Shown: piece by piece, positions 1-64,000 of the stretch
Numbering within the stretch: the stretch's first letter is position 1
Layout: every line of letters begins with the position of its first letter
Assembly (NCBI GenBank): GCA_019358985.1
Contig: JAHHIJ010000002.1
Location: 62,001 to 126,000, forward strand
Length of the DNA: 64,000 nucleotides
Direction of reading: 5' to 3'
Origin: Tolypothrix brevis GSE-NOS-MK-07-07A
Lineage (GTDB): Bacteria; Cyanobacteriota; Cyanobacteriia; Cyanobacteriales; Nostocaceae
Position numbers and translations under genes: made by a program
Notes under the pieces: model-generated
What the model was told of the DNA's origin: nothing
The model's input: only the letters and a program-made list of their open reading frames with translations
The model's database searches: none

Positions 1-876
1 TAGAGGAACGGTAGGTTCCCAATCTAACAAAGTTTTTGCTTTGGTAATATCGGGACGACGGCGACGCGGATCGTCAGAAGGCAAAGGCTCAAATTTTATT
101 TCTGCATCCGGATTTATCAGGTTCTGCACGGCTTGAGCTAATTCTAAGATCGTGTATTCACCAGGATTACCTATATTTACTGGACCTACGTAGTCACTCT
201 TCATCAACCGTAAAAATCCTTCGATCAAGTCGGAAACGTAGCAGAAACTACGGGTTTGTGAACCATCCCCGTATATTGTCAAAGGATTGCCCCGTAAAGC
301 CTGAACGATAAAATTACTTACTACCCGACCATCATTTTCTAACATCCGAGGACCATAGGTGTTGAAAATACGGACAACTCTAATATCAACTTTATTTTGT
401 CTGTAATAGTCAAATGCCAAAGTTTCCGCAACTCGTTTGCCTTCGTCGTAACATGAACGCAGCCCAATGGGATTGACGCTACCTCTGTACTCTTCAGTTT
501 GCGGATGAATTTCTGGATCTCCGTACACTTCGCTGGTTGAAGCTAAGAAAAATCGTGCTTTGACACGTTTAGCCAACCCCAGCATATTCAAGGTTCCGAT
601 AACGTTGGTTTTTACTGTTTTGACTGGATTGTATTGATAATGTACTGGGGAAGCAGGACAAGCCAGATGATAAATTTGATCCACTTCTAACCGAATTGGT
701 TCGGTGATGTCGTGGCGGATGAGTTCAAAGTATGGATTATTCATCCATTTGAGGATGTTTTGTTTGTTACCTGTGTAGAAGTTATCCAAGCAGATAACTT
801 CATGCCCCTCAGCCATTAGTCTGTCGATCAGATGGGAACCAAGAAACCCAGCACCGCCTGTCACCAAAATTCTCAT
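1..876 (-). CDS. UDP-glucuronate decarboxylase-like SDR epimerase (partial, 3' end outside window)
   Basis: This extended short-chain dehydrogenase/reductase probably converts UDP-glucuronate to UDP-xylose for cell-surface polysaccharide synthesis. The first 292 residues are present and the gene runs off the left edge. The N-terminal Rossmann motif [11 protein letters not shown] (residues 6-16), the catalytic Y143-x3-K147 pair in SCYDEGKR and the TSEVYGDP segment are all visible. The family is normally about 310-320 residues, so little is missing. The ATG follows the usual family N-terminus [11 protein letters not shown]. The closely related dTDP-glucose 4,6-dehydratases and GDP-mannose dehydratases share these motifs; the [12 protein letters not shown] and [12 protein letters not shown] segments favour the UXS branch. 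Confidence 0.85.
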
Positions 877-1625
877 AGTTTACCAGTTACTTACATGTTT
901 TTGTAAAGTGCGATCGGCGCTTCGCCGCAGCGCTTCGCTATCGCGTCTGTTTTTAGAATACCCAGCCTGACAACAAAAATAGAACACTTCCACGGGTAAC
1001 TAAAAAAGTATTTTTATCCGCGATTTACTTCTAGATGCAATCAATCACTTAAATTACTTCACAATTCACTTAGCAAAATAACAAACATTCACAGTCTAAT
1101 TTGGGCTTTTCGGCAATAATTTACAAAGTCTTTAAAAATATAAAGTTTTGAAACCTGGGAATGGGATTAGGACTACTAGTCTGGCAAGTCAACTTTGCGC
1201 TTGTGATACCGATAATTAAGCTACCTCAAGACGGCAGTAGATTTTGCCAAGCCAAGGTTGAATTTAGCACATAATGCCCTTAGGCTGTAAGCCTGGACGC
1301 CAGGTGCTTCAAGTCGGCGGAGCCGCCCAACGCACTGGCTCGGCTATACGAACAAGGAACACCTGCGTGGGCACTCATTAGGCGCATCTTCATACATAAA
1401 TGGTATTAGGCGCAGACCAAGAGCGAACTTGATGTAGCTGAAATCAATCGTAAATCAATATTTTGAGTTAATGGCAGAATCAAGATATTTTTGATGATGC
1501 TGTGAGAAATTATGGCACTAAATGCGATCGCCACAGATCACGCTTTCACTTTTAATGCAGGTCAAAAACTACGTGTATTTCAAACATTTGTTAAAATAGA
1601 GAAAAAACAACAGTTATAATCAACT
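877..1625. other. Intergenic region with degenerate repeats
   Basis: I see no gene in this stretch. It holds a short GC-rich palindromic repeat near 905-945 (built on GCGCTTCGC) and, near 1311-1345, a copy of the interspersed repeat ending GCACTGGCTCGGC that recurs in other forms at 54417-54442 and inside the first intein of the ribonucleotide reductase gene. An AT-rich leader precedes the DUF433 gene. Confidence 0.5.
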
Positions 1626-1922
1626 ATGTCAACTACTATTACTGATATTGGTACTCTCATTACCCGTCAGCCTGGAATTCATGGGGGCTGTCCGATTATT
1701 GCTGGAACTGGTGTCACAGTACGACGAATTGCTATCTGGTATAAGCAAGGTTTGAGAGCAGAAGAGATTGCTGCACGAATTGGGCATTTAAGCATTGCAC
1801 AAGTTTATGCGGCATTAACTTACTATCATATAAATCGAGAAGAAATTGATCATGATATTGCTGAAGAAGAAGGGGAAGCTGACCGGATAGAGTCATTACA
1901 TAGAGCAAGCAGACAGTCGTGA
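1626..1922 (+). CDS. DUF433 family antitoxin
   Basis: A 98-residue DUF433 protein, the usual DNA-binding antitoxin partner of a DUF5615 PIN-like toxin. The typical pattern is visible: an N-terminal ITRQPGIHGGCPIIAGTGV segment, then a helix-turn-helix-like stretch around residues 40-66. The stop codon overlaps a GTG (GTGA) exactly as in the intact pair at 50866-51542, but here the downstream frame closes after 23 codons. The gene is therefore probably an antitoxin that has lost its toxin. It shares no operon with its neighbours. Confidence 0.85.
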   Translation: MSTTITDIGTLITRQPGIHGGCPIIAGTGVTVRRIAIWYKQGLRAEEIAARIGHLSIAQVYAALTYYHINREEIDHDIAEEEGEADRIESLHRASRQS

Positions 1923-1990
1923 GTCGATCGCCCCAAATCACCCTTCCATTGGATAATAACAAGTGCGCGCTCTATGCTTTTAGGGATTAG
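1919..1990 (+). pseudogene. Truncated toxin remnant after DUF433 gene
   Basis: The frame starts with GTG overlapping the antitoxin stop by 4 bases and reads 23 codons, including ITLPLDNN, before TAG. The N-terminus is weakly like that of DUF5615 toxins (a hydrophobic strand followed by an acidic/Asn turn), and the GTGAGT junction matches the intact pair downstream. This is inferred from position and overlap; no domain remains. Confidence 0.45.
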
Positions 1991-2041
1991 GAACTAGGTA
2001 AAAAGAATGTTTACTATTTCCCAGTCCCCAGTAAAAAGTCC

Positions 2042-4171
2042 CTACACAGTAGCAGTAGTATTGGAAACGACTGTAGGCAAAACTGCTGTGGGATTGCGTT
2101 CTGGTTCGCCAAGCATGACGATAGAGCAGGTGAGCTGTCTGGCTAACTGGGTAGTGACATCGCTAATGGCTAATCCACCGGGACTTGTGCGATTGCGTAT
2201 AAAAGGCAACACTACTAAATCATATAATCGCGCTGCCTGCAAAATTGCTTGGGCAACATTTTCATGGGCAATGATTTGAACTTCTGGGGGATTGGGCAAA
2301 GCTAATTTAGATATTAATAAGCCAAGTTGCGATCGCCTAGAGGCTATTTTACTAGAACTAGTGCGGCGATCGCATACATTCAAGACGGTAACTTGTGCTT
2401 GATTTGCTTCTGCTAACATGATGGCAAATTGAACAGGCTGTAATGAGGGTGCCATCAGGTTTTCTACAGGCACTAAAATTCGCTGAATTTTTCTCGGCGA
2501 TTCTACTAAACGTGTCACCGCTACCGGACAATGAGATGCCCAGAGAACGCCATCAATCACATTACCAAATAAACGCGCTCTCAACCCAGTGCGTTTACCC
2601 CAACCCATAACAATTAAACTAGCTTTTTGTTCGCGAGCGGCTCTGCTGATCCCCTGAGCAAAAGCATCATCAATTCGCAGCAATGGTTCTGCTTCTACGC
2701 TCAATACTTGACTTTGAGCGGTGGCTTTGGAAAGTAAGCGTTCACTACGTTGCAGAGAAATTTCTAAATGTGGTGCATCCATTTGAGCCGCTGCTGTAGC
2801 GATCGCTAACGGTATAATCCTACCATTTTCCTGACGCGCTAATAGTGCCGCCATCTCAATTAAATATTGCTGAGTTTGCGGATTGTAAACAGGTACGACT
2901 ATAGTAAAATTACTGCGTTTTTTCTCTATATTTTGAGACGAAGGTGTTGTAATTGTGTGTTCTTCAACAGATGATGAAGCCAAACCAGCAGCAAGACGAT
3001 TGGTAATCAATGGTCCTACGGTTGATGTCACGAGCATTAAACTAACAACACTATTTAATACCCATATCGGTAACAACTCCGCTCGATATCCCACTAATGT
3101 TGCCGCTAATGTCGCACCCACTTGGGGTAAACTCAGTGACCACATCATTAACATTTCTTGCCAGTTATAGCGGTAAACTAGTTTAGCTAAAAAAGCGGCG
3201 AGAAATTTGCTAAAAAATAAACCAATTACAATAAATAGGGTTAGCTTCAGCGTGCTAAAGTTGCTGCCAGCTGGCAAATTAATTAATGAGCCAAGGTGAA
3301 CAAAGAAAATAGGAATGAACAGCACGCTACCAACGAACATTACCTTTTCTTTGACTGGTCCAGAAGCGAGGACACCATTTACCGCTAGACCTGCTAAAAA
3401 GGCTCCAACGATTTTTTCTACTCCGATTAATTGAGCCCCGACAGCGGCAATAAATACGCAAAGCAATACAAATAAAAATTGGTTTCCCTCATCGTCTCCA
3501 GAGCGTCGAAAAAATTCTTTACCCGCCCAATAAAAGCCTACTAATACTACGATTAAGTAAATAATTAAGGAATTAAATAAAGTTATCAATCCCCAATAAC
3601 TGAATTGTCTAGCATGAACGGCTATACACAAAGATAACACCAGCAATGTACCAATGTTAGTAAAAATTGTGGCTCCAATGGTGACGCTGACGGCTTGATT
3701 TTTGACTATTCCTAAGCGATTTATCAGGGGATATGCCAACAAAGTGTAGGAAGCTAACAAAGAGCCAATTAAGATTGAAGCATTGGCACTAAAGCCAAAA
3801 ATGTGCCCGATTAATGTTCCTAACGCTAGGGGGATAAAGAAGGTAAAGCTGCCAAATCCAATAGAACGACTTTTTTGACGACGGAATTGTTCTAAGTCAA
3901 CTTCTAACCCTGCAACAAACATCAAGTATACTAATCCGATATCTGATAGCAAATTGATAGTTGGCGAATCAGGCTGAAATACATTCCAACCTGAGGGACC
4001 AAGTACTACCCCGGAAAAAACCAAACCGACTAATCCGGGTAGTCTTAGCCGCTCAAATAGAATCGGTACGACTAAGATAACCAGTAATAAAATGGCAAAA
4101 GAAACAATTGGTTCTTTGCCGAGAACTTGGTTTGTCGGTTCCAATACAAGAACTTGGGAGATGAGTTCCAT
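2042..4171 (-). CDS. CPA2-type cation:proton antiporter with C-terminal Usp domains
   Basis: A 709-residue inner-membrane Na+(K+)/H+ exchanger of the CPA2 family, likely involved in cation and pH homeostasis. Roughly residues 20-405 are a multi-pass membrane domain, with FERLRLPGLVGLVFSGVVLGP near the start (given here as two adjoining family segments) and GAFLAGLAVNG in the ion-path region. Residues about 420-550 and 565-690 are two universal-stress-protein-like folds; the first retains VMGWGKR and a following G-rich loop, while the second (RILVPVENL...) is more diverged. The ATG gives a short amphipathic leader before the first membrane helix. It stands alone, with a 148-base gap to the next leftward gene. 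Confidence 0.88.
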   Translation of the reverse strand: MELISQVLVLEPTNQVLGKEPIVSFAILLLVILVVPILFERLRLPGLVGLVFSGVVLGPSGWNVFQPDSPTINLLSDIGLVYLMFVAGLEVDLEQFRRQKSRSIGFGSFTFFIPLALGTLIGHIFGFSANASILIGSLLASYTLLAYPLINRLGIVKNQAVSVTIGATIFTNIGTLLVLSLCIAVHARQFSYWGLITLFNSLIIYLIVVLVGFYWAGKEFFRRSGDDEGNQFLFVLLCVFIAAVGAQLIGVEKIVGAFLAGLAVNGVLASGPVKEKVMFVGSVLFIPIFFVHLGSLINLPAGSNFSTLKLTLFIVIGLFFSKFLAAFLAKLVYRYNWQEMLMMWSLSLPQVGATLAATLVGYRAELLPIWVLNSVVSLMLVTSTVGPLITNRLAAGLASSSVEEHTITTPSSQNIEKKRSNFTIVVPVYNPQTQQYLIEMAALLARQENGRIIPLAIATAAAQMDAPHLEISLQRSERLLSKATAQSQVLSVEAEPLLRIDDAFAQGISRAAREQKASLIVMGWGKRTGLRARLFGNVIDGVLWASHCPVAVTRLVESPRKIQRILVPVENLMAPSLQPVQFAIMLAEANQAQVTVLNVCDRRTSSSKIASRRSQLGLLISKLALPNPPEVQIIAHENVAQAILQAARLYDLVVLPFIRNRTSPGGLAISDVTTQLARQLTCSIVMLGEPERNPTAVLPTVVSNTTATV

Positions 4172-4319
4172 AGGTAGGACTTGTGTGTTCGCATAGGGTG
4201 AAATGACAATTGCCTTGGGGTAATTGTTCGCTGTGAAAATAAATTAATCATCCACCCTGGAGAAAATGAAAAAGTGAGAAAATTTGACTTACAGAAGTTG
4301 AGGCGATCGCGTATGCTAA

Positions 4320-4976
4320 CTATGGGTGAATTTGGCTGAGGATAAATCGCAAGCGATCGTAATCGTCTTTGAGCAGCACACTTAAGGTTCTACCGGCTTT
4401 GATTAACCATTGTCGATCAGCTTTGCGTAACTGGTACACTTCTCTAATCGCTGCTGCGGTTAATGAGTCTACTGGGGCACCGTTGACAAAAAGCAATGTC
4501 CGCAAAAAATCTAGCTCTTCGGTGAATTTAACGATCGCTTCTGGTTCGCATCGATAAACAGCTTGATGAATTTGTGGCGGACGCGGTGGTAGATATTGAT
4601 ATACCCTATTCTTAGAACTTATACTACCAGATGGCTGTTCAAATCCGACGATCGCTGCCCGAAATTCTGTTTTCAGCATGGCGAATATCTGGGGTTGTTC
4701 CTCTCGCAAATCTTGCAAAGACAAACCTAAGGCTCTTGCTCTGTGTACAGAATCTATGGGCATTGTTGTCGCATAATACACCAAGCCATAAACTTGATTC
4801 CCCGATTCTTCATCCACAGAACAAACCCAGCTACCGAATGGTGGCATGGGTGGGAAGCTCAAATCTTCAGGTTCGAGACACTGTGCCAAAAATTCGGTAG
4901 TTGTAGTTTCGATCACCTCCGCAATGTGGTTGGGGTGGCGATCGGAATAAGTAAACTGTGGTAAAGGAAGGCGCAT
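4320..4976 (-). CDS. HAS-barrel domain-like conserved cyanobacterial protein
   Basis: A 218-residue soluble protein. The N-terminal half (about 10-120) looks like a small beta-barrel module of the HerA/ATP-synthase barrel type, with FTYSDRHPNHIAEVIET and PPFGSWV segments that I recall as conserved in cyanobacterial homologues annotated HAS-barrel; the C-terminal half is helical (LRKADRQWLIKAGRTLSVLL). No HerA ATPase accompanies it, so the barrel may act in an assembly or adaptor role. The molecular function is unknown. The family assignment is from memory of conserved segments, not from a search. Confidence 0.6.
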   Translation of the reverse strand: MRLPLPQFTYSDRHPNHIAEVIETTTTEFLAQCLEPEDLSFPPMPPFGSWVCSVDEESGNQVYGLVYYATTMPIDSVHRARALGLSLQDLREEQPQIFAMLKTEFRAAIVGFEQPSGSISSKNRVYQYLPPRPPQIHQAVYRCEPEAIVKFTEELDFLRTLLFVNGAPVDSLTAAAIREVYQLRKADRQWLIKAGRTLSVLLKDDYDRLRFILSQIHP

Positions 4977-4989
4977 AGTATTAATAAGT

Positions 4990-5035
4990 CAACAGTCAAG
5001 AGTCAAAATGTTATGGACTGTTGACTCTTGACCAT
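4990..5035. repeat. Short inverted repeat (GTCAAGAGTCAA type)
   Basis: GTCAACAGTCAAGAGTCAA and its near-complement GGACTGTTGACTCTTGACC flank a short AT-rich loop. This is the common cyanobacterial short repeat; it may also form an mRNA hairpin between the 4976 and 5120 genes. Confidence 0.6.
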
Positions 5036-5105
5036 TAGACATCTCCATAAATTAATGATGCGTTACCTGAAACCCTAAAGACGTTACATGTAACGTCTCT
5101 ACATT
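5036..5105. mobile_element. Half copy of TAGACATCTCC-ended MITE with palindrome GACGTTACATGTAACGTC
   Basis: Begins with TAGACATCTCCATAAATTAA, continues through ATGCGTTACCTGAAACCCT and ends in the palindrome at 5080-5097. The right inverted end is missing. The core TTACATGTAA differs from the two common cores of the family but is still perfectly self-complementary. Confidence 0.6.
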
Positions 5106-5119
5106 CATTTTCACGCCGT

Positions 5120-5317
5120 CTATTTCGCTTTTTTCCGTCCGGCAGTGGTCTCTACAAGATCCAATTCGCGGAGGCGAAAGGTAACTAACTTATCCCAGTT
5201 ACCACCTTCAAACAGTACGGCTACTTTACCATCACTCACCCGTTGTACGAGTCCCTCAAAGCGATAATAAGTATCTGCGGGATTCTTGACACGAACAGTC
5301 GCTCCTGGCAGGATCAT
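5120..5317 (-). CDS. ndhS: NAD(P)H dehydrogenase-like complex subunit NdhS
   Basis: A 65-residue SH3-like subunit of the photosynthetic NDH-1 complex, the part that binds reduced ferredoxin for cyclic electron flow and respiration. The sequence has the family's start ([17 protein letters not shown]), the central [20 protein letters not shown] strand pattern (written in two parts of one sheet) and a lysine-rich tail (GRKKAK). The length is normal for cyanobacterial NdhS. It acts at the thylakoid membrane. It stands alone between repeat-rich spacers. Confidence 0.88.
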
Positions 5318-5354
5318 GATTTTAACCTCGCTTGTTTCCTTCTAATAGCTTAAT

Positions 5355-5475
5355 ACTTGTCAGCAGTCCATAGTCAAAAGTCCATAGTCAAAAGTCCATA
5401 GTCAAAAGTTCATAGACCATTGACCGTTGACCATTGACCATTGACCGTTGACCATTGACTGTTGACCTTTGACTA
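5355..5475. repeat. Heptameric/14-mer short tandem repeats (STRR type)
   Basis: Three near-identical CCATAGTCAAAAGT units are followed by about seven CCATTGACCGTTGA-type units up to the rodA stop codon. This matches the short tandemly repeated repetitive sequences known from heterocystous cyanobacteria. Confidence 0.8.
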
Positions 5476-6801
5476 ATATCTCTGCCTCTGTTGACGAAAA
5501 TTGGCTACTGATTCTACTAGTCCTAAGGCGATGAAGTTGCTTAACATGGCAGAACGACCGTAACTCATCCAAGGTAAGGGAATCCCTGCCACTGGTGCTA
5601 AACCAACCGTCATCCCAACGTTAACAATCACCTGAAACACGATCATCGACAAAACGCCAATAGCCAACAACGAACCAAAATTATCTTTGGCGGTTTGAGC
5701 AATATGTAATAATCGCAGACAAATAAAGCATAAGACAGCCAGCAATAGCAAACAACCAATCAAACCAAATTCTTCACCTACGGCAGAGAATATAAAGTCT
5801 GTATGTTGTTCGGGGACGAAATTTAGTTGAGTCATCGGACCCTTATTTAGTCCCCATCCCCAAATTCCCCCAGCACCAATGGCAATGCGAGATTGAATTA
5901 GGTGATATCCTGTTCCGAGGGGGTCGCCATCGGGATTAAGAAATGAGGTGATCCGACCTTTTTGATAATCTTTCAATACATGGTTCCAGACGAAAACACC
6001 TATTTCACCGCCTAGCATGTTCAGAACCCATGCACTGATGCCGCTGATACCAAATCGACGCCAGGGGAGAGTCAAAAAGCCTAATACACCCATAGCAACT
6101 GACCAAATTAATCCTAAAGGTCCCAAAGATAGTTGATTAAACAAAACTATCGGTGCCGAAAGGGGCCAAGGTGTACTAAAGAGAATCGCAGCAACGATGG
6201 GAGAAATCATCAGTATTAACCAGCCTGGGTTAGCATTTGCCCAGTACAACATGCCTAAAACGATCGCTCCAAATACCAGTGATGTTGCCAAATCAGGTTG
6301 TATAAATACTAATGCCCAAGGAATGGCAGTAATTCCCAAAGCACGGAAAACATTATCTATTTGAGAAGCGCTGCGCTTGTGTAACAAAGCCGCTAAGGTG
6401 ATGATTAATCCTATTTTGGCAAATTCTGAGGGTTGTACGGGAATGCCACCGATACTAAGCCACCGTTGTGCTCCTTTGGCAGTTTGACCAGCTACCATGA
6501 CGGCGATCAAGCTAATATTGATTATTGTATAAGTTATCCAGTGCAACTGAATCAGATTGTCGTAGCGGATGCGGGCAAGAATCAGGGCTATTACGGTACC
6601 AATACCACCCATGAGCCAATGCCACCACCAGTCAGTGAGTCCTTGGTTCAATTCGGTACTTTTGATCATAATGCCACCAAACACAGTGACGGCGATTGAT
6701 AAGCCAAGTAGCAGCCAGTCTGTTTGCTGCCAGGGTTTAACCCATTGTTGCCAGCGGATTTTTGGCACGGAGTTTTTGGAGAGCGACCTTTTTAACAACA
6801 T
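5473..6801 (-). CDS. rodA: Rod shape-determining protein RodA (SEDS glycosyltransferase)
   Basis: A 442-residue multi-pass protein of the FtsW/RodA/SpoVE family, which polymerises peptidoglycan glycan strands from lipid II in the cytoplasmic membrane together with a class B PBP. About ten membrane segments are seen. Family motifs include GGIPVQPSEFAKIG, FIQPDLATSLV, a large loop with LNPDGDPLGTGYHLIQS and FVPEQHTDFIFSAVGEEFG, and the C-terminal PLPWMSYGRSAM. A basic cytoplasmic N-terminus (about 30 residues) precedes the first helix. It could be confused with FtsW, but the loop sequences and the absence of nearby division genes favour RodA. Confidence 0.9.
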   Translation of the reverse strand: MLLKRSLSKNSVPKIRWQQWVKPWQQTDWLLLGLSIAVTVFGGIMIKSTELNQGLTDWWWHWLMGGIGTVIALILARIRYDNLIQLHWITYTIINISLIAVMVAGQTAKGAQRWLSIGGIPVQPSEFAKIGLIITLAALLHKRSASQIDNVFRALGITAIPWALVFIQPDLATSLVFGAIVLGMLYWANANPGWLILMISPIVAAILFSTPWPLSAPIVLFNQLSLGPLGLIWSVAMGVLGFLTLPWRRFGISGISAWVLNMLGGEIGVFVWNHVLKDYQKGRITSFLNPDGDPLGTGYHLIQSRIAIGAGGIWGWGLNKGPMTQLNFVPEQHTDFIFSAVGEEFGLIGCLLLLAVLCFICLRLLHIAQTAKDNFGSLLAIGVLSMIVFQVIVNVGMTVGLAPVAGIPLPWMSYGRSAMLSNFIALGLVESVANFRQQRQRY

Positions 6802-6905
6802 TGATTGTGTGATTTTAGACTTTAGGTTTTAGATTTGAAATTTAATTAGCACTTTAAATCTGTATTCCCCGGTTGCGGATGGGGAACCAGATGAAAATTA
6901 AAATT

Positions 6906-7976
6906 CTATGTTAAGGCAGCAACCGATACTTTGCCAGCGATGGTGAGGGCGATCGCGTATAATGCTTTTGCACTAGCTGAATCTGGTTCCCCGACAACAA
7001 TCGGCACACCGCTATCACCCCCAACTCTGGTACAAATCTCTAGGGGTACGCACCCCAGCAATGGCACACCCAACTCGGCAGCAGTTTTCTCACCACCACC
7101 GGAACCAAAGATGTCATATTGTTTATCTGGCATATCTGGGGGTATAAAATAACTCATATTTTCCACTATCCCTAAAATTGGCACGTTCATCTGCTGAAAC
7201 ATTCGCAAACCTTTACGAGAATCTAACAAAGCTACGTTTTGCGGTGTGGTGACAATTACTGCCCCTGCCATTGGCACAGCTTGTGTCAAAGTTAACTGAG
7301 CATCTCCCGTACCTGGTGGCATATCCACAATCAAATAGTCAAGTTCTCCCCATTCAACTTGATAGAGAAATTGACGAATAACTCCATTTAGCATTGGTCC
7401 GCGCCAAATCACTGGCTGATCTCGGTCAATCAAAAAGCCCATTGAAACTAACTTGACGCCATGATTAAAAGCAGGTTCCAGGATTTCGCCTTTTTCCCCA
7501 GGACGGACAGTAATTTGGGCATCACTCAGCCCTAGCATGGTGGGATCGTTAGGACCGTAAATATCAGCATCGAGTAAGCCGACTTTTGCGCCGGTTTGTG
7601 CTAATGCTACTGCCACATTCACGGCTACCGTACTTTTACCTACACCACCTTTGCCGCTAGAAATGGCGATAATGTTTTTCACACCATTAATGCCAGTGCG
7701 ATCGCTTATGCTTTTTTGCTGAGGTGTTTCGGCTGTGACTTCTACAGCTATATCTGTAACACCAGGCAGTTTTTTAACGGCTCTTTTACAATCTTCAACG
7801 ATAAATTCACGTAGAGGACAAGCGGGTGTTGTTAATACTAAAGTGAAGCTAACTTTGCCACCGTCAATTTTGACGTTGCGAATCATGTTGAGTTCTACCA
7901 GGCTTTTGCGAAGTTCTGGATCTTCCACCGGTCGCAGCACATTTAGAACCGACTGAGAATCGAGGACATCATACAT
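6906..7976 (-). CDS. mrp: Mrp/ApbC-type Fe-S cluster carrier ATPase
   Basis: A 356-residue P-loop NTPase of the Mrp/NBP35 family, a scaffold or carrier for iron-sulfur clusters in the cytoplasm. Residues 1-90 form an N-terminal MIP18/DUF59-like domain (VEDPELRKSLVEL, TTPACPLREF). The deviant Walker A SSGKGGVGKSTVAVN lies near residue 107, and DMPPGTGDAQLTL follows near residue 220. I do not see a C-terminal CxxC pair, so metal handling may depend on other cysteines. The gene is monocistronic and separated from rodA by about 105 bases. Confidence 0.9.
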   Translation of the reverse strand: MYDVLDSQSVLNVLRPVEDPELRKSLVELNMIRNVKIDGGKVSFTLVLTTPACPLREFIVEDCKRAVKKLPGVTDIAVEVTAETPQQKSISDRTGINGVKNIIAISSGKGGVGKSTVAVNVAVALAQTGAKVGLLDADIYGPNDPTMLGLSDAQITVRPGEKGEILEPAFNHGVKLVSMGFLIDRDQPVIWRGPMLNGVIRQFLYQVEWGELDYLIVDMPPGTGDAQLTLTQAVPMAGAVIVTTPQNVALLDSRKGLRMFQQMNVPILGIVENMSYFIPPDMPDKQYDIFGSGGGEKTAAELGVPLLGCVPLEICTRVGGDSGVPIVVGEPDSASAKALYAIALTIAGKVSVAALT

Positions 7977-8039
7977 CGTGTTTTCACCCTTGCCGCTGTA
8001 ATAAATCTTTGCAACTAGTTTTTATCATCTACTTGCATC

Positions 8040-8104
8040 TTAACTTTATGAGGGTATTGTTAGTGGATGGTCAACGGTCAACAGTTATCCACTATCAACT
8101 ATCC
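8040..8104. terminator. Inverted repeat between convergent/tandem genes, possible terminator
   Basis: TTAGTGGATGGTCAACGG and GTTATCCACTATCAACTATC form imperfect inverted arms built from the strain's GTCAAC-type repeat. No clear T tract is present, so termination is only a possibility. Confidence 0.3.
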
Positions 8105-8105
8105 A

Positions 8106-8591
8106 CTAACTCCCTGCTGGCAATCCTGCCTTTTCTACAGCATCAACTAAAGCGCGTGCTACGCGATCGCTATAGGGACGGGAAAACGACCAAATCAAAG
8201 GCGAGAACCAACCGCGTAGGGTAACAGAATAAGATAAACAAGTGCCACAAACTGTGGACTCTAGTTGATAAGTCACTCGTTCTTCTATGCCAGGAATTGC
8301 CATCACGCGTACAGTTAGCAGTTCTCTGGGATTGACGCATTCTACAAAAATGCGGATAGGAATCGGCGACAAGCGTGTTACTGCTTGATAAATCAATCCG
8401 GGTTTGGGTACTAATCCGTAGGGAACGTTGGTACTCTTGAGCATTGGATGCCAGGAAACGTCTGCTAAATCTACTACCTTTTGCCATAGTTCGTCTGTTG
8501 AAGCAGAACTAATTTCTCGATACGTTCGCACCAAAGAAGCACAAAAGAGACGCCGTTTGCGGTGGATAAATTTGGACAACCAAACTTGCAT
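8106..8591 (-). CDS. SRPBCC/START-like ligand-binding protein
   Basis: From the internal ATG (MQVWLSKFIHRKRRL) this is a 161-residue protein; a longer in-frame start at 8639 exists but lies in a repeat-derived leader. The body follows the polyketide cyclase/dehydrase (SRPBCC) pattern: an N-terminal strand and helix with STDELWQKVVDLADVSWHP, an antiparallel sheet, and a long C-terminal helix (SDRVARALVDAVEKAG). The ligand is unknown. It is oriented like mrp, 130 bases away, and may share its direction of transcription. Confidence 0.6.
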   Translation of the reverse strand: MQVWLSKFIHRKRRLFCASLVRTYREISSASTDELWQKVVDLADVSWHPMLKSTNVPYGLVPKPGLIYQAVTRLSPIPIRIFVECVNPRELLTVRVMAIPGIEERVTYQLESTVCGTCLSYSVTLRGWFSPLIWSFSRPYSDRVARALVDAVEKAGLPAGS

Positions 8592-9097
8592 TTTTATAAT
8601 CCTCTTCCTGGCTACACATCTAGTTAGGGCATTGGGCATTGGGCATTGGGCAATGGGAATAAAAAGAAGCGATCGCGTATTTCACAAAGGGACAATTATT
8701 TAATGGGCAATTGTTTAATTGTTTAATGCGAGATTTTTTCCATGCCCCATGCCCCATGCCCAATGCCCCATGCCCAATGCCCCAGTCCGTATGTTTATTT
8801 TTTTGTACGTCCTATGCCCTTATACACAATCTCAAAGTAATATCTTTTAATTGCAACTTGGTATTACACTTAAATGTTCACATAAATTAAGGATAAAAAA
8901 CTTAGTCAATATACAAACGTATACGCATTTGAGGGACAATATCTTTGTTATGCCCACGTTTGGGAGGTGAATGCTTGACTGTAACGCCATACAAGCAATT
9001 GCGATTTGAGTCGGTTATTTTGGCGCGTATTGCCTGCAAATGTTTAAGTTGAGAGATTTGTTGCTTTTTAGAAATTGTAATTTAGGTTGCTGAATTT
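8592..9097. other. Intergenic region with heptamer repeats and hemF leader
   Basis: No gene seen. It contains GGGCATT heptamers at 8629-8657 and CCCCATG/CCCAATG heptamers at 8741-8783, roughly complementary to each other and able to pair over about 90 bases. The rest is the AT-rich upstream region of hemF. Confidence 0.6.
8629..8783. repeat. Complementary GGGCATT / CCCAATG heptamer arrays
   Basis: Four GGGCATT/GGGCAAT units are followed, after an AT-rich spacer, by about six CCCCATG/CCCAATG units on the same strand. The two arrays are reverse complements, so a long stem could form in DNA or RNA upstream of hemF. Confidence 0.7.
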
Positions 9098-10147
9098 ATG
9101 ATGTTGACTAACTCGCTTCATCGCCAAACCGAATCATCTAAGTCTTTACCGCCAACTGACGCTAAGGCTAGGGTGAGTCAGTTTATGAAACAGTTGCAGG
9201 ACAAAATTGCTCAAACCCTGGAAGACGTAGATGGTGTAGGTAAGTTCCAACAAGATAGTTGGGAACGTCCTGAAGGGGGTGGAGGGCGATCGCGTGTGAT
9301 GCGTGAGGGTGCAATATTTGAACAAGCTGGTGTCGGTTTTTCGGAAGTTTGGGGAGATCACCTACCACCCTCTATTTTAAGCCAACGCCCAGACGCAGAA
9401 GGACACCGCTGGTATGCCACGGGTACTTCAATGGTGCTACATCCTCGCAATCCTTATGTACCCACCGTTCACCTAAATTATCGCTACTTTGAAGCAGGTC
9501 CGGTGTGGTGGTTTGGTGGTGGTGCGGATTTAACTCCTTTTTACCCCTTCGCTGAAGATGCAGCACATTTTCATCAAACTCTCAAATCCGCATGTGATCA
9601 GCATCACCCAGAGTATTATCAAGTGTTTAAGCGCTGGTGTGATGAATATTTCTACCTCAAGCACCGTGGGGAAACACGGGGTATAGGTGGTCTATTTTTT
9701 GATTACCAACATGGTGAAGGTGAATTATATCGCGGTCCCCAGCCAGATGATGAAGCGGCTATTTACAGCAGTCAATTAGGGGCGCCAGAACCACGCAGTT
9801 GGGAAGAATTATTTGCTTTTGTGCAAGATTGTGGTAATGCATTTTTACCATCTTACGTGCCAATTGTTCAACGGCGACATAATACAGAGTACGGCGATCG
9901 CCAACGCAATTTTCAACTTTATCGTCGGGGTCGGTATGTAGAATTTAACTTGGTTTATGACCGAGGCACTATTTTTGGTCTGCAAACCAACGGACGCACC
10001 GAATCTATTCTCATGTCTTTACCTCCCCTGGTACGCTGGGAATACGGCTATCAGCCAGAACCTAATTCTCCCGAAGCCCAGTTGTACGAAACCTTCTTGA
10101 AACCTCAAGATTGGGCAAACTGGACACCAAATCACAGTGCTGAGTAA
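9098..10147 (+). CDS. hemF: Oxygen-dependent coproporphyrinogen III oxidase
   Basis: A 349-residue HemF, which oxidatively decarboxylates coproporphyrinogen III to protoporphyrinogen IX in haem and chlorophyll synthesis, in the cytoplasm. Signature segments include [57 protein letters not shown] and the C-terminal [15 protein letters not shown]. The length equals the family's. Two ATGs are adjacent (9098 and 9101); either is possible. The long AT-rich leader suggests regulation at its own promoter. No other tetrapyrrole gene is adjacent. Confidence 0.95.
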
Positions 10148-10576
10148 TAAGCCTCCTAAGTGTTGAGTGGTGAATTAAACTACTATCGTCAGTAACCCAC
10201 CGACAGAAAGGGAGTGTATGTTTGAGCAATTAAGCTTGCCATACTGACCACCTAGCAAGAGGTAAACGTTATTGTTAAAACCGCTCGTGCCGCTTCCCTT
10301 TCAGTCCTCAAGAGACTGAGTTGTCCCTCATCCCGTGTATTTCAATGAAAGCACTTAGCAAAAAAAAAGTGACAGTTTTGGCTATTGCTTGTTAATCTCA
10401 AGCATAAGCATTGGACTTTTTTTTAAATTAGTGAGCCAACTATTTCACTATCAGCTTCTATACTGTGTATCAGTGGCAAGGTGATAAAGATTACTTTAAA
10501 AAAATCTTTTGGCTTACTAGTCCAACGCGAAATACAGCCGATGTCAATTTGACAGAAGCGCCAACGGGAGGCGAAC
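10148..10576. other. Intergenic region with hairpin and STAS gene leader
   Basis: No protein gene is evident. A perfect 6-bp stem with a CTCAAGA loop (TCAGTC at 10301-10306 with GACTGA at 10314-10319) sits in a GC-richer segment (10190-10340) unlike the surrounding AT-rich DNA, which could be a small RNA or hemF 3' structure. The remainder is upstream sequence of the STAS gene. Confidence 0.35.
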
Positions 10577-10945
10577 GTGATTCATATAGATCAAAAAACT
10601 TACACAACTCAAGATGGCAATACCGTTATTGTTTTAATTCCATCCGGTCGCCTAGATATTACCACAGCTTGGCAATTTCGCTTGAAGTTACAGGAATGTA
10701 TCTCCAAACTGAGTCGTCATATAGTTGTCAATATCGGTCAGGTGAATTTTATTGATAGTTCTGGTTTGACATCTTTAGTCGCGGGGATGCGTGATGCTGA
10801 TAAAGTCAAAGGTAGTTTCCGCATCTGTGATGTACATCCAGAAGCAAAACTGGTGTTTGAAGTGACGATGATGGATACGGTCTTTGAAATCTTTGAAACT
10901 GAAGAGGAAGCTTTAGAAGGTATACCCCCCAGCATCGCCAGCTAA
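10577..10945 (+). CDS. STAS-domain anti-sigma factor antagonist
   Basis: A 122-residue single STAS domain of the SpoIIAA/RsbV type, which binds and neutralises an anti-sigma kinase when unphosphorylated. The phospho-acceptor region FIDSSGLTSL carries Ser61/Ser62, and the preceding strand-helix pattern (PSGRLDITTAWQFRLKL) is canonical. The start is GTG with a good upstream GGGAGG. A longer overlapping frame from 10465 is only a different-frame shadow. No partner kinase or sigma factor lies nearby. It is followed by a hairpin terminator. Confidence 0.88.
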   Translation: MIHIDQKTYTTQDGNTVIVLIPSGRLDITTAWQFRLKLQECISKLSRHIVVNIGQVNFIDSSGLTSLVAGMRDADKVKGSFRICDVHPEAKLVFEVTMMDTVFEIFETEEEALEGIPPSIAS

Positions 10946-10971
10946 ATTTTGGCGTTGATAAAAAAAGTGCG

Positions 10972-10996
10972 TCCCAACACAATCAATCTGTTGGGG
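10972..10996 (+). terminator. Hairpin downstream of STAS gene
   Basis: CCCAACA and TGTTGGG form a 7-bp stem around a 9-base loop, followed by GTGTAGTTTTCTTG. It probably ends the STAS transcript. Confidence 0.6.
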
Positions 10997-11370
10997 TGTA
11001 GTTTTCTTGTAGTAATTATCAGTAAACAATGTATGGGCGCAAGTTATTATTGATACTAAAAAAAGTGTGTTCCAACAGGATGTGAAACTATTATCCCCTG
11101 CCCCCAACTCAAACGGGCATGGTTTGGCGATACCATAGCTTTGGACGTAATCCACTAATATCAAGGTGGGATCTTCCTAGTACAGGTTAGCGTAAATAAA
11201 CTAACCATTCTCAATCGCTAAAAAGCCTACTCCATATCACTTTTGAGTGGGTGAATGCGTGACTTCACGGCGGTACTAGGTCATAACACACTACAGGCAA
11301 TTTATATTTATTCACATACATTGAATTTTTCTCGCCGACTTACTTAACACCTGAAGTGGTTATAGCTTGC
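10997..11370. other. Intergenic region upstream of recJ
   Basis: No gene seen. It contains a second partial copy of the AAAAAAGTGTGTTCCAACA segment related to the preceding hairpin and AT-rich putative promoter sequence. Confidence 0.4.
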
Positions 11371-13761
11371 ATGGCAGACCAACTGACATCTGAATTGCCC
11401 AATCGCCGACTAACTGGTTTGCCGATTCAACGGTGGCAAATTTGCCTAGAAAAACCAGAAATTGCCCAACAACTGGCTGAATTGACAAATATATCGCCTA
11501 TTATCAGCCAATTGTTGATAAATCGCGGTATGGAAACAAAAGAACAAGTGCAAGCCTTTTTAGATCCAGAATCTTTAAATTTGCCATCACCACTGTCAGA
11601 ATTTCCAGATTTAGCGATAAGTTTAGAGCTGTTGGAGTCGGCGATCGCATCAAAAGAAAAAATCGCTATCTGTGGTGATTACGATGCAGATGGCATGACT
11701 AGCACAGCTTTATTGTTGCGTAGTCTGCGAACTTTAGGCGCAGATGTTGACTACGCTATCCCCAGCCGAATGCACGAAGGCTACGGCATTAATAAACGCA
11801 TCGTTGAAGAATTTGAGCAGGAAGGTGTTAAACTAATTCTCACAGTAGATAATGGGATCTCTGCATATGATGCGATCGCTTTTGCCAGAGAACTCAATCT
11901 AAAAGTAATTATCACCGATCACCACGACATCCCCCAACAATTACCGCCAGCTAACGCCATCCTCAACCCCAAACTCATAGCGGAATCGTCACCTTATCGC
12001 AGTGTTGCTGGTGTTGGCGTTGCCTATATTTTGGCGGTTTCTCTCGCACAAAAACTAGGACAAGCTAAAGGCTTAATTCAGCCGATGCTAGCACTTTTTA
12101 CATTGGGAACCATTGCAGACTTAGCCCCATTGGTAGGGGTCAACCGTCGATGGGTGAAACGTGGTTTACAACAGTTACCTAAATCTAAGTTAGCGGGAGT
12201 GCAAGCGTTAATTCAAGTAGCAGGAGTGGGAGCAGGGGACAAGGAGACAAGGGGAGTGGGGGACGAAGGAATTCATAACTCCTCATTCCTAAATCCTAAC
12301 TCCCGTAGAGACGTTCCGGCGGAAGGTCTCTACCCAAATACAGACGTTCCGGCGGAAGGTCTCTACCCAAATACAGACGTTCCGGCGGAAGGTCTCTACC
12401 CAAATACAGACGTTCCGGCGGAAGGTCTCTACCCAAATACAGACGTTCCGGCGGAACGTCTCTACCCAAATACAGAGGTTCCCCCGGAAGGTCTCTACCC
12501 AAATACAGAGGTTCCCCCGGAAGGTCTCTACCCAAATACAGAGGTTCCGGCGGAACGTCTCTACCCAACTCGTAACTCCTCAAATCCCAAATCTCTCAAA
12601 CCTGAGGATATCGGGTTTCGCTTGGGTCCGCGAATTAATGCGATTGGTCGGATTGGTGATCCGCAAATTGTGATAGACTTGCTGACAACTGATGATATGG
12701 GGATAGCGCTGGCAAGAGCGATGCAGTGCGAAGCGATTAATAAGCAACGACAGCAAATGTGCTCAGAAATTGAATTGGAAGCGATCGCCATTGTCGAAGC
12801 TGAATTTATCTCATCATTACAGCAAAACCGGGTATTAGTTGTTGTAAAATCAAATTGGCATCATGGCGTGATTGGTATTGTCGCCTCTCGCTTGGTGGAA
12901 CGCTACGGTGTGCCTGTGTTCATCGCCACTTATGAGGATGAAACACACATTCGTGGTTCTGCACGCGGAATTCCAGAGTTTAATGTGTTTGCAGCTTTGG
13001 AATATTGTCATGACTTGCTTGGCAAATATGGTGGACACAAAGCAGCTGGAGGATTTTCTTTCCCAGCAGAGAATTTGCCAGCATTGCGATCGCTATTATG
13101 TGAGTTTGCCAATAAATCTTTAGCACTTGAGCATATCAAACCATTAATCAAAATTGATGCCAAAGCAAACCTGAATGAAATCAAATCTCAACTTTATCAA
13201 CAGCTTAATGTCCTTCATCCCTGCGGTATCGACAACCCCGATCCGGTATTCTGGACGCCTGATGTCCAAGTAATTGAGCAAAAAATTGTTGGCAAAGGTC
13301 ACATTAAATTGACAGTGGCACAAATTATCGACAATCGACAATTTAAAATTAAAGCGATCGCTTGGCGTTGGGGTGACTACTTTCCCTTACCCTCAAAAGT
13401 AGATATCGCTTACAAGTTACGCGAAAATAACTTTAATGGCAGCACCACTATCGAGTTAGAATTAACAGGTGTCAGACTAGCAAAACAGTCTCACCTGTCT
13501 TTCACTTCAACATCTACGCCATCAAAAAGCACCTTTGAGTATAACCAACGCCACTATAGCTGTGGTATATATCAAAATGGTGAGTTACCAGAATTAAGAA
13601 TTAAAAACTCTGAAGGTAAAGTTCTCGCTGTTCAGCCAGGACAATCTAACGCTCTTTTAGGAACCAATCGCCAAGATGCTAAAATAGTTGATATTTCTCA
13701 ACCGCAGTATGACGGCATTATCCAAGCTGCTCTAAAGGCTTTAAAATCAGTTAAAAGTTAG
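11371..13761 (+). CDS. recJ: Single-stranded-DNA-specific exonuclease RecJ with in-frame repeat insertion
   Basis: A 5'-3' ssDNA exonuclease of recombination and mismatch repair. From ATG 11371 (MADQLTSELP) it is 796 residues; an in-frame GTG at 11356 adds five. DHH phosphoesterase motifs are intact: GDYDADGMTS, TVDNGISA and ITDHHDIP. DHHA1 is marked by HPRGSA-like IRGSARGIPEFNV and GGHKAAGGFSF, followed by an OB fold. Between ALIQVAG and the motif EDIGFRLGPRINA, which are close together in other RecJ proteins, lie about 110 foreign residues encoded by repeat DNA, including eight near-identical DVPAEGLYPNT units. The frame stays open throughout, so the protein is probably active with a surface loop expansion. 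Confidence 0.93.
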   Translation: MADQLTSELPNRRLTGLPIQRWQICLEKPEIAQQLAELTNISPIISQLLINRGMETKEQVQAFLDPESLNLPSPLSEFPDLAISLELLESAIASKEKIAICGDYDADGMTSTALLLRSLRTLGADVDYAIPSRMHEGYGINKRIVEEFEQEGVKLILTVDNGISAYDAIAFARELNLKVIITDHHDIPQQLPPANAILNPKLIAESSPYRSVAGVGVAYILAVSLAQKLGQAKGLIQPMLALFTLGTIADLAPLVGVNRRWVKRGLQQLPKSKLAGVQALIQVAGVGAGDKETRGVGDEGIHNSSFLNPNSRRDVPAEGLYPNTDVPAEGLYPNTDVPAEGLYPNTDVPAEGLYPNTDVPAERLYPNTEVPPEGLYPNTEVPPEGLYPNTEVPAERLYPTRNSSNPKSLKPEDIGFRLGPRINAIGRIGDPQIVIDLLTTDDMGIALARAMQCEAINKQRQQMCSEIELEAIAIVEAEFISSLQQNRVLVVVKSNWHHGVIGIVASRLVERYGVPVFIATYEDETHIRGSARGIPEFNVFAALEYCHDLLGKYGGHKAAGGFSFPAENLPALRSLLCEFANKSLALEHIKPLIKIDAKANLNEIKSQLYQQLNVLHPCGIDNPDPVFWTPDVQVIEQKIVGKGHIKLTVAQIIDNRQFKIKAIAWRWGDYFPLPSKVDIAYKLRENNFNGSTTIELELTGVRLAKQSHLSFTSTSTPSKSTFEYNQRHYSCGIYQNGELPELRIKNSEGKVLAVQPGQSNALLGTNRQDAKIVDISQPQYDGIIQAALKALKSVKS
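12222..12600 (+). repeat. In-frame insertion in recJ: eight 33-bp palindrome-derived tandem units
   Basis: Seven complete 33-bp units and one shortened unit run from 12310 to about 12568; each carries GACGTTCCGGCGGAA or the variant GAGGTTCCCCCGGAA plus GGTCTCTACCC. The flank 12222-12309 is itself a common interspersed repeat (GGGAGCAGGGGACAAGG type). All units are 11 codons long, so the recJ frame is preserved. The central unit at 12442 has the perfect palindrome, while most units have a G where the palindrome needs C. Confidence 0.9.
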
Positions 13762-13763
13762 GA

Positions 13764-13792
13764 GTAGAGACGTTCCGTCGGAACGTCTCTAG
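13764..13792. repeat. Interspersed palindrome GACGTTCCGTCGGAACGTC
   Basis: A complete copy with outer arms GTAGAGACG and CGTCTCTAG directly after the recJ stop codon; it could serve as a hairpin at the transcript end. Confidence 0.8.
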
Positions 13793-13806
13793 CTCATTCA
13801 CAAATC

Positions 13807-13929
13807 TTAAAGGTTGCCGTTGCGAAATGCTAACAAAAATATAACTACTGGTCCAGCTATCATAATTAGCCCAACTGAAACTAGCTGAAATATAACTTCC
13901 CAATGGATATTCGATAAAGCGTCAAACAT
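13807..13929 (-). CDS. psb30: Photosystem II protein Psb30 (Ycf12)
   Basis: A 40-residue single-span thylakoid protein of the photosystem II core. It starts MFDALSNIHWEVIFQL and ends GPVVIFLLAFRNGNL, the expected Psb30 pattern of a short polar N-terminus, one membrane helix (about 13-35) and an R-x-GNL tail. A strong GGAGG lies 5 bases before the ATG. It is convergent with recJ (45 bases between the stops) and divergent from the YkgJ-like gene. Its small size makes it easy to miss in automated calls. Confidence 0.85.
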   Translation of the reverse strand: MFDALSNIHWEVIFQLVSVGLIMIAGPVVIFLLAFRNGNL

Positions 13930-14087
13930 TATTGCCTCCGGTTGAATTCAATATTGATCTAAAAAAATTAAATAAATCAAATGCAAAGCCCGAAAACGAT
14001 CATATCCGGCGATCGCGCACTAAATTTAATTTACTTAACAAAATTATAAGAAAAAACATAAACTGGGCATTGTCTACGCATTTCGTC

Positions 14088-14136
14088 GTACAGACGTTCC
14101 GCCGATCGTACAGACGTTCCGCCGGAACGTCTCTAC
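14088..14136. repeat. One and a half copies of the GACGTTCCGCCGGAACGTC palindrome
   Basis: A truncated CAGACGTTCCGCCGATC unit is followed directly by a full GACGTTCCGCCGGAACGTCTCTAC unit, just upstream of the ribosome-binding site of the next gene. Confidence 0.8.
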
Positions 14137-14162
14137 CGCTCTTTCTAATCAAGGTGGAAAAA

Positions 14163-14516
14163 ATGGCAACTTGGGTATGTATAAAGCAATGTGGAGCCTG
14201 CTGTCATCTAGACCCAGCAGAGCGTCCAGACTTAGAAGAGTATTTATTACCAGAGGAACTGGAACTCTATCTAAGTATGGTTGGTGAGGGTGGATGGTGC
14301 GTTAATTTTGACCATACCACGAGAGAGTGCCGCATTTACGCAAATCGTCCTCGTTTCTGCCGTGTCGAAACAGAGGTTTTTCAGGATATGTATGGTATTG
14401 AGCCAGAGGAACTGAATGATTTTGCCATTGATTGCTGTCGGCAACAGATAGAGGGAGTTTATGGCGATCGCAGTCTGGAAATACTGCGTTTTGATTCTTC
14501 TGTTGGTTTATCATGA
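14163..14516 (+). CDS. YkgJ family cysteine cluster protein
   Basis: A 117-residue cytoplasmic protein with a zinc/iron-cluster-like cysteine set (CIKQCGACCHLDP near the N-terminus, then GGWCVNFDH, RECRIYANRP and IDCCRQQ). This matches the YkgJ/UPF0153 family, whose biochemical role is not established. The start at 14163 is chosen because AAGGTGG lies 5 bases upstream; a longer open frame from 13932 passes through repeat DNA and is unlikely to be coding. Confidence 0.8.
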   Translation: MATWVCIKQCGACCHLDPAERPDLEEYLLPEELELYLSMVGEGGWCVNFDHTTRECRIYANRPRFCRVETEVFQDMYGIEPEELNDFAIDCCRQQIEGVYGDRSLEILRFDSSVGLS

Positions 14517-14570
14517 TAAACTGGGAAAATGAGAAGAATATGAAAATCCCTCAATCTAGGACTACTGCTT

Positions 14571-14999
14571 GTGAAACTTGATGAGCCTTTGAGCCTTTCT
14601 GCCATATCTCCAATTGAAAGCGAGACAGAACTAATCAATAGTAGTGAAGGCGACTCAGTAAATATTGCTACTGAGCAAGTTAAGCCTGTGGATGCTGATT
14701 TTGCTGAAAAGCCAGAGTCAGCCCTAGTAACCTTCGGCACTACGTTTATCACAATATTTCTGGCGGAAATTGGCGATAAAACACAGCTATCAACTTTATT
14801 GATGAGCGCTCAATCCCATTCCCCGTGGGTGGTATTTATGGGATCTGCGGCTGCTTTGATTACCACAAGTTTATTAGGTGTACTCTTGGGTAGTTGGATA
14901 AGTAGCCGACTTTCTCCGAAAACCGTGGAAAAAGCTGCTGGGGTGATGTTGTTGCTGATTTCTATAATGCTGTTTTGGGATGTGGTTATTGGTTATTAG
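14571..14999 (+). CDS. UPF0016/GDT1-TMEM165 half-transporter (first of pair)
   Basis: A 142-residue membrane protein with one UPF0016 repeat: ITIFLAEIGDKTQLSTLLMS carries the E-x-G-D-K-T motif, followed by two more membrane helices. Full-length GDT1 proteins have two such repeats; here each is a separate gene, with the second 45 bases downstream. The family exports Mn2+ (and Ca2+ in eukaryotes), and the two halves presumably assemble as a heterodimer. A polar 55-residue N-terminal extension precedes the first helix. The start is GTG 14571; the leader is poorly conserved so it is uncertain. Confidence 0.85.
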   Translation: MKLDEPLSLSAISPIESETELINSSEGDSVNIATEQVKPVDADFAEKPESALVTFGTTFITIFLAEIGDKTQLSTLLMSAQSHSPWVVFMGSAAALITTSLLGVLLGSWISSRLSPKTVEKAAGVMLLLISIMLFWDVVIGY

Positions 15000-15044
15000 T
15001 TATTGGTTATTGGATAGTTGAACAATTAACAAAGGATAAAATTA

Positions 15045-15338
15045 ATGGATTGGCATCTTTTAGGGTTAAGTTTTATTACAGTTTTTTTATCAGAATTAGG
15101 TGATAAAAGCCAGTTAGCAGCGATCGCGCTTTCAGGTCGTTGTCAATCGAAGCGTGCTGTGTTCTTTGGCACAGCGGGTGCGTTGCTACTAACTAGCTTG
15201 TTAGGAGCGCTGGCGGGGGGAACTGTGGCAGAATTATTACCCACACGTATATTAAAAGCGATCGCTGCTGTGGGATTTGGGATACTAGCTCTACGTTTGT
15301 TGTTACCCAATAATGAAGCATCCCCAGATTCTGAATAA
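15045..15338 (+). CDS. UPF0016/GDT1-TMEM165 half-transporter (second of pair)
   Basis: A 97-residue partner of the preceding gene, with the motif SELGDKSQLAAIALS and two further hydrophobic helices (residues about 38-56 and 68-90). It lacks any N-terminal extension. It is co-oriented 45 bases behind the first half, consistent with one operon encoding both halves of a Mn2+ exporter in the plasma or thylakoid membrane. Confidence 0.88.
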   Translation: MDWHLLGLSFITVFLSELGDKSQLAAIALSGRCQSKRAVFFGTAGALLLTSLLGALAGGTVAELLPTRILKAIAAVGFGILALRLLLPNNEASPDSE

Positions 15339-15404
15339 GCACCCTAACTACAACAGACATAGAAAGTGGAAATTAATTATGCATTAGAATCTCCGAAAAT
15401 GAAT

Positions 15405-15475
15405 GTAGAGACGTAGCACTGCTACGTCTCTATAAGGGTTTCAGGCAACGCATAATTAATTTCTGGAGATGTCTA
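15405..15475. mobile_element. MITE half: palindrome GACGTAGCACTGCTACGTC plus TTCTGGAGATGTCTA end
   Basis: The palindrome (15405-15433) is followed by AAGGGTTTCAGGCAACGC, ATAATTAATTT and the right inverted end ending GATGTCTA. The left end is degenerate. Confidence 0.7.
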
Positions 15476-15490
15476 TTGCCCAAAATCCTT

Positions 15491-15519
15491 GTAGAGACGT
15501 AGCATTGCTACGTCTCCAC
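15491..15519. repeat. Interspersed palindrome GACGTAGCATTGCTACGTC
   Basis: A stand-alone copy with arms GTAGAGACG and CGTCTCCAC, only 16 bases after the preceding element. Confidence 0.8.
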
Positions 15520-15602
15520 GTCTATGTCTAATAAAACAATTGCCTACCAGTGATTATCAGTCTGGTAGGCAAATTTTAGAAATGCGCGATTCGTAGTTGC
15601 AA

Positions 15603-16088
15603 TTAAACTTCTCTATAGCAGCGACTTAAAAGCGTCCCCGCAGCCAATAACTTCACGGCTTCCAGCATCCAGTAACCACCGTGTAACAAATTCATTCCCG
15701 TTGGAATTGTAGTAGCTGTTTCAAACAAATTCAGTTGAACTCCAATTGCAGACATTTGCGGAGTTAAGAAATAAGTTTCAACCAAAGATACAGCTAGTAG
15801 CAATACTGCTAAAACTAGAGTACCACCACGCCAGCTATGAGTTTTGTTCATAGCCAAAATACCAGTCAATATTATGCCAGCAGACAATAATTCAATGCGA
15901 TTAAAATTCCAGAATATTGCATAGCCTGCTGTGGCAAAACTCGCTTGAGTCATCATGCCGGAAAAATAAAGACTAGGCATAATTACCCAATCTAAAACTA
16001 GACTAGCACTGAGCCAGAAGCCTAAAGTCAAGATGACAGCGGTTTGCCAAATCGGGCGCTTGAATTCAACGTTAGAAATAGCATTCAT
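15603..16088 (-). CDS. Four-helix membrane protein, DUF4149-like
   Basis: A 161-residue protein with four predicted membrane helices at about 15-38, 52-80, 87-110 and 135-155. The arrangement and the LDWVIMPSLYFSGMM segment are like DUF4149 proteins, whose function is unknown. It is convergent with the UPF0016 pair and transcribed alone. Confidence 0.6.
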   Translation of the reverse strand: MNAISNVEFKRPIWQTAVILTLGFWLSASLVLDWVIMPSLYFSGMMTQASFATAGYAIFWNFNRIELLSAGIILTGILAMNKTHSWRGGTLVLAVLLLAVSLVETYFLTPQMSAIGVQLNLFETATTIPTGMNLLHGGYWMLEAVKLLAAGTLLSRCYREV

Positions 16089-16292
16089 AAGAATAATTGC
16101 CTGTATTTAATTTCTAGTTTGTCGCCTAAATAGTTACTTTGACAAGCAATCTCAATTATCTTTAACAATATATTTGTTACTTTTTTTGGTTCTTTTCTGA
16201 GAAATTTAACCTAAGTTTACAAAAGCTCACAAATGAAAATAATTGTTGCTATTTGATGGTAATCTAGCAATAGATATAGACGTAAAAAAAAT

Positions 16293-16345
16293 GTAGAGAC
16301 GTAGCACTGCTACGTCTCTCTACAGCACTGCTACGTCTCTCTACA
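16293..16345. repeat. Duplicated GACGTAGCACTGCTACGTC palindrome
   Basis: A full palindrome is followed by an overlapping partial copy (ACAGCACTGCTACGTC), then AAGGTTTCTGGATAAGGC typical of the MITE interior. It lies about 40 bases before the DUF2808 gene. Confidence 0.75.
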
Positions 16346-16381
16346 AGGTTTCTGGATAAGGCATATTTAACATTTTGAAGC

Positions 16382-16972
16382 GTGTTTTGTGTGAATAAAG
16401 CAACACATATAGTAATTTTATTTAGCAGCGCAATTGCTTGCACAATCGGAATTGGCGGATATAGCGATCGCGTAACTCAAGCAATCCAATTGCGAGATGG
16501 TACAGTATATTTTGCTCAACCGCCGAGCCTGACTTATACAGGGACTACATATAACGACGTTTATGTGTCAGGCGCGACATATTATTTTACAGTCAGCTTG
16601 CCAGATAATGCTGGCGAACCTTTACAAAAAATAACTATTAACCAGCATGAAGGAATAGATGACATCGAGTTTGAACTCAAAAAAAGTTACGCATTTGAAG
16701 GTACGCGTTCTAAGGAAGGACAGAAGTTGCAACTGACAGACATTAGCAGAGATAAAAAGACAATATCGCTAACATTTAACCCGCCAGTGTCTCCAGGTAA
16801 AACCATTACAATAGGTTTGAAACCAGTGCAAAATCCGATAGTTAGCGGTGTTTATCTATTTGGAGTCACAGCTTTTCCGGCAGGTGAGAAATCACACGGG
16901 CAATTTCTCGGCTATGGAAGGCTACAATTTTACAGTCACAGTTTTGACTCTGGATTGTTCCATCGTCCTTGA
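16382..16972 (+). CDS. DUF2808 domain secreted protein
   Basis: A 196-residue protein with an N-terminal hydrophobic signal segment (about residues 8-28) and a beta-rich DUF2808 body (PDNAGEPLQKITINQHEG, KKTISLTFNPPVSPGKTI, GVYLFGVTAFPAG). Such proteins are exported and cyanobacteria-specific with unknown function. The start is GTG 16382, with an alternative GTG at 16391. It follows a repeat-rich spacer and has no obvious operon partner. Confidence 0.75.
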   Translation: MFCVNKATHIVILFSSAIACTIGIGGYSDRVTQAIQLRDGTVYFAQPPSLTYTGTTYNDVYVSGATYYFTVSLPDNAGEPLQKITINQHEGIDDIEFELKKSYAFEGTRSKEGQKLQLTDISRDKKTISLTFNPPVSPGKTITIGLKPVQNPIVSGVYLFGVTAFPAGEKSHGQFLGYGRLQFYSHSFDSGLFHRP

Positions 16973-17117
16973 TTTTAACTCGTAGTGAGCGCTGTACTCG
17001 CTCAAATCTAAGTACACGTCACCGCAAAAAAGGGTCGCTATGGTTTGGCTATCTTTTTATGCCTGAGCAGTAAACTAGAATTATGACTGCTGCTTAACCT
17101 ATGTGGAATTTTCAGCT

Positions 17118-17330
17118 ATGAGCTATCGAGACATTATCAGCATCGAACCAGGTAAGCGTGGTGGTAAACCTTGTATTCGAGGAATGAGAATCACAGTTTA
17201 TGACGTGTTGGAGTACCTCGCAGCAGGAATGTCTCACCAAGAAATTCTTGAGGATTTCCCCTATTTGACCGAAGATGACATTCGCGCTTGTCTTAGTACA
17301 GCGATCGCAAAGAACGAGCGCGTTTTTTAA
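17118..17330 (+). CDS. Orphan DUF433 family antitoxin
   Basis: A 70-residue DUF433 protein (MSYRDIISIEPGKRGGKPCI at the start, then HQEILEDFPYLTEDDIRAC). Its usual DUF5615 toxin gene is absent: the next bases are the AACGCGGAGGTAAGCGCAGA-type interspersed repeat and then the opposite-strand cyclase. ATG 17118 fits the family better than GTG 17103. Confidence 0.82.
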   Translation: MSYRDIISIEPGKRGGKPCIRGMRITVYDVLEYLAAGMSHQEILEDFPYLTEDDIRACLSTAIAKNERVF

Positions 17331-17409
17331 CGCAAAGGAACGCGGAGGTAAGCGCAGAGTAACGCAGAGTTTTTTTAAGAGGATTCGCTACGAAAAAAGC
17401 GAGTACAAG

Positions 17410-19995
17410 TTACTTATCCTTAAAAGTCCAGACACCTTCATCCCAATCTGCATCAGATGGAGGTTGGTGCAACCAGTGCTGACAACGCCGTACATGTAAC
17501 ATAGCAGCTTGGTCAAGTTTGTCAACTTGCAAAACTTTAGAAAACTCAGCTTCAGCCTTTTTAAAGTCGCGATTTAAATAATACTCTCGTGCTTTATGAT
17601 AATACTCAATTATTTGTAATTTTTCGCTCTTGAGAGAATCAGAAGACAAACCGATTAATTCATAAATTGCAACTGGCTCATTTCTACCTTTAACACGAAT
17701 GTAATCTAGTTCTCTAGCCCAGACTTTATCTTGGCATGGTTTATAAGTGTTATCACTAAGAATAATATCGCAACCATAATATTTGCTAACACTTTCCAAT
17801 CGAGAACCAAGGTTAACACCGTCACCGATCGCTGTAAATTCCATCCGCTTGCTAGAACCAATATTACCACTAATTACAATATCCGAATTGATACCAATAC
17901 CAATCTTGATTCTGGGCTTACTAGCTGCGTAACGACGGGCATTAAATTCTTTTAAGCGATCGCGCATTTCTAAAGATGTCTGCACCGCCATCCAAGCGTG
18001 TTCTTCTAGGGGTAAGGGAGAACCAAACACTGCCATAATTGCATCGCCGATATATTTATCAAGAGTGCCTTTATGTTTGAAAATCGCCTCTACCATCGAT
18101 TCAAAATATTCATTGAGCATACTTACCACTTCTTCCGCTTCCAGGTTTTCAGTTAAAGTGGTGTAGCCGCGAATATCAGAAAACAAAATCGAAACTTCTT
18201 TGCGATCGCCACCTAATTTAGCGTCATCCAATTTCAGCAATTCTTCAGCTAATTCCTGAGTCATGTAGCGATACATTGTACTCTTGAGGCGTTTTTCATC
18301 GCTGATATCTTCCATGACAATTAATGCACCACGAACTTGCTGATTATCGCTAACATCAGCAATTGTATTTATTGATAAATTAATACTGTGTGGTTTTATT
18401 TGATCGGCAATGAGTGTGCGATCGGGATAATATTGTTGACTGCATTTGAGGTTAGCTGCATTTAAAGCATCATTACACCACTTGCTAAAGTCACCTTCTT
18501 TGATGCGGATGATATCAGTAATTAATTTACCTTCTAAACGGTCATTTACGTCCAGCCCTAACAAGCGTTTTGCACTTTCATTCGCGGCAATAATTAACCC
18601 AGTTTTATCAGTAGAAACTACACCATTAGAAAGACTGCGTAAAATGTCGCGTTGCATTTGTTCTTGTTGTTTAATTGTGGCAAACAACTGAGCATTTTGT
18701 AATGCAACTCCCGCTTGAATATTAAAAGCTTCCATAAACTCTTCATCGTTGCTGTCAAAACTAGCTTGGAAGCATTCAGGCGCTTGGGGCCACAAATTCG
18801 GGTTATAATTGGGAAAATTCCCTGACTTTTTTTTATTCACTAGCTGGGTAACACCAATCAATTCTTGATCGGCGTTAAACACTGGCATACAAAGTAAGCT
18901 ACATGTGCGATAGCCATTTTCCTTGTCCATATTTCTTGCCGTATCAGAGTCAGGATCGTCATATAAATCAAACATGATATTTACCGTTTTCCCAGATTCT
19001 GCTAATTTGCCAGCAAAGCCTTTGCCGATTGGGATTCGCAACTCTTTGGTAGAATTATCATCTTGAGTAATTTTCGTCCACAATTCATGACGATCGCGAT
19101 CTATTAACCATAGAGTACTGCGATCGGCGTTCATTAGTTCCTTCGCTTCGTCCATCACTCGTTTTAAAGTCTCTTCTAAGTCGAGATTGCTTTGAGAAAG
19201 AGACTTAATCGCTTTCATCAACGCTGCTGCTGCTCTTTGTTTTTGGGTTGCGACATAAAAAGAGCGTGATGATTCTAAAATTAGGCGAATTGAAGGCGCA
19301 AATTCCTGAAATAATTGTTCGTCAGCGCTAGTAAAGCCCCTAATATCAATTCGCTCGAAAATAGGAGCATGTGGATTATCAGAAGATAGTAATTTATTCA
19401 GTAATTGTACTACTGCTACTAATTGCCCTTGTTCGTTTAATAGCGGCAGAGCTAACATTGTGTAAGTGCGGTAGCCGGTTCTTTTTTCTTGTTCTTGGGC
19501 AAATACCGATCGCGAATCTTCATAAAAATCATAAGGGATATTAATCACTCTTTTATACATAGCGACTTCACCTGCAATCCCTTTATTAGCTGGAATGCGA
19601 ATTTCTAGAGAGCGATCGCCTTCCCCTTCTGCTAAAATTGACCAAAGTTCTTGTTTTTCTTCATCTAATAAAAATATCGTCGTTCGGTCTGCTCCTAGTA
19701 ATTCCCCTGTCTTAAGTGTTATCGTGTGTAACATTTCTTGCAAAATAGTTTCAAACCCTTGGGAATCCAACATGGAAAGGGTTTGATTCACAATCAGCAG
19801 TTTTTGTTCTACTTCAGTAACAACCTGTTTAAAAGTATCCTGGGTGAGGGGAGCCAGAAAATTAGATATAGTGCCTTTTCTTTTAGCGAGGACACCCACA
19901 GAAGTAGAATTTGGCTTTAAATCGTCGTTTTCTGGATTGCAAACCCCAATAATCAAATCAGCGGCTTCCCCGCAAGTAGATTGATACACTGACAT
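17410..19995 (-). CDS. cyaB: GAF-GAF-PAS class III adenylate cyclase (CyaB type)
   Basis: An 861-residue cytoplasmic cAMP-forming enzyme. Domains in order: GAF-A (about 75-255), GAF-B (about 270-445), PAS (about 455-580), class III catalytic domain (about 600-785) and a TPR-like tail. Both GAFs have the N-K-F-x3-D-E signature (NKLLSS...FTSADE and NKKKSG...FDSNDE), typical of cyclic-nucleotide-binding GAFs. The catalytic domain has the metal aspartates in FSDIRGYT and YIGDAIMAVFG, the purine-selecting Lys in LDKYIGD, and the transition-state region TAIGDGVNLGSRLE. Size and domain order match the Anabaena CyaB1/CyaB2 enzymes, where cAMP binding to a GAF activates the cyclase. Confidence 0.93.
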   Translation of the reverse strand: MSVYQSTCGEAADLIIGVCNPENDDLKPNSTSVGVLAKRKGTISNFLAPLTQDTFKQVVTEVEQKLLIVNQTLSMLDSQGFETILQEMLHTITLKTGELLGADRTTIFLLDEEKQELWSILAEGEGDRSLEIRIPANKGIAGEVAMYKRVINIPYDFYEDSRSVFAQEQEKRTGYRTYTMLALPLLNEQGQLVAVVQLLNKLLSSDNPHAPIFERIDIRGFTSADEQLFQEFAPSIRLILESSRSFYVATQKQRAAAALMKAIKSLSQSNLDLEETLKRVMDEAKELMNADRSTLWLIDRDRHELWTKITQDDNSTKELRIPIGKGFAGKLAESGKTVNIMFDLYDDPDSDTARNMDKENGYRTCSLLCMPVFNADQELIGVTQLVNKKKSGNFPNYNPNLWPQAPECFQASFDSNDEEFMEAFNIQAGVALQNAQLFATIKQQEQMQRDILRSLSNGVVSTDKTGLIIAANESAKRLLGLDVNDRLEGKLITDIIRIKEGDFSKWCNDALNAANLKCSQQYYPDRTLIADQIKPHSINLSINTIADVSDNQQVRGALIVMEDISDEKRLKSTMYRYMTQELAEELLKLDDAKLGGDRKEVSILFSDIRGYTTLTENLEAEEVVSMLNEYFESMVEAIFKHKGTLDKYIGDAIMAVFGSPLPLEEHAWMAVQTSLEMRDRLKEFNARRYAASKPRIKIGIGINSDIVISGNIGSSKRMEFTAIGDGVNLGSRLESVSKYYGCDIILSDNTYKPCQDKVWARELDYIRVKGRNEPVAIYELIGLSSDSLKSEKLQIIEYYHKAREYYLNRDFKKAEAEFSKVLQVDKLDQAAMLHVRRCQHWLHQPPSDADWDEGVWTFKDK

Positions 19996-20234
19996 AAGTT
20001 GTTTTAGATATAAGATTAGATTTAGGAATGTTTATGAATGTCATGGAATGTATGTAAGTGTTGCTGATAGCAACAATCGCTACATCTTATCCACAGTTTA
20101 ATCTGTTGTTGAGCTAGCGTCATCAAGCTGGGGAAGGGTTGGGGAAGGGTAAGTGTGAAATTATGTACGCGATCGCCCTACTGATCGCCAAAAACGCATA
20201 AAATTCCCAAATCTGCCATAGCTGCGAGGTGCGT

Positions 20235-20585
20235 ATGAATTGGATTAAGGTATTGACTCAAGATGAACTACCCCCTAATGAGCGAAAAGTTGTTAAAGTT
20301 GAACAACGCGCTATTCTACTGCTTCACCATGACAACCAAATATACGCAATAGAAAATTCCTGTCCGCACTTGGGATTACCGATGCGAAAGGGCAAACTAA
20401 CAGAAGATGGAGCGATTATTTGTCCTTTTCACCGTAGCGCCTTCGACTTAGGTACCGGTAATATTAAGGAATGGAGTCCTTTTCCCCCCGTTATTGGCAA
20501 CGTGTTGGGAATGATATCCAAAGAAAAACCACTAGCTGTTTTTCCTACCCGTGTAGATGAAGGTAGTATTTGGGTAGGATTATAA
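20235..20585 (+). CDS. Rieske-type [2Fe-2S] ferredoxin-like protein
   Basis: A 116-residue soluble Rieske protein. The cluster motifs are C43-P-H45-LGLP and C63-PF-H66-RSAFD. There is no signal peptide or membrane helix, so it is a soluble electron-transfer component of the NirD/ferredoxin type rather than a cytochrome b6f subunit. The electron partner is unknown and no oxygenase gene is near. ATG 20235 is preferred; an in-frame GTG lies two codons earlier. Confidence 0.88.
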   Translation: MNWIKVLTQDELPPNERKVVKVEQRAILLLHHDNQIYAIENSCPHLGLPMRKGKLTEDGAIICPFHRSAFDLGTGNIKEWSPFPPVIGNVLGMISKEKPLAVFPTRVDEGSIWVGL

Positions 20586-20615
20586 TAACCTCTCAGTTAA
20601 GCCCAAAATACCAGT

Positions 20616-20643
20616 GTAGAGACGCGAAATTTCGCGTCTCTAC
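20616..20643. repeat. Palindrome GAGACGCGAAATTTCGCGTCTC
   Basis: Outer arms GTAGAGACG and CGTCTCTAC as in the main family, but with the different core CGAAATTTCG. Confidence 0.8.
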
Positions 20644-20750
20644 AGGTAAAACAACTTATGAGCAGAGAACTTCTGTCTAGGGAATGATTTGGCTAGGGAG
20701 GCAAATGAAGTATTAATTAGGATGCTAAATCAAAATGAAGATTGTATTCT

Positions 20751-21200
20751 ATGAAACGGAATTATTTGATGAAACAGCTTTCGACTGTGGGACGCTTTCT
20801 AGCTACAACTGTGCTTTGTGTGTCAGCAATCGCCTTGGTTTGGAACTTTTCGTTTCCCTTGAACACCGCAGCAATGGCTTCACCTGCTGCAACAGCGATC
20901 GCTTCCGCAGACGTAGGTGATCAAGTTCAAGATAAAGCCAGTAAAGATGCTGGACGAGCCAAGAATTTCATCCGAGATACGGCAGACAAGGTTAAGGAAA
21001 CTGCAAATAAAAATGCTGATAAAGTTGACCAAGCAACGGATGACAATGGTAGCTTTGTAGAGCGCAAAGCAAAAAGAGATGCGGCTACAATTAGGAAAAG
21101 AGCAAATGAAGATGCTGCTCGTACTGAAAAAGCAGTAGACAAGGCAAAGAATGTCGTTGAAAGCACCGTTGATAAGATCAAGGATGCTTTTGGCAAATAG
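20751..21200 (+). CDS. Secreted or anchored Lys/Ala/Asp-rich helical protein
   Basis: A 149-residue protein. An N-terminal hydrophobic segment (about residues 10-35, ending AMASPA) looks like a signal peptide; the rest is a highly charged, alanine-rich amphipathic helix with recurring AKD-, DKV- and KA- motifs, similar in style to LEA or apolipoprotein-like proteins. A stress-protective role is only a guess. The ATG at 20751 is chosen over the upstream TTG; another ATG lies at 20769. Confidence 0.65.
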   Translation: MKRNYLMKQLSTVGRFLATTVLCVSAIALVWNFSFPLNTAAMASPAATAIASADVGDQVQDKASKDAGRAKNFIRDTADKVKETANKNADKVDQATDDNGSFVERKAKRDAATIRKRANEDAARTEKAVDKAKNVVESTVDKIKDAFGK

Positions 21201-21290
21201 AGAATAGATACACATCCTTGATCGTAAGCAGATACAAAACAACGCGCCTAGCTTGAAAATAGGTTATACGTTCAAGAACGCTTACATCAA

Positions 21291-21381
21291 TAGACATCTT
21301 CAGAAAAGACGTAAAGACGTTCCACTGGAACGTCTTTACAAGGGTTTCGGACAACACCTAATTAATTGGTGGAGATGTCTA
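21291..21381. mobile_element. Complete MITE with TAGACATC...GATGTCTA ends and GACGTTCC palindrome
   Basis: A 91-bp element from TAGACATCTTCAGAAAAGAC to GGTGGAGATGTCTA, with central palindrome GACGTTCCACTGGAACGTC and interior AAGGGTTTCGGACAACACC. The TA at each end could be a TA target duplication, as for Tc1/mariner or IS630-derived MITEs. Confidence 0.75.
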
Positions 21382-21522
21382 ATGAATCAAGTTAAATTCT
21401 TCAGACTGCGATCGCATTGTTTCAATCAATCGAACTGAGCGATCGCAGCATTCGGACTCTCAAGAATTTCGATAACGTCAAAGAATCTCAAATCCTTCAA
21501 CTGTGATTATTTGAATTATCCT

Positions 21523-21843
21523 GGTGACATGACTCCGACCTAAAGGTACGGAGCTTCTAAACTTCACAATTTAGACTTTCTGGTTACTTCCATTACTGGT
21601 GTTTCACCCACTACCTAGATATGCAGTTTGACTACATATCCCCGGCGCTCTGATTGCCCAGACACTTTCGATTCCCGACTGCCCATCGGTACTACACCGT
21701 TTGCAACCTCTGCCCGGACACCACGCATTTTTAGTGCGTGTTCGGTTGAGTCAAGTTGCCCGTCGGCTTTGCGGTATATACATTGTACCACGCAAAGCCG
21801 GGAAACGAAGCACGGGGTTTTCAACCCATTTTTCTGATAATTA
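21523..21843. mobile_element. Degenerate IS200/IS605-type end relic, no transposase gene
   Basis: One edge has a hairpin (CTCCGACC with GGTACGGAG, 21530-21550) followed by CTTCTAAAC; the other edge reads ACGGGGTTTTCAACCCATTT then TTCTGATAA, almost the same as the end of the relic at 29968-30030 on the other strand. The interior is highly structured. On the minus strand a short open frame interrupted by TAG continues in frame to TGA just before the first hairpin, like a decayed C-terminus. No complete transposase or TnpB gene remains. Confidence 0.5.
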
Positions 21844-22128
21844 ATCTTGAGACTCTTCGGGAATTGCTTCTGATTCGCTTTCTGGCTCTATAATGACTTT
21901 GGGCTGAGGTTTGACAGGTTTGGGACCCCGTGCTAGGGCTGGATTAGCCGATTGCCTGGATTCATCCCCAAATGCCGCTTTTTTGCCTTTACCCTCCGAA
22001 CGCTCACCACCTCGTTTTGAGCTTTTGGGATTGGGTTGAGCAGTCGGCATAGAATCCGACTTTTCTGGCTTACTGTCAGTATCAGAAGAAGGCTGACGTT
22101 CCGATTTTTTGATTGGACGTTCTACCAT
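21841..22128 (-). CDS. Low-complexity conserved hypothetical protein
   Basis: A 95-residue hydrophilic protein rich in Lys, Ser, Pro and Glu, with no hydrophobic core (MVERPIKKSERQPSSD at the start, GPKPVKPQPKVIIEPES near the end). It is predicted to be disordered. I do not recognise a domain. It abuts the end relic at 21523-21843, so its stop codon region is shared with mobile sequence. Confidence 0.55.
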   Translation of the reverse strand: MVERPIKKSERQPSSDTDSKPEKSDSMPTAQPNPKSSKRGGERSEGKGKKAAFGDESRQSANPALARGPKPVKPQPKVIIEPESESEAIPEESQD

Positions 22129-22269
22129 TGTTAATTTTTGTTAATTGACTTGTCTAGTATATCGTCTTGGCAATTTTCAAAGTTGCGATCGCTTCTCATA
22201 TTTCAATCCCCTTGTCCGGTTTCATTTTGCCCCGACTTCGAGAGAGAAATGGGGGGGGATATTTTAGTT

Positions 22270-23538
22270 TCATTTTCCGCGATCGCTTTCCAAATCATCA
22301 ATAACTGTTTGCAAATACCACTCCTCTGACATCCCTGGATAATAATCCTTTTTCTGCTCAATTAGTCGTTGGGCAATTTCCCAATATCCCCCTACCATTC
22401 TCAACAAGCGTTGACGCAGTAAATCATCTTTGGCATTTTTGACTTCCGGGGTAGAAAATTGTATTTTTTGTAAGCTATTTAAAACTTGTTGATAATTCTG
22501 CCAATCTTCTTTTTCACAAAAGATACTTGCCGCACGCTGATAATCTTCAATCGCGTGTTGCATTTCTTCTAAATGAGTATAGGCGATACCTCGATTATAA
22601 TAGGCTTGGGCATCCGATGAATTAATTTGTAAGGCTTGGGTGTAATCTTTAATCGCAGCGTAATAGTTGCCCATTCCTCGGTGAGTATTTCCTCTAGCAA
22701 TATATATTAAAGCATCTTCAGGCTGCATTTCCAGTGCAGAATTATAATCAGCGATGGCACCTTGATGATCTCCTAATTGAGAACGTGCTTTTCCTCGGTT
22801 GCGATACACAATGCTAGATTTCAAATTTAGGCGCAGCGCTGAGTTAAAATCAGAAATAGCATCGCGATAATTTCCTTGTTTGCAACGCACCACACCACGA
22901 CAGCAATAAGCTATACCATCTTGGGGATCGACTTGCAATGCCCAGTTTAAATCATCAATGGCTTGCTGTGTATCTCCTTTTTCTGCCTTTTCTAATAAGG
23001 TGCGAAAATATTCCTTTTCAGAAATTATCGGTGCGGGGGTAGAAATTGATGGCTTTTCAACAGGATATTCTTTCGGTTGTAGCTGTTTAATGCTTTCTAA
23101 GCATTGACGACATTTTTCTTTGTCACTTTTCTTCAGATATAATTCTGCGGCTTTTTTGAAGTTAGCGATCGCATCATGAATATACCCTTCTTTGCGCCGC
23201 ACAACTCCCCTTAAATCATAAGCTGCGGCATAATTTACTTCAAGTGCGATCGCTTTATCGACATCCGCAAGGGCACCAGGTAGATTTTTCAGCGTCAACC
23301 GTGCTAATGCCCGATAATAATATGCTTCTACATTTTCAGGATCGTGTTTTAGAGTTTCAGTATAATCTGAGACAGCTTGGAGAATTGCTCCTGAGTCATA
23401 ATATGCTAATCCCCGTTGTCTGTAAGCTTCCGCAAAGTAAGGATCTTCTTGCAAAGCACGGGTAAATTCCTCAATCGCTTTCGTGTAGTCTTTTTGCCGA
23501 GCTAGTTCTAATCCTTTATTGTAAAATTCATTATTCAT
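22270..23538 (-). CDS. Tetratricopeptide repeat protein
   Basis: A 422-residue cytoplasmic protein built of about nine TPR units. They fall in two blocks, residues about 2-135 (for example AEAYRQRGLAYYDSG, AAYDLRGVVRRKEG) and 190-330 (GIAYCCRGVVRCKQG, ALIYIARGNTHRGMG, AQAYYNRGIAYTHL), with a charged linker carrying PVEKPSISTPAPIIS. The C-terminus (about 345-422) is helical and unassigned. Such proteins act as protein-protein scaffolds; the partner is unknown. Confidence 0.88.
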   Translation of the reverse strand: MNNEFYNKGLELARQKDYTKAIEEFTRALQEDPYFAEAYRQRGLAYYDSGAILQAVSDYTETLKHDPENVEAYYYRALARLTLKNLPGALADVDKAIALEVNYAAAYDLRGVVRRKEGYIHDAIANFKKAAELYLKKSDKEKCRQCLESIKQLQPKEYPVEKPSISTPAPIISEKEYFRTLLEKAEKGDTQQAIDDLNWALQVDPQDGIAYCCRGVVRCKQGNYRDAISDFNSALRLNLKSSIVYRNRGKARSQLGDHQGAIADYNSALEMQPEDALIYIARGNTHRGMGNYYAAIKDYTQALQINSSDAQAYYNRGIAYTHLEEMQHAIEDYQRAASIFCEKEDWQNYQQVLNSLQKIQFSTPEVKNAKDDLLRQRLLRMVGGYWEIAQRLIEQKKDYYPGMSEEWYLQTVIDDLESDRGK

Positions 23539-23642
23539 GGCGTTTATTTACTTTACTCACTTATTTAATTGTAGTAAGCACGAAGAGTGCTTATTTTGAG
23601 CAATAAATTGCTCACTACGATTTTTTTCAATATTTTATCAAA

Positions 23643-24815
23643 ATGAAAATTAGAACTATCACAACTGGTATATCACTTTCATCTTTCCCAGAAATCGAAA
23701 AAATTAAACAAGCAACTGACTTTAATCAGCAAGCAAAGCTAATAATTGAAGAACAGGGATATGAAGTACAAACAACGAGAATAGCGACTAATTCTTGGGA
23801 AGAATATCTACATGGTTTATCAAAACATCAAATTATCAATCAAGTTAAAATAATCGAAGAAGTTTGCCAAAACTTGAATATCAAATTTTTCAGTCTTGGT
23901 TACGCAAGTCAACCGTCAACCATCGCTCTAATTCCAGATATTCTCAAAAATACATCGATTTTATATACTTCCAGTAAAATCGGCGATACTCCAAAGGAGT
24001 CGCTCCGCGAACGCACTTCTGGGATAAACTTTGTAAACGCTAGAGAATCGGCTAAAGTTATTCAGCGAATTTCTCAAGAAACTCAAGATGGTTATGGTAA
24101 CTTTAATTTTTGCGCTTGGGCAAATTGTCAATCAGGAATCCCATTTTTTCCAACTGCGTATCATCAAGGTGAAACGTCTTTCGCTATCGGATTAGAATTA
24201 TGCGACTTGGTAATGCAAGCTTTTTCTGATGCTGATGATATTATTGATGCGGAAGAAAAGCTGAAGTTGATTTTAGATAAAGAATTAAGTAAAATTGAAG
24301 CGATCGCTCAAAAAATATCCGCTAAACTTGCTATGGAATATAAAGGAATTGACACCTCTCTTGCACCATCTTTAGGTAAAAAAGAAAGTATCGCTTTTGC
24401 TTATGAAAAAATCATGGATGGGAAGTTTGGAAATCAAGGAACTTTGGCAATATCAGGAATGCTAACTCGTGTTTTGAAAAGCGTATCTGTAAAAACTTGC
24501 GGCTATTCTGGGTTAATGCTTTCGGTTTGTGAAGATGTCGGTTTAGCGGCAAGAGCTAACGAACAAACTTACAATCTCACAAATTTATTAGCTTATTCTG
24601 CCGTTTGTGGTTGCGGACTTGATACAGTTCCGATTCCTGGTAATATAACAATAGAAAAGATTACGGCAATATTAATTGATATGGCGACTTTGGCGATAAA
24701 GTTAGATAAACCACTTTCAGCAAGATTGTTTCCGATTCCTGGGAAAAATGCTGGAGAAATGACTGCATTTGATTCGCCGTATTTGGTAGATTGTAGAATA
24801 TTTAATGTTGAATGA
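23643..24815 (+). CDS. DUF711 family protein
   Basis: A 390-residue protein of the DUF711 family, structurally related to pyruvate-formate-lyase-like barrels but of unknown function. Recognisable segments are RTITTGISL at the N-terminus, FCAWANCQSGIPFFPTAYH, and the C-terminal GLDTVPIPGNI and PGKNAGEMTAFDSPYL. Between ILYTSSKI and INFVNARESAKV lies GDTPKESLRERTSG, encoded by a short interspersed repeat (about 23982-24015) that keeps the frame. It is a single gene following a short gap from the divergent TPR gene. Confidence 0.75.
   Translation: MKIRTITTGISLSSFPEIEKIKQATDFNQQAKLIIEEQGYEVQTTRIATNSWEEYLHGLSKHQIINQVKIIEEVCQNLNIKFFSLGYASQPSTIALIPDILKNTSILYTSSKIGDTPKESLRERTSGINFVNARESAKVIQRISQETQDGYGNFNFCAWANCQSGIPFFPTAYHQGETSFAIGLELCDLVMQAFSDADDIIDAEEKLKLILDKELSKIEAIAQKISAKLAMEYKGIDTSLAPSLGKKESIAFAYEKIMDGKFGNQGTLAISGMLTRVLKSVSVKTCGYSGLMLSVCEDVGLAARANEQTYNLTNLLAYSAVCGCGLDTVPIPGNITIEKITAILIDMATLAIKLDKPLSARLFPIPGKNAGEMTAFDSPYLVDCRIFNVE
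23982..24015 (+). repeat. Short GC-rich interspersed repeat inserted in frame in DUF711 gene
   Basis: The segment GATACTCCAAAGGAGTCGC followed by TCCGCGAACGCA resembles the small palindromic repeats common in Nostocales genomes and is GC-richer than the flanking coding DNA. Confidence 0.55.
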
Positions 24816-24854
24816 TAATTGGATTAATAGGACTTACGCAAGTGTCACATACAG

Positions 24855-24935
24855 CAGCCTATCGATCTAATCGAATACACACAAAGACGTAGCAGTGCTA
24901 CGTCTCTACAAGGAGAGGGGTTTTATATATGTAGT
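24855..24935. repeat. Palindrome copy with extended flanks shared with 33358-33426
   Basis: GACGTAGCAGTGCTACGTC (24886-24904) is preceded by CTAATCGAATACAC and followed by AAGGAGAGGGGTTTTATATA; the same flanks surround the copy near 33374, so this is one about 75-bp repeat present twice. Confidence 0.8.
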
Positions 24936-25016
24936 TCATTTTATTGTTTACGAAGGGTAAAAGGGGTTTCAACTCTCACTACGAATCGGAATTATTTTAC
25001 GTTTCATTTACTGCTC

Positions 25017-26234
25017 ATGAGTTATTTAATTCCGGATACGGCACTTTCAATAGCTGGATTAACTAATTATATTCAGCTATTATTAGAGCAAGATCATCAA
25101 CTGCGGCAAGTTTGGGTAACTGGTGAAGTTTCCAGCGCAAATCAACATCGCAGTGGGTTATTTTTTACTTTACAAGATCCAGATGGCAGCGCCGCAATTA
25201 AATGTGTTGTGTGGAATAGTCAATTAACAAAATTGGCACAGATACCAATTCGTGGTGAACAGATAATTATTTTGGGAAATATTCGAGTTTATCCGCAAAG
25301 AGGAGAATATCAACTTACAGTTTGGCAGGTTTTGCCTGCTGGTTTAGGTTTACAAGCGTTGCGCTATCAACAATTAAAAAATCGCTTGCAAGAGGAAGGT
25401 TTGTTTGATTTAGAAAGAAAGCGATCGCTTCCAATTCATCCCCGAATTATCGCTGTTGTCACTTCACCTACTGCTGCTGCTTGGGGTGATATTCAAAAAA
25501 CACTTAAGCAACGATATCCCGGTTTACACGTCTTATTTTCGCCGGCAACGGTACAAGGTGAACAAGCACCAACATCTATTGTAAAGGCGATCGCCCGCGT
25601 AGAACGAGATAATCGCGCCCAAGTGTTAATTTTATCGCGGGGAGGTGGCGCAGTTGAGGAATTAGCCTGTTTTAATGATGAAAGGGTAGTGCGGGCAGTT
25701 GCTGAGTGCCCAATTCCGGTAATTACTGGGATTGGTCATCAAAGAGATGAATCTTTGGTAGATTTAACTGCGGATGCTTGCGTACATACTCCCACAGCAG
25801 CGGCAGAATTGGTTGTGCCGGCACTCGCCCAGTTGTATACTGAACATCAAGAGCGAATTGCAGTTTTACACGACACGATGCGAATTAGAATGCAAACTGC
25901 GGGAAATAAATTGCAAGGAATGCGCGATCGCTTGCATCGTTTGCGTTTAGATCGACAATTACAGCAAGAGGTAGAAAAGCTAAGTTGGAAGCGTCAGCAA
26001 TTAATCCAAGTAACTACAGGCAGATTGCAGAAAACAACCCAACATGTAGAATTGTTGCGGCAAAAGTTGACAACTCTCGACCCCCAGGCAGTTTTACAGC
26101 GTGGCTATGCTGTGGTAAAAAAAGAAAATGGGGCGATCGCTCGTTCTGCAACTGAGTTAGAAGTAGGACAAGAATTATCGATTCAGTTAGCGCAAGGGAA
26201 ACTTAAAGTGAAAATTACCGAAGTTGATGGTTAA
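25017..26234 (+). CDS. xseA: Exodeoxyribonuclease VII large subunit
   Basis: A 405-residue catalytic subunit of exonuclease VII, which degrades single-stranded DNA into oligonucleotides. An N-terminal OB fold (about 5-105, with [20 protein letters not shown] written as one strand-rich segment) is followed by the catalytic domain ([43 protein letters not shown] and [13 protein letters not shown]). A coiled coil and the C-terminal [14 protein letters not shown] segment complete it. It overlaps the start of xseB by a few bases, indicating translational coupling. Confidence 0.95.
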
Positions 26235-26460
26235 ACGTAAAACTGCTTCTACGAACGAGATGGATGGGGGAAATTATGAAGCGAAAGTTGCCGAAATCGA
26301 AACAATTATCACTCGCATAGAAGCGGGTGAATTACAATTAGAAGAAGTATTTGAACAATTTGCCGCAGCAGTAGAATATTTACGTCAGTGCGAAACTTTC
26401 CTCCAACAGCGACAACAGCAAGTAAACTTATTAATTGAAACTTTAAATGACGAATCATAA
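26227..26460 (+). CDS. xseB: Exodeoxyribonuclease VII small subunit
   Basis: A 77-residue helical subunit that binds the coiled coil of XseA. The family pattern is visible: [20 protein letters not shown] then [19 protein letters not shown]. The ATG at 26227 overlaps the xseA stop; an alternative ATG at 26260 would remove 11 poorly conserved residues. Both genes form an operon. Confidence 0.9.
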
Positions 26461-26738
26461 AATTTATTTTCGTAGTGAGCGGTAAACCGCTCATATCAAG
26501 CATTAAAACCCTGACAAAGTACAGGATTTCACAACTTCCTGGTGAATTCTCCGCGTCACGAGTGCGTTTAAATTTTAATCCTTAATTCCCCACGATACAT
26601 AGGGTGCGAGATTGACAACGGATCGCTTCGGACATAAATATTACGTAACTACTTACTGGAAGTAATTAATACCAATCAACCAGAACTTTGCCTTATAATA
26701 GAAATCGATTAAGCACATTTGCATTAAGGAGAATCAAA

Positions 26739-27173
26739 ATGGCACTTAGCGATGATTTGTTAAACCCAAATAAAAAGGATATACTTGTAGCTGACTGCAC
26801 AAAGTTGCTCGATACACAAGTTGCTAACATGGGAGGGGTTTCGGGTCTAGGCTTGAAAGCAGCCTACTCTGTTGTCAAGGGAATTAGACCAACTTATTGC
26901 AACGATGCGATTGAGGGGCTTTTGCCACAATCTTTAAATGCACTTGATCCTATTTGGAGTGAGGGTATACAAGCGGGCAATCCTGTCGGACACCTAACTC
27001 AAAACCGCGATCGCGCAGCAAACGCATTACTCGCCATCACTGATGCTAAGATCGACAAAAGCAATAACACGATTGTGCGAGGAGCATATAGTAAACTCCG
27101 CAACTCAGCGAAGAAACACGTCGAAGACGCAATACCAGGTTTAGCCAAGATAATCGATAACCACACTAAATAG
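26739..27173 (+). CDS. DUF6918 family protein
   Basis: A 144-residue all-helical soluble protein that begins MALSDDLLNPNKKDILVADC and has KAAYSVVKGI, LNALDPIWSEG and ANALLAITDAKIDK. I associate these with DUF6918; the function is unknown. ATG 26739 is chosen because AAGGAGA lies 5 bases upstream, although the frame stays open 17 codons further. It is monocistronic. Confidence 0.72.
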   Translation: MALSDDLLNPNKKDILVADCTKLLDTQVANMGGVSGLGLKAAYSVVKGIRPTYCNDAIEGLLPQSLNALDPIWSEGIQAGNPVGHLTQNRDRAANALLAITDAKIDKSNNTIVRGAYSKLRNSAKKHVEDAIPGLAKIIDNHTK

Positions 27174-27465
27174 ATACGCATCAGGGTGTATTCATCATAA
27201 TTGTAATCCATCACAGGGCGATCAATTACAATAAAATCCATATTCCGCACTTCAAGATGTAGTAGATTGATATTCAAGAATTGTTTCTAAATAGTGGTCA
27301 ATTATTAAGTATTAATACTGGATAATCATTGGTAATTTGTATCTAACCATCATTAGCCAAATCCTGGAAATCTATGTATATTACACAATGAAGTGCAGAA
27401 TGTGCGATAAAACGAAACTCTTGTGTTTCCAAGGATTATATCATGTCCGGTAGATTACATATGAT

Positions 27466-27514
27466 GTAGAGACGTAGCAATGCTACGTCTCTACATCTTT
27501 TCTGGAGATGTCTA
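27466..27514. mobile_element. MITE half with GACGTAGCAATGCTACGTC palindrome
   Basis: The palindrome 27466-27494 is followed directly by ATCTTTTCTGGAGATGTCTA, the right inverted end; the AAGGGTTTC interior is missing. Confidence 0.7.
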
Positions 27515-27537
27515 TTAATAAAAACATTGCAACCGTC

Positions 27538-27566
27538 GTAGAGACGTTCCGTCGGAACGTCTTTAC
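27538..27566. repeat. Interspersed palindrome GACGTTCCGTCGGAACGTC
   Basis: Arms GTAGAGACG and CGTCTTTAC. It lies 24 bases after the MITE half and before the recR stop. Confidence 0.8.
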
Positions 27567-27602
27567 AAAAGTAAGTAATTTACCGGAGATGATATAATAT
27601 AA

Positions 27603-28199
27603 CTAATCTAATTCTCGACGTCCTTCCAAAGCTCTTGCCAGCGTCACTTCATCAGCATATTCCAAATCGCCACCTACAGGCAAACCAAAAGCAATCCGTG
27701 TTACTTTGGTAAATGGCTTGATTAATTGACCAATATATAGTGTGGTAGTTTCTCCTTCGATACTCTGACTAATTGCTAGAATAACTTCTTTGGGTTTATC
27801 TTTACTTACCCGTCGCACCAAAGCTTGTAGAGTTAACTGTTCTGGACCAATTCCATCTATGGGAGAAATTACCCCACCTAAGACATGATACTTGCCTTTG
27901 TACTCGCGGGTTTTTTCTAGTGCAATCAAATCGCGAGAATCGGCAACCACACAGATAGTGCTGTTGTCACGGTTAGGGTTGCGGCAGATTTCACAAACAG
28001 GTTCAGAAGATAAGTGAAAGCAGACAGAACACAAACCTATCTGTTTTTTTGCCTCAATTAAAGCTTGTGCTAAATCTTCTACTTCTGATTCTGGACGCTT
28101 CAAGATGTGCAGCGCTAAACGTTGGGCAGTTTTTGGACCCACACCTGGCAAACGTTGCAATTGTTCAATTAACCGTGCTAAAGGACGTGCGTAAACCGT
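27603..28199 (-). CDS. recR: Recombination protein RecR
   Basis: RecR binds RecO/RecF and DNA to load RecA at gaps. Seen: the helix-hairpin-helix [16 protein letters not shown], a zinc finger with C-x2-C...C-x2-C ([19 protein letters not shown]), a Toprim domain ([27 protein letters not shown]) and the C-terminal [20 protein letters not shown]. The conserved N-terminal helix [13 protein letters not shown] lies upstream of the first usual start (TTG at 28160, which would leave 185 residues). In that frame the only plausible codon before it is ACG at 28197-28199, preceded by GTGGAGATAAG, which gives the family length of 198. I therefore place the start at ACG but with reservation. Confidence 0.85.
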
Positions 28200-28308
28200 T
28201 GTCTTATCTCCACTATTTTCCTACTATTACTATAATGACATTTTTGGGGACTTTGGCTCCACATTTTTTCCGCCCTTGATTAGACGTAGCACTTGGTAGT
28301 CTCTACAT

Positions 28309-28400
28309 TAGACATCGACCGAATTTAATTATGCGTTACCCGAAACCCTTGTAGAGACGTTCCGCCGGAACGTCTTTACGTATGAATCTGGAGATGTCTA
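28309..28400. mobile_element. Complete MITE carrying GACGTTCCGCCGGAACGTC
   Basis: From TAGACATCGACCGAATTTAA to CTGGAGATGTCTA (92 bp), with GCGTTACCCGAAACCCTTG and the palindrome 28351-28379. It is in the opposite orientation to the copy at 21291. On both sides is the direct repeat TTGATTAGACGTAGCACTTG followed by GTAGTCTCTACATT (28277-28308 and 28415-28446). Confidence 0.78.
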
Positions 28401-28516
28401 TTCATTTTCACCTTTGATTAGACGTAGCACTTGGTAGTCTCTACATTCATTTTCACTTTGTATGTCGCCAAAGTATATGGACGCAGTTGGATCAAATATG
28501 TAGGATAAGACTTAAT

Positions 28517-29308
28517 TTAATCAGGCATAATTGTTTGGTGAAGATTGGCGCCACTAAAGTTAGCTCCTCTAATTTTAGCGCCTTTGAGGTTAGCACCTTT
28601 GAGGTTAGCGCCTGCGAAGTTCGCACTATTTAAGTTAGTCCATCTCAAGTTAGCTTTGCTCAAGTCAGCTTCACTCAAGTTAGCCTTGCTCAGGTATGCA
28701 CCAACCAGGTGAGCATAACTTAAATTGGCTTTGTACAAATCAGTTTTATAAAGATAAGCTCCGATTACTTCTGCTTCATAGAGATTTGCTTGGCTTAAGT
28801 CAGCTGCAATCAAGTTAGCTTCCACCAGGTTAGCAAAACTCAAGTTAGCTCGACAAAGTTTTACCGCTTCTAAATCAGCACCTCTCAAGTTAGCTTTGCT
28901 CAAGTCAGTGCCAATTAAATTAGCATAAGCGATCGCAGCATCTTTCAGATTTGCCTCACTCAAATTAGCTCCAATCAAATTGGCATAACTCAAATCTGCT
29001 TGTGTCAGTGTAGCACCGCTCAAGTTAGCAACACTCAAGTTAGCTTCAATCAGGTTTGATTCAATCAAGTTTGCTTTATCAAGGTTAGCGCTACTCAAGT
29101 TAGCACCACTGAGGTTTGCTCGCACAAGTAAAGCATTACTCAAATCCACCCTGCTCAAGTTTACCCCTTGAAGGTTTGCACCTCTGAGATTATACCCAGA
29201 GAGGTTTGCAGCGCTGATATCTGGTTCAATCTGGGGATTTTTCTTTCTCCACTCAGTCCATGTAACTGCACCTGCTTTCAGTAAAGCTAGATGCTCTCGA
29301 TTTGCCAT
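28517..29308 (-). CDS. Pentapeptide repeat protein
   Basis: A 263-residue protein made almost entirely of A(D/N)LXX repeats from about residue 30 to the end, predicted to fold as a right-handed quadrilateral beta-helix of roughly eleven coils. The N-terminal 30 residues (REHLALLKAGAVTWTEWRKK) form a helical cap typical of cyanobacterial members. Function is unknown; some family members mimic DNA. It lies 11 bases downstream of ccmP and is probably cotranscribed with it. Confidence 0.92.
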   Translation of the reverse strand: MANREHLALLKAGAVTWTEWRKKNPQIEPDISAANLSGYNLRGANLQGVNLSRVDLSNALLVRANLSGANLSSANLDKANLIESNLIEANLSVANLSGATLTQADLSYANLIGANLSEANLKDAAIAYANLIGTDLSKANLRGADLEAVKLCRANLSFANLVEANLIAADLSQANLYEAEVIGAYLYKTDLYKANLSYAHLVGAYLSKANLSEADLSKANLRWTNLNSANFAGANLKGANLKGAKIRGANFSGANLHQTIMPD

Positions 29309-29319
29309 GATATTTAATT

Positions 29320-29961
29320 TTACTCCTGACGCCCACCCTGAAGACTTGTCCGACCAGGGACACTTTCAATCGCTGCTAACGCTCCTTGAGCACCTGCGAG
29401 AATATCCCGTTCATGTCCACCTAAGTAAAGCCGTCCAAAACTCCCCACAGCTTGCACCTCAAGAATATTAATCGATGCTGCTTTCTCAGCTTCATTCGCG
29501 GCAAGTGCAGCGTAAGCAGCAGGTTCAACTTCTAAAACATACAGCGTTTGCCCAGCTAATAGTAACTGTCCTCGTCGAGTGCGATTAATAAGTTGTGTTT
29601 GGTAAGCATCAACATTGCGGATAATCTGGGTGGAAACGACACGGGGTTTCAGACACTCTTCTTTTTTAACTCCTAACATAGCCAAAACCGCTTGACCAGC
29701 AGCTCGTGTTTCCCCTTGAGAACCGGAATGAACTTCCAATAAGCCATAGAGTCGTTCAACTACTTGTACTCCCGGACGAACAGAAGCAGATTTGAGTGCG
29801 ACATCGGTAATTTTATTAATTTCGATACCAGGGGAGACTTCAATCCATAGCGATGTATCTCCTGGTAATGGCAAGAAACCTTGGGCTACTGTTCCTATAT
29901 ATGCTGCGTGTTGAGGTTGCAGGCTGTCTAGAAAGACAAAACTGCGTAGTTCTATTCCCAA
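29320..29961 (-). CDS. ccmP: Carboxysome shell protein CcmP (tandem BMC domain)
   Basis: A 213-residue BMC-T shell protein of the beta-carboxysome, with two fused bacterial-microcompartment domains (about 1-105 and 110-205) that form trimers with a gated pore for larger metabolites. The sequence [39 protein letters not shown] and [20 protein letters not shown] is characteristic of CcmP rather than CcmO. It is remote from any ccmKLMN cluster, as is usual for ccmP. It is followed at 11 bases by the pentapeptide gene. Confidence 0.9.
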
Positions 29962-29967
29962 AGTTTA

Positions 29968-30330
29968 GCTCTCCAGTCATCAGAAAAATGGGTATGAAAC
30001 CCCGTCCTTGTAGGACGGCTTTATATTTGCTCCATTACCGTCTAGGGATTGCTTAATTCGGTGTACTTTTGTGAATCAGTTGCTTTCTAACGGTTTCCGT
30101 TCCGGCAAACTGATGAACCCGAAGGGTTTTGTACTTTCAATGGGACAGTTACCATTTCAAATCTCACAATCCTGTACGCATAATGTTTGCTCTTTCGAGC
30201 CTCCCTTGCGGGGTGATGTTAGCCTAGACCAGTTATAAGAGCTTGTTTAAGCTTGCAACACTGTTCCATTGACCTTAGAACTGTTTAATCACAAGCGACA
30301 GGGCGGGGGACTGGCTGCGTATCCCAAGGT
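29968..30330 (-). mobile_element. IS200/IS605-type right end with omega-RNA-like region, no transposase
   Basis: Read on the minus strand, a structured segment (ATCACCCCGCAAGGGAGGCT, then GTACAGGATTGTGAGATTTG) leads to a hairpin (CCGTCC with GGACGG, near 30003-30020) and the end GGGGTTTCATACCCATTTTT CTGATGA is partly shared with 21815-21842. This order (structured transcript, hairpin, end) is that of TnpB-associated IS605-like right ends, but there is no tnpB or tnpA frame upstream. Assignment to omega-RNA is by resemblance only. Confidence 0.5.
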
Positions 30331-30618
30331 GTCGTGACTCAAATAACGTCTACCCTTCGACAAGCTCAGGGTGGTCGGGTCAGAATGGCTTGTTAGATTT
30401 CTCTTTCAAGCGTCAGCATGACGGCTGAGGTTCCTGACATTGCGACGTATATGTGTAACCTTAAACTACCATAAGGCTAGTACAAGACGGCAAGATGACC
30501 AAAAAACGAACCGCACTACTATCGCACAGAACACAGAGGAATAAGAGTTTGAGAGAGTTTTTGCGTAAGTCCTGTAGTAGTTTTATTTACGCCGTACTGC
30601 TTAAACCACGTCAGCTAT
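30331..30618. other. Intergenic region, no gene seen
   Basis: AT-balanced sequence with a common interspersed repeat (CTACCCTTCGACAAGCTCAG near 30350) that is widespread in cyanobacteria and other bacteria. No coding frame is supported. Confidence 0.4.
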
Positions 30619-30710
30619 TAGATATTTTGTAGAAAAGATGTAGAGACGTAGCACTGCTACGTCTAATCAAGGGTTGTGGACAAGGCATATTTAATTTTCG
30701 GAGGTGTCTA
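30619..30710. mobile_element. Nearly complete MITE with GACGTAGCACTGCTACGTC
   Basis: Left end TAGATATTTTGTAGAAAAGA is diverged; the right end is TTTTCGGAGGTGTCTA. The interior AAGGGTTGTGGACAAGGC and the palindrome match the family. The right palindrome arm is replaced by GTCTAATC, as in the copy at 40825. Confidence 0.7.
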
Positions 30711-30835
30711 TTGCCTGCATATGCCCTCATACCCTCAAACTAAAGTCTAGAGCCTTGCGCGTACAAAGCTTACCTAGTGTTTGCTCAAATGTAACGGTAA
30801 GTTATAGTTGGTAATTACTTTTGCTCATTAGTTTC

Positions 30836-33193
30836 ATGATTCAAGCGAGTGGTGTAGTTATTTGTCTTGGCTACATTTTCGGGTTGCTATTTACAGCAGT
30901 TCCTTTCGGTGGATTTTGGGTGTTGATTTTAGGGATAGTGGGAGCGGTTTTTTTCAGAAGACGCCGCATTAATTCAGCTAAACTGTCTCAGAAAACAGAG
31001 AAGCATCCAGGGAAAACAAAGGCTGCACCACCTACTTGGCAAACTAATGCCAAGCCAATCACATGGATAGTTGCTGGCTTAGTTGGGTTACTTGCAAGCT
31101 TCTATTTTCAATTGCGTGTACCCCAACCGGGAAAAAATGATATCAGTTTGTTTGTTCCACCAGGAAATAACAACAATCAAGAGCAACTTGTGATTGTTCG
31201 AGGGGAGGTGGCAAGTATACCCCGGTTAACTCGCAGTCAACGGGGACAATTTTGGTTGCAAGTCAAGACTCTTGATGAGGTAAAAAATGAAAGTAACTCA
31301 GCAGGTATGAGTAAAGGAGCAACAGGTAAATTGTATGTGACTGTGCCTTTACTTCAAGCTACTGGGTTAAGTCCTGGTGAACAAGTTGCAATAACTGGGG
31401 TTTTGTATAAACCAAAAGCAGCATCAAATCCTGGTAGTTTCGACTTTCAAAAGTTTCTTAACCAGCAAGGGGCTTTTGCTGGTTTGATTGGAAAGCAGAT
31501 CAATATTTTAGAAGAAGAAAATAAATGGGGATGGTGGAAAATCGGGGAGCGAATTGTCCAATCGCAAGTTCGTTGGTTAGGTATCCCCGAAGGTCCCCTT
31601 GTCAGTGCTATGGTTTTGGGTAGCAAAGCTGTTGATTTGCCTTACGATATTCGCGATTTGTTTGTCCAAGCAGGGTTAGCTCATGCTTTGGCTGCTTCCG
31701 GATTTCAAACTTCTCTAATATTAGGTGTGGTGCTGGGGTTGACTAAGCGCACCAAACGTGTAACGCAATTTGTTCTTGGCTCGTTTGCCTTACTTCTTTT
31801 CTTGAGTTTAACTGGTTTTCAGCCGTCGGTACTGAGAGCGGTGATTATGGGATTTGCCGCGTTAATTGCTTTGGTATTAAAACGAAAGGTAGTGCAGTTG
31901 GGATCATTACTGCTAGCGGCAACGCTGTTGTTGTTGTTTAATCCTTTGTGGATTTGGGATTTAGGATTTCAGTTGAGTTTTTTAGCAACGCTGGGATTGA
32001 TTGTGACAGTACCACCGTTAACTCAGCGTTTGAATTGGTTGCCTCCTGCGATCGCATCTTTAATTGCTGTTCCCCTAGCGGCGACGATTTGGACTTTACC
32101 AGTGCAGCTTTACACATTTGGAGTTGTGCCAATTTATAGCATACTACTAAATATCATTAGCACTCCATTCATTTCTATTATTAGTATTGGTGGGATTATC
32201 AGCGCCATACCCGCGTTAATTTTACCAGACGCTGGCGGCGTTTTTGCTGTGGTGTTACATTACCCTACAGATTGGCTAATTAAGTTAGTGGAATTTTTCA
32301 GAAATTTGCCAGGAAATTCTCTTGCTGTTGGCACGATATCTATTTGGCAACTGGTGGCAATCTATGCACTAATTACAGCGGTTTGGTTGGTGCGTTGGTG
32401 GCAGCAACGGTGGTGGTTTGCAAGTGTGATTGCGGTTGCTTTGGTGTTGATACCAGTTTGGCATTCTGCAAGTAGTTTATTTAGGATTACGGTGCTTGCG
32501 GCTGATAGAGAACCAGTTGTGGTGATTCAGAACCAAGGAAGGGTAACGCTGATTAATAGTGGTGATGAAGGTACGGGGCGCTACACAATTGTACCATTTT
32601 TGCAACAGCAAGGTGTGAATCAAATTGATTGGGCGATCGCTCTTCATTTCCAAGGCAATAATAGCAATGGTTGGTTGGAGGTGCTGCAACGTTTGCCCAT
32701 TAAGGTTTTCTATGATTATTCTGCTACCCCAGACAATATATTGGCAAGTCAGGCTATCCAAAAGGAACTACCAAAAAGCAAGGGAATTTATCAGCCTTTG
32801 TCCCTCGGTCAAACTGTGAATACTGGTTCGACAGTCGTGCAGTTAATTAATGACCAATTACCCATCTTACAAATGCAAATTCAAAATCAAAGTTGGTTGT
32901 TGGTGGGTAATCTCAAGTCAGACGAACTGCGTCAACTTTTGAAGAAGAAAGACTTGCCTCATCCGCAAGTGCTTTGGTGCGCTACTGAATCTTTGAAAGA
33001 TTTGGTTTTGGCGCTGCAACCACAGATAGCGATCGCACCTAACGCTGACCTTGACCCAAAAATTGTCTCCGAATTGAGTCAAAGCAAGACGAAGCTCTTT
33101 TTTACTGGGCGAGATGGAGCAATTCAATGGACTCCCAAAGGTGAGTTTGAGGCGTTTATTCAAGCTTCAGAAAATAGAGCTTCAGTGTTGTGA
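30836..33193 (+). CDS. ComEC/Rec2-family DNA uptake channel protein
   Basis: A 785-residue membrane protein for transport of single-stranded DNA across the inner membrane in natural transformation. N-terminal helices (about 1-75) are followed by a soluble OB-like domain (DUF4131, about 100-225), the multi-span Competence domain (about 240-500, with LFVQAGLAHALAASGFQTSL, SLTGFQPSVLRAVIMGF and LWIWDLGFQLSFLATLGL) and a C-terminal metallo-beta-lactamase-like domain (about 540-785). The position where HxHxDH is expected reads ALHFQGNNSNGW, so the metal ligands are not conserved. ATG 30836 is preferred over TTG 30821. Confidence 0.85.
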   Translation: MIQASGVVICLGYIFGLLFTAVPFGGFWVLILGIVGAVFFRRRRINSAKLSQKTEKHPGKTKAAPPTWQTNAKPITWIVAGLVGLLASFYFQLRVPQPGKNDISLFVPPGNNNNQEQLVIVRGEVASIPRLTRSQRGQFWLQVKTLDEVKNESNSAGMSKGATGKLYVTVPLLQATGLSPGEQVAITGVLYKPKAASNPGSFDFQKFLNQQGAFAGLIGKQINILEEENKWGWWKIGERIVQSQVRWLGIPEGPLVSAMVLGSKAVDLPYDIRDLFVQAGLAHALAASGFQTSLILGVVLGLTKRTKRVTQFVLGSFALLLFLSLTGFQPSVLRAVIMGFAALIALVLKRKVVQLGSLLLAATLLLLFNPLWIWDLGFQLSFLATLGLIVTVPPLTQRLNWLPPAIASLIAVPLAATIWTLPVQLYTFGVVPIYSILLNIISTPFISIISIGGIISAIPALILPDAGGVFAVVLHYPTDWLIKLVEFFRNLPGNSLAVGTISIWQLVAIYALITAVWLVRWWQQRWWFASVIAVALVLIPVWHSASSLFRITVLAADREPVVVIQNQGRVTLINSGDEGTGRYTIVPFLQQQGVNQIDWAIALHFQGNNSNGWLEVLQRLPIKVFYDYSATPDNILASQAIQKELPKSKGIYQPLSLGQTVNTGSTVVQLINDQLPILQMQIQNQSWLLVGNLKSDELRQLLKKKDLPHPQVLWCATESLKDLVLALQPQIAIAPNADLDPKIVSELSQSKTKLFFTGRDGAIQWTPKGEFEAFIQASENRASVL

Positions 33194-33244
33194 AAATTCA
33201 TCAGTTCGTGGTAGTGTAATTACTATAGGCTTAATATGTCTTGT

Positions 33245-33329
33245 GGAGAGGTGTCCGAGTGGTTGATGGTGACGCACTCGAAATGCGTTTTAGGGAAACC
33301 TAACGGGGGTTCAAATCCCCCCCTCTCCG
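33245..33329 (+). tRNA. tRNA-Ser(CGA)
   Basis: The acceptor stem GGAGAGG/CCTCTCC, a 5-bp anticodon stem ACGCA/TGCGT with loop CTCGAAA (anticodon CGA, reading UCG), a long class II variable arm (TTTAGGGAAACCTAA) and a perfect T stem GGGGG-TTCAAAT-CCCCC are all visible. The discriminator base is G. CCA is not encoded. Length 85 nt. Confidence 0.97.
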
Positions 33330-33357
33330 TTGAAAGTTTAGGATAAGCAGTCTCTTC

Positions 33358-33426
33358 CTCTAATCGAATACACGTAGAGACGTAGCAGTGCTACGTCTCT
33401 ACAAGGAGAGGGGTTTTATATATGTA
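33358..33426. repeat. Palindrome GACGTAGCAGTGCTACGTC with extended flanks
   Basis: Second copy of the about 75-bp repeat at 24855-24935, including CTAATCGAATACAC upstream and AAGGAGAGGGGTTTTATATA downstream. It begins just after the tRNA. Confidence 0.82.
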
Positions 33427-33481
33427 CTTCCTAAGGAGTAAAATTTTATCACGCTAAGTACAGCATTTGATTAATTTGTCG

Positions 33482-33592
33482 CTAGTAGAGCATCCTTGAC
33501 GATTGCCGGATAAATTTTGCCATTAATCATTGAAAACGTCTTCGCAAAACTTGAAAACCTCTATCCGGTGATCGACGATTAAGGTCTACTAG
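33482..33592. repeat. 111-bp imperfect inverted-repeat element with CTAGTAGA ends
   Basis: CTAGTAGA at 33482-33489 is mirrored by TCTACTAG at 33585-33592, and the arms extend imperfectly inward for about 30 bases to CGGATA / TATCCG. No gene inside. It resembles a small non-autonomous element. Confidence 0.5.
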
Positions 33593-33654
33593 TTAAATTT
33601 GGCAATACCCTTGCATTGTGATTGCATCGGGTGACAATGGCATTGCATCGAGTC

Positions 33655-33908
33655 ATATCATGTCCGGTTGATTAACACTAATAAAAGCATCGCAACCGTC
33701 GTCAAGACGTTCCGCCGAAACGTCTCTACAGTATGTGTGATTAGCCGGACATGATATGATATCATGTCCAGTTGATTACTTACTAAACGCCAAGAACCCC
33801 ACCCCGCCAGAGCTACGCTTTGTCTCCCCTCCCCGCCGGCGGGGAGGGGCTGATCGGGGTGGGGTGCAATGACTATGGGAATCATAACTAATTATCCGGA
33901 CATGATAT
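33655..33908. mobile_element. Two abutting ATATCATGTCCGG inverted-repeat elements
   Basis: Element 1 (33655-33757) and element 2 (33758-33908) each begin with ATATCATGTCC and end with GGACATGATAT. The first contains a GACGTTCCGCCGAAACGTC palindrome, the second a GC-rich palindrome (CCCCGCCGGCGGGG) within an interspersed repeat. A lone end occurs at 27437-27449. No coding capacity. Confidence 0.65.
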
Positions 33909-34041
33909 CACAATGGCATTGCAGTCTTGTTAAATATTTCGCTCTCAAGATTTGCAAAGAGGACACTTTAATTTATCCTAAAAATGGGGAATTTTTGGGG
34001 TAAACTAATCCCATAATCCCAGGAGTGGCACAAGTGCGAAT

Positions 34042-35211
34042 ATGGTAAATAGAATTGGGCGATTACTCCCGTTGAGTTTTATCAGCTTCTGTTTTTGTGT
34101 AGGCATTAGTATCGGAATCTTTGTCCGCTTTGGGCAAGTGCAGCGATCGCAAGCTGCAAGTTCAGAGGAAGCTATACCCCTTTTACCAGGATATGAGCCA
34201 GAATACACACCACCGTCAGTTTTTGAGGAGCCTGAATCGGATTATATCACGATTCAGGCTGTGGGGGATGTGATTCCCGGTACTAATTATCCTAATAACA
34301 GACTTCCACGCGATCGCAATCAACTAATTCCCAAGTCGGTGCGAGCATACTTGCAAAGAGCCGATTTATTATTTGGCAATCTTGAAACTAGCTTAACTAC
34401 CTATCCCTATTCTTCTAAAGATATCAATCAAGGACAAACTTTTGCCTTTCGTTCTCCACCAACATATGCAAAGTTGTTTGCTGATGTTGGCTTTGATGTT
34501 TTCAATATGGCGAACAACCATGCATTAGACTTTGGTAAAACAGGATTTCGAGATACAGTTAATAATCTTGCCGAAGTTGGCATTGAAACATTAGGTCATA
34601 AAAATCAAATTCTTTATAAACAAGTTCGTAATGTCCCGGTAGCGATGATTGGGTTTACTACCTACGATATTTACAACTCAATGCACGATTTAGAAACAGC
34701 TAAAGCTCTTGTTGAAGAAGCGAGAACAAATGCCAATTTAGTAATTATTTCCATGCAGGCAGGAGCGGAGGGAACCGGGGCAATGCATGTGAAAAATCAA
34801 ACAGAATATTTCTATGGAGAAAACCGAGGAAATTCAATGAAGTTTGCTCGCACAATGATTGACGCAGGTGCAGATTTAGTTATCGGACATGGACCTCACG
34901 TACCGAGAGCGATGGAAATCTATAAAGGAAAACTCATCGCTTATTCCTTAGGAAACTTTATCGGATACCGGACTTTATCAACAGAAGCCGAAACCGGTTA
35001 TTCAATGATTTTAGAAGTGAAAATAAACCCTTATGGCGAATTAGTAGGAAGTAAAATTATCCCGGTTCGGATAAATCGGCAGGGAATTCCCCATATAGAT
35101 CAGCGTTTTACAACTGTCAGTCTTTTACGTTATTTGAATAAGAGTGATTTTCCTGATAAGCCGATAAAGATTAATAAAAAAGGAGAAATTGTCTTAGCGA
35201 ATATAAAATAA
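34042..35211 (+). CDS. CapA family metallophosphatase-like protein
   Basis: A 389-residue protein of the CapA/PgsA family (PGA_cap), calcineurin-like phosphoesterases linked to capsule polymer synthesis or anchoring. An N-terminal membrane anchor spans about residues 8-30. Motifs: QAVGDVIPGTNYP, FGNLETSLT, NMANNHALDFGKTG (N-N-H metal-binding), MQAGAEG and GHGPHVPRAMEIY. The catalytic domain is probably periplasmic. No other capsule gene is adjacent, so the substrate is unknown. Confidence 0.88.
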   Translation: MVNRIGRLLPLSFISFCFCVGISIGIFVRFGQVQRSQAASSEEAIPLLPGYEPEYTPPSVFEEPESDYITIQAVGDVIPGTNYPNNRLPRDRNQLIPKSVRAYLQRADLLFGNLETSLTTYPYSSKDINQGQTFAFRSPPTYAKLFADVGFDVFNMANNHALDFGKTGFRDTVNNLAEVGIETLGHKNQILYKQVRNVPVAMIGFTTYDIYNSMHDLETAKALVEEARTNANLVIISMQAGAEGTGAMHVKNQTEYFYGENRGNSMKFARTMIDAGADLVIGHGPHVPRAMEIYKGKLIAYSLGNFIGYRTLSTEAETGYSMILEVKINPYGELVGSKIIPVRINRQGIPHIDQRFTTVSLLRYLNKSDFPDKPIKINKKGEIVLANIK

Positions 35212-35223
35212 CCCAAAATCATT

Positions 35224-35252
35224 GTAGAGACGCGATACCCTTGCGTCTCTAC
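35224..35252. repeat. Palindromic repeat GTAGAGACGCGATACCC...GCGTCTCTAC
   Basis: Same outer arms as the main family with core CGATACCCTTG; complementary only in part. Confidence 0.75.
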
Positions 35253-35309
35253 ATACGCAAATACACAATTAAAATATTTAACCGAATCGTATTGGAACGT
35301 CTCGACGAT

Positions 35310-35338
35310 GTAGAGACGTAGCAGTGCTACGTCTCTAC
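35310..35338. repeat. Interspersed palindrome GACGTAGCAGTGCTACGTC
   Basis: Complete copy with both outer arms, about 160 bases upstream of aroC. Confidence 0.8.
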
Positions 35339-35499
35339 AATGATTTTGGTATTACGTAAAATCCTGAGTCATATATGAAATCAGTAACGCCAAACTTATG
35401 GTTATTACGCTAATATCTATAATGTTTTTTGTCTTTGTGATGAGGACAAAACATCAGCTAAAATACATAAGCCTAACTGCCAACTTTTAACTTTTAATT

Positions 35500-36588
35500 A
35501 TGGGTAACACTTTTGGGCATTTATTTCGCGTCACTACTTTTGGTGAGTCTCACGGCGGTGGTGTGGGAGTTATAATTGATGGCTGTCCACCACGGCTAGA
35601 AATTTCTGTTGAAGAAATTCAAGTAGAATTAGATAGAAGGCGTCCCGGACAAAGTAAGATTACAACACCTCGCAAAGAAGAAGATAAGTGCGAGATTCTC
35701 TCAGGAGTCTTTGAGGGTAAAACTCTGGGAACACCAATCTCAATTTTGGTGCGTAATAAAGACGCTCGTTCTCAAGATTATGACGAAATGCAACAAAAGT
35801 ATCGCCCTTCTCATGCCGATGCGACGTATGACGCCAAATATGGTATACGTAATTGGCAAGGTGGCGGTAGATCCTCAGCGCGTGAGACAATTGGTAGAGT
35901 CGCAGCTGGTGCGATCGCTAAAAAGATTCTTCGTCAAGTCGCTAATGTGGAAGTTATTGGTTACGTCAAGCGCATCAAAGATTTAGAAGGTGCAATTGAT
36001 GCAAATACCGTCACTTTAGAGCAAGTTGAAAGTAACATCGTCCGCTGTCCCGATGCTGAATGTGCAGAACGGATGATTTCATTAATTGAGGCGATCGCAA
36101 GACAAGGTGATTCTATCGGTGGTGTGGTAGAATGTGTAGCGCGAAATGTTCCCAAAGGTTTAGGCGTTCCAGTTTTTGATAAATTAGAAGCAGATATTGC
36201 CAAAGGTGTAATGTCTCTCCCCGCTAGTAAAGGTTTTGAAATTGGTTCGGGTTTCGCGGGGACGCTGTTAACTGGAATTGAACATAACGACGAATATTAT
36301 ATTGATGAAAACGGTGAAATTCGCACTGTTACTAATCGTTCTGGAGGAATTCAAGGGGGAATTTCCAACGGCGAAAATATCATTTTACGAGTAGCATTTA
36401 AGCCGACAGCTACCATTAGAAAAGAACAGAAAACGGTGACAAATGAGGGTGAAGAAACGCTTTTAGCTGCTAAAGGAAGACACGATCCTTGCGTTTTACC
36501 GCGTGCTGTAACGATGGTAGAAGCAATGGTTGCTTTAGTATTGTGCGACCATTTGCTGAGGCAGCAAGGACAGTGTAAGGTTTTGTAG
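35500..36588 (+). CDS. aroC: Chorismate synthase
   Basis: A 362-residue FMN-dependent enzyme that converts EPSP to chorismate, the last step of the shikimate pathway. Signatures: [87 protein letters not shown] and [18 protein letters not shown]. The length is normal. ATG 35500 fits the family start MGNTFG. A strong hairpin terminator follows. Confidence 0.97.
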
Positions 36589-36637
36589 ATATTGGTTGCA
36601 AAAATATTTCTTTATTTTTGTTAGAGTATAAATCTTC

Positions 36638-36672
36638 AGATACCTGACTTTTTATAAAAGTCAGGTATCTTG
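36638..36672 (+). terminator. Rho-independent terminator after aroC
   Basis: AGATACCTGACTTTT and AAAAGTCAGGTATCT form a 15-bp stem with a short TATA-type loop, followed by TGTTTCTC. Confidence 0.85.
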
Positions 36673-36735
36673 TTTCTCACGAATCCTAAATTGACTGCTA
36701 TAGTAACAATGATAAATTAAAATAGTTGCATAATC

Positions 36736-36990
36736 ATGGATTTTATTACAATTTTAGGATTAATCGCCGCTTCCTTAACAACATTTTCATTCATCCCGCA
36801 AATGATAAAAACATGGCAAAGTAAATCAGCCAAAGATGTTTCATTTGTGATGCTGATTACTTTTAATATCGGCATTTTTTTATGGCTCATCTATGGAATA
36901 TCTCTACAAGCGTTGCCGATTATTCTTGCCAACGGGGTAACATTATTTTTTAACATCATAATTCTATGGCTTAAAATTAAATATAGATGA
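36736..36990 (+). CDS. SemiSWEET-type sugar transporter (PQ-loop)
   Basis: An 84-residue protein with three membrane helices (about 4-22, 36-56 and 60-80), the size and topology of bacterial SemiSWEETs that work as dimers. The PQ motif lies in FSFIPQMIKTWQSKSAKDVS, followed by the conserved FLWLIYGI segment. The substrate sugar is unknown. Single gene. Confidence 0.87.
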   Translation: MDFITILGLIAASLTTFSFIPQMIKTWQSKSAKDVSFVMLITFNIGIFLWLIYGISLQALPIILANGVTLFFNIIILWLKIKYR

Positions 36991-37136
36991 AGAAGCCCTA
37001 ACGACTAGAAGTCGCGGCTACACAAACAAAGTCCGCCTACGCGGACTTCTAAAGAACTCAATAAAGTGGGTTCTGTTTGTGTAGACGCGAATACCATTTG
37101 CCATAATTTTTACAAACATTCCCTAAAAAAACAACT

Positions 37137-38783
37137 GTGACATCATCTGTATTCGCTGCTGAACGCCTTTTATTCACTCCCACAACCCCCGACAACGACG
37201 CGATCGCCACAATTTTCGCTTTCCCCAATGAATACACTGTGGGAATCACTAGCTTAGGCTATCAGGTAGTTTGGGCAACTTTGGCAATGCGTGATGATGT
37301 GCAAGTGAGTCGCATGTTTACCGACACTCACGAACAACTTCCGAGAAAACCGGAATTAGTCGGCTTTTCGATGTCGTGGGAATTAGATTATGTGAATATT
37401 TTAAATCTGCTGGAATCTTTAGAAATTCCGATTACAACATCTACCCGTGATAATAATCATCCGATAGTTTTTGGTGGTGGTCCAGTTCTCACAGCTAACC
37501 CCGAACCTTTTGCCGATTTCTTTGATGTAATTCTACTCGGAGATGGTGAAGATTTATTAGGCAATTTTATTAACGCTTACAAAGAAGTTAGAAACGCTTC
37601 TAGAAAAATCCAATTAAAAGCACTTGCACAAGTACCAGGAATTTATGTTCCTAGTTTATATGAAGTTGAATATCACACATTAGATGGTGCTATCAAATCA
37701 ATTCAACCAATTTCTACAGAAATTCCCGCAATAGTGCAGAAGCAAACTTACCGAGGAAATGTTCTCTCAGCTTCAACTGTCGTCACCGAAAAAGCCGCTT
37801 GGGAAAATATTTACATGGTGGAAGTGGTGAGAAGTTGCCCAGAAATGTGCCGCTTCTGTTTAGCAAGTTATCTCACTTTACCTTTTAGAACTGCGAGTAT
37901 CGAAGAATCTTTAATTCCGGCAATCGAAAGAGGTTTAACTGTTACAAATAGGTTAGGATTATTAGGGGCTTCAGTAACTCAGCATCCCGAATTTGCATCG
38001 TTACTCGATTATATTAGTCAACCAAAATATGACGATGTACGCTTGAGTATTGCCTCGGTGCGAACTAATACAGTAACTGTCCAATTAGCGCAAACTTTAG
38101 CCAAACGAGACACGCGATCGCTTACCATTGCCATAGAAAGCGGTTCGGAAAAATTACGCGAAATCATTAACAAAAAGCTGCATAATGATGAAATCATCCA
38201 AGCTGCGGTAAATGCCAAAGCTGGAGGCTTATCTAGTTTAAAACTTTACGGCATGGCAGGAATTCCCGGCGAACAATCAGAGGATTTAGAGCAAACTGTG
38301 GCAATGATGCGTGCTATAAAAAAAGCTGCTCCTGGATTGCGGTTAACACTAGGATGTAGCACCTTTGTACCCAAAGCACACACACCTTTTCAATGGTTTG
38401 GAGTAAATCCCCAAGCTGAGAAGCGGTTGCAATTTTTACAAAAACAACTAAAACCACAGGGAATAGATTTTCGCCCAGAAAGTTACAATTGGTCAATAAT
38501 TCAAGCTTTGTTGTCACGAGGCGATCGCCGACTTTCTCCGCTTTTACAATTAACTCGTAACTTTGGCGATTCTTTGGGTAGTTACAAACGTGCTTTCAAA
38601 CAACTCAAAGGACAAATTCCCGACTTAGATTTTTACGTTCACGCCGACTGGTCAACCGAACAAATATTACCCTGGAGTCACTTGCAAGGACCTCTACCAC
38701 AGTCTACACTAATTAAACACCTGGCTGATGCCACCAGTAAATTTAACTCGCCTACAAAGGAATTACAGCCATTAAATTTATAA
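37137..38783 (+). CDS. B12-binding domain/radical SAM protein
   Basis: A 548-residue protein. The N-terminal part (about 25-175) resembles a cobalamin-binding Rossmann domain without the canonical DxHxxG (GGGPVLTANPEPFADFF, LLGDGEDLLG). The radical SAM core (about 215-430) has the 4Fe-4S motif CPEMCRFC (C-x3-C-x2-C) and a GLSSLKLYGMAGIPGEQSED segment. Homologues are conserved in cyanobacteria; the reaction is unknown. It starts with GTG. No partner gene is adjacent. Confidence 0.82.
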   Translation: MTSSVFAAERLLFTPTTPDNDAIATIFAFPNEYTVGITSLGYQVVWATLAMRDDVQVSRMFTDTHEQLPRKPELVGFSMSWELDYVNILNLLESLEIPITTSTRDNNHPIVFGGGPVLTANPEPFADFFDVILLGDGEDLLGNFINAYKEVRNASRKIQLKALAQVPGIYVPSLYEVEYHTLDGAIKSIQPISTEIPAIVQKQTYRGNVLSASTVVTEKAAWENIYMVEVVRSCPEMCRFCLASYLTLPFRTASIEESLIPAIERGLTVTNRLGLLGASVTQHPEFASLLDYISQPKYDDVRLSIASVRTNTVTVQLAQTLAKRDTRSLTIAIESGSEKLREIINKKLHNDEIIQAAVNAKAGGLSSLKLYGMAGIPGEQSEDLEQTVAMMRAIKKAAPGLRLTLGCSTFVPKAHTPFQWFGVNPQAEKRLQFLQKQLKPQGIDFRPESYNWSIIQALLSRGDRRLSPLLQLTRNFGDSLGSYKRAFKQLKGQIPDLDFYVHADWSTEQILPWSHLQGPLPQSTLIKHLADATSKFNSPTKELQPLNL

Positions 38784-39252
38784 TTTTTTCAACGTTGCTG
38801 AATTAAGACATGAAATTCCTAACTCATCAGACATAGGCGTAGAAACTAATTATGCGTTGCCCGAAACCCTTGATAGACGTAGCATTGCTACGTCTCTACG
38901 TATGACTCTGGAGATGTCTATCGTAAAGACGTTCCGGCGGAACGTCTCTACCATCAGGAAAAATTTTGAAATTAAAATGCAAACAACTATCGTAAAGACG
39001 TTCCGACGGAACGTCTCTACCATCAGGAAAAATTTTGAAATTAAAATGCAAACAACTATCGTAAAGACGTTCCGACGGAACGTCTCTACCGTCAGGAAAA
39101 ATTTTGAAATTAAAATGCAAACAACTATCGTAAAGACGTTCCGACGGAACGTCTCTACCGTCAGGAAAAATTTTGAAATTAAAATGCAAACAACTATCGT
39201 AAAGACGTTCCGACGGAACGTCTCTACCATCAGGAAAAATTTTGAAATTAAA
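38784..39252. other. Repeat-filled spacer before the CPXCG gene
   Basis: A MITE (about 38835-38920, palindrome 38873-38899) joins directly to a 69-bp tandem array (38920-39263). There is no other gene. Confidence 0.8.
38835..38920. mobile_element. MITE with GACGTAGCATTGCTACGTC and GATGTCTA end
   Basis: The interior TAATTATGCGTTGCCCGAAA, then CCCTTGATAGACGTAGC, and the right end CTCTGGAGATGTCTA match the other copies; the left end is diverged (ACATAGGCGTAGAAAC). It abuts the 69-bp array. Confidence 0.7.
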
Positions 39253-39263
39253 ATGCAAACAAC
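38920..39263 (+). repeat. Five tandem 69-bp units that include a start codon
   Basis: Units begin at 38920, 38989, 39058, 39127 and 39196. Each holds the palindrome GACGTTCCGACGGAACGTC (GGCGG in the first), an AT-rich leader and ATGCAAACAAC, the first codons of the downstream gene. Because 69 is divisible by three, the frame stays open through all five units and each ATG could start an extended protein with 23-residue repeats. Confidence 0.93.
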
Positions 39264-39441
39264 ATCTGAATTTTACTGCGCTTATTGCGGGGAACCAAAC
39301 GTAACCTTTGTAGACTTGAGTGCAGGAGGACAGCAATCTTATATAGAAGATTGTCAAGTTTGCTGTCGTCCAAACATTCTATATCTGCGGGTGGATGAAG
39401 AAACTTTAGATATAGAAATTGATACAGAATATGAAGGTTGA
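39253..39441 (+). CDS. CPXCG motif-containing cysteine-rich protein
   Basis: A 62-residue zinc-ribbon-like protein (MQTTSEFYCAYCGEPN then EDCQVCCRPN), i.e. two C-x2-C pairs expected to bind one metal ion, with an acidic C-terminus. It corresponds to the small CPXCG family of unknown function. The conserved start is the last of five in-frame ATGs generated by the 69-bp array; translation from earlier ones would add 23 residues per unit. There is no clear Shine-Dalgarno close to any of them. Confidence 0.78.
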   Translation: MQTTSEFYCAYCGEPNVTFVDLSAGGQQSYIEDCQVCCRPNILYLRVDEETLDIEIDTEYEG

Positions 39442-39460
39442 ATTTTAGGTTTTTCTGTCA

Positions 39461-39910
39461 ATGCTTCACTTTAAACATTCTTCAGTAATTAATGCACCGG
39501 TAGAAGTTGTTTGGAAATTTCACGAAAGACCAGATATTTTACAACTTCTTACCCCACCTTGGCAACCAGTACAAGTGATGCGTCGCGAGGGGGGACTTGA
39601 CGTTGGTGCGATTACCGAATTTCGGCTTTTCTTGGGATTATTACCTTTAACTTGGTTAGCGCGTCACACCGAATGTGAAGAATATCGTCTATTTACCGAC
39701 GAACAGATATCAGGTCCATTTGAATCTTGGGTGCATCGACATGAATTTGAACCAGAAAATGGCAAAACTAAATTAACTGATGCGATCGCCTTTTCAATGC
39801 CAGGTGGCGATTCTGTAGAATTTTTCAGCGGTTGGCTAGTGCAAGCACAACTAGAAGCAATGTTTCGCTACCGTCATTATGTAACTAAACGAGAGTGCGA
39901 GTCAAGTTAA
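39461..39910 (+). CDS. SRPBCC family protein
   Basis: A 149-residue START-like lipid- or ligand-binding protein: HSSVINAPVEVVWKFHERPD at the N-terminus, FRLFLGLLPLTWLARHTEC in the sheet, ISGPFESWVHRHEFEP, and a C-terminal amphipathic helix. The ligand is unknown. It lies 19 bases after the CPXCG gene in the same direction, so the two probably form an operon ended by the terminator at 39970. Confidence 0.82.
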   Translation: MLHFKHSSVINAPVEVVWKFHERPDILQLLTPPWQPVQVMRREGGLDVGAITEFRLFLGLLPLTWLARHTECEEYRLFTDEQISGPFESWVHRHEFEPENGKTKLTDAIAFSMPGGDSVEFFSGWLVQAQLEAMFRYRHYVTKRECESS

Positions 39911-39968
39911 GAGAATACACTTAACAGTAAAATCACGCAAAAATAACTTTCATTAAAGAATATATGAG

Positions 39969-40005
39969 CGCTCAGGATATTTACTTGTCCTGAGCTTCTT
40001 TTTTT
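39969..40005 (+). terminator. Rho-independent terminator after SRPBCC gene
   Basis: GCTCAGGA and TCCTGAGC form an 8-bp stem with an ATATTTACTTG-type loop followed by TTCTTTTTTT. Confidence 0.9.
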
Positions 40006-40094
40006 ACGATAATAAAAATACTTTTTCTACCGTTAAATTACTGAATTAAACTATTTGTGGCGACAGTGATTTTACTGATTCAAATTTGAGAAAC

Positions 40095-40817
40095 ATGAAA
40101 TTTTTACAAACAGGGTTCAACTACAAAGATACTTTAAAGTTAGCTTTGCTGAGTGCAACTTCATTATTTTTACTTACACCGTCAGTAAAAGCCGTACCTA
40201 CAAACAACTCACAACAATTAAATCCACAGCCACAAATTTGTCCATTGGCAAAATTACTACCCAAACGCAGTTTCGATACAACTAAATATTCTGTGTATAT
40301 TTGTCGAGGTGATAATAACAATGCGCTGGGATATTACGTGCGTATTTCTAAAACAGATAATAGTAAAATCACCGTACCTGTAAGTAGTACAACTGGTGAA
40401 ACTTATATTGCCAGCAAGGGAGAAATAGCATACGCTGTCACCCCCTATGAACTGCAAGTAATTAAAAATAGACGTGTTATTCTTAAAGAAAGAGTAAATA
40501 ATGCGATCGCAGGTGACGGTCAACCTCTTGCTAAAGCTTGTCCCGAAGGTGAAAATATCTTTGGCGAAGCCGAAACCAAAAGCTTTATTGTTTATATTTG
40601 CGGCAGCAGTTTTCCCACAAACTATATCGCTATAACTAGAAGTGGTAATCGTCGCATCGCAGTTCCACTCTCTAGCTATAATTCTAAAGGCACACCGGAA
40701 GCCAGTCAGTATATTGCAGTCAACGGTGATATGCGTTATGTTCTGACCCGAAAAGTGCTAAAAATTTCTGATAACGGTCAAACCATAATCAAAGAAAAAG
40801 TCCTGCACTGGAATTAA
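40095..40817 (+). CDS. Secreted protein with duplicated domain, function unknown
   Basis: A 240-residue protein from ATG 40095 (an in-frame TTG is 9 bases earlier). A signal peptide covers residues 1-36 with a VKA cleavage motif. The mature part is an internal duplication: repeat 1 (about 50-145) has YSVYICRGDNNN and ITVPVSS and ends VILKERV; repeat 2 (about 150-240) has FIVYICGSS, IAVPLSS and TIIKEKV. Each repeat begins with a conserved Cys-Pro. I recognise no family. It is likely periplasmic. Confidence 0.65.
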   Translation: MKFLQTGFNYKDTLKLALLSATSLFLLTPSVKAVPTNNSQQLNPQPQICPLAKLLPKRSFDTTKYSVYICRGDNNNALGYYVRISKTDNSKITVPVSSTTGETYIASKGEIAYAVTPYELQVIKNRRVILKERVNNAIAGDGQPLAKACPEGENIFGEAETKSFIVYICGSSFPTNYIAITRSGNRRIAVPLSSYNSKGTPEASQYIAVNGDMRYVLTRKVLKISDNGQTIIKEKVLHWN

Positions 40818-40824
40818 TCACCAA

Positions 40825-40911
40825 TAGACATTTCCAGAAAAGATGTAGAGACGTAGCATTGCTACGTCTAATCAAGGGTTTTAGGTAACACATAAATTTT
40901 GGAGATGTCTA
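40825..40911. mobile_element. Complete MITE with GACGTAGCATTGCTACGTC
   Basis: TAGACATTTCCAGAAAAGAT to TTTTGGAGATGTCTA (87 bp), with the interior AAGGGTTTTAGGTAACAC. The right palindrome arm reads CGTCTAATC rather than CGTCTCTAC. Confidence 0.78.
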
Positions 40912-41229
40912 ATACTATTAACTCGACTTTATCCATTTTCTTGTAAGCTTATTTATCCTTATTTTTCAAAGCTTGTCGAGAAACCCACTGAAGCCCAGGA
41001 AACAACCGATTAAAATTTGTATACGCAATTACTACTATCCTTTAAATAAAAATCCTCTATTTGATAGGTTAATCCAATGTTAATTAACATAAAGCAATAC
41101 AAATTTTCCCCACAATGCCCAAAATCTCATCCTTTGGACTTGCTAAGACTTTGGAACCACGGATAGATAGCGTTATCTATATACCAGAATACTATTAAAT
41201 TGTAAATACATTATTTATGAAAATTAACA
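40912..41229. other. AT-rich upstream region of hli gene
   Basis: No gene or strong repeat seen. High-light-inducible genes usually have regulated promoters; I cannot identify a specific operator. Confidence 0.4.
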
Positions 41230-41490
41230 ATGGAAACATCACCTACTAATCCAGCTAAAACTGCTGCCGGTGTCAGCAATCGTCAATCTGTCGGACCATT
41301 CCCGACTGATGCGACCGAAACCTCGTACAATAGAAGCGATCGCAATGCCTTCAAGTTTGGCTTTACTCCTCAAGCTGAACTATGGAACGGACGCTTTGCA
41401 ATGATTGGTTTTTTAGCCTACCTTCTTTGGGACTTGAACAGCTACAGCGTGGTACGTGACGTGTTACACCTCGTTTCCTATGCCCCTTAG
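41230..41490 (+). CDS. High-light-inducible (HLIP/SCP) chlorophyll-binding protein
   Basis: An 86-residue one-helix member of the CAB family, bound to thylakoid membranes and protective under high light. The chlorophyll-binding motif FTPQAELWNGRFAMIGFLAY has Glu50, Asn53 and Arg55, followed by a membrane helix to about residue 66. The first 40 residues are a polar Thr/Ser/Asn-rich extension, longer than in minimal HLIPs. Single gene. Confidence 0.92.
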   Translation: METSPTNPAKTAAGVSNRQSVGPFPTDATETSYNRSDRNAFKFGFTPQAELWNGRFAMIGFLAYLLWDLNSYSVVRDVLHLVSYAP

Positions 41491-41788
41491 CATGTTTTAG
41501 GTGTTCGTGTAAATTATACTTGACAAGCTGACTATAGACACTGAGAGTAAATGCAAACACTTTTTCCCAGTGTCTTCACTTGTACGAGCATACTTGGATA
41601 TCTAAAAATGTACTTAATATGGCTAACTGTGTAATAATAGTTAGCATAACTTAACGTTTCTAAATATTTAGTTGGTTGGCGATGTTCAACGCATAACACT
41701 GACTTCTAGGATTTTTCAACCTAGTGGTTAGTGTAATTTGCCATGACTATACTTTGTGAAATTTTCATCTGCTACGTGGAGAAAAAGC
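41491..41788. other. Intergenic region between hli and crtW
   Basis: AGACACTGAG and CAGTGTCT (about 41536-41575) can pair weakly as a terminator of the hli gene. Nothing else seen. Confidence 0.35.
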
Positions 41789-42547
41789 GTGATTTCATTA
41801 GAACAATCGCCCAGTCGTCCGATAAAATTGACCAGGGAATCAAATACAGCAGTCTTCGTTGCAATTGCCATTATTGGATTATGGGCAATTAGTCTTGTAG
41901 TGTTACTTTCACTTGACATTACCCAGGTTAACTTTTTAATGTTATTGCCTATCATCTTTTGGCAAACATTTCTATATACTGGTTTATTTATTACGGCACA
42001 TGATGCCATGCATGGGGTAGTATTTCCTAAAAATACTAAAGTTAACCATTTTATCGGTTCATTATGCCTTTCTCTTTATGGTCTTTTACCATATCAACAA
42101 TTATTGAAAAAACATTGGTTACACCATCACAATCCTGCTAGTCAAATAGACCCCGATTTTCACAATGGGAAACAGAAAAATTTCTTTGCTTGGTACTTTC
42201 ATTTTATGAAGGGTTACTGGAGTTGGACTCAAATTATTGCTCTAACGAGTATCTATAATATTGTCCATTACACAACCCATATACCCAAAGATAATTTAAC
42301 TTACTTTTGGGTCATACCCTCAATTTTAAGCTCATTACAGTTATTTTATTTTGGTACTTTTTTACCTCATACCGAGCCAGAATCAGGTTATAGTGAACCT
42401 CATCGCGCTCAAACTATTTCCCGTCCAATTTGGTGGTCATTTATTACCTGCTATCATTTCGGCTATCATGAAGAACATCATGAATATCCTCATGTTTCTT
42501 GGTGGCAGTTACCAGAAATTTATCAAAGTAAGTTACGAGTTAGATAG
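41789..42547 (+). CDS. crtW: Beta-carotene 4-ketolase CrtW
   Basis: A 252-residue membrane di-iron oxygenase of the fatty-acid-desaturase superfamily that introduces a keto group into the beta-ionone ring to make echinenone or canthaxanthin. Histidine boxes: TAHDAMHGVV, KKHWLHHHNPAS and YHEEHHEYPHVSWW. Start GTG 41789 is supported by GTGGAG eight bases upstream; the earlier GTG at 41756 has no such site. Strong overall similarity to known Nostoc CrtW proteins in FGTFLPH and FVTCYHFGYH-like segments. A palindromic repeat follows the stop. Confidence 0.88.
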   Translation: MISLEQSPSRPIKLTRESNTAVFVAIAIIGLWAISLVVLLSLDITQVNFLMLLPIIFWQTFLYTGLFITAHDAMHGVVFPKNTKVNHFIGSLCLSLYGLLPYQQLLKKHWLHHHNPASQIDPDFHNGKQKNFFAWYFHFMKGYWSWTQIIALTSIYNIVHYTTHIPKDNLTYFWVIPSILSSLQLFYFGTFLPHTEPESGYSEPHRAQTISRPIWWSFITCYHFGYHEEHHEYPHVSWWQLPEIYQSKLRVR

Positions 42548-42571
42548 AGACGTTCCGTTGGAACGTCTTTA
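42543..42571. repeat. Interspersed palindrome GACGTTCCGTTGGAACGTC
   Basis: Overlaps the crtW stop codon (the stop TAG lies in its left arm ATAGAGACG), so the repeat may have set the present 3' end of the gene. Confidence 0.75.
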
Positions 42572-42644
42572 CGGGAAAAAGAGATATTTCGTAGTAAGCG
42601 TTTCAACGCTTATTTAAGCACTAAAGTGCTTACTACGATTAAGA

Positions 42645-43316
42645 TTAATTCGCTATCGGTTGTTTAATAGATACTGTTTCTGCTTCTAATAAAGGTGGAC
42701 GCACAGATAAATATATTAAAGGACCGAATAACGGGATAAAGCTGATTAACCCAAGTAGCTGAGGATTTTTCACCGGACGACGTGCCATGTCATCTTCTAG
42801 CAATGCCGGAAAAACTAGGGAAAGTACGCAGAAATCTAAACTCATGACATGGATGAAACGGCTAGTTTGCCACTGTTGAAAAAAATTTCCCCAGTCTCCA
42901 CCTTGTAAGCCATAAGCAACTAAAATAATTGTGCCTAAAGTTAGCGCAATACCTGTGAAACGAGAATCTAACAGTTTAATGAAAAAGTCTTTTTTGCCAG
43001 TAAACTGTTTATTTGGTTCCCGTAAAGCTAAGTAAGGTAAAATTGCAAATGCGCCAACTGCGAAAGAGGGAATAGCAAACAACCAAGCGGGTATTTTTTG
43101 CCCTCTGCCGTCAATAAATAATACTGCACTATAGATTATAGGGAAAACGCCCATAATATTGAATAGTGCCACTACTAAAGGGTTAATGCCTTGCCACTGT
43201 CCGGTAGAAAGGTTTTTAATTAACTCAAATGTATCCGGTTGATCCGCAGGGGCAAAAACAAAAGCATAGGTAATAAATCCCAGCCACAGCAGCGCAAAAG
43301 CGATTTTTCTCAACAT
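42645..43316 (-). CDS. Conserved multi-pass membrane protein
   Basis: A 223-residue protein with about six membrane helices (near 7-25, 45-70, 78-95, 118-138, 150-170 and 190-207). It resembles a cyanobacterial/plastid conserved family sometimes labelled DUF2834; the segment FNIMGVFPIIYSAVLFIDGR and an acidic cytosolic loop (LLEDDMARRP) are notable. Function unknown. It lies 12 bases downstream of hrcA in the same direction and is likely cotranscribed. Confidence 0.6.
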   Translation of the reverse strand: MLRKIAFALLWLGFITYAFVFAPADQPDTFELIKNLSTGQWQGINPLVVALFNIMGVFPIIYSAVLFIDGRGQKIPAWLFAIPSFAVGAFAILPYLALREPNKQFTGKKDFFIKLLDSRFTGIALTLGTIILVAYGLQGGDWGNFFQQWQTSRFIHVMSLDFCVLSLVFPALLEDDMARRPVKNPQLLGLISFIPLFGPLIYLSVRPPLLEAETVSIKQPIAN

Positions 43317-43328
43317 ATTTCAAATTGG

Positions 43329-44405
43329 TTAACGGAAGGCTTCTGAGAGGTAATCAGCAGCAGCAGAGACGACAGCGATCGCACTTTCATAATCTAAGCG
43401 CGTTGGTCCCAAAACTCCCACACTTCCTACCGATATTGAACCTCGGCGATAATTGGCAGAAATTAAGGTACAACTGCGTATCGGTTCTAGCGGGTTTTCC
43501 GAACCAATCCGAACCGTTACCCGTGTTTTACCCACCTCATCCGATGGAGGTTCCTCAAATATTAACCGCCACAGTTGGTCTTGTTCTTCCTCCAGCAGTT
43601 GGATAATCGTTTGCACTTGCTGTAGTTGAGAAAATTCTGGTTGCCGCAAAACTTCTGCTACGCCGCGAATCATAATTTGTGTAGCAGATGGTGTGATAGT
43701 ACGACGGGCTAATTCTGCGACTGAGTTTTTCAAAAATTCTCCGTAACGTTGGAACTCCCTATCTAACTGCGTCCAGTCGAGAGTCGCTAATTCTAACAAA
43801 CTCCGTCCGCGCAACTGGCTATTTAAAAAGTTAGAAATAATCTGCAACTCCCGATCAAGGACTTCTGGTTCCAGTTGTGTTTCTGCCGATGCTGCTGGCA
43901 AATCCATCAATGTCGAATGCGTCTCATAAGCATCTGTCACTACAATCAGCATTACCCGTCCCACTTCAATTTGCATCATTTGCAAATGTCGCAACGTTGC
44001 TCTTTCAGTTTGCGGCATGGTAATCAAACTAATGCAACCACTCAAAGTTGCCAATATTTGTGCTGCTCCTTGCAATAGAGCCTCTAAACTCCAATCTTCA
44101 CACTTGAGGCGCTTTTGCAGTAATGCTTCTACCTCTCGTGATAAATTTTCTGAAGGTGTAATCAGCTGGTCTACGTAAGTACGATAGCCAGAGTCTGAAG
44201 GTATGCGTCCAGCAGAAGTGTGAGGTTGGTAAAGCAACCCACCTTTTTCTAAAAAGCCCATCACGTTGCGAATTGTGGCTGAGCTAACACCTAAGTCGTA
44301 TTCTTCAAGCAAAGCTTTAGAACCCACAGGCTCTGCGGTAGCGATATAATGTCGTACCGTTGCCCAAAGTATATGCTGTTGTCGATTGGTCAGCTTGACT
44401 TGCAT
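43329..44405 (-). CDS. hrcA: Heat-inducible transcription repressor HrcA
   Basis: A 358-residue repressor of groEL and similar genes that binds CIRCE operators. The N-terminal winged helix (about 5-75) reads [20 protein letters not shown] with [18 protein letters not shown], then the GAF-like and dimerisation parts follow ([20 protein letters not shown], and near the end [19 protein letters not shown]). The length is typical. The target CIRCE site is not in this neighbourhood. ATG 44405. Confidence 0.94.
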
Positions 44406-44640
44406 AGGGAATGTTTTACGAAGCTGAATTTTATTAGATTTTGAAAAAATTAATAATTTTTCAATTAAAATAGCAAATTATTTACTTCTATTATAATTAG
44501 TAAAACTTAACTCCCCAATTTGCCTATTTTGAAAGTTCGCTTTTAGCTTTTACCGTATATTTACATAATATTTTATTCCCTTTTGTAGTGTGTTTTTCCA
44601 AAAGTAAAAAATACACGTAAATACTTTAACGTTGATTGCT

Positions 44641-44898
44641 CTATCTTCCTATGCGCTCAAGTTCTTCACGCAAAACTCGTCTCAATGTTGCTTCCAAAGG
44701 CTCACGTTGTTGTTCAATGTGCTGACGTAACGCTTCATTGATTAAGCTTTGATAGTTGCCTCCTCCTGCTGTATGAACCTGTTCGCGAAACCACGCCAAT
44801 ACCTCATCATCTAATCGAATCGTGATGCGAGTCTTTCCGGCGCTTGTCGGCTCGACTGCACCTCGCTTCCCTTGGCTGAAATCATACTCTGCTTCCAT
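44641..44898 (-). CDS. brnA: BrnA-type antitoxin
   Basis: An 85-residue ribbon-helix-helix protein of the BrnA/DUF4415 family: the central ITIRLDDEVLAWFREQ is followed by GGGNYQSLINEALRQHI. It normally neutralises a BrnT toxin encoded immediately upstream. Here only the last third of brnT survives (44902-45051), so this antitoxin probably has no cognate partner at this locus. ATG 44898 lies 4 bases after the brnT stop. Confidence 0.85.
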   Translation of the reverse strand: MEAEYDFSQGKRGAVEPTSAGKTRITIRLDDEVLAWFREQVHTAGGGNYQSLINEALRQHIEQQREPLEATLRRVLREELERIGR

Positions 44899-44901
44899 GA
44901 T

Positions 44902-45051
44902 CTATCCTTCTTCATACTGTGTTCGTTCAGGATCAGTCGCTTTTCGAGCCGAAATTAATCGAATCTCGTTGCCGCGCCACATATACGCCACCACCAGGAC
45001 TCGACCCAAAGCATCCATTCCAATTGTAATGAATCGTTCTTCTTCAAACCC
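44902..45051 (-). pseudogene. brnT toxin remnant (C-terminal part)
   Basis: Fifty codons in frame with the standard BrnT C-terminus, including RFITIGMDALGRVLVVAYM, WRGNEIRLISARKATDPERT and QYEEG, end in TAG directly before brnA. Upstream the frame meets TGA and no initiator, and the N-terminal RNase half is absent. The toxin is therefore inactivated. Confidence 0.85.
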
Positions 45052-45216
45052 TCATTATATGCACATTTGTACACAACGCACACCACTGAACTGACAGAAG
45101 ATTTTTTTTTATCAAAAAATTTATCCCTACATCCAAACAGTCCAACCATTTTCGCTTTAAGTTTAACTGGGCGCGATCGCCACAATTAAGGCATCCACGC
45201 CCGTGTTTTTACGTTT

Positions 45217-45564
45217 TTAATAATGCGGAATGGAAGGGTTTACTAAGGTGGAGTAGGCATCAATACCACCTGCAATATTTTTAACATTTGTAAATCCTTG
45301 AGCCGCTAACCACTGACACATCTGAGCCGAGCGAATGCCATGATGACATAATACAAGGGTTTCAGCGTGAGGATCGAAACGGGTAGGAATTTGATCGCCC
45401 CATTGGGAAAATTGACTCAGGGGTAGATTGACAAAACCCTCAATACTAGCGATCGCTAATTCTTCTGGTTCGCGCACATCGAAAAACTGAATATCTCGAT
45501 CGCCTGAAGCTAGACGTTCCGCCAATTCATCTACACTAATTTGGGTAATAGGTTGGGTATTCAT
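45217..45564 (-). CDS. Rhodanese-like domain protein
   Basis: A 115-residue single rhodanese domain. The active-site loop LCHHGIRSAQM has the catalytic Cys73, and the CH2-type motif FFDVREPEELAIASI precedes it; length and fold match small cytoplasmic GlpE/ThiI-type sulfurtransferases. The sulfur acceptor is unknown. A chance GACGTTCCG in the coding sequence is part of normal codons for LAERLAS and not an inserted repeat. Confidence 0.9.
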   Translation of the reverse strand: MNTQPITQISVDELAERLASGDRDIQFFDVREPEELAIASIEGFVNLPLSQFSQWGDQIPTRFDPHAETLVLCHHGIRSAQMCQWLAAQGFTNVKNIAGGIDAYSTLVNPSIPHY

Positions 45565-45730
45565 AGATTAGGGCATTGGGCAATGCTCTTCTTTATTTTT
45601 AACAGATTTCTGATCAGGTTTCAGTAATAAACTTAGTCTTAGTATCAATACCGCATTTTCTCTGTTGAGAAGACGGTTTCACATTATTGTTGTGTGTAAA
45701 AGCCGCTTGCGCGGTCTTTAAAAGAAAATT

Positions 45731-47386
45731 ATGAGACAAAACTCATTGTTTGGTTTTCTAGCAGCTGGTGCGATCGCACTGTTATTGATTATTATCGCAG
45801 GCTTTTACTGGTTCTTTGGCAAAAGTCCAGTTAACCTCATTGGTGGTGGGACTGCTTCGGAACCAGGCGCCGCCATTTTCGTGTCTAAAAGCGCACCAGT
45901 TATGGTATCAGTGCTGATGAATCCAGGCAAATTGGAGGCTAGTAGTAGCGATGGCGAACTGTCAAAATTGAAAACAAGTTTATTAGCTAATACTGGCATT
46001 GATTACAAAAAAGACGTTCAACCCTGGTTGGGAAACGAAATTACACTCGCTGTCACCAGCTTAGATATTGATCGCGACGCCGCAAACGGACTGCAAACCG
46101 GGTATCTAATGGCACTAGCAAGCAATAAACCCGAAAAAAGTCGCGAGTTTGTGGAGTTGTTATTTTCCAAGCGTGCGATCGCTGGCGAAAACTTAGTTGT
46201 GGAACAATACGAAGGTGTAAAGCTGATTTCTGACACTTCCTCGTCGGAAAAAGGTTTGCTTGCCGGTGCATCTGTAGGGGATTTTGTCTTATTTGCCAAC
46301 GATCCAAAAGTGCTGCGAGATGCAATTAATAACGTCCAAGCACCGGATCTCAATTTGACAAATTCCGTCCAATACCAGAAAGCGCTAAAACAACTGCCGA
46401 AAAACTCTTTAGCTGCGGCTTTTCTCAATCTTCCCGCTGTCGCTGAATGGCAAAAATTAAAGCTGCCAAAAGCAACTTATGACAGCCAAATAGTTTCCTT
46501 AAGGTTGAACTCCAAAGGATTGCTTGCAGAAACCAGCTTCCTGGCATCATCGGCAACATCATCGCCATCTTCACAACTTTCGCAACCTGTGGGAGCATTG
46601 GAATATATTCCCGAAACAGCAGGTTTAGCAATCTCAGGTGTTGATTTGAGCAATTTGGATAAGAGTGATTTAGCTCAAGTTTGGAAACAACTGACAACGG
46701 CAATATCTGGATCGCAAAAAGATGTTACTTCTGGCTTGGTACAACCCTTAACGGATGTAGAAAAAGCCTGGGGTATCGATTTGCGTCATGATATTTTCAG
46801 TTTGGTTCAAGGTGAATATGCGATCGCATTGTTACCGGATCAAGAGCAAATTAATTATGATTGGATTTTTGTGGTGGAAAAATCCGAAGATGTTCCTTTA
46901 TTGATTTCTCGGTTAGATGCGATCGCTTCATCCCAAGGATTAAACATTAACTGCCTCACTTTAGATAATCAAAAAATCTTTGCTTGGACAAAGTTAACAA
47001 CCGTGACGAATAATGCCGAGCGCGGTTCGGAATCGATTAACCTCAAAGCAAAAGCCAAGGGGGTACATACAAGTTTAGGAAATTACGAAATTTTTACTTC
47101 TTCAATTGATGTGATGAATCAAGTCTTGAAAGTCAAGGATAATTCCTTAGTGAAAAATCGCAATTTCCAAGATAGTATTGCTGGGATTCCCCAACCGAAT
47201 CAAGGCTATCTTTACCTCGACTGGGCAAAGAGTCACGAGATTGTAGAACGTCAAATACCCATTCTCAAGCTCGTGGAAGTAGTCGCTAAACCGTTTCTGG
47301 ATAAAGTGCGATCGCTCATAGTTAGTAGTTACGGTAGCGACACCGGATTACTCAAAGGTGGCATCTTCTTCCAACTTCACTCCTGA
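45731..47386 (+). CDS. DUF3352 domain protein
   Basis: A 551-residue exported or membrane-anchored protein. One N-terminal membrane helix (about 10-32) is followed by a large soluble part of DUF3352 type: FVSKSAPVMVSVLMNPGKLE, WLGNEITLAVTSLD, LIDFVLFANDPKVL-like segment near 190, and DIFSLVQGEYAIALLPDQE near 360. Conserved in cyanobacteria, function unknown. ATG 45731. Confidence 0.8.
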   Translation: MRQNSLFGFLAAGAIALLLIIIAGFYWFFGKSPVNLIGGGTASEPGAAIFVSKSAPVMVSVLMNPGKLEASSSDGELSKLKTSLLANTGIDYKKDVQPWLGNEITLAVTSLDIDRDAANGLQTGYLMALASNKPEKSREFVELLFSKRAIAGENLVVEQYEGVKLISDTSSSEKGLLAGASVGDFVLFANDPKVLRDAINNVQAPDLNLTNSVQYQKALKQLPKNSLAAAFLNLPAVAEWQKLKLPKATYDSQIVSLRLNSKGLLAETSFLASSATSSPSSQLSQPVGALEYIPETAGLAISGVDLSNLDKSDLAQVWKQLTTAISGSQKDVTSGLVQPLTDVEKAWGIDLRHDIFSLVQGEYAIALLPDQEQINYDWIFVVEKSEDVPLLISRLDAIASSQGLNINCLTLDNQKIFAWTKLTTVTNNAERGSESINLKAKAKGVHTSLGNYEIFTSSIDVMNQVLKVKDNSLVKNRNFQDSIAGIPQPNQGYLYLDWAKSHEIVERQIPILKLVEVVAKPFLDKVRSLIVSSYGSDTGLLKGGIFFQLHS

Positions 47387-47707
47387 TTGTAGAGACAAGG
47401 GGGACTTTTTGAAGAGGGGAAAGGGGGAAAGGGGAAAGGGGAAGGGTAAGAAAATGCTTTTCGCGTGTTTAAATAACTCTTCTTACAAACGTCAACGGGA
47501 CGGAAACCGACTCCGCTGAGGAAGGCGCTTTATTTCTATACCTTTACCCTTTACCCTTTAACCTTTTCCCCTCCCCCTCTCCCTCCGACTTCACAAAAAC
47601 TTCTATTGTGGCACATATTAATGTGGCACACATGGATAAATATACTTGATTATCTTTTTTATGATATGTATATAAAAAACTATTAAAGACCCTGTTGGAG
47701 GGCTGAT
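47387..47707. other. Intergenic region with complementary purine/pyrimidine repeats
   Basis: GGGGAAAGGGGGAAAGGGGA (about 47416-47440) on one side and CCTTTACCCTTTACCC...CCCCTCCCCCTC (47537-47585) on the other are complementary and could pair over about 100 bases. This is the gene-end repeat type seen in many Nostocales. The gene-proximal part is the promoter region of the 47708 gene. Confidence 0.55.
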
Positions 47708-48199
47708 ATGAAATATTTTTGCCCCCGACTTCAGCTCCGAAGCGGCTTTATTTTAGCGGTGTTAAGTGGCATTACTGCTAGCCCTGTAATGGCGGATACG
47801 TCAAACTTTGGTAAGTTAAGTTTGGCACCAGGTTTTGCACCAGCACAAGGAATGGTAGAAGGGTATACTGGCGGTTCTTATTCATTGTCTGCGATTAGTA
47901 ACCGCGATCGCGACAGAAATGCTTGTATTGGTTTTGCCGATCCCAAACCAGATCACCTGATGGTTTTGGATAAAGACTTTTCCCAGTTGAATATACGAGT
48001 AAATAGTGGTGGAAAAGATACCACTTTACTCATCCAAGGACCAGACGAAGGAATTATTCGTTGCGGAGATGACACTGGTAAAAGAAAAGATGCCAGCATT
48101 CAAGGTAGTGACTGGAAAGCTGGAACTTATAAGATTTGGGTAGGTACATTTAATTCTGGAGACAAGGGCAACTACACCCTAAGAGTGGAGCAACCATAA
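47708..48199 (+). CDS. Secreted PPC-like beta-sandwich protein
   Basis: A 163-residue protein with a signal peptide (about 1-29, ending VMA). The mature part reads as one jelly-roll like those of bacterial pre-peptidase C-terminal (PPC) domains: LAPGFAPAQGMVEGYTGG, CIGFADPKPDHLMVL, DTTLLIQGPDEGIIRCGDD and AGTYKIWVGTFNSGDKGNYT. Two cysteines may form a disulfide. Probably periplasmic, role unknown. Confidence 0.7.
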   Translation: MKYFCPRLQLRSGFILAVLSGITASPVMADTSNFGKLSLAPGFAPAQGMVEGYTGGSYSLSAISNRDRDRNACIGFADPKPDHLMVLDKDFSQLNIRVNSGGKDTTLLIQGPDEGIIRCGDDTGKRKDASIQGSDWKAGTYKIWVGTFNSGDKGNYTLRVEQP

Positions 48200-48214
48200 A
48201 TTGGGTAATTACGA

Positions 48215-48480
48215 ATGCCGTGACGTACTCCCACACTGCCCTATCGGGTCAGTGTGGGCTTCTCAGCGACTCCCGGTACTCCGTCGGACATTAACTGAGC
48301 TTTGTTTAGAGTCCACGAGACGCCCCTCCGCAGACTTTGAGCAATATAAAGATTGTTCAAAACCTTCGTACTGTCAGAGTTTTACCTACCCACAGAAAGC
48401 GACACAGAAGTGTCTGTTACTGGGTAGAACCCCATACTCTGAGTTTTCAAGGTACAGCGTACAGGAAGCGGTTAGCTATT
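48215..48480 (-). mobile_element. IS605-like right end/omega-RNA-like relic
   Basis: Read on the minus strand, the segment TCTGCGGAGGGGCGTCTCG, GTGGACTCTAAACAAAGC and GTCCGACGGAGTACCGGGAG leads to GAAGC, a perfect 9-bp hairpin (CCCACACTG/CAGTGTGGG, 48227-48256) and GAGTACGTCAC. The same GAAGC-hairpin-GAGTCATGTCAC layout is at 21560-21523. No transposase frame is present. Resemblance to TnpB guide RNA ends is by layout and memory of similar loci. Confidence 0.5.
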
Positions 48481-48542
48481 AGTTTTTGTTTAACCTGTAC
48501 TTTTCAATGCTAGCATGAATGTAACGCATTTGTACTGGCATT

Positions 48543-48731
48543 ATGAAGAATAAAACATTAAACCTACGAATATCAGAGAGGAGATTAAATAAGTTGCGTT
48601 TATATTCAGTCTGGAAAGAGAAATCGATGACTCAAATACTGGAAGACTTCATTGACTCGTTGCCAACCCCGGAGATGTGCAATTCCTCATCTCTTCGAGA
48701 GGCAACGCCTTCGACCAACATCGCTCAATGA
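48543..48731 (+). CDS. Short ribbon-helix-helix protein
   Basis: A 62-residue protein whose first 45 residues (KTLNLRISERRLNKLRLYSV then KEKSMTQILEDFIDSLP) have the RHH pattern: one beta strand with alternating residues and two helices. I recall such small RHH genes next to TnpB-type transposase genes in cyanobacteria, and this copy sits between transposon-end relics. The transposase gene itself is missing. It may be an orphan regulator. Confidence 0.65.
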   Translation: MKNKTLNLRISERRLNKLRLYSVWKEKSMTQILEDFIDSLPTPEMCNSSSLREATPSTNIAQ

Positions 48732-48782
48732 ACTACATTCATTATCTCCTGTTGGTCAATTCGTCATTGCCCAAAAATTCAT

Positions 48783-48817
48783 CCCACGCTTCTATCGACG
48801 GTAAGACGTGGGGCTTC
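48783..48817 (+). terminator. Hairpin CCCACG...CGTGGG followed by GCTTCTTTTTG
   Basis: A 6-bp stem (extended by CTT/AAG after one mismatch) and a T-rich tail; either a terminator of the RHH gene or the right-end hairpin of a lost IS605-type element. Confidence 0.6.
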
Positions 48818-48906
48818 TTTTTGTTGAAGGCTAAATTAAGAGCGATCGCACTCGGAAGGATAAAATAGATAAGTAGCTCGTTTTGCTTTCCGAGGGTATC
48901 ATAAAA

Positions 48907-49671
48907 GTGCTATCTACACTACTTACAGACTTTCGCATCATTTTTGAACGAGATCCAGCCGCTCGTAACTGGTTGGAAGTATTATTTTGCTACCCTGGTT
49001 TGCAAGCTTTGCTATTCCATCGGCTAGCTCACCGACTGCATATAATTGCTATTCCCTTTTTTCCCCGGCTGATTTCCCACATTGCTAGGTTTCTGACTGG
49101 AATTGAAATTCACCCAGGTGCAACCATTGGCAAAGGCGTATTTATTGACCACGGTATGGGCGTGGTAATTGGTGAAACAGCGATTATTGGCGACTATGCG
49201 CTTATTTATCAAGGCGTCACCCTTGGCGGTACTGGTAAAGAAAGCGGCAAACGCCACCCAACTTTAGGGGAAAATGTCGTAGTTGGTGCTGGCTCGAAGG
49301 TACTGGGTAATATTCAAATTGGTAACAACGTCCGCATCGGTGCCGGCTCAGTTGTTCTACGGGATGTCCCTTCTGATTGTACTGTGGTGGGGGTACCCGG
49401 TCGCATTGTTTATCGTTCTGGAGTCAAAGTTTCTCCTTTAGAACATAGCAATTTACCTGATTCTGAGGCACAAGTAATTCGCGCTTTAGTTGACCGCATA
49501 GAGTTGTTAGAACAACAAATACAACAGCTTCAGCAACTCCAATCTTCTGCAAAAACTCCTGTGATGGTGGGTAAATTCGTCGCTAATGAAGGTGAAGAAA
49601 TAGAAAATAAATTACGCTGCAACCTGAGAGATAAAGCTATTCAGCAGTTTCTCGATGGTGCGGGGATTTGA
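48907..49671 (+). CDS. cysE: Serine O-acetyltransferase
   Basis: A 254-residue enzyme that forms O-acetylserine from serine and acetyl-CoA for cysteine synthesis. An N-terminal helical part ([33 protein letters not shown]) is followed by a left-handed beta-helix ([20 protein letters not shown], then [20 protein letters not shown] and [14 protein letters not shown]). A Gln-rich coiled tail follows ([10 protein letters not shown]). I prefer GTG 48907, with GAGGG upstream; an in-frame TTG lies at 48883. Confidence 0.93.
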
Positions 49672-49705
49672 AAGCATTAGACCTATGAGCAAAACCTTCA
49701 ATGAA

Positions 49706-49798
49706 TAGACATCTGTTGGAAAACAATGTAGAGACGTAGCAGTGCTACGTCTCTACAAGGGTTGTGGACAAAGCATATTTAATTTTCCCAGAGGTCTA
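49706..49798. mobile_element. Complete MITE with GACGTAGCAGTGCTACGTC
   Basis: From TAGACATCTGTTGGAAAACA to TTTTCCCAGAGGTCTA (93 bp), with the interior AAGGGTTGTGGACAAAGC. Both ends have a few mismatches to the TIR. Confidence 0.72.
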
Positions 49799-49803
49799 AT
49801 GAT

Positions 49804-49910
49804 GAGTGCAAAAATTAAGCTTAGGCATAGCCCAACCTAGGCATCGCTAATCCAAAAACGATGTTTTCTATCACTGTTTTTGGGTTTATTTTTATGCGTT
49901 AGGTATATTA
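49804..49910. repeat. 107-bp direct repeat, copy 1 (flanks Uma2 gene)
   Basis: GAGTGCAAAAATTAAGCTTA through GCGTTAGGTATATT; it matches 50706-50810 at most positions. It includes the inverted pair TCCAAAAAC / GTTTTTGG. Confidence 0.85.
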
Positions 49911-49930
49911 ACAGCTGAATCATAGAGGTT

Positions 49931-50581
49931 TTACCTACCAGCTCTCAAAACCTGTTCAGCCGTCAGTTTTAAATCTGGGAAGCTTGCAGAGACAATGATC
50001 TGATTACCCCGAAATTGCTGAATTTCATACTCCCCATCCACTAGCGTACCGATAGAGAGGGTAGGTTGTTTGGGCTTCCCAATGTGTCGAGTACCACCTA
50101 ATCCTGCGAAGTCCGCGATCCAATATTCAGAAATGCCCAAAACTGAGTAGTCTTCCACCTTACGGGCATAATCATTTTGCCAGTTGCTACTAACAACTTC
50201 CGCTACAAATTTAATCGAACTGCCCAGGGTTAGGATCGATTGCTCAGACCAAAGCGGTTCTTTAATAAGTTCATCTCGATCAACAACTGCAACGTCAGGT
50301 CGAAATGCTGTCATACCAATGCTAGAAGGACGCAATAGTCCCCGCTGAAGAACAAACCAAGGTAAGCCTGTTGCGTCGATTTGGACACAGATCTTTGTGG
50401 TAATGAAGGCTGAAACCTCTTCATGTAAGCCTGTTGGTTCCAAGTCGAACACCTCTCCATCAATCAGTTCGTAGCGGTTATCGTCACCATAACGAGCGAG
50501 AAACTCGTCAAAGCTGAGTGGCTTGTGTTGAATTGGTTGGTCGTTCGGCTTTGCCGTCCCGGAGGGAATCGCAATGGTCAT
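49931..50581 (-). CDS. Uma2 family endonuclease-fold protein
   Basis: A 216-residue protein of the Uma2 (DUF820) family, a PD-(D/E)XK nuclease fold abundant in cyanobacteria. Likely catalytic residues are in FRPDVAVVDRDE and FVAEVVSSNWQNDYARK, with GISEYWIAD after them; the N-terminal FDEFLARYGDDNRYELIDG is typical. Biological role is not established. The gene and its upstream region lie between two copies of a 107-bp direct repeat (49804-49910 and 50706-50810). Confidence 0.88.
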   Translation of the reverse strand: MTIAIPSGTAKPNDQPIQHKPLSFDEFLARYGDDNRYELIDGEVFDLEPTGLHEEVSAFITTKICVQIDATGLPWFVLQRGLLRPSSIGMTAFRPDVAVVDRDELIKEPLWSEQSILTLGSSIKFVAEVVSSNWQNDYARKVEDYSVLGISEYWIADFAGLGGTRHIGKPKQPTLSIGTLVDGEYEIQQFRGNQIIVSASFPDLKLTAEQVLRAGR

Positions 50582-50705
50582 AGGTCAACTTAGCCGAATC
50601 AATGTCTTTAGTCTACCAAATTGAATATGTGATAAACGTGTGACAGATCAAACTCCTAACATGATTGGTACGCAGGGGCATCGTTATGTAGCGAATACTA
50701 ATGAG

Positions 50706-50810
50706 GAGTGCAAAAATTAAACGTAGGCGTAGCCCAACCTAGGCATCGCTAATCCAAAAACGATGTTTTCTATCACTGTTTTTGGATTATTTTCATTCGT
50801 TAGGTATATT
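50706..50810. repeat. 107-bp direct repeat, copy 2
   Basis: Second copy, with TCCAAAAACGATGTTTTCTA, then TCACTGTTTTTGGA forming a stem; it ends 55 bases before the DUF433 start. Confidence 0.85.
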
Positions 50811-50865
50811 GACAAATGCGTCATAATCTTAAATTATTACCAATGGGTAGAGCCAAAACAAACAT

Positions 50866-51195
50866 ATGCCAGTTGTTGCAGCCAAATCTTATGTAGAGTA
50901 TCGGAACGATGCTTACTGGGTCGAGGGAACCCGAATTTCCCTCGACTCCGTTGTTTATGCCTTCCGAAGTGGATTATCACCTGAAAGCATTGTTCAGTCT
51001 TTTCCGTTACTAACATTGGAACAAGTTTATGGGGCGATCGCATTCTATCTAGCTAATCATGTTGAGATAGATTCTTACCTGGCAGCCGAGGAAGTGGCTT
51101 TTGATGCTATGCCCCAACCCCTACAAACTACTGATCCTGCTTTGTACAATAAGCTTATGGTAGCTAAGTCAGCGAGTCAGCTAGCGGGATCGTGA
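50866..51195 (+). CDS. DUF433 antitoxin of an intact pair
   Basis: A 109-residue antitoxin (VEYRNDAYWVEGTRISLDSV, then SPESIVQSFPLLTLEQVYGA) whose stop overlaps the toxin GTG by 4 bases, so the pair is translationally coupled. Helix-turn-helix-like residues 40-65 suggest autorepression. A repeat lies directly upstream of its promoter region. Confidence 0.87.
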   Translation: MPVVAAKSYVEYRNDAYWVEGTRISLDSVVYAFRSGLSPESIVQSFPLLTLEQVYGAIAFYLANHVEIDSYLAAEEVAFDAMPQPLQTTDPALYNKLMVAKSASQLAGS

Positions 51196-51542
51196 GTATT
51201 CGTTACCAAGCCGATGCTGACTTGAATCAGGCGATCGTAACGGGCGTTTTGCGGCGACAGCCCACAATTGATTTCCAAACTGCCTTTGCTGCTGGGTTGG
51301 AAGGTGTTAAAGATTCAGAAGTATTGGCGATCGCTGTACAACAGGGGCGTATTCTCGTCAGCCATGACCGCAAAACAATGCCATCAGAATTTGCTGAATT
51401 TATCACCAACAATCAGAGTTCAGGAGTTATCATCGTTTCTAGGAAGTTATCCATTGAAGTCGTTATTGAGGAACTGTTGCTGATTTGGGCAGCATCCAGT
51501 GCAGAAGAGTGGATTGATCGTATTGCAAAGCTGCCCCTCTGA
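51192..51542 (+). CDS. DUF5615 PIN-like toxin
   Basis: A 116-residue PIN-like ribonuclease-fold toxin. It starts with GTG (MSIRYQADADLNQAIVTGVL) and carries acidic positions expected for the PIN-like active site (ADADLN, EVLAIAVQQGRILVSHDRKT). Length is normal for DUF5615. It forms a type II toxin-antitoxin pair with the preceding gene. Confidence 0.85.
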   Translation: MSIRYQADADLNQAIVTGVLRRQPTIDFQTAFAAGLEGVKDSEVLAIAVQQGRILVSHDRKTMPSEFAEFITNNQSSGVIIVSRKLSIEVVIEELLLIWAASSAEEWIDRIAKLPL

Positions 51543-51862
51543 CGCTGGCTAATAACGCCCATGCACCTAACCGTGGAGATATTATCTGTTAACGGGACTT
51601 AGACAAAAAACAACGAGAAAAAAGCCTCAAATCCATTTAGGGCAAGGGATATACCTCAAAACCCAAAAAATTGCCCAGACCCAGATATATCAAGAAAAAA
51701 CTAAATCCAGGTTAAATGATTGGTGTGTATAGCTTTGAGGCTTTTTTGACTACAAAAAATGTTAAGAATAAGTAAAGCAACGTAGGCAACTGACGATTGA
51801 AAATTGGTTACAAATAATTACGGGATCAACTCTCTTGTAGTAGTGTGTCAGACACATACGCT
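51543..51862. other. Intergenic region with MITE-like inverted repeat
   Basis: AAAAAAGCCTCAAA (51618-51631) and TTTGAGGCTTTTTT (51733-51746) are exact inverted repeats about 100 bases apart, enclosing a smaller pair (GGGCAA / TTGCCC). No gene. It could be a small mobile element or a bidirectional terminator. Confidence 0.55.
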
Positions 51863-51994
51863 ATGAGTAAGAAAGTAATCATCATCACGCTGTCAGTAAC
51901 TAAGCTCGATTTAAGTCTAAATAACTGCTTCACTGATTACATCAAGTATGAAGATGTCCAGTTATACACTGTAACCCTGAACTCAAGGTATTGA
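51863..51994 (+). CDS. Possible 43-residue small protein
   Basis: ATG to TGA: MSKKVIIITLSVTKLDLSLN at the start and QLYTVTLNSRY at the end. The frame overlaps the leader of the next gene. There is no clear ribosome-binding site, so it may be a relic of a larger gene or a leader peptide. Unrecognised. Confidence 0.3.
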   Translation: MSKKVIIITLSVTKLDLSLNNCFTDYIKYEDVQLYTVTLNSRY

Positions 51995-52020
51995 TTCTGC
52001 AACGAGGGAGGATACAACAG

Positions 52021-52794
52021 ATGGCAAAAGGTCAGCACATTTTTGTAAAAAGTCCTAACGGTTGGATGACTGTGGGGATGATGCATCACGGCATAGATCT
52101 AGGCGACGGCACTGTAATTCATTTCTCAGGTGCTGACAAATCAACTGCAAGAGTGATCCGAACAAGTATCAAAGCATTTGAATGGTACAGAGTATCTCAA
52201 CCTTTCCCCTATGAACGCTTGATTGAGTTTGCATCTTATGAATTCGGTTCTGATGTAGAAAAAGCTCTTAGAAATCGACCACAACCCTCTCCATTACCGC
52301 CTAAAGATATTAAATTACGCAGTAGTAAAGAAATTATTAATGAGGCATTTAAATATTTAGAAACAACATTTCGAGAGAATAAATATAATGCAGCACGAAA
52401 CAACTGTGAACATTTTGCTACTTATTGTGCAACTGGACATCCATTCAGTCTCCAAGTGCTGAAAGATTATGAGTACTCTGAGCGCAAGAGTTCACTAGGG
52501 GGAATCATAGCAATTATTGTAACTGAATTTCAGCGGTATAAGCTAAATCCTTATGCAAAATCGAAAGACGGCTGGGATTACGTAGGAACCTCCTACCGCG
52601 ATAAAAAGTCTGGCTACCTTTATCATGAGGAGTACTCAGAGCCGTATGCTCCAGCAGCTTGGTCTGTTTGTAGAAGCACTAATGGAAGCTTTGAAAAAAT
52701 TAATCAAACAGAAGTGCCGTATCCAGTGACTCCATTAGTTCATTACTACAGGGACAAAAACAATCAGGTGCGTGAAGAGAAGATTTCTAATTAA
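52021..52794 (+). CDS. LRAT/NlpC-P60-superfamily papain-like protein
   Basis: A 257-residue protein. Residues about 20-140 have the lecithin:retinol acyltransferase pattern: HHGIDLGDGTVIHFSG supplies two histidines and NNCEHFATYC supplies the catalytic Cys129 in an NCEHF motif. The C-terminal 100 residues (YAKSKDGWDYVGTSYRDKKS, EEYSEPYAPAAWSVCRST) are unassigned. Such proteins act as acyltransferases or thiol hydrolases. ATG 52021 follows GAGGGAGG, so the longer frame from TTG 51991 is not preferred. It heads a small co-oriented cluster. Confidence 0.8.
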   Translation: MAKGQHIFVKSPNGWMTVGMMHHGIDLGDGTVIHFSGADKSTARVIRTSIKAFEWYRVSQPFPYERLIEFASYEFGSDVEKALRNRPQPSPLPPKDIKLRSSKEIINEAFKYLETTFRENKYNAARNNCEHFATYCATGHPFSLQVLKDYEYSERKSSLGGIIAIIVTEFQRYKLNPYAKSKDGWDYVGTSYRDKKSGYLYHEEYSEPYAPAAWSVCRSTNGSFEKINQTEVPYPVTPLVHYYRDKNNQVREEKISN

Positions 52795-52842
52795 GAGAAT
52801 TTGGCGGAATTGATAATTGTAAACTAGTGAACCAAGCAGCAA

Positions 52843-53304
52843 ATGCAGACAAGCGACATTATTGCATTATCAGCCTTATCAATTTCTATCTTAAGTCTTT
52901 GGCTGCAAAATTCAGGCAGTCAAAAGCAAATTATGCTGAGTAATTTTTTGGAATATACTCAGCGATACCAAGAGATTATTTCACACTTCCCAAAAGATGT
53001 AATTAATCAGGATTTTGACATTACTTCTATACCAAAAAATGACCAAGAGAGCTTGTTGCGATATATGTGGATGTACTTTGATCTTTGCTATGAAGAATAC
53101 CACCTACACAAACTTGGATTTATAAACTCTAATCTATGGAAATTATGGGAGATAGGTATGAAGTCTGCTTTTTCTAGACCTGCATTTCAACAAAGTTGGT
53201 ATTTAATCTGCGATAAGACAACATACGAGCCTGATTTAGATTTTGTTAAATTTGTAGAATCTTCTTTTCATCCTCACCAAAAAAGCTACGTTAAGAGGAA
53301 GTAG
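52843..53304 (+). CDS. Unrecognised protein with N-terminal membrane helix
   Basis: A 153-residue protein. Residues 4-22 (SDIIALSALSISILSLWLQ) are a membrane helix; the rest is helical and aromatic-rich (YMWMYFDLCYEEYHLHKLGF). The small-anchor plus helical-body layout is like DUF4760-type proteins, but I do not claim membership. It lies 48 bases after the LRAT-like gene in the same direction. Confidence 0.5.
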   Translation: MQTSDIIALSALSISILSLWLQNSGSQKQIMLSNFLEYTQRYQEIISHFPKDVINQDFDITSIPKNDQESLLRYMWMYFDLCYEEYHLHKLGFINSNLWKLWEIGMKSAFSRPAFQQSWYLICDKTTYEPDLDFVKFVESSFHPHQKSYVKRK

Positions 53305-53351
53305 TCATGCTTTAAAAAGTATAAGAGTCAACAGCTAATTATGGAGATGAT

Positions 53352-53696
53352 ATGGAACAAGAAATATTTACTCTACAAGAAGCATTGCTCTTACTGGAAA
53401 TTTCAAATCTTGATAGGGTAGTTCAAAGCGATCTACCTCTTATCCGACGAAAAGCCTTTAAACGTTGGCATCCTGATACGATCGCACACACAAATCCCTC
53501 ACAAGAAACCGTTAAACGATATGAGCGAAATTTTAGGTTGATTGATCAGGCTATTGCTATGGTTGAAGCCTATCTAAGAGGTGAGGTACATAGTTCAGAA
53601 CGATTTTCAGAGGATTACCACTCTCAACCCGCAGAAGAAAGATCCTATAGATATCATTCGGAGAAATGCGAAAGCAATGCAGGAATTGCTACGTAA
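53352..53696 (+). CDS. J-domain-like protein
   Basis: A 114-residue protein; residues 5-75 resemble a DnaJ J-domain with an HPD at residues 40-42 (RRKAFKRWHPDTIAHTNPSQ) between two helices. The C-terminal 35 residues are low in conservation. The gene overlaps the next one in another frame by about 20 bases (or much more if the next starts upstream). A DnaK-type partner is not nearby. J-domain identity is from motif only. Confidence 0.6.
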   Translation: MEQEIFTLQEALLLLEISNLDRVVQSDLPLIRRKAFKRWHPDTIAHTNPSQETVKRYERNFRLIDQAIAMVEAYLRGEVHSSERFSEDYHSQPAEERSYRYHSEKCESNAGIAT

Positions 53697-54378
53697 GACA
53701 ATGGAGGAAGTTGCTGGAACTCGCTTCAAAGTGACAGAAGAGTTTGTTGTTTTGAGTGAGGGCTTTTTACTCAGAGAGGTACTGGATAGAGATTTACAAG
53801 ACAACATAACTGCATTGGCTCTGACATCTCTAGTAAGTGGACTAATGGGATGGGGGATTTTAGGATCATTTTTGTCAGAATCCTTAGCTTCTTCTAGTGA
53901 AGTTCTTGGTGATGTCTCATCATTCGCTTGGATTTCTGTTGCATCAATTCATGTTCTAGCTTGTTCAGCGATCGCATTGCCCCTATCACGCTTTTGGCTT
54001 CCAATTGAAGTTTCAAATTCTGCCCTTCTTTTTGTAAATTTTGGCATTTGCTTACATAACACCCTTCTCAGGTTTCTATCAAAACTCCCACTAATTGGTA
54101 TTTTTATTTCTATTCCAGTTTCAATAGTGGCAGCAACTATAGAGATATTGAAGGGAGTGGTAATTCAGCCATCGTTTTTTATTGCTGGATTGATATTTAA
54201 AGACCAGAGAATATGCCAAGTGAAACAGTCAGTGAAGTATTACGCTAATTTCGCAGACTGGTATGTTAATGAACTTTTGAATACTGACCCGTCTAACATG
54301 AGCGATGAGCAACTATACAACTTATCACATTTGTATGGAGAGTATCGAGATGTTTGGAGAAAGTGGCAAGTGCATTAA
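53677..54378 (+). CDS. Multi-pass membrane protein of unknown function
   Basis: A 233-residue protein from ATG 53677; the frame is open upstream to 53581. Helices lie about residues 50-72, 85-108, 118-140 and 150-170 of the mature call, with a soluble N-terminal helix and a charged C-terminus (DEQLYNLSHLYGEYRDVWRK). It overlaps the J-domain gene by 20 bases, which suggests coupling; alternatively the two were one gene split by a frameshift near 53640. Confidence 0.5.
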   Translation: MQELLRKTMEEVAGTRFKVTEEFVVLSEGFLLREVLDRDLQDNITALALTSLVSGLMGWGILGSFLSESLASSSEVLGDVSSFAWISVASIHVLACSAIALPLSRFWLPIEVSNSALLFVNFGICLHNTLLRFLSKLPLIGIFISIPVSIVAATIEILKGVVIQPSFFIAGLIFKDQRICQVKQSVKYYANFADWYVNELLNTDPSNMSDEQLYNLSHLYGEYRDVWRKWQVH

Positions 54379-54416
54379 ATTATCAATTTGGTTTTGCGGC
54401 TACTGTAACTGAATTG

Positions 54417-54480
54417 GGGAACCCCCGCAACGCGGTGGCTCAAATTTCGCGTCTCTACAAGAGTTGTGGACAACGCATAA
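54417..54480. repeat. Composite of GGGGAACCC-type repeat and MITE fragment
   Basis: GGGGAACCCCCGCAACGCGG leads into AATTTCGCGTCTCTACAAGA and GTTGTGGACAACGCATAATT, the right half of a MITE with the CGAAATTTCG-type core. Confidence 0.6.
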
Positions 54481-54486
54481 TTCCCC

Positions 54487-55071
54487 TCAAGGATTAATTT
54501 CTTGACTAAACCATTGTTGCTGCTGATCCAAGCAGTATAAATAACGATTTTGTGGTTCACCCTTTAATTCCAGGTGATCTACCTGTACCGGATCAAGTAG
54601 CAGTAGGCAAAAGTTTGCTAAAGGTTGAGTCGCATCCGGTGGTGGTGGATCAAAAGCTGCTGGATCTTGAACTCTAGGTTTACCAGGATCAGCCCAAGCA
54701 AATTGTAACCGCGCTGCATCACTTAGCTCTTGCCAAGTTCTCATACGTGCTTTATGTAAAACTGGGTCAGAATTATCACAACCTACCAAGGTTAGGCAAC
54801 CAGTGATGCGGAATTGTTCTCGCGTGTTGGGAAAGTACCAGCAAGCTTCTGCCCAAGGTTGCTGTTGTATCTGATCGACTTTTTCACTGCGAGCATCGGT
54901 GATAAATTTTAACTGGTTAGTGTCTTCGAGAAAGCCGCGAAAGACAACAGTACGATTAGCGGGGTGATTATTTGCCCGAACTGTTGCCAGTTGGAGGTAA
55001 CGAGCATAAACAAGACTGCGGTTGCGATGAAGGGCAGCAGCGACTAGCGATCGCCAAGGAGCTAGAGACAT
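54487..55071 (-). CDS. Npun_F5749-type FMN-dependent PPOX flavoprotein
   Basis: A 194-residue protein of the cyanobacterial pyridoxamine-phosphate-oxidase-like (split-barrel) family. FMN-binding segments: LATVRANNHPANRTVVFRGF and WAEACWYFPNTREQFRITG; the C-terminus has YLYCLDQQQQW. The substrate is unknown. It is divergent from the ribonucleotide reductase gene. Confidence 0.85.
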   Translation of the reverse strand: MSLAPWRSLVAAALHRNRSLVYARYLQLATVRANNHPANRTVVFRGFLEDTNQLKFITDARSEKVDQIQQQPWAEACWYFPNTREQFRITGCLTLVGCDNSDPVLHKARMRTWQELSDAARLQFAWADPGKPRVQDPAAFDPPPPDATQPLANFCLLLLDPVQVDHLELKGEPQNRYLYCLDQQQQWFSQEINP

Positions 55072-55207
55072 AATAAAATTAAAATTTTACTGCAAGTCAG
55101 TCCGGAACTAGAGCTAGCGCAAACCGCAAAAAATTACAATCTTTCACGTTACATCTACTTGGCGTATAGTCATAATCTGTCGGAAAATAACCAACAATAT
55201 TTGACTC

Positions 55208-58200
55208 ATGGTTCGAGAACTTGAACTAAAATGCATCAAGGCAAAGTTTCCAGAAACTGCCCCCGCTGCTAATCCAGTGTTTTTTAGAACTTATAGCCGC
55301 GCTCTAGAGGTAGGACAAAGGGAAACATGGGAACGAGTATGCGATCGCACTCTCAACGGCTTAACCAAGGTGGGCAAGCTACGTCCAGATGAGGCAGCTA
55401 TACTCCAAAAAATGCAGGAAAACCTCAAAGCGTTGCCCAGTGGACGCTGGTTGTGGGTTGGTGGTACAGAGTGGATATCCAAGCCCAAAAACTTTTCTGG
55501 GGGTTATAATTGCACTTCTACCAATTTAGAAGATTGGAGTGCTTTTGGCTTGATGATGGATTTGGCAATGATGGGTTGCGGTACTGGTGCCATCATCGAA
55601 CCAAAATATATCAGCCAAATTCCCCCCATCCAAAATCACCTAAATATAACCGTCCAAGGTGAAATTGGCAGTATTCCTGTTGAACTGCGTCGGGAATTTA
55701 CAGAAACCAAAATAACCGGAAATTCCGTCACCATCCACGTTGGAGACAGTCGTCAAGGTTGGGTAGAATCATATGAAACACTTTTAAAACTCTCTAGTGA
55801 TGAAAGATTTTCTGGAAAAGTTGAAGTAATTGTTGATATCAGTGATGTACGTAAAGTCGGAGAAACTCTTAAAGGCTTTGGTGGCGTTGCTAACCCGGTA
55901 AAATTGCCTGGACTATATGAACGTTGTGCATCCATCCTGAATAAAGCTGTCGGACGACAATTAAATTCAGTTGAATGCTGTTTGTTAATCGATCAAGCTG
56001 CTGTGACAATTGTTGCCGGCAATATTCGTCGCTGTCTACCAGAAGATGCCTTAGTTCACACATCAAAAGGTCTTGTTCCCATTCGTGATATCCAAGTTGG
56101 TGACTTGGTACAAACTCCTCTGGGATTTCGGCGAGTTGTTGATAAATTCGACCAAGGATTTCAGGATGTATACGAGATTGAAACTAATGCTACTTACCCT
56201 AGAGCAACTTTAAACCACAGACAAGCAGTTCTTGCTGATGTTAAAGGTGGAGTTACCTGGAAATCGATTGCGAATTTGGTTGAAGGCGATCGCCTCCTCC
56301 ACAATACGCAAGTGCTACCTGGTACAATTACACACTTACCGTCTGACTTTACTGAATCTCGACCCTCAAATAGTCGCACAGCTAAGTCCTTTGTAATTCC
56401 CGAATTAACAGCTGAGGTTGCTTGGCTCATTGGGTTAACCCACGGTGATGGTTATGTTGCCCTCGGTCGCAATAAGCATGAAAAGCCTTATGGTCGCGTC
56501 GAATGGACAATGAACAGCTTGGATACAGAACTTACTGCAAAAATTAAAGTAAAAATTGATGCAGCTTTAGCTTTGTTTGGACTGACTGCTTCTCATGGCA
56601 TCATCAAAGGTGAAAACACAGCCAAATCTATCTGTTCATCAATTCGTCTTGCTGAATATTTCCATCGCTACATTAAGCAACCTCATGTTCCCTTAACAGT
56701 TCCTAGTTTTATTTTGCAGGGTTCAGTAGATATTAGGACTGCTTACTTAGCTGGCTTAATGGATAGTGATGGTGCTATTAATAACCGTCCTCCTCACCCT
56801 TACGGGTTCGCCAGTCGCTTTATGCCGGGGAACCCGTCCACCGCGCTGGCTCATTTAGTGACTACTGTTTATCGCTCTTTTGCCAGACAGGTAGGAGCGG
56901 TTTTATCGAGCTTAGGTATTGCTGGTAGAATCAGCATTACTCGTCCCCAACAGCAAGAATGGCAACTTAAATACAATTTGACAATTCCTGCCCTTAAAGG
57001 ACGTTATAACGCTCTGATTGCACCTCACTCTCTCAAAGGAGAGCTTCGAGGTGGACTGAAAATGTACGGCTTCACCGTTCCTGGTGCTATCATGCGGGAG
57101 GCTTACACTTACAGCCAAATGCGAGAAATGGGATTTGAAGGTTCTCGCCTTGTTGATGCCAATTATGAACGCTATATTGCTGAGTCCGAGCAACTGCTAG
57201 ATATTCCAGTCACAGTCAAAGGATTGGGAAGCTACGATTATGTGCAAACTTACGACATAGAAGTTGAAGAAGCTCATTGCTTCTACTGTGATGGCTATCT
57301 GACGCATAATAGCGCTGGGATGCGTCAGTTTGATTCTGATGATAAACAAGCAGCCACTGCTAAAGATAATTTATGGCAGCAAGACGAAAACGGCAACTGG
57401 CGAATCGATCCAGAGCGTGATGCTCTGAGAATGGCAAACCATACCAGAGTTTTTCACCGCAAACCAACATTAGAAGAATGTATTGATGCTGTCCGCAAAC
57501 AGTATTATAGCGGCGAGGGAGCAATTCAATGGGCTGGTGAAGCTGTAGCCAGAGCTAATTGTGATTTGCTATCAACTCAAAGTTTGAAAGTTGATTTTTT
57601 ACAAGCTTACGAACAAGGAACAGCAAAACAGTGGTTGCAAAAACACTATCCTGACATTGATGCGTCAGAGTTAGAACATCGTTTAGCTCGATACGGATTA
57701 AACCCGTGTATAACCTCAGATACTTGGATACATACAGAACACGGTGCAAGGCAAGTTAAAGATTTAATTGGCAAACAATTAGCTGTTTATGTGAACGGTG
57801 AACTTTTTAGCACTACATCTGATGGTTTTTTCTTCACAGGAGTGAAACCTGTAGTCAAGTTACAAACCAAAGAAGGTTACGCTTTAAGGCTTACCGAAAA
57901 TCATCAAGTTTTAAAAGTAACAGCACAAACTCAACGTAAGCAATACTCAGAATGGTGTGAAGTCAAAGACTTAAAACCTGGTGATCGAATACTAATTCAT
58001 GACCATAAAAATATAAATCCTTGGGATGGTTTAGGTACACATGCAGAAGGTTGGTTACTCGGTAGCTTATTAGGTGATGATTGTTTCTCAGTAAACGCTG
58101 CTAACTCTACCTATCAAGCATCACTACGCTACTGGGGAGAAACTCAAACTGAGATGAAAGAATTTGCTCTTTCATTAGTGAATAATTTACCAAAACCACT

Positions 58201-60871
58201 TCAACATTCTCAGGATTTGAAAGGTGTTTACCACCAAACAAACAAATATTTTCAAGTTAGTTCTGTAAGTCTCGCAAAACTGGCTAGTACTTTTGGTTTA
58301 GTACATAAACATAAAAAAGTCACTTCCGAGATTGAGCAAGCAAGCTACGATTTTTATTGTGGTTTTCTCAGAGGTATTTTTGACGCTGATGGAAGTGTAC
58401 AAGGGAACCATGACAAGGGAATTAGCGTTCGTTTAGCGCAAAGTGATTTGCCTAATTTAGAAGCTATACAAAGGATGCTTTTACGATTAGGTATTGCCAG
58501 TAAAATCTACAAGAATCGTAGAGCAGAAGGTCTGAGGATGTTACCTAATAGCAAGAAAGTTTTGACTGAGTATTTTTGTAATACTCAACATGAATTAGTT
58601 ATTGCTAAAGATAACATTCAAATATTTCAACAAATAGTTGGTTTCCAAGAACCTAAAAAAGCTGAGTTGTTAGACTCTTTGTTATCAGGGTATAAGCGCA
58701 ATCTCTACAAAGAACGGTTCGATGTAAGGATTGAATCTATTACCTTTGATGGTGAAGAGTCTGTTTATGATTGCACTGTACCTGGTGTATCTCGCTTTGA
58801 TGCTAATGGGTTTGTTGCACACAATTGTGGAGAAATTTTAGGTAGCAATTTTCACTGTGTCAGTGGCAATACTCTACTCATCACTAGGGAAGGAATGTAC
58901 AACATTAAAGATGTTGTCGGATGTGAAATTGAGATTTGGAATGGGAAAAAATGGAGCTTAGTTACACCATTTAAGACTGGTAGTAATAGCAAGCTTTATC
59001 GAGTTCGGTTTGGAGACGGTTCTTATTTAGATGCAACTGAATATCATCGCTTTTTTGTGAAAGATAGATTCGGCAAAGTCTATAAGGAAGTTCAAACCAA
59101 AGACTTGATGGATACGAGTCGATATAGCATTCACACTGAACCTTTCACAATTAATTACGAAGATGGATTAAATGTTGATTCGGGTTATGCTTATACTTTG
59201 GGGGTAGCTGTAGGCGATGGTACTACAGATAAAAATAACAATGCCAAAGTTAGGCTGTACGAAAATAAAGCAGCATTATCTGTAGTTGGTAATAAGTCTC
59301 CTCAAAGAACTTATGACTACTTACCTACTTTTACAGATGTCACAGATTTAGGCTTTTCGGGAGAATTTCTCAAAGCCTTAAAAACAACTTCGGAATCGCT
59401 GAATGTAATTGCTAGTTGGAATAAACAAGCAATTTTACATTTTATTGCTGGTTTAGCTGATACAGATGGCTCGAATACGTCAAGCAACGGTATTAGGATT
59501 TATATATCTGATTACGAGCGTGCTTACAGAATTCAGTTACTACTAACTAAATGTGGTATTCGTTCATCTCTAAATCTTTGCGCTCACAAAGGTTCAATAA
59601 CTAATTTTGGTGTCAGAAGCAGAGATTTGTACTACTTGCAAATAACTGATTGTCAGCAGATTCCTTGCCAACGTTTGGATGTAAGTAAAGGAACAAATGC
59701 CAAATGCAAAGGTAAATGGCAAGTTGTGAAAAGTGTTGAAGAATTGCCAGGTTTACATGATACTTACTGCTTTAATGAGCCAGAATATCATAAAGGTGTT
59801 TTCGGTAATACTTTAACTGGAAATTGTAACCTTTCTGAGGTTCACCTCAATCAAATTGACCCAACTAACTACAAAGAACAGGAGGAAGCTTTCACCGCTG
59901 GAGCGCTATCTGTAGCCGCACTTTTGCATCACAAATTCCTTGAGCCACGTTATCAATACAGCCGTGAATTAGACCCGATTGTAGGGGTTTCTTTCACAGG
60001 GTTATTTGATTTCTTTGTTCATGCTTTTGGGGTTGATTGGTTGCGTTGGTGGGTAGAAGGAAGACCAAAAAATGCTCAAGGAATCGCGTTTAAGCGACAA
60101 GAGGAAGAATACCTAACCTCATGGAAAAATATCGTGCATCGTGTTGTTTGGGATTATTGCGATCGCCATAATTTCAAACGTCCAAATCGCTGCACCACAG
60201 TTCAACCTAGTGGCACTAAATCTTTACTAACTGGTGCTAGTCCAGGATGGCACCCCCCCAAAGCACAAAGATTTCTCAGACGCATCACCTTTGGGAAAAA
60301 TGACCCAGTAGCTTTAGCTTGTATAGACTACGGCTATAATGTCATTCCCTCCCAATCTGATAAAGATGAAAAGGGCAATTTATTAGACGATCCTTTCGAT
60401 CCCAGATGCTCAGAATGGCTGGTAGAAATTCCCGTTGCTGTACCTTGGGCTGATATAGCTGGAGTTGATGAAATTGATATTAGTCAATTTAGTGCGATCG
60501 CTCAAATGGATTTCTACATGCAAGTGCAGAAATTCTATGTCACACATAACACCTCTGCCACCATCGAACTACGGGAAAACGAAGTAGAACCGCTATCACA
60601 TCTGATTTGGCAAGCCATACAAAATGATGAAGGTTACATTAGCGCTGCACTTCTGGCACGCTTTGACGATCATCAAACTTTCCCGCGTTTGCCGTTCGAG
60701 CCTATCACCAAAGAACAGTATGAGCATCTACTTAAAGAAGTAGAAATGCGTCGTCAAAATGATGACTTTCATACTGTCTTAAGTCGCTATGATTCCGGTG
60801 AGTTAATGGAAGCAGGACCTGCCGGTTGCGACTCTGATAAGTGCATGATGCCTGAACAAAGTCCGATGTAA
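55208..60871 (+). CDS. nrdJ: Class II (B12-dependent) ribonucleoside-triphosphate reductase with three inteins
   Basis: The 1887-codon gene makes deoxynucleotides with adenosylcobalamin. The spliced exteins total 765 residues (275 + 132 + 10 + 348), the size of monomeric RTPR enzymes. Extein motifs: GGYNCTSTNLEDWSAFG (redox Cys), VAGNIRR|SAGMRQFDSDD, NP|CGEILGSNFH|CNLSEV (the first Cys is the expected thiyl-radical residue and the second the expected redox Cys), QPSGTKSLLTGASPGWHPP and a C-terminal C-x4-C (GCDSDKCMMPE). All three inteins have splicing residues and LAGLIDADG-type endonuclease motifs, and their frame is open. Splicing is essential for an active enzyme. Confidence 0.95.
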   Translation: MVRELELKCIKAKFPETAPAANPVFFRTYSRALEVGQRETWERVCDRTLNGLTKVGKLRPDEAAILQKMQENLKALPSGRWLWVGGTEWISKPKNFSGGYNCTSTNLEDWSAFGLMMDLAMMGCGTGAIIEPKYISQIPPIQNHLNITVQGEIGSIPVELRREFTETKITGNSVTIHVGDSRQGWVESYETLLKLSSDERFSGKVEVIVDISDVRKVGETLKGFGGVANPVKLPGLYERCASILNKAVGRQLNSVECCLLIDQAAVTIVAGNIRRCLPEDALVHTSKGLVPIRDIQVGDLVQTPLGFRRVVDKFDQGFQDVYEIETNATYPRATLNHRQAVLADVKGGVTWKSIANLVEGDRLLHNTQVLPGTITHLPSDFTESRPSNSRTAKSFVIPELTAEVAWLIGLTHGDGYVALGRNKHEKPYGRVEWTMNSLDTELTAKIKVKIDAALALFGLTASHGIIKGENTAKSICSSIRLAEYFHRYIKQPHVPLTVPSFILQGSVDIRTAYLAGLMDSDGAINNRPPHPYGFASRFMPGNPSTALAHLVTTVYRSFARQVGAVLSSLGIAGRISITRPQQQEWQLKYNLTIPALKGRYNALIAPHSLKGELRGGLKMYGFTVPGAIMREAYTYSQMREMGFEGSRLVDANYERYIAESEQLLDIPVTVKGLGSYDYVQTYDIEVEEAHCFYCDGYLTHNSAGMRQFDSDDKQAATAKDNLWQQDENGNWRIDPERDALRMANHTRVFHRKPTLEECIDAVRKQYYSGEGAIQWAGEAVARANCDLLSTQSLKVDFLQAYEQGTAKQWLQKHYPDIDASELEHRLARYGLNPCITSDTWIHTEHGARQVKDLIGKQLAVYVNGELFSTTSDGFFFTGVKPVVKLQTKEGYALRLTENHQVLKVTAQTQRKQYSEWCEVKDLKPGDRILIHDHKNINPWDGLGTHAEGWLLGSLLGDDCFSVNAANSTYQASLRYWGETQTEMKEFALSLVNNLPKPLQHSQDLKGVYHQTNKYFQVSSVSLAKLASTFGLVHKHKKVTSEIEQASYDFYCGFLRGIFDADGSVQGNHDKGISVRLAQSDLPNLEAIQRMLLRLGIASKIYKNRRAEGLRMLPNSKKVLTEYFCNTQHELVIAKDNIQIFQQIVGFQEPKKAELLDSLLSGYKRNLYKERFDVRIESITFDGEESVYDCTVPGVSRFDANGFVAHNCGEILGSNFHCVSGNTLLITREGMYNIKDVVGCEIEIWNGKKWSLVTPFKTGSNSKLYRVRFGDGSYLDATEYHRFFVKDRFGKVYKEVQTKDLMDTSRYSIHTEPFTINYEDGLNVDSGYAYTLGVAVGDGTTDKNNNAKVRLYENKAALSVVGNKSPQRTYDYLPTFTDVTDLGFSGEFLKALKTTSESLNVIASWNKQAILHFIAGLADTDGSNTSSNGIRIYISDYERAYRIQLLLTKCGIRSSLNLCAHKGSITNFGVRSRDLYYLQITDCQQIPCQRLDVSKGTNAKCKGKWQVVKSVEELPGLHDTYCFNEPEYHKGVFGNTLTGNCNLSEVHLNQIDPTNYKEQEEAFTAGALSVAALLHHKFLEPRYQYSRELDPIVGVSFTGLFDFFVHAFGVDWLRWWVEGRPKNAQGIAFKRQEEEYLTSWKNIVHRVVWDYCDRHNFKRPNRCTTVQPSGTKSLLTGASPGWHPPKAQRFLRRITFGKNDPVALACIDYGYNVIPSQSDKDEKGNLLDDPFDPRCSEWLVEIPVAVPWADIAGVDEIDISQFSAIAQMDFYMQVQKFYVTHNTSATIELRENEVEPLSHLIWQAIQNDEGYISAALLARFDDHQTFPRLPFEPITKEQYEHLLKEVEMRRQNDDFHTVLSRYDSGELMEAGPAGCDSDKCMMPEQSPM
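56033..57310 (+). mobile_element. Intein 1 in nrdJ (426 residues)
   Basis: Starts with Cys (CLPEDALVHTSKG) after NIRR and ends DGYLTHN before Ser+1. Block B reads TLNHRQAV. Endonuclease motifs are LIGLTHGDGYVALG and LAGLMDSDGAI. A short GC-rich interspersed repeat (about 56791-56853) adds about 20 residues in frame just after the second motif. Confidence 0.93.
56791..56853 (+). repeat. Interspersed repeat inserted in frame in intein 1
   Basis: CCTCACCCTTACGGGTTCGC, then CAGTCGCTTTATGCC and GGGGAACCCGTCCACCGCGC. This is the GGGGAACCC...GCGCTGGCTC repeat class. Flanks continue as ordinary intein sequence (GAINN and VTTVYRSF). Confidence 0.65.
57707..58825 (+). mobile_element. Intein 2 in nrdJ (373 residues)
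   Basis: Starts with Cys (CITSDTWIHTEHG) after RYGLNP and ends ANGFVAHN before Cys+1, which is the predicted radical cysteine. Block B reads TENHQVLK. LAGLIDADG motifs: LLGSLLGDDCFSV and LRGIFDADGSV. Confidence 0.94.
58856..59824 (+). mobile_element. Intein 3 in nrdJ (323 residues)
   Basis: Starts with Cys (CVSGNTLLITREG) only ten extein residues after intein 2 and ends GNTLTGN before Cys+1. The penultimate residue is Gly instead of the usual His. Block B reads TEYHRFFV. LAGLIDADG motifs: TLGVAVGDGTTDKN and IAGLADTDGSN. Confidence 0.93.
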
Positions 60872-60883
60872 AAATAGACAATC

Positions 60884-60910
60884 GTAGAGACGTAGCAGTG
60901 CTACGTCTCA
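60884..60910. repeat. Interspersed palindrome GACGTAGCAGTGCTACGTC
   Basis: Follows the nrdJ stop, preceded by AATAGACAATC like a worn MITE left end; right arm degenerate (TCAGAGCG). Confidence 0.75.
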
Positions 60911-60967
60911 GAGCGTATGTGTGATTTGCGCTCCCATGAATTTCATGTTTAATAAATCACATATATT

Positions 60968-60996
60968 GTAGAGACGTAGCACTGCTACGTCTCTAC
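60968..60996. repeat. Interspersed palindrome GACGTAGCACTGCTACGTC
   Basis: Complete copy with GTAGAGACG and CGTCTCTAC arms between nrdJ and the next small gene. Confidence 0.8.
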
Positions 60997-61073
60997 AACT
61001 AACAAAGCCTTGAACAACAAGTTACGATAAATTAAGCACTCATAATTTTTCACACCCCATTAGGAGATTCTTC

Positions 61074-61283
61074 ATGTTCTTTAATGAATTGTCACCAATC
61101 TTTAAACAGTTCACCCAGCATCCAGCTTCATTTACAGGCGGATTCTTCTCTGGTTTACTTCGACTCCAGTTGGGTGATGACCCAGTTAAAAGCTGGCTCA
61201 ATCAACAGCTAGGCTCAACTACTTCCAATACTCAAGCACATAATGGCAGAACCAGCGGTCCTCAGTCAATATCAATTGAATAA
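61074..61283 (+). CDS. Small conserved hypothetical protein
   Basis: A 69-residue protein (MFFNELSPIFKQFTQHPASF at the start, then GGFFSGLLRLQLGDDPVKSW) with a polar Ser/Thr/Gln tail. A good ribosome-binding site (TTAGGAGATTCTTC before ATG) supports it. I do not recognise a domain; the hydrophobic centre may associate with membranes. Confidence 0.6.
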   Translation: MFFNELSPIFKQFTQHPASFTGGFFSGLLRLQLGDDPVKSWLNQQLGSTTSNTQAHNGRTSGPQSISIE

Positions 61284-61298
61284 ATAATTTTACACATA

Positions 61299-61324
61299 TA
61301 GAGGCGTTGAATACAACGCCTCTA
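61299..61324 (+). terminator. Perfect hairpin TAGAGGCGTTG-AATA-CAACGCCTCTA
   Basis: An 11-bp perfect stem with a 4-base loop just after the small gene. A T tract is lacking, so it may be a terminator variant or a small palindromic repeat. Confidence 0.55.
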
Positions 61325-61714
61325 GTGTCGATCATTAATATATTTTTTATAAAGAAAAACTAAGTATGCTTCTAGAGAAGTACCACAGCCTTAATGATAC
61401 TTTTTTGACACGTTAAAGATTATGATTATATTGGATTTTGGCATCAGATATTAAACCTATAAGCGCAACTAATTATAAAATATGAGTGTTTGTAAAATCT
61501 CATACTTTGAATAATCACACAATCAGTTATTATATGAGCGTATGCCTAAGTTCAGCCCGATCGCTAGTCGATTAGTAGATGATGCAAGTAATATGCTTGC
61601 TAATCTATAACATCCGTGCTTTGGTGACTCGGATGCGAAGAAACCAATCTTTGAGATTTGTTGAATTTCTACAGCTGAACTCATCGCTCCTAGTTGAAAT
61701 TTACGTGATCCCAC
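61325..61714. other. Long leader region before the RRM gene
   Basis: AT-rich upstream, with no gene seen. The 200 bases before the ATG may be the long untranslated leader that cyanobacterial rbp genes often have; this is inferred from the family. Confidence 0.4.
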
Positions 61715-61999
61715 ATGACTATTTACGTTGGAAATCTCTCCTACCGCGCTAGCGAAGCCGACTTAAAAGAAGTGTTTGCAGATTATGGTGAGGTTAAAAG
61801 AGTCGTCTTGCCTACTGACCGCGAAACAGGACGACTACGCGGCTTTGCTTTTGTAGAAATGTCCGAAGATGCTCAAGAAGATGCTGCTATTACCGAGTTA
61901 GATGGCGCAGAATGGATGGGTCGTCAACTTCGAGTTAATAAAGCCAAACCACGCGAGGAGAATCAACGAAGTAGTTGGGGGAAAAAACAAGATTATTAA
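61715..61999 (+). CDS. RRM-type RNA-binding protein (Rbp)
   Basis: A 94-residue single RNA-recognition-motif protein. RNP2 is IYVGNL (residues 3-8) and RNP1 is LRGFAFVEM (about 41-49). The C-terminal tail is short and basic (PREENQRSSWGKKQDY), without the Gly-rich region of the cold-induced class. Such proteins bind mRNA and are often induced by cold. Single gene. Confidence 0.93.
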   Translation: MTIYVGNLSYRASEADLKEVFADYGEVKRVVLPTDRETGRLRGFAFVEMSEDAQEDAAITELDGAEWMGRQLRVNKAKPREENQRSSWGKKQDY

Positions 62000-62628
62000 A
62001 AAGAAGAATTCCTACAAGAGCAAATTGTTTTCTAGCTTTGCAAGACGAAAGTCGGAAAAATTAGAAATAATTAGCAATTTCCATAAACCTAGAAAAGTGT
62101 CCCAAACAAGTTGTGACGCGGATAGGGAAATGTCACCACTGTAAGCGGTTGCACTAGTCGGTCTTTTAATCCTTAAAAATAAGGATATAGCAAGCATCTT
62201 CTAAGTGCAGCCAATGTTACAGATGGTATTTTTTGAGCAGGTATCTCAATAACTTTGCTTGGTACAAATCAAACGTATTAGTATTTACAGACGACAAGTC
62301 AAGAGAGAGATAAAAATGTTGGCAAAAATAATTTAATTCTACTTTTGTTAGGTGAATTTGCCCAAGTATGACCGAAGCGCCATCGCGCTTTGGCACAGAC
62401 CGAAAAAAGCTTCAAATATTTAGTTTATCTAAAATCATACTTAAGTTATCAAATTAGCTTTCTAAGATAGAGGCAGCAGCTTTCATTAAGGCTGAAGGAT
62501 AAAGGATGAAAAAAATAAATTAGTAATAAGAACGTGATAATCCGTTCAAACTCACTTCAAACTTCATCCTCTACACTTTGTCATGAAGCCGAACTCAACC
62601 AACCAAAATCGTCAGGAAGGACTAAAAC
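62000..62628. other. Intergenic region upstream of fbp
   Basis: No gene is supported. A small GC-rich inverted segment (AAGCGCCATCGCGCTTTGG, about 62373-62391) is present. The AT-rich end is the likely promoter and leader of fbp, with GGAAGGAC before the ATG. Confidence 0.45.
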
Positions 62629-63678
62629 ATGGCTCCATCGCCAGAATCTCTTGAATTGTCGAACAACGACATCACCGACAAAAGCTTAGATCGTGATTGT
62701 ACAACTCTATCCCGTCACGTCCTACAGCAATTTGAGAGCTTTTCGCCCCAGGCACAAGATTTAAGTGCGCTGATGAACCGCATAGCCCTGGCAGGTAAGC
62801 TAGTTGCCCGTCGCCTCAGCCATGCTGGTTTAATGGAAGGTGTTCTTGGATTTACAGGGGATGTCAACGTCCAAGGAGAATCCGTCCAAAAGATGGATAT
62901 GTACGCTAATGACGTATTTATCTCGGTATTTAAGCAAAGCGGCTTAGTTTGTCGTTTAGCTTCCGAGGAAATGGAAAAACCCTACTACATTCCGGAAAAC
63001 TGCCCGATTGGTCGCTACACACTGTTGTATGATCCCATTGATGGCTCATCTAACACCGATACCAATCTCAGCTTGGGTTCAATCTTCGCGATTCGCCAAC
63101 AAGAAGGAGACGATCTTGATGGTGAGGCGAAAGATTTACTTACCGATGGACGCAAACAAATAGCCGCCGGATACATCCTATATGGTCCGAGTACCATGCT
63201 GGTATATACTATAGGTAAAGGAGTTCATTCTTTTACCCTCGATTCCAGCTTAGGAGAGTTTATTCTCACCGAAGAAAATATCCAAATTCCGGCACACGGT
63301 TCAGTTTACAGCGTAAATGAGGGTAATTTTTGGCAATGGGATGAATCAATTCGCGAATATATTCGCTACGTCCATCGCACTGAAGGCTATACCGCTCGTT
63401 ATAGTGGCGCAATGGTAAGTGATATACACAGAATTTTAGTTCAAGGGGGTGTTTTTCTATACCCAGGTATACTTCCCAAGCCAGAAGGTAAACTGCGCTT
63501 ACTTTATGAATCTGCTCCTTTAGCATTTGTCATAGAGCAAGCAGGTGGTCGTGCTACTACGGGACTCGTAGATATTTTGGACATAGTACCGAAAAAATTG
63601 CACCAGCGCACCCCTTTGATTATTGGCAGCAAAAAAGATGTAGCAAAGGTGGAGTCTTTTATTCAAAACGGTCACTAA
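62629..63678 (+). CDS. fbp: Class I fructose-1,6-bisphosphatase
   Basis: A 349-residue cytoplasmic FBPase that hydrolyses fructose 1,6-bisphosphate in gluconeogenesis and the pentose phosphate routes. Signatures: [26 protein letters not shown], the metal-binding [20 protein letters not shown] and [20 protein letters not shown] (in the C-terminal part). An N-terminal extension of about 20 residues is usual in cyanobacteria. It begins the fbp-tal gene order known to continue with zwf and opcA. Confidence 0.95.
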
Positions 63679-63700
63679 GACAGCTTGACAAAAACCTTAA

Positions 63701-63719
63701 TGGGTGCTTTTGCACCCCA
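63701..63719 (+). terminator. Hairpin between fbp and tal
   Basis: TGGGTGC and GCACCCCA pair with one bulge around a TTTT loop, and AATAATTAAAAAAG follows. It may be an attenuator or mRNA-end hairpin within the operon. Confidence 0.5.
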
Positions 63720-63890
63720 ATAATTAAAAAAGTGATTAGTTCAGCACGGGTAGCGCTTTTAGTCCCTTGATTATCTCAGATGGTCGATGCAATGCTATAT
63801 TGTCAACGTCAAAATTTAAAGGTCAGTATCAACTGATAAAGGCAGGCTTATAGCAATCGAAGACATAATTAACCGGAGTTAAAGAAATCT

Positions 63891-64000
63891 ATGACCTCAA
63901 CTAACCATTTATTACAGATAAAAGAATATGGTCAAAGTATCTGGATGGATAACTTGACTCGTGACCTGATTGAGTCAGGCGAGTTGAAAGATATGGTGGA
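63891..64000 (+). CDS. tal: Transaldolase (partial, 5' end)
   Basis: The first 36 codons of transaldolase are present: MTSTNHLLQIKEYGQSIWMD then NLTRDLIESGELKDMV, the canonical N-terminus. The enzyme transfers dihydroxyacetone units in the pentose phosphate pathway. The gene continues beyond the window; it starts 213 bases after fbp, matching the fbp-tal-zwf-opcA cluster. The preceding AACCGGAGTTAAAG supplies a weak ribosome-binding site. Confidence 0.9.
   Translation, partial: MTSTNHLLQIKEYGQSIWMDNLTRDLIESGELKDMV

Follow-up and report, generated by a model that had tools for sequence, protein, structure and literature searches.

How does a gene come to carry its own start codon five times over in a single reading frame, and what, if anything, do the extra copies do for it? 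In the 64-kb window analysed here (the whole stretch of DNA, 64,000 nucleotides), the question is raised by a small plus-strand gene encoding a CPXCG cysteine-rich protein (39253..39441; 62 aa from the last ATG). The product matches the Pfam family Cys_rich_CPXG (PF14255) with 82 bits against a gathering cut-off of 25.2, over residues 8-58 of 62, and its orthologues align from the Met encoded at 39253. The CPXCG protein is presumably a zinc ribbon, the term used in a preliminary description of this locus. A radical-SAM gene lies upstream on the same strand (37137..38783), and in many relatives its 3′ end can be recognised by eye immediately 5′ of the CPXCG start; a polyketide-cyclase/dehydrase-family gene follows downstream, also on the plus strand (39461..39910).

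Anatomy of the array and its open frame

Tandem Repeats Finder (TRF) delimits the array at 38918-39263, with a period of 69, 5.0 head-to-tail copies, 98% matches and a score of 671. Every unit is built in the same order: CTATC, a 29-nt palindrome with one mismatched pair (GTAAAGACGTTCCGRCGGAACGTCTCTAC), an AT-rich leader (CRTCAGGAAAAATTTTGAAATTAAA) and finally ATGCAAACAA, which closes the unit and contains the start codon. On the plus strand, unit 1 occupies 38918..38986 (palindrome 38923-38951, ATG 38977), unit 2 38987..39055 (ATG 39046), unit 3 39056..39124 (ATG 39115), unit 4 39125..39193 (ATG 39184) and unit 5 39194..39262 (palindrome 39199-39227), the last of these carrying ATG 39253, identified below as the ancestral start. 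The end of each hairpin lies 25 nt upstream of its ATG. Variation among the five units is confined to 2 of the 69 columns: from the first unit to the last, column 20 reads G, A, A, A, A and column 36 reads A, A, G, G, A. The five-unit 69-bp array that repeats a start codon five times in frame is confirmed as an observation, and the preliminary description was equally correct on the unit anatomy, present in all five copies, and on a unit length that is a multiple of three (69 = 3 x 23).

The unit ATGs are spaced 23 codons apart, and the first stop in their frame is TGA 39439-39441. The open frame is continuous across the array (38857..39441, plus strand; 194 codons from TTG 38857) and includes ATG 38902 and ATG 38914 on the 5′ side of the array. 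Because these two precede the five unit ATGs, the frame holds seven ATGs, besides the TTG; the earlier count of five candidate starts in one continuous frame is right for the units and too low for the frame as a whole. A second palindrome (38875..38899, plus strand) lies just upstream of the array and, as read from the sequence, consists of AGACGTAGCATTGCTACGTCT followed by CTAC, with the core TAGCATTGCTA and similar ends.

The assembly is a draft of 74 contigs, and the unit number might be an artefact of it. However, two variants distinguish the units from one another, the array lies within a 297-kb contig, and the same genome shows many further resolved arrays, each with a spacer of its own, so that a wrong unit number created by the assembly is hardly credible.

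Orthologous loci and the ancestral start

The CPXCG protein was detected in 40 of the 59 genomes searched, the source genome counted, and gave no match in the other 19, among them the incomplete congener G003. The 62-residue protein is identical in two genomes of the same genus, Plectonema radiosum NIES-515 (G004) and G002, and 98% identical in Spirirestis rafaelensis WJT71 (G001). At the G004 locus there is one palindrome, a leader as in the source genome and a single ATG, upstream of which the frame is open for 23 codons without a further ATG. A degenerate palindrome and a similar leader are discernible by eye in G001; G002 has a different upstream sequence without the palindrome and a chance in-frame ATG 24 codons upstream.

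We extended the comparison to 110 orthologous loci, 106 of them distinct after removal of 4 duplicates, with the source locus included. A start-repeating tandem array is present at 1 of these 106, the source locus only; at L050 a 14-bp repeat spans the CPXCG start, and ATG is absent from its consensus unit. With one unit in G004 and one array in 106 loci, the last ATG (39253) is therefore the ancestral start. Judged by sequence comparison, the change from one unit in G004 to five in the source genome, which are two different species, is specific to the source lineage among the genomes compared.

Tandem repeats of other kinds also occur in this spacer. A repeat with a 7-bp period lies at most 600 bp upstream of the CPXCG start at 24 of the 106 loci (for example L028, L032, L057, L075 and L109), and some of these repeats supply in-frame ATGs. 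In-frame upstream ATGs are found at 12 of the 106 loci (source included), several within 7-bp tandem repeats. The spacer upstream of CPXCG orthologues seems prone to tandem repeats. The plasmid collection yielded no match at megablast sensitivity.

The palindrome family and its other arrays

The palindrome core occurs at 20 sites in the window with at most 3 mismatches, compared with 0 in 100 shuffles, and a 21-nt core is found genome-wide at 715 sites with at most 2 mismatches, compared with 0 for a reversed control pattern; chance does not account for these matches. Exact copies of a 19-nt core are most numerous in the source genome (492), followed by G004 (151), the incomplete G003 (88), G002 (55) and G001 (17); of the 54 genomes that belong to other genera, 5 have 1-5 copies. 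Read on the minus strand, the palindrome starts with GTAGAGACG and ends with CGTCTTTAC, with GTAG at one end, most of which pairs with the other end (GTAG with TTAC).

In pattern searches the palindrome heads many further tandem arrays throughout the genome, each with a private spacer. We examined 21 of these, comprising 20 loci picked by eye in a non-exhaustive selection and one more array in the window; Pfam scans at array loci took in 7 + 10 proteins, a part of the array-touching open frames. Main periods at the 21 arrays range from 29 to 133 bp. Two of the 21 lie inside genes and in frame: an array in recJ (window 12309-12568; 33-bp unit, 8 copies), situated between the DHH and DHHA1 domains, and an 8-copy, 45-bp palindrome array inside a GAF-PAS-cyclase gene (L119:1493-1855). 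Another two clearly repeat the 3′ end of a gene that Pfam supports, stop codon included; the repeated stretch measures 41 nt for an aldehyde-dehydrogenase-family gene (L120:1508-1848) and 18 nt for an HpcH/HpaI gene (L131:1373-1781), so neighbouring gene sequence has been captured elsewhere too. Among the arrays examined, the CPXCG array is the clear case in which the captured gene end is a 5′ end. At L126:1414-1579, a possible further case of start capture, a 41-bp palindrome array with an internal TTG at 1448 continues without a stop into an ABC-transporter frame at its 5′ side; a period of 41 cannot keep the frame from unit to unit, the Pfam domain begins at residue 95, and a later in-frame ATG is present. 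L125 was rejected as a repeated gene end, because its 7 nt amount to 3 nt of flank and a stop codon that comes from the palindrome.

Array growth is apparent when these loci are compared with the congeners. The 33-bp recJ array is absent from all 9 other genomes searched, whose recJ open frames measure 701-747 aa versus 824 in the source genome. The recJ site carries eight units in the source genome and a single in-frame palindrome in G004; the single palindrome of G002 has a different core, as has that of G001, to which an extra half copy is added; the frames are open. The aldehyde-dehydrogenase-family gene has two imperfect palindromes in G004 versus five in the source genome, and the HpcH/HpaI gene has one palindrome with another core in G004 versus seven units. 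Fewer palindromes in G004 than in the source genome is the outcome at all 4 loci compared, CPXCG included, in a non-random choice of loci. Because the single G004 palindrome at recJ and at HpcH/HpaI differs in its core, growth from that exact copy is not established at those two genes. Congener palindromes at one site (L139-L142 in the recJ linker; L155-L160) have common ends, approximately GTA.AGACG...CGTCT.TAC, and differing cores, and the sequences look as if the cores at occupied sites had been exchanged.

Elhai and colleagues reportedly described small dispersed repeats in Nostoc in 2008. Filamentous cyanobacteria carry very short elements of this kind in many copies, and the present palindromes resemble them by description. 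The palindromes also resemble the GTAG super-family of REP clusters, which PMC3733652 describes as short high-copy dispersed palindromes, found in filamentous cyanobacteria too, with large clusters reiterated in tandem together with flanking DNA (section 5). As in GTAG REPs, the palindrome falls within 20-40 bp (29 nt here) and has many dispersed copies (715 core sites), and tandem clusters that include flanking DNA occur at many loci. Unlike in those elements, the GTAG end is here mostly paired and not clearly a one-sided tag, the two being likened by description and not by consensus sequences, and the repeated flank holds the start codon of a gene. The origin of the CPXCG array is well explained if a REP-like palindrome has been amplified together with its flanks across this lineage, the array being one case; REP clusters are already known to behave in this way (PMC3733652). 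Rickettsia palindromic elements, as outlined in PMC3767692, sit within genes and leave the frame intact. The recJ and cyclase-gene arrays are like them in lying inside genes with the frame kept, a likeness of description and not of sequence, but here the arrays are tandem, and the CPXCG array precedes the conserved 62-residue protein rather than lying inside it.

A frame-keeping period is not unusual among these arrays. Periods divisible by three occur at 6 of 19 non-genic arrays when one period is taken per locus, which is the chance share, and in 9 of 25 cases when the additional TRF rows for these loci are counted; the periods of both arrays inside genes (recJ, 33 bp; L119, 45 bp) are of this kind as well. 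The six frame-keeping arrays outside genes offer 36 frames, of which 24 are open; in the CPXCG 69-bp unit 3 of 6 are open. From the 6/19 periods and the 24/36 open frames, an open, frame-keeping array is therefore expected without selection about once in 5-6 (chance ~0.2). The five CPXCG units are all without a stop or frameshift, an absence that has little power given 98% identity among units.

We give a probability of roughly 0.78 to lineage-specific tandem growth of a REP-like palindrome together with its flanks, which at this locus captured a start codon, the last ATG being the ancestral one. A dispersed REP-like palindrome would have arrived, presumably by insertion, about 25 nt before the CPXCG start. 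The palindrome, the leader and the first ~10 coding bases would then have been duplicated in tandem, taking one unit to five, through replication slippage or a duplication provoked by the palindrome. The resulting array would be nearly neutral and the last ATG would still be in use, with some leaky initiation at upstream ATGs yielding forms of 85, 108, 131 and 154 residues. The array itself, the one-unit state of the congener and array growth at other loci are direct observations, and the start codon was probably duplicated by accident as the repeat expanded. A counter-point is that a coding role would likewise predict a unit whose length is a multiple of three and which has no stop in the frame of the gene, as is the case here.

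Upstream ATGs, their accessibility and possible products

We computed an opening energy, the cost of opening positions -18 to +15 around an ATG. The four upstream unit ATGs have values of 5.5-6.6 kcal/mol and the last (39253) 3.9-5.1 kcal/mol; at the CPXCG ATG of the congeners the energy is 4.2-5.0 in G004, 7.1-7.7 in G001 and 3.4-3.9 kcal/mol in G002, and at the pre-array ATGs (38902 and 38914) it reaches 13.7-19.6 kcal/mol. On these values the array does not seal its starts. It had been proposed that the hairpin before each ATG may control translation; with each hairpin 25 nt away and each unit ATG reachable, the computation speaks against such control. Folding of the leader RNA, which had been put forward as a check, does give a stable structure for the whole leader (-118.6 kcal/mol, z -7.3), with units paired mutually. 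Tandem palindromes give such folding automatically, so we draw no conclusion about function from it. Folded by itself, the last unit is likewise more stable than its shuffles (z -3.0), owing to the palindrome.

The lowest opening energy among the unit ATGs belongs to the last, which is also the conserved start, and both facts would suit an array that is simply untranslated leader, its upstream ATGs never used by transcript or ribosomes and serving only to mislead annotation. However, the gap in opening energy is just 0.7-2.7 kcal/mol and varies with the length of the folded flank, and the unit ATGs are alike both upstream (bar the two variable columns) and over 10 bases from the ATG. Ribosomes would therefore have little means to discriminate among them if the RNA includes them, and we regard a wholly untranslated array as a serious but doubtful alternative to tandem growth with leaky initiation.

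The preliminary arithmetic of zero to four 23-residue N-terminal repeats is correct: the upstream unit starts, if used, add one to four repeats to the 62-residue protein and give the four longer forms (85 to 154 residues). The extra repeats are basic, each adding about 5 positive charges by computation, so that the computed net charge at pH 7 is -11.5 for the 62-residue protein but +8.5 for the 154-residue form, and the computed pI rises from 4.05 to 9.51. In the AlphaFold model a single long helix (residues 2-90) spans the four repeats and precedes a five-stranded domain, with a mean pLDDT of 85.2 and a pTM of 0.38; as 0 of the 31 aligned relatives have the length to reach across the repeats, we give the helix little weight. 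The array may let the CPXCG gene yield proteins of several lengths. It is a long shot that all five nested starts are used, producing a ladder of CPXCG proteins with 0-4 basic, perhaps helical repeats in which slippage would shift whole in-frame rungs, a rheostat of length and charge made from a dispersed palindrome.

Hardly likely either is a natural tuning device, as the preliminary description proposed, in which five hairpin-gated starts would let the number of units govern dosage or protein length and selection would maintain that number. What speaks for it is anatomy: the near-identical upstream context of five unit ATGs in one open frame, the shift in net charge that the repeats would bring and the long predicted helix. 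Against it stand the presence of the array at a single orthologous locus in 106 and of one unit in G004, the spread of array growth through the genome without a general tie to start codons, a frame that is kept at near chance, hairpins that barely alter computed accessibility from 25 nt away, and a helix prediction with low pTM and no aligned relatives beneath it. We find the proposal unsupported.

Repeat-tract phase variation of the Haemophilus lic genes, where 4-bp units shift the frame, offers a partial parallel, as repeat number near a start codon could here too change which start gives the product. The 69-bp units keep the frame, unlike the 4-bp lic units, so there is no on/off switch. 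In the accessible portions of the open-licence literature, we found no direct precedent for repeated in-frame starts, for alternative-start tandem repeats or for a lic-type equivalent.

If tandem growth of the palindrome is the right reading, the locus is a clean snapshot of how amplification can drag a translation start along and thereby produce, in a single event, both nested starts in one frame and novel repeats at the N terminus; the congener G004 retains the one-unit state. Start-capturing palindrome amplification is a plausible source of proteins with N-terminal repeats. The locus is also a caution that start-codon annotation in repeat-rich cyanobacteria can pick the wrong start.

Candidate promoters inside the unit were unconvincing, being four matches at 9/12 that represent one motif four times, against a shuffle mean of 2.0. 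No intrinsic terminators were found on the plus strand of 38700-39500. Five terminator-like sites, compared with a shuffle mean of 0.6, are all on the minus strand; the palindromes of units 2-5, whose tail is weakly T-rich, account for four.
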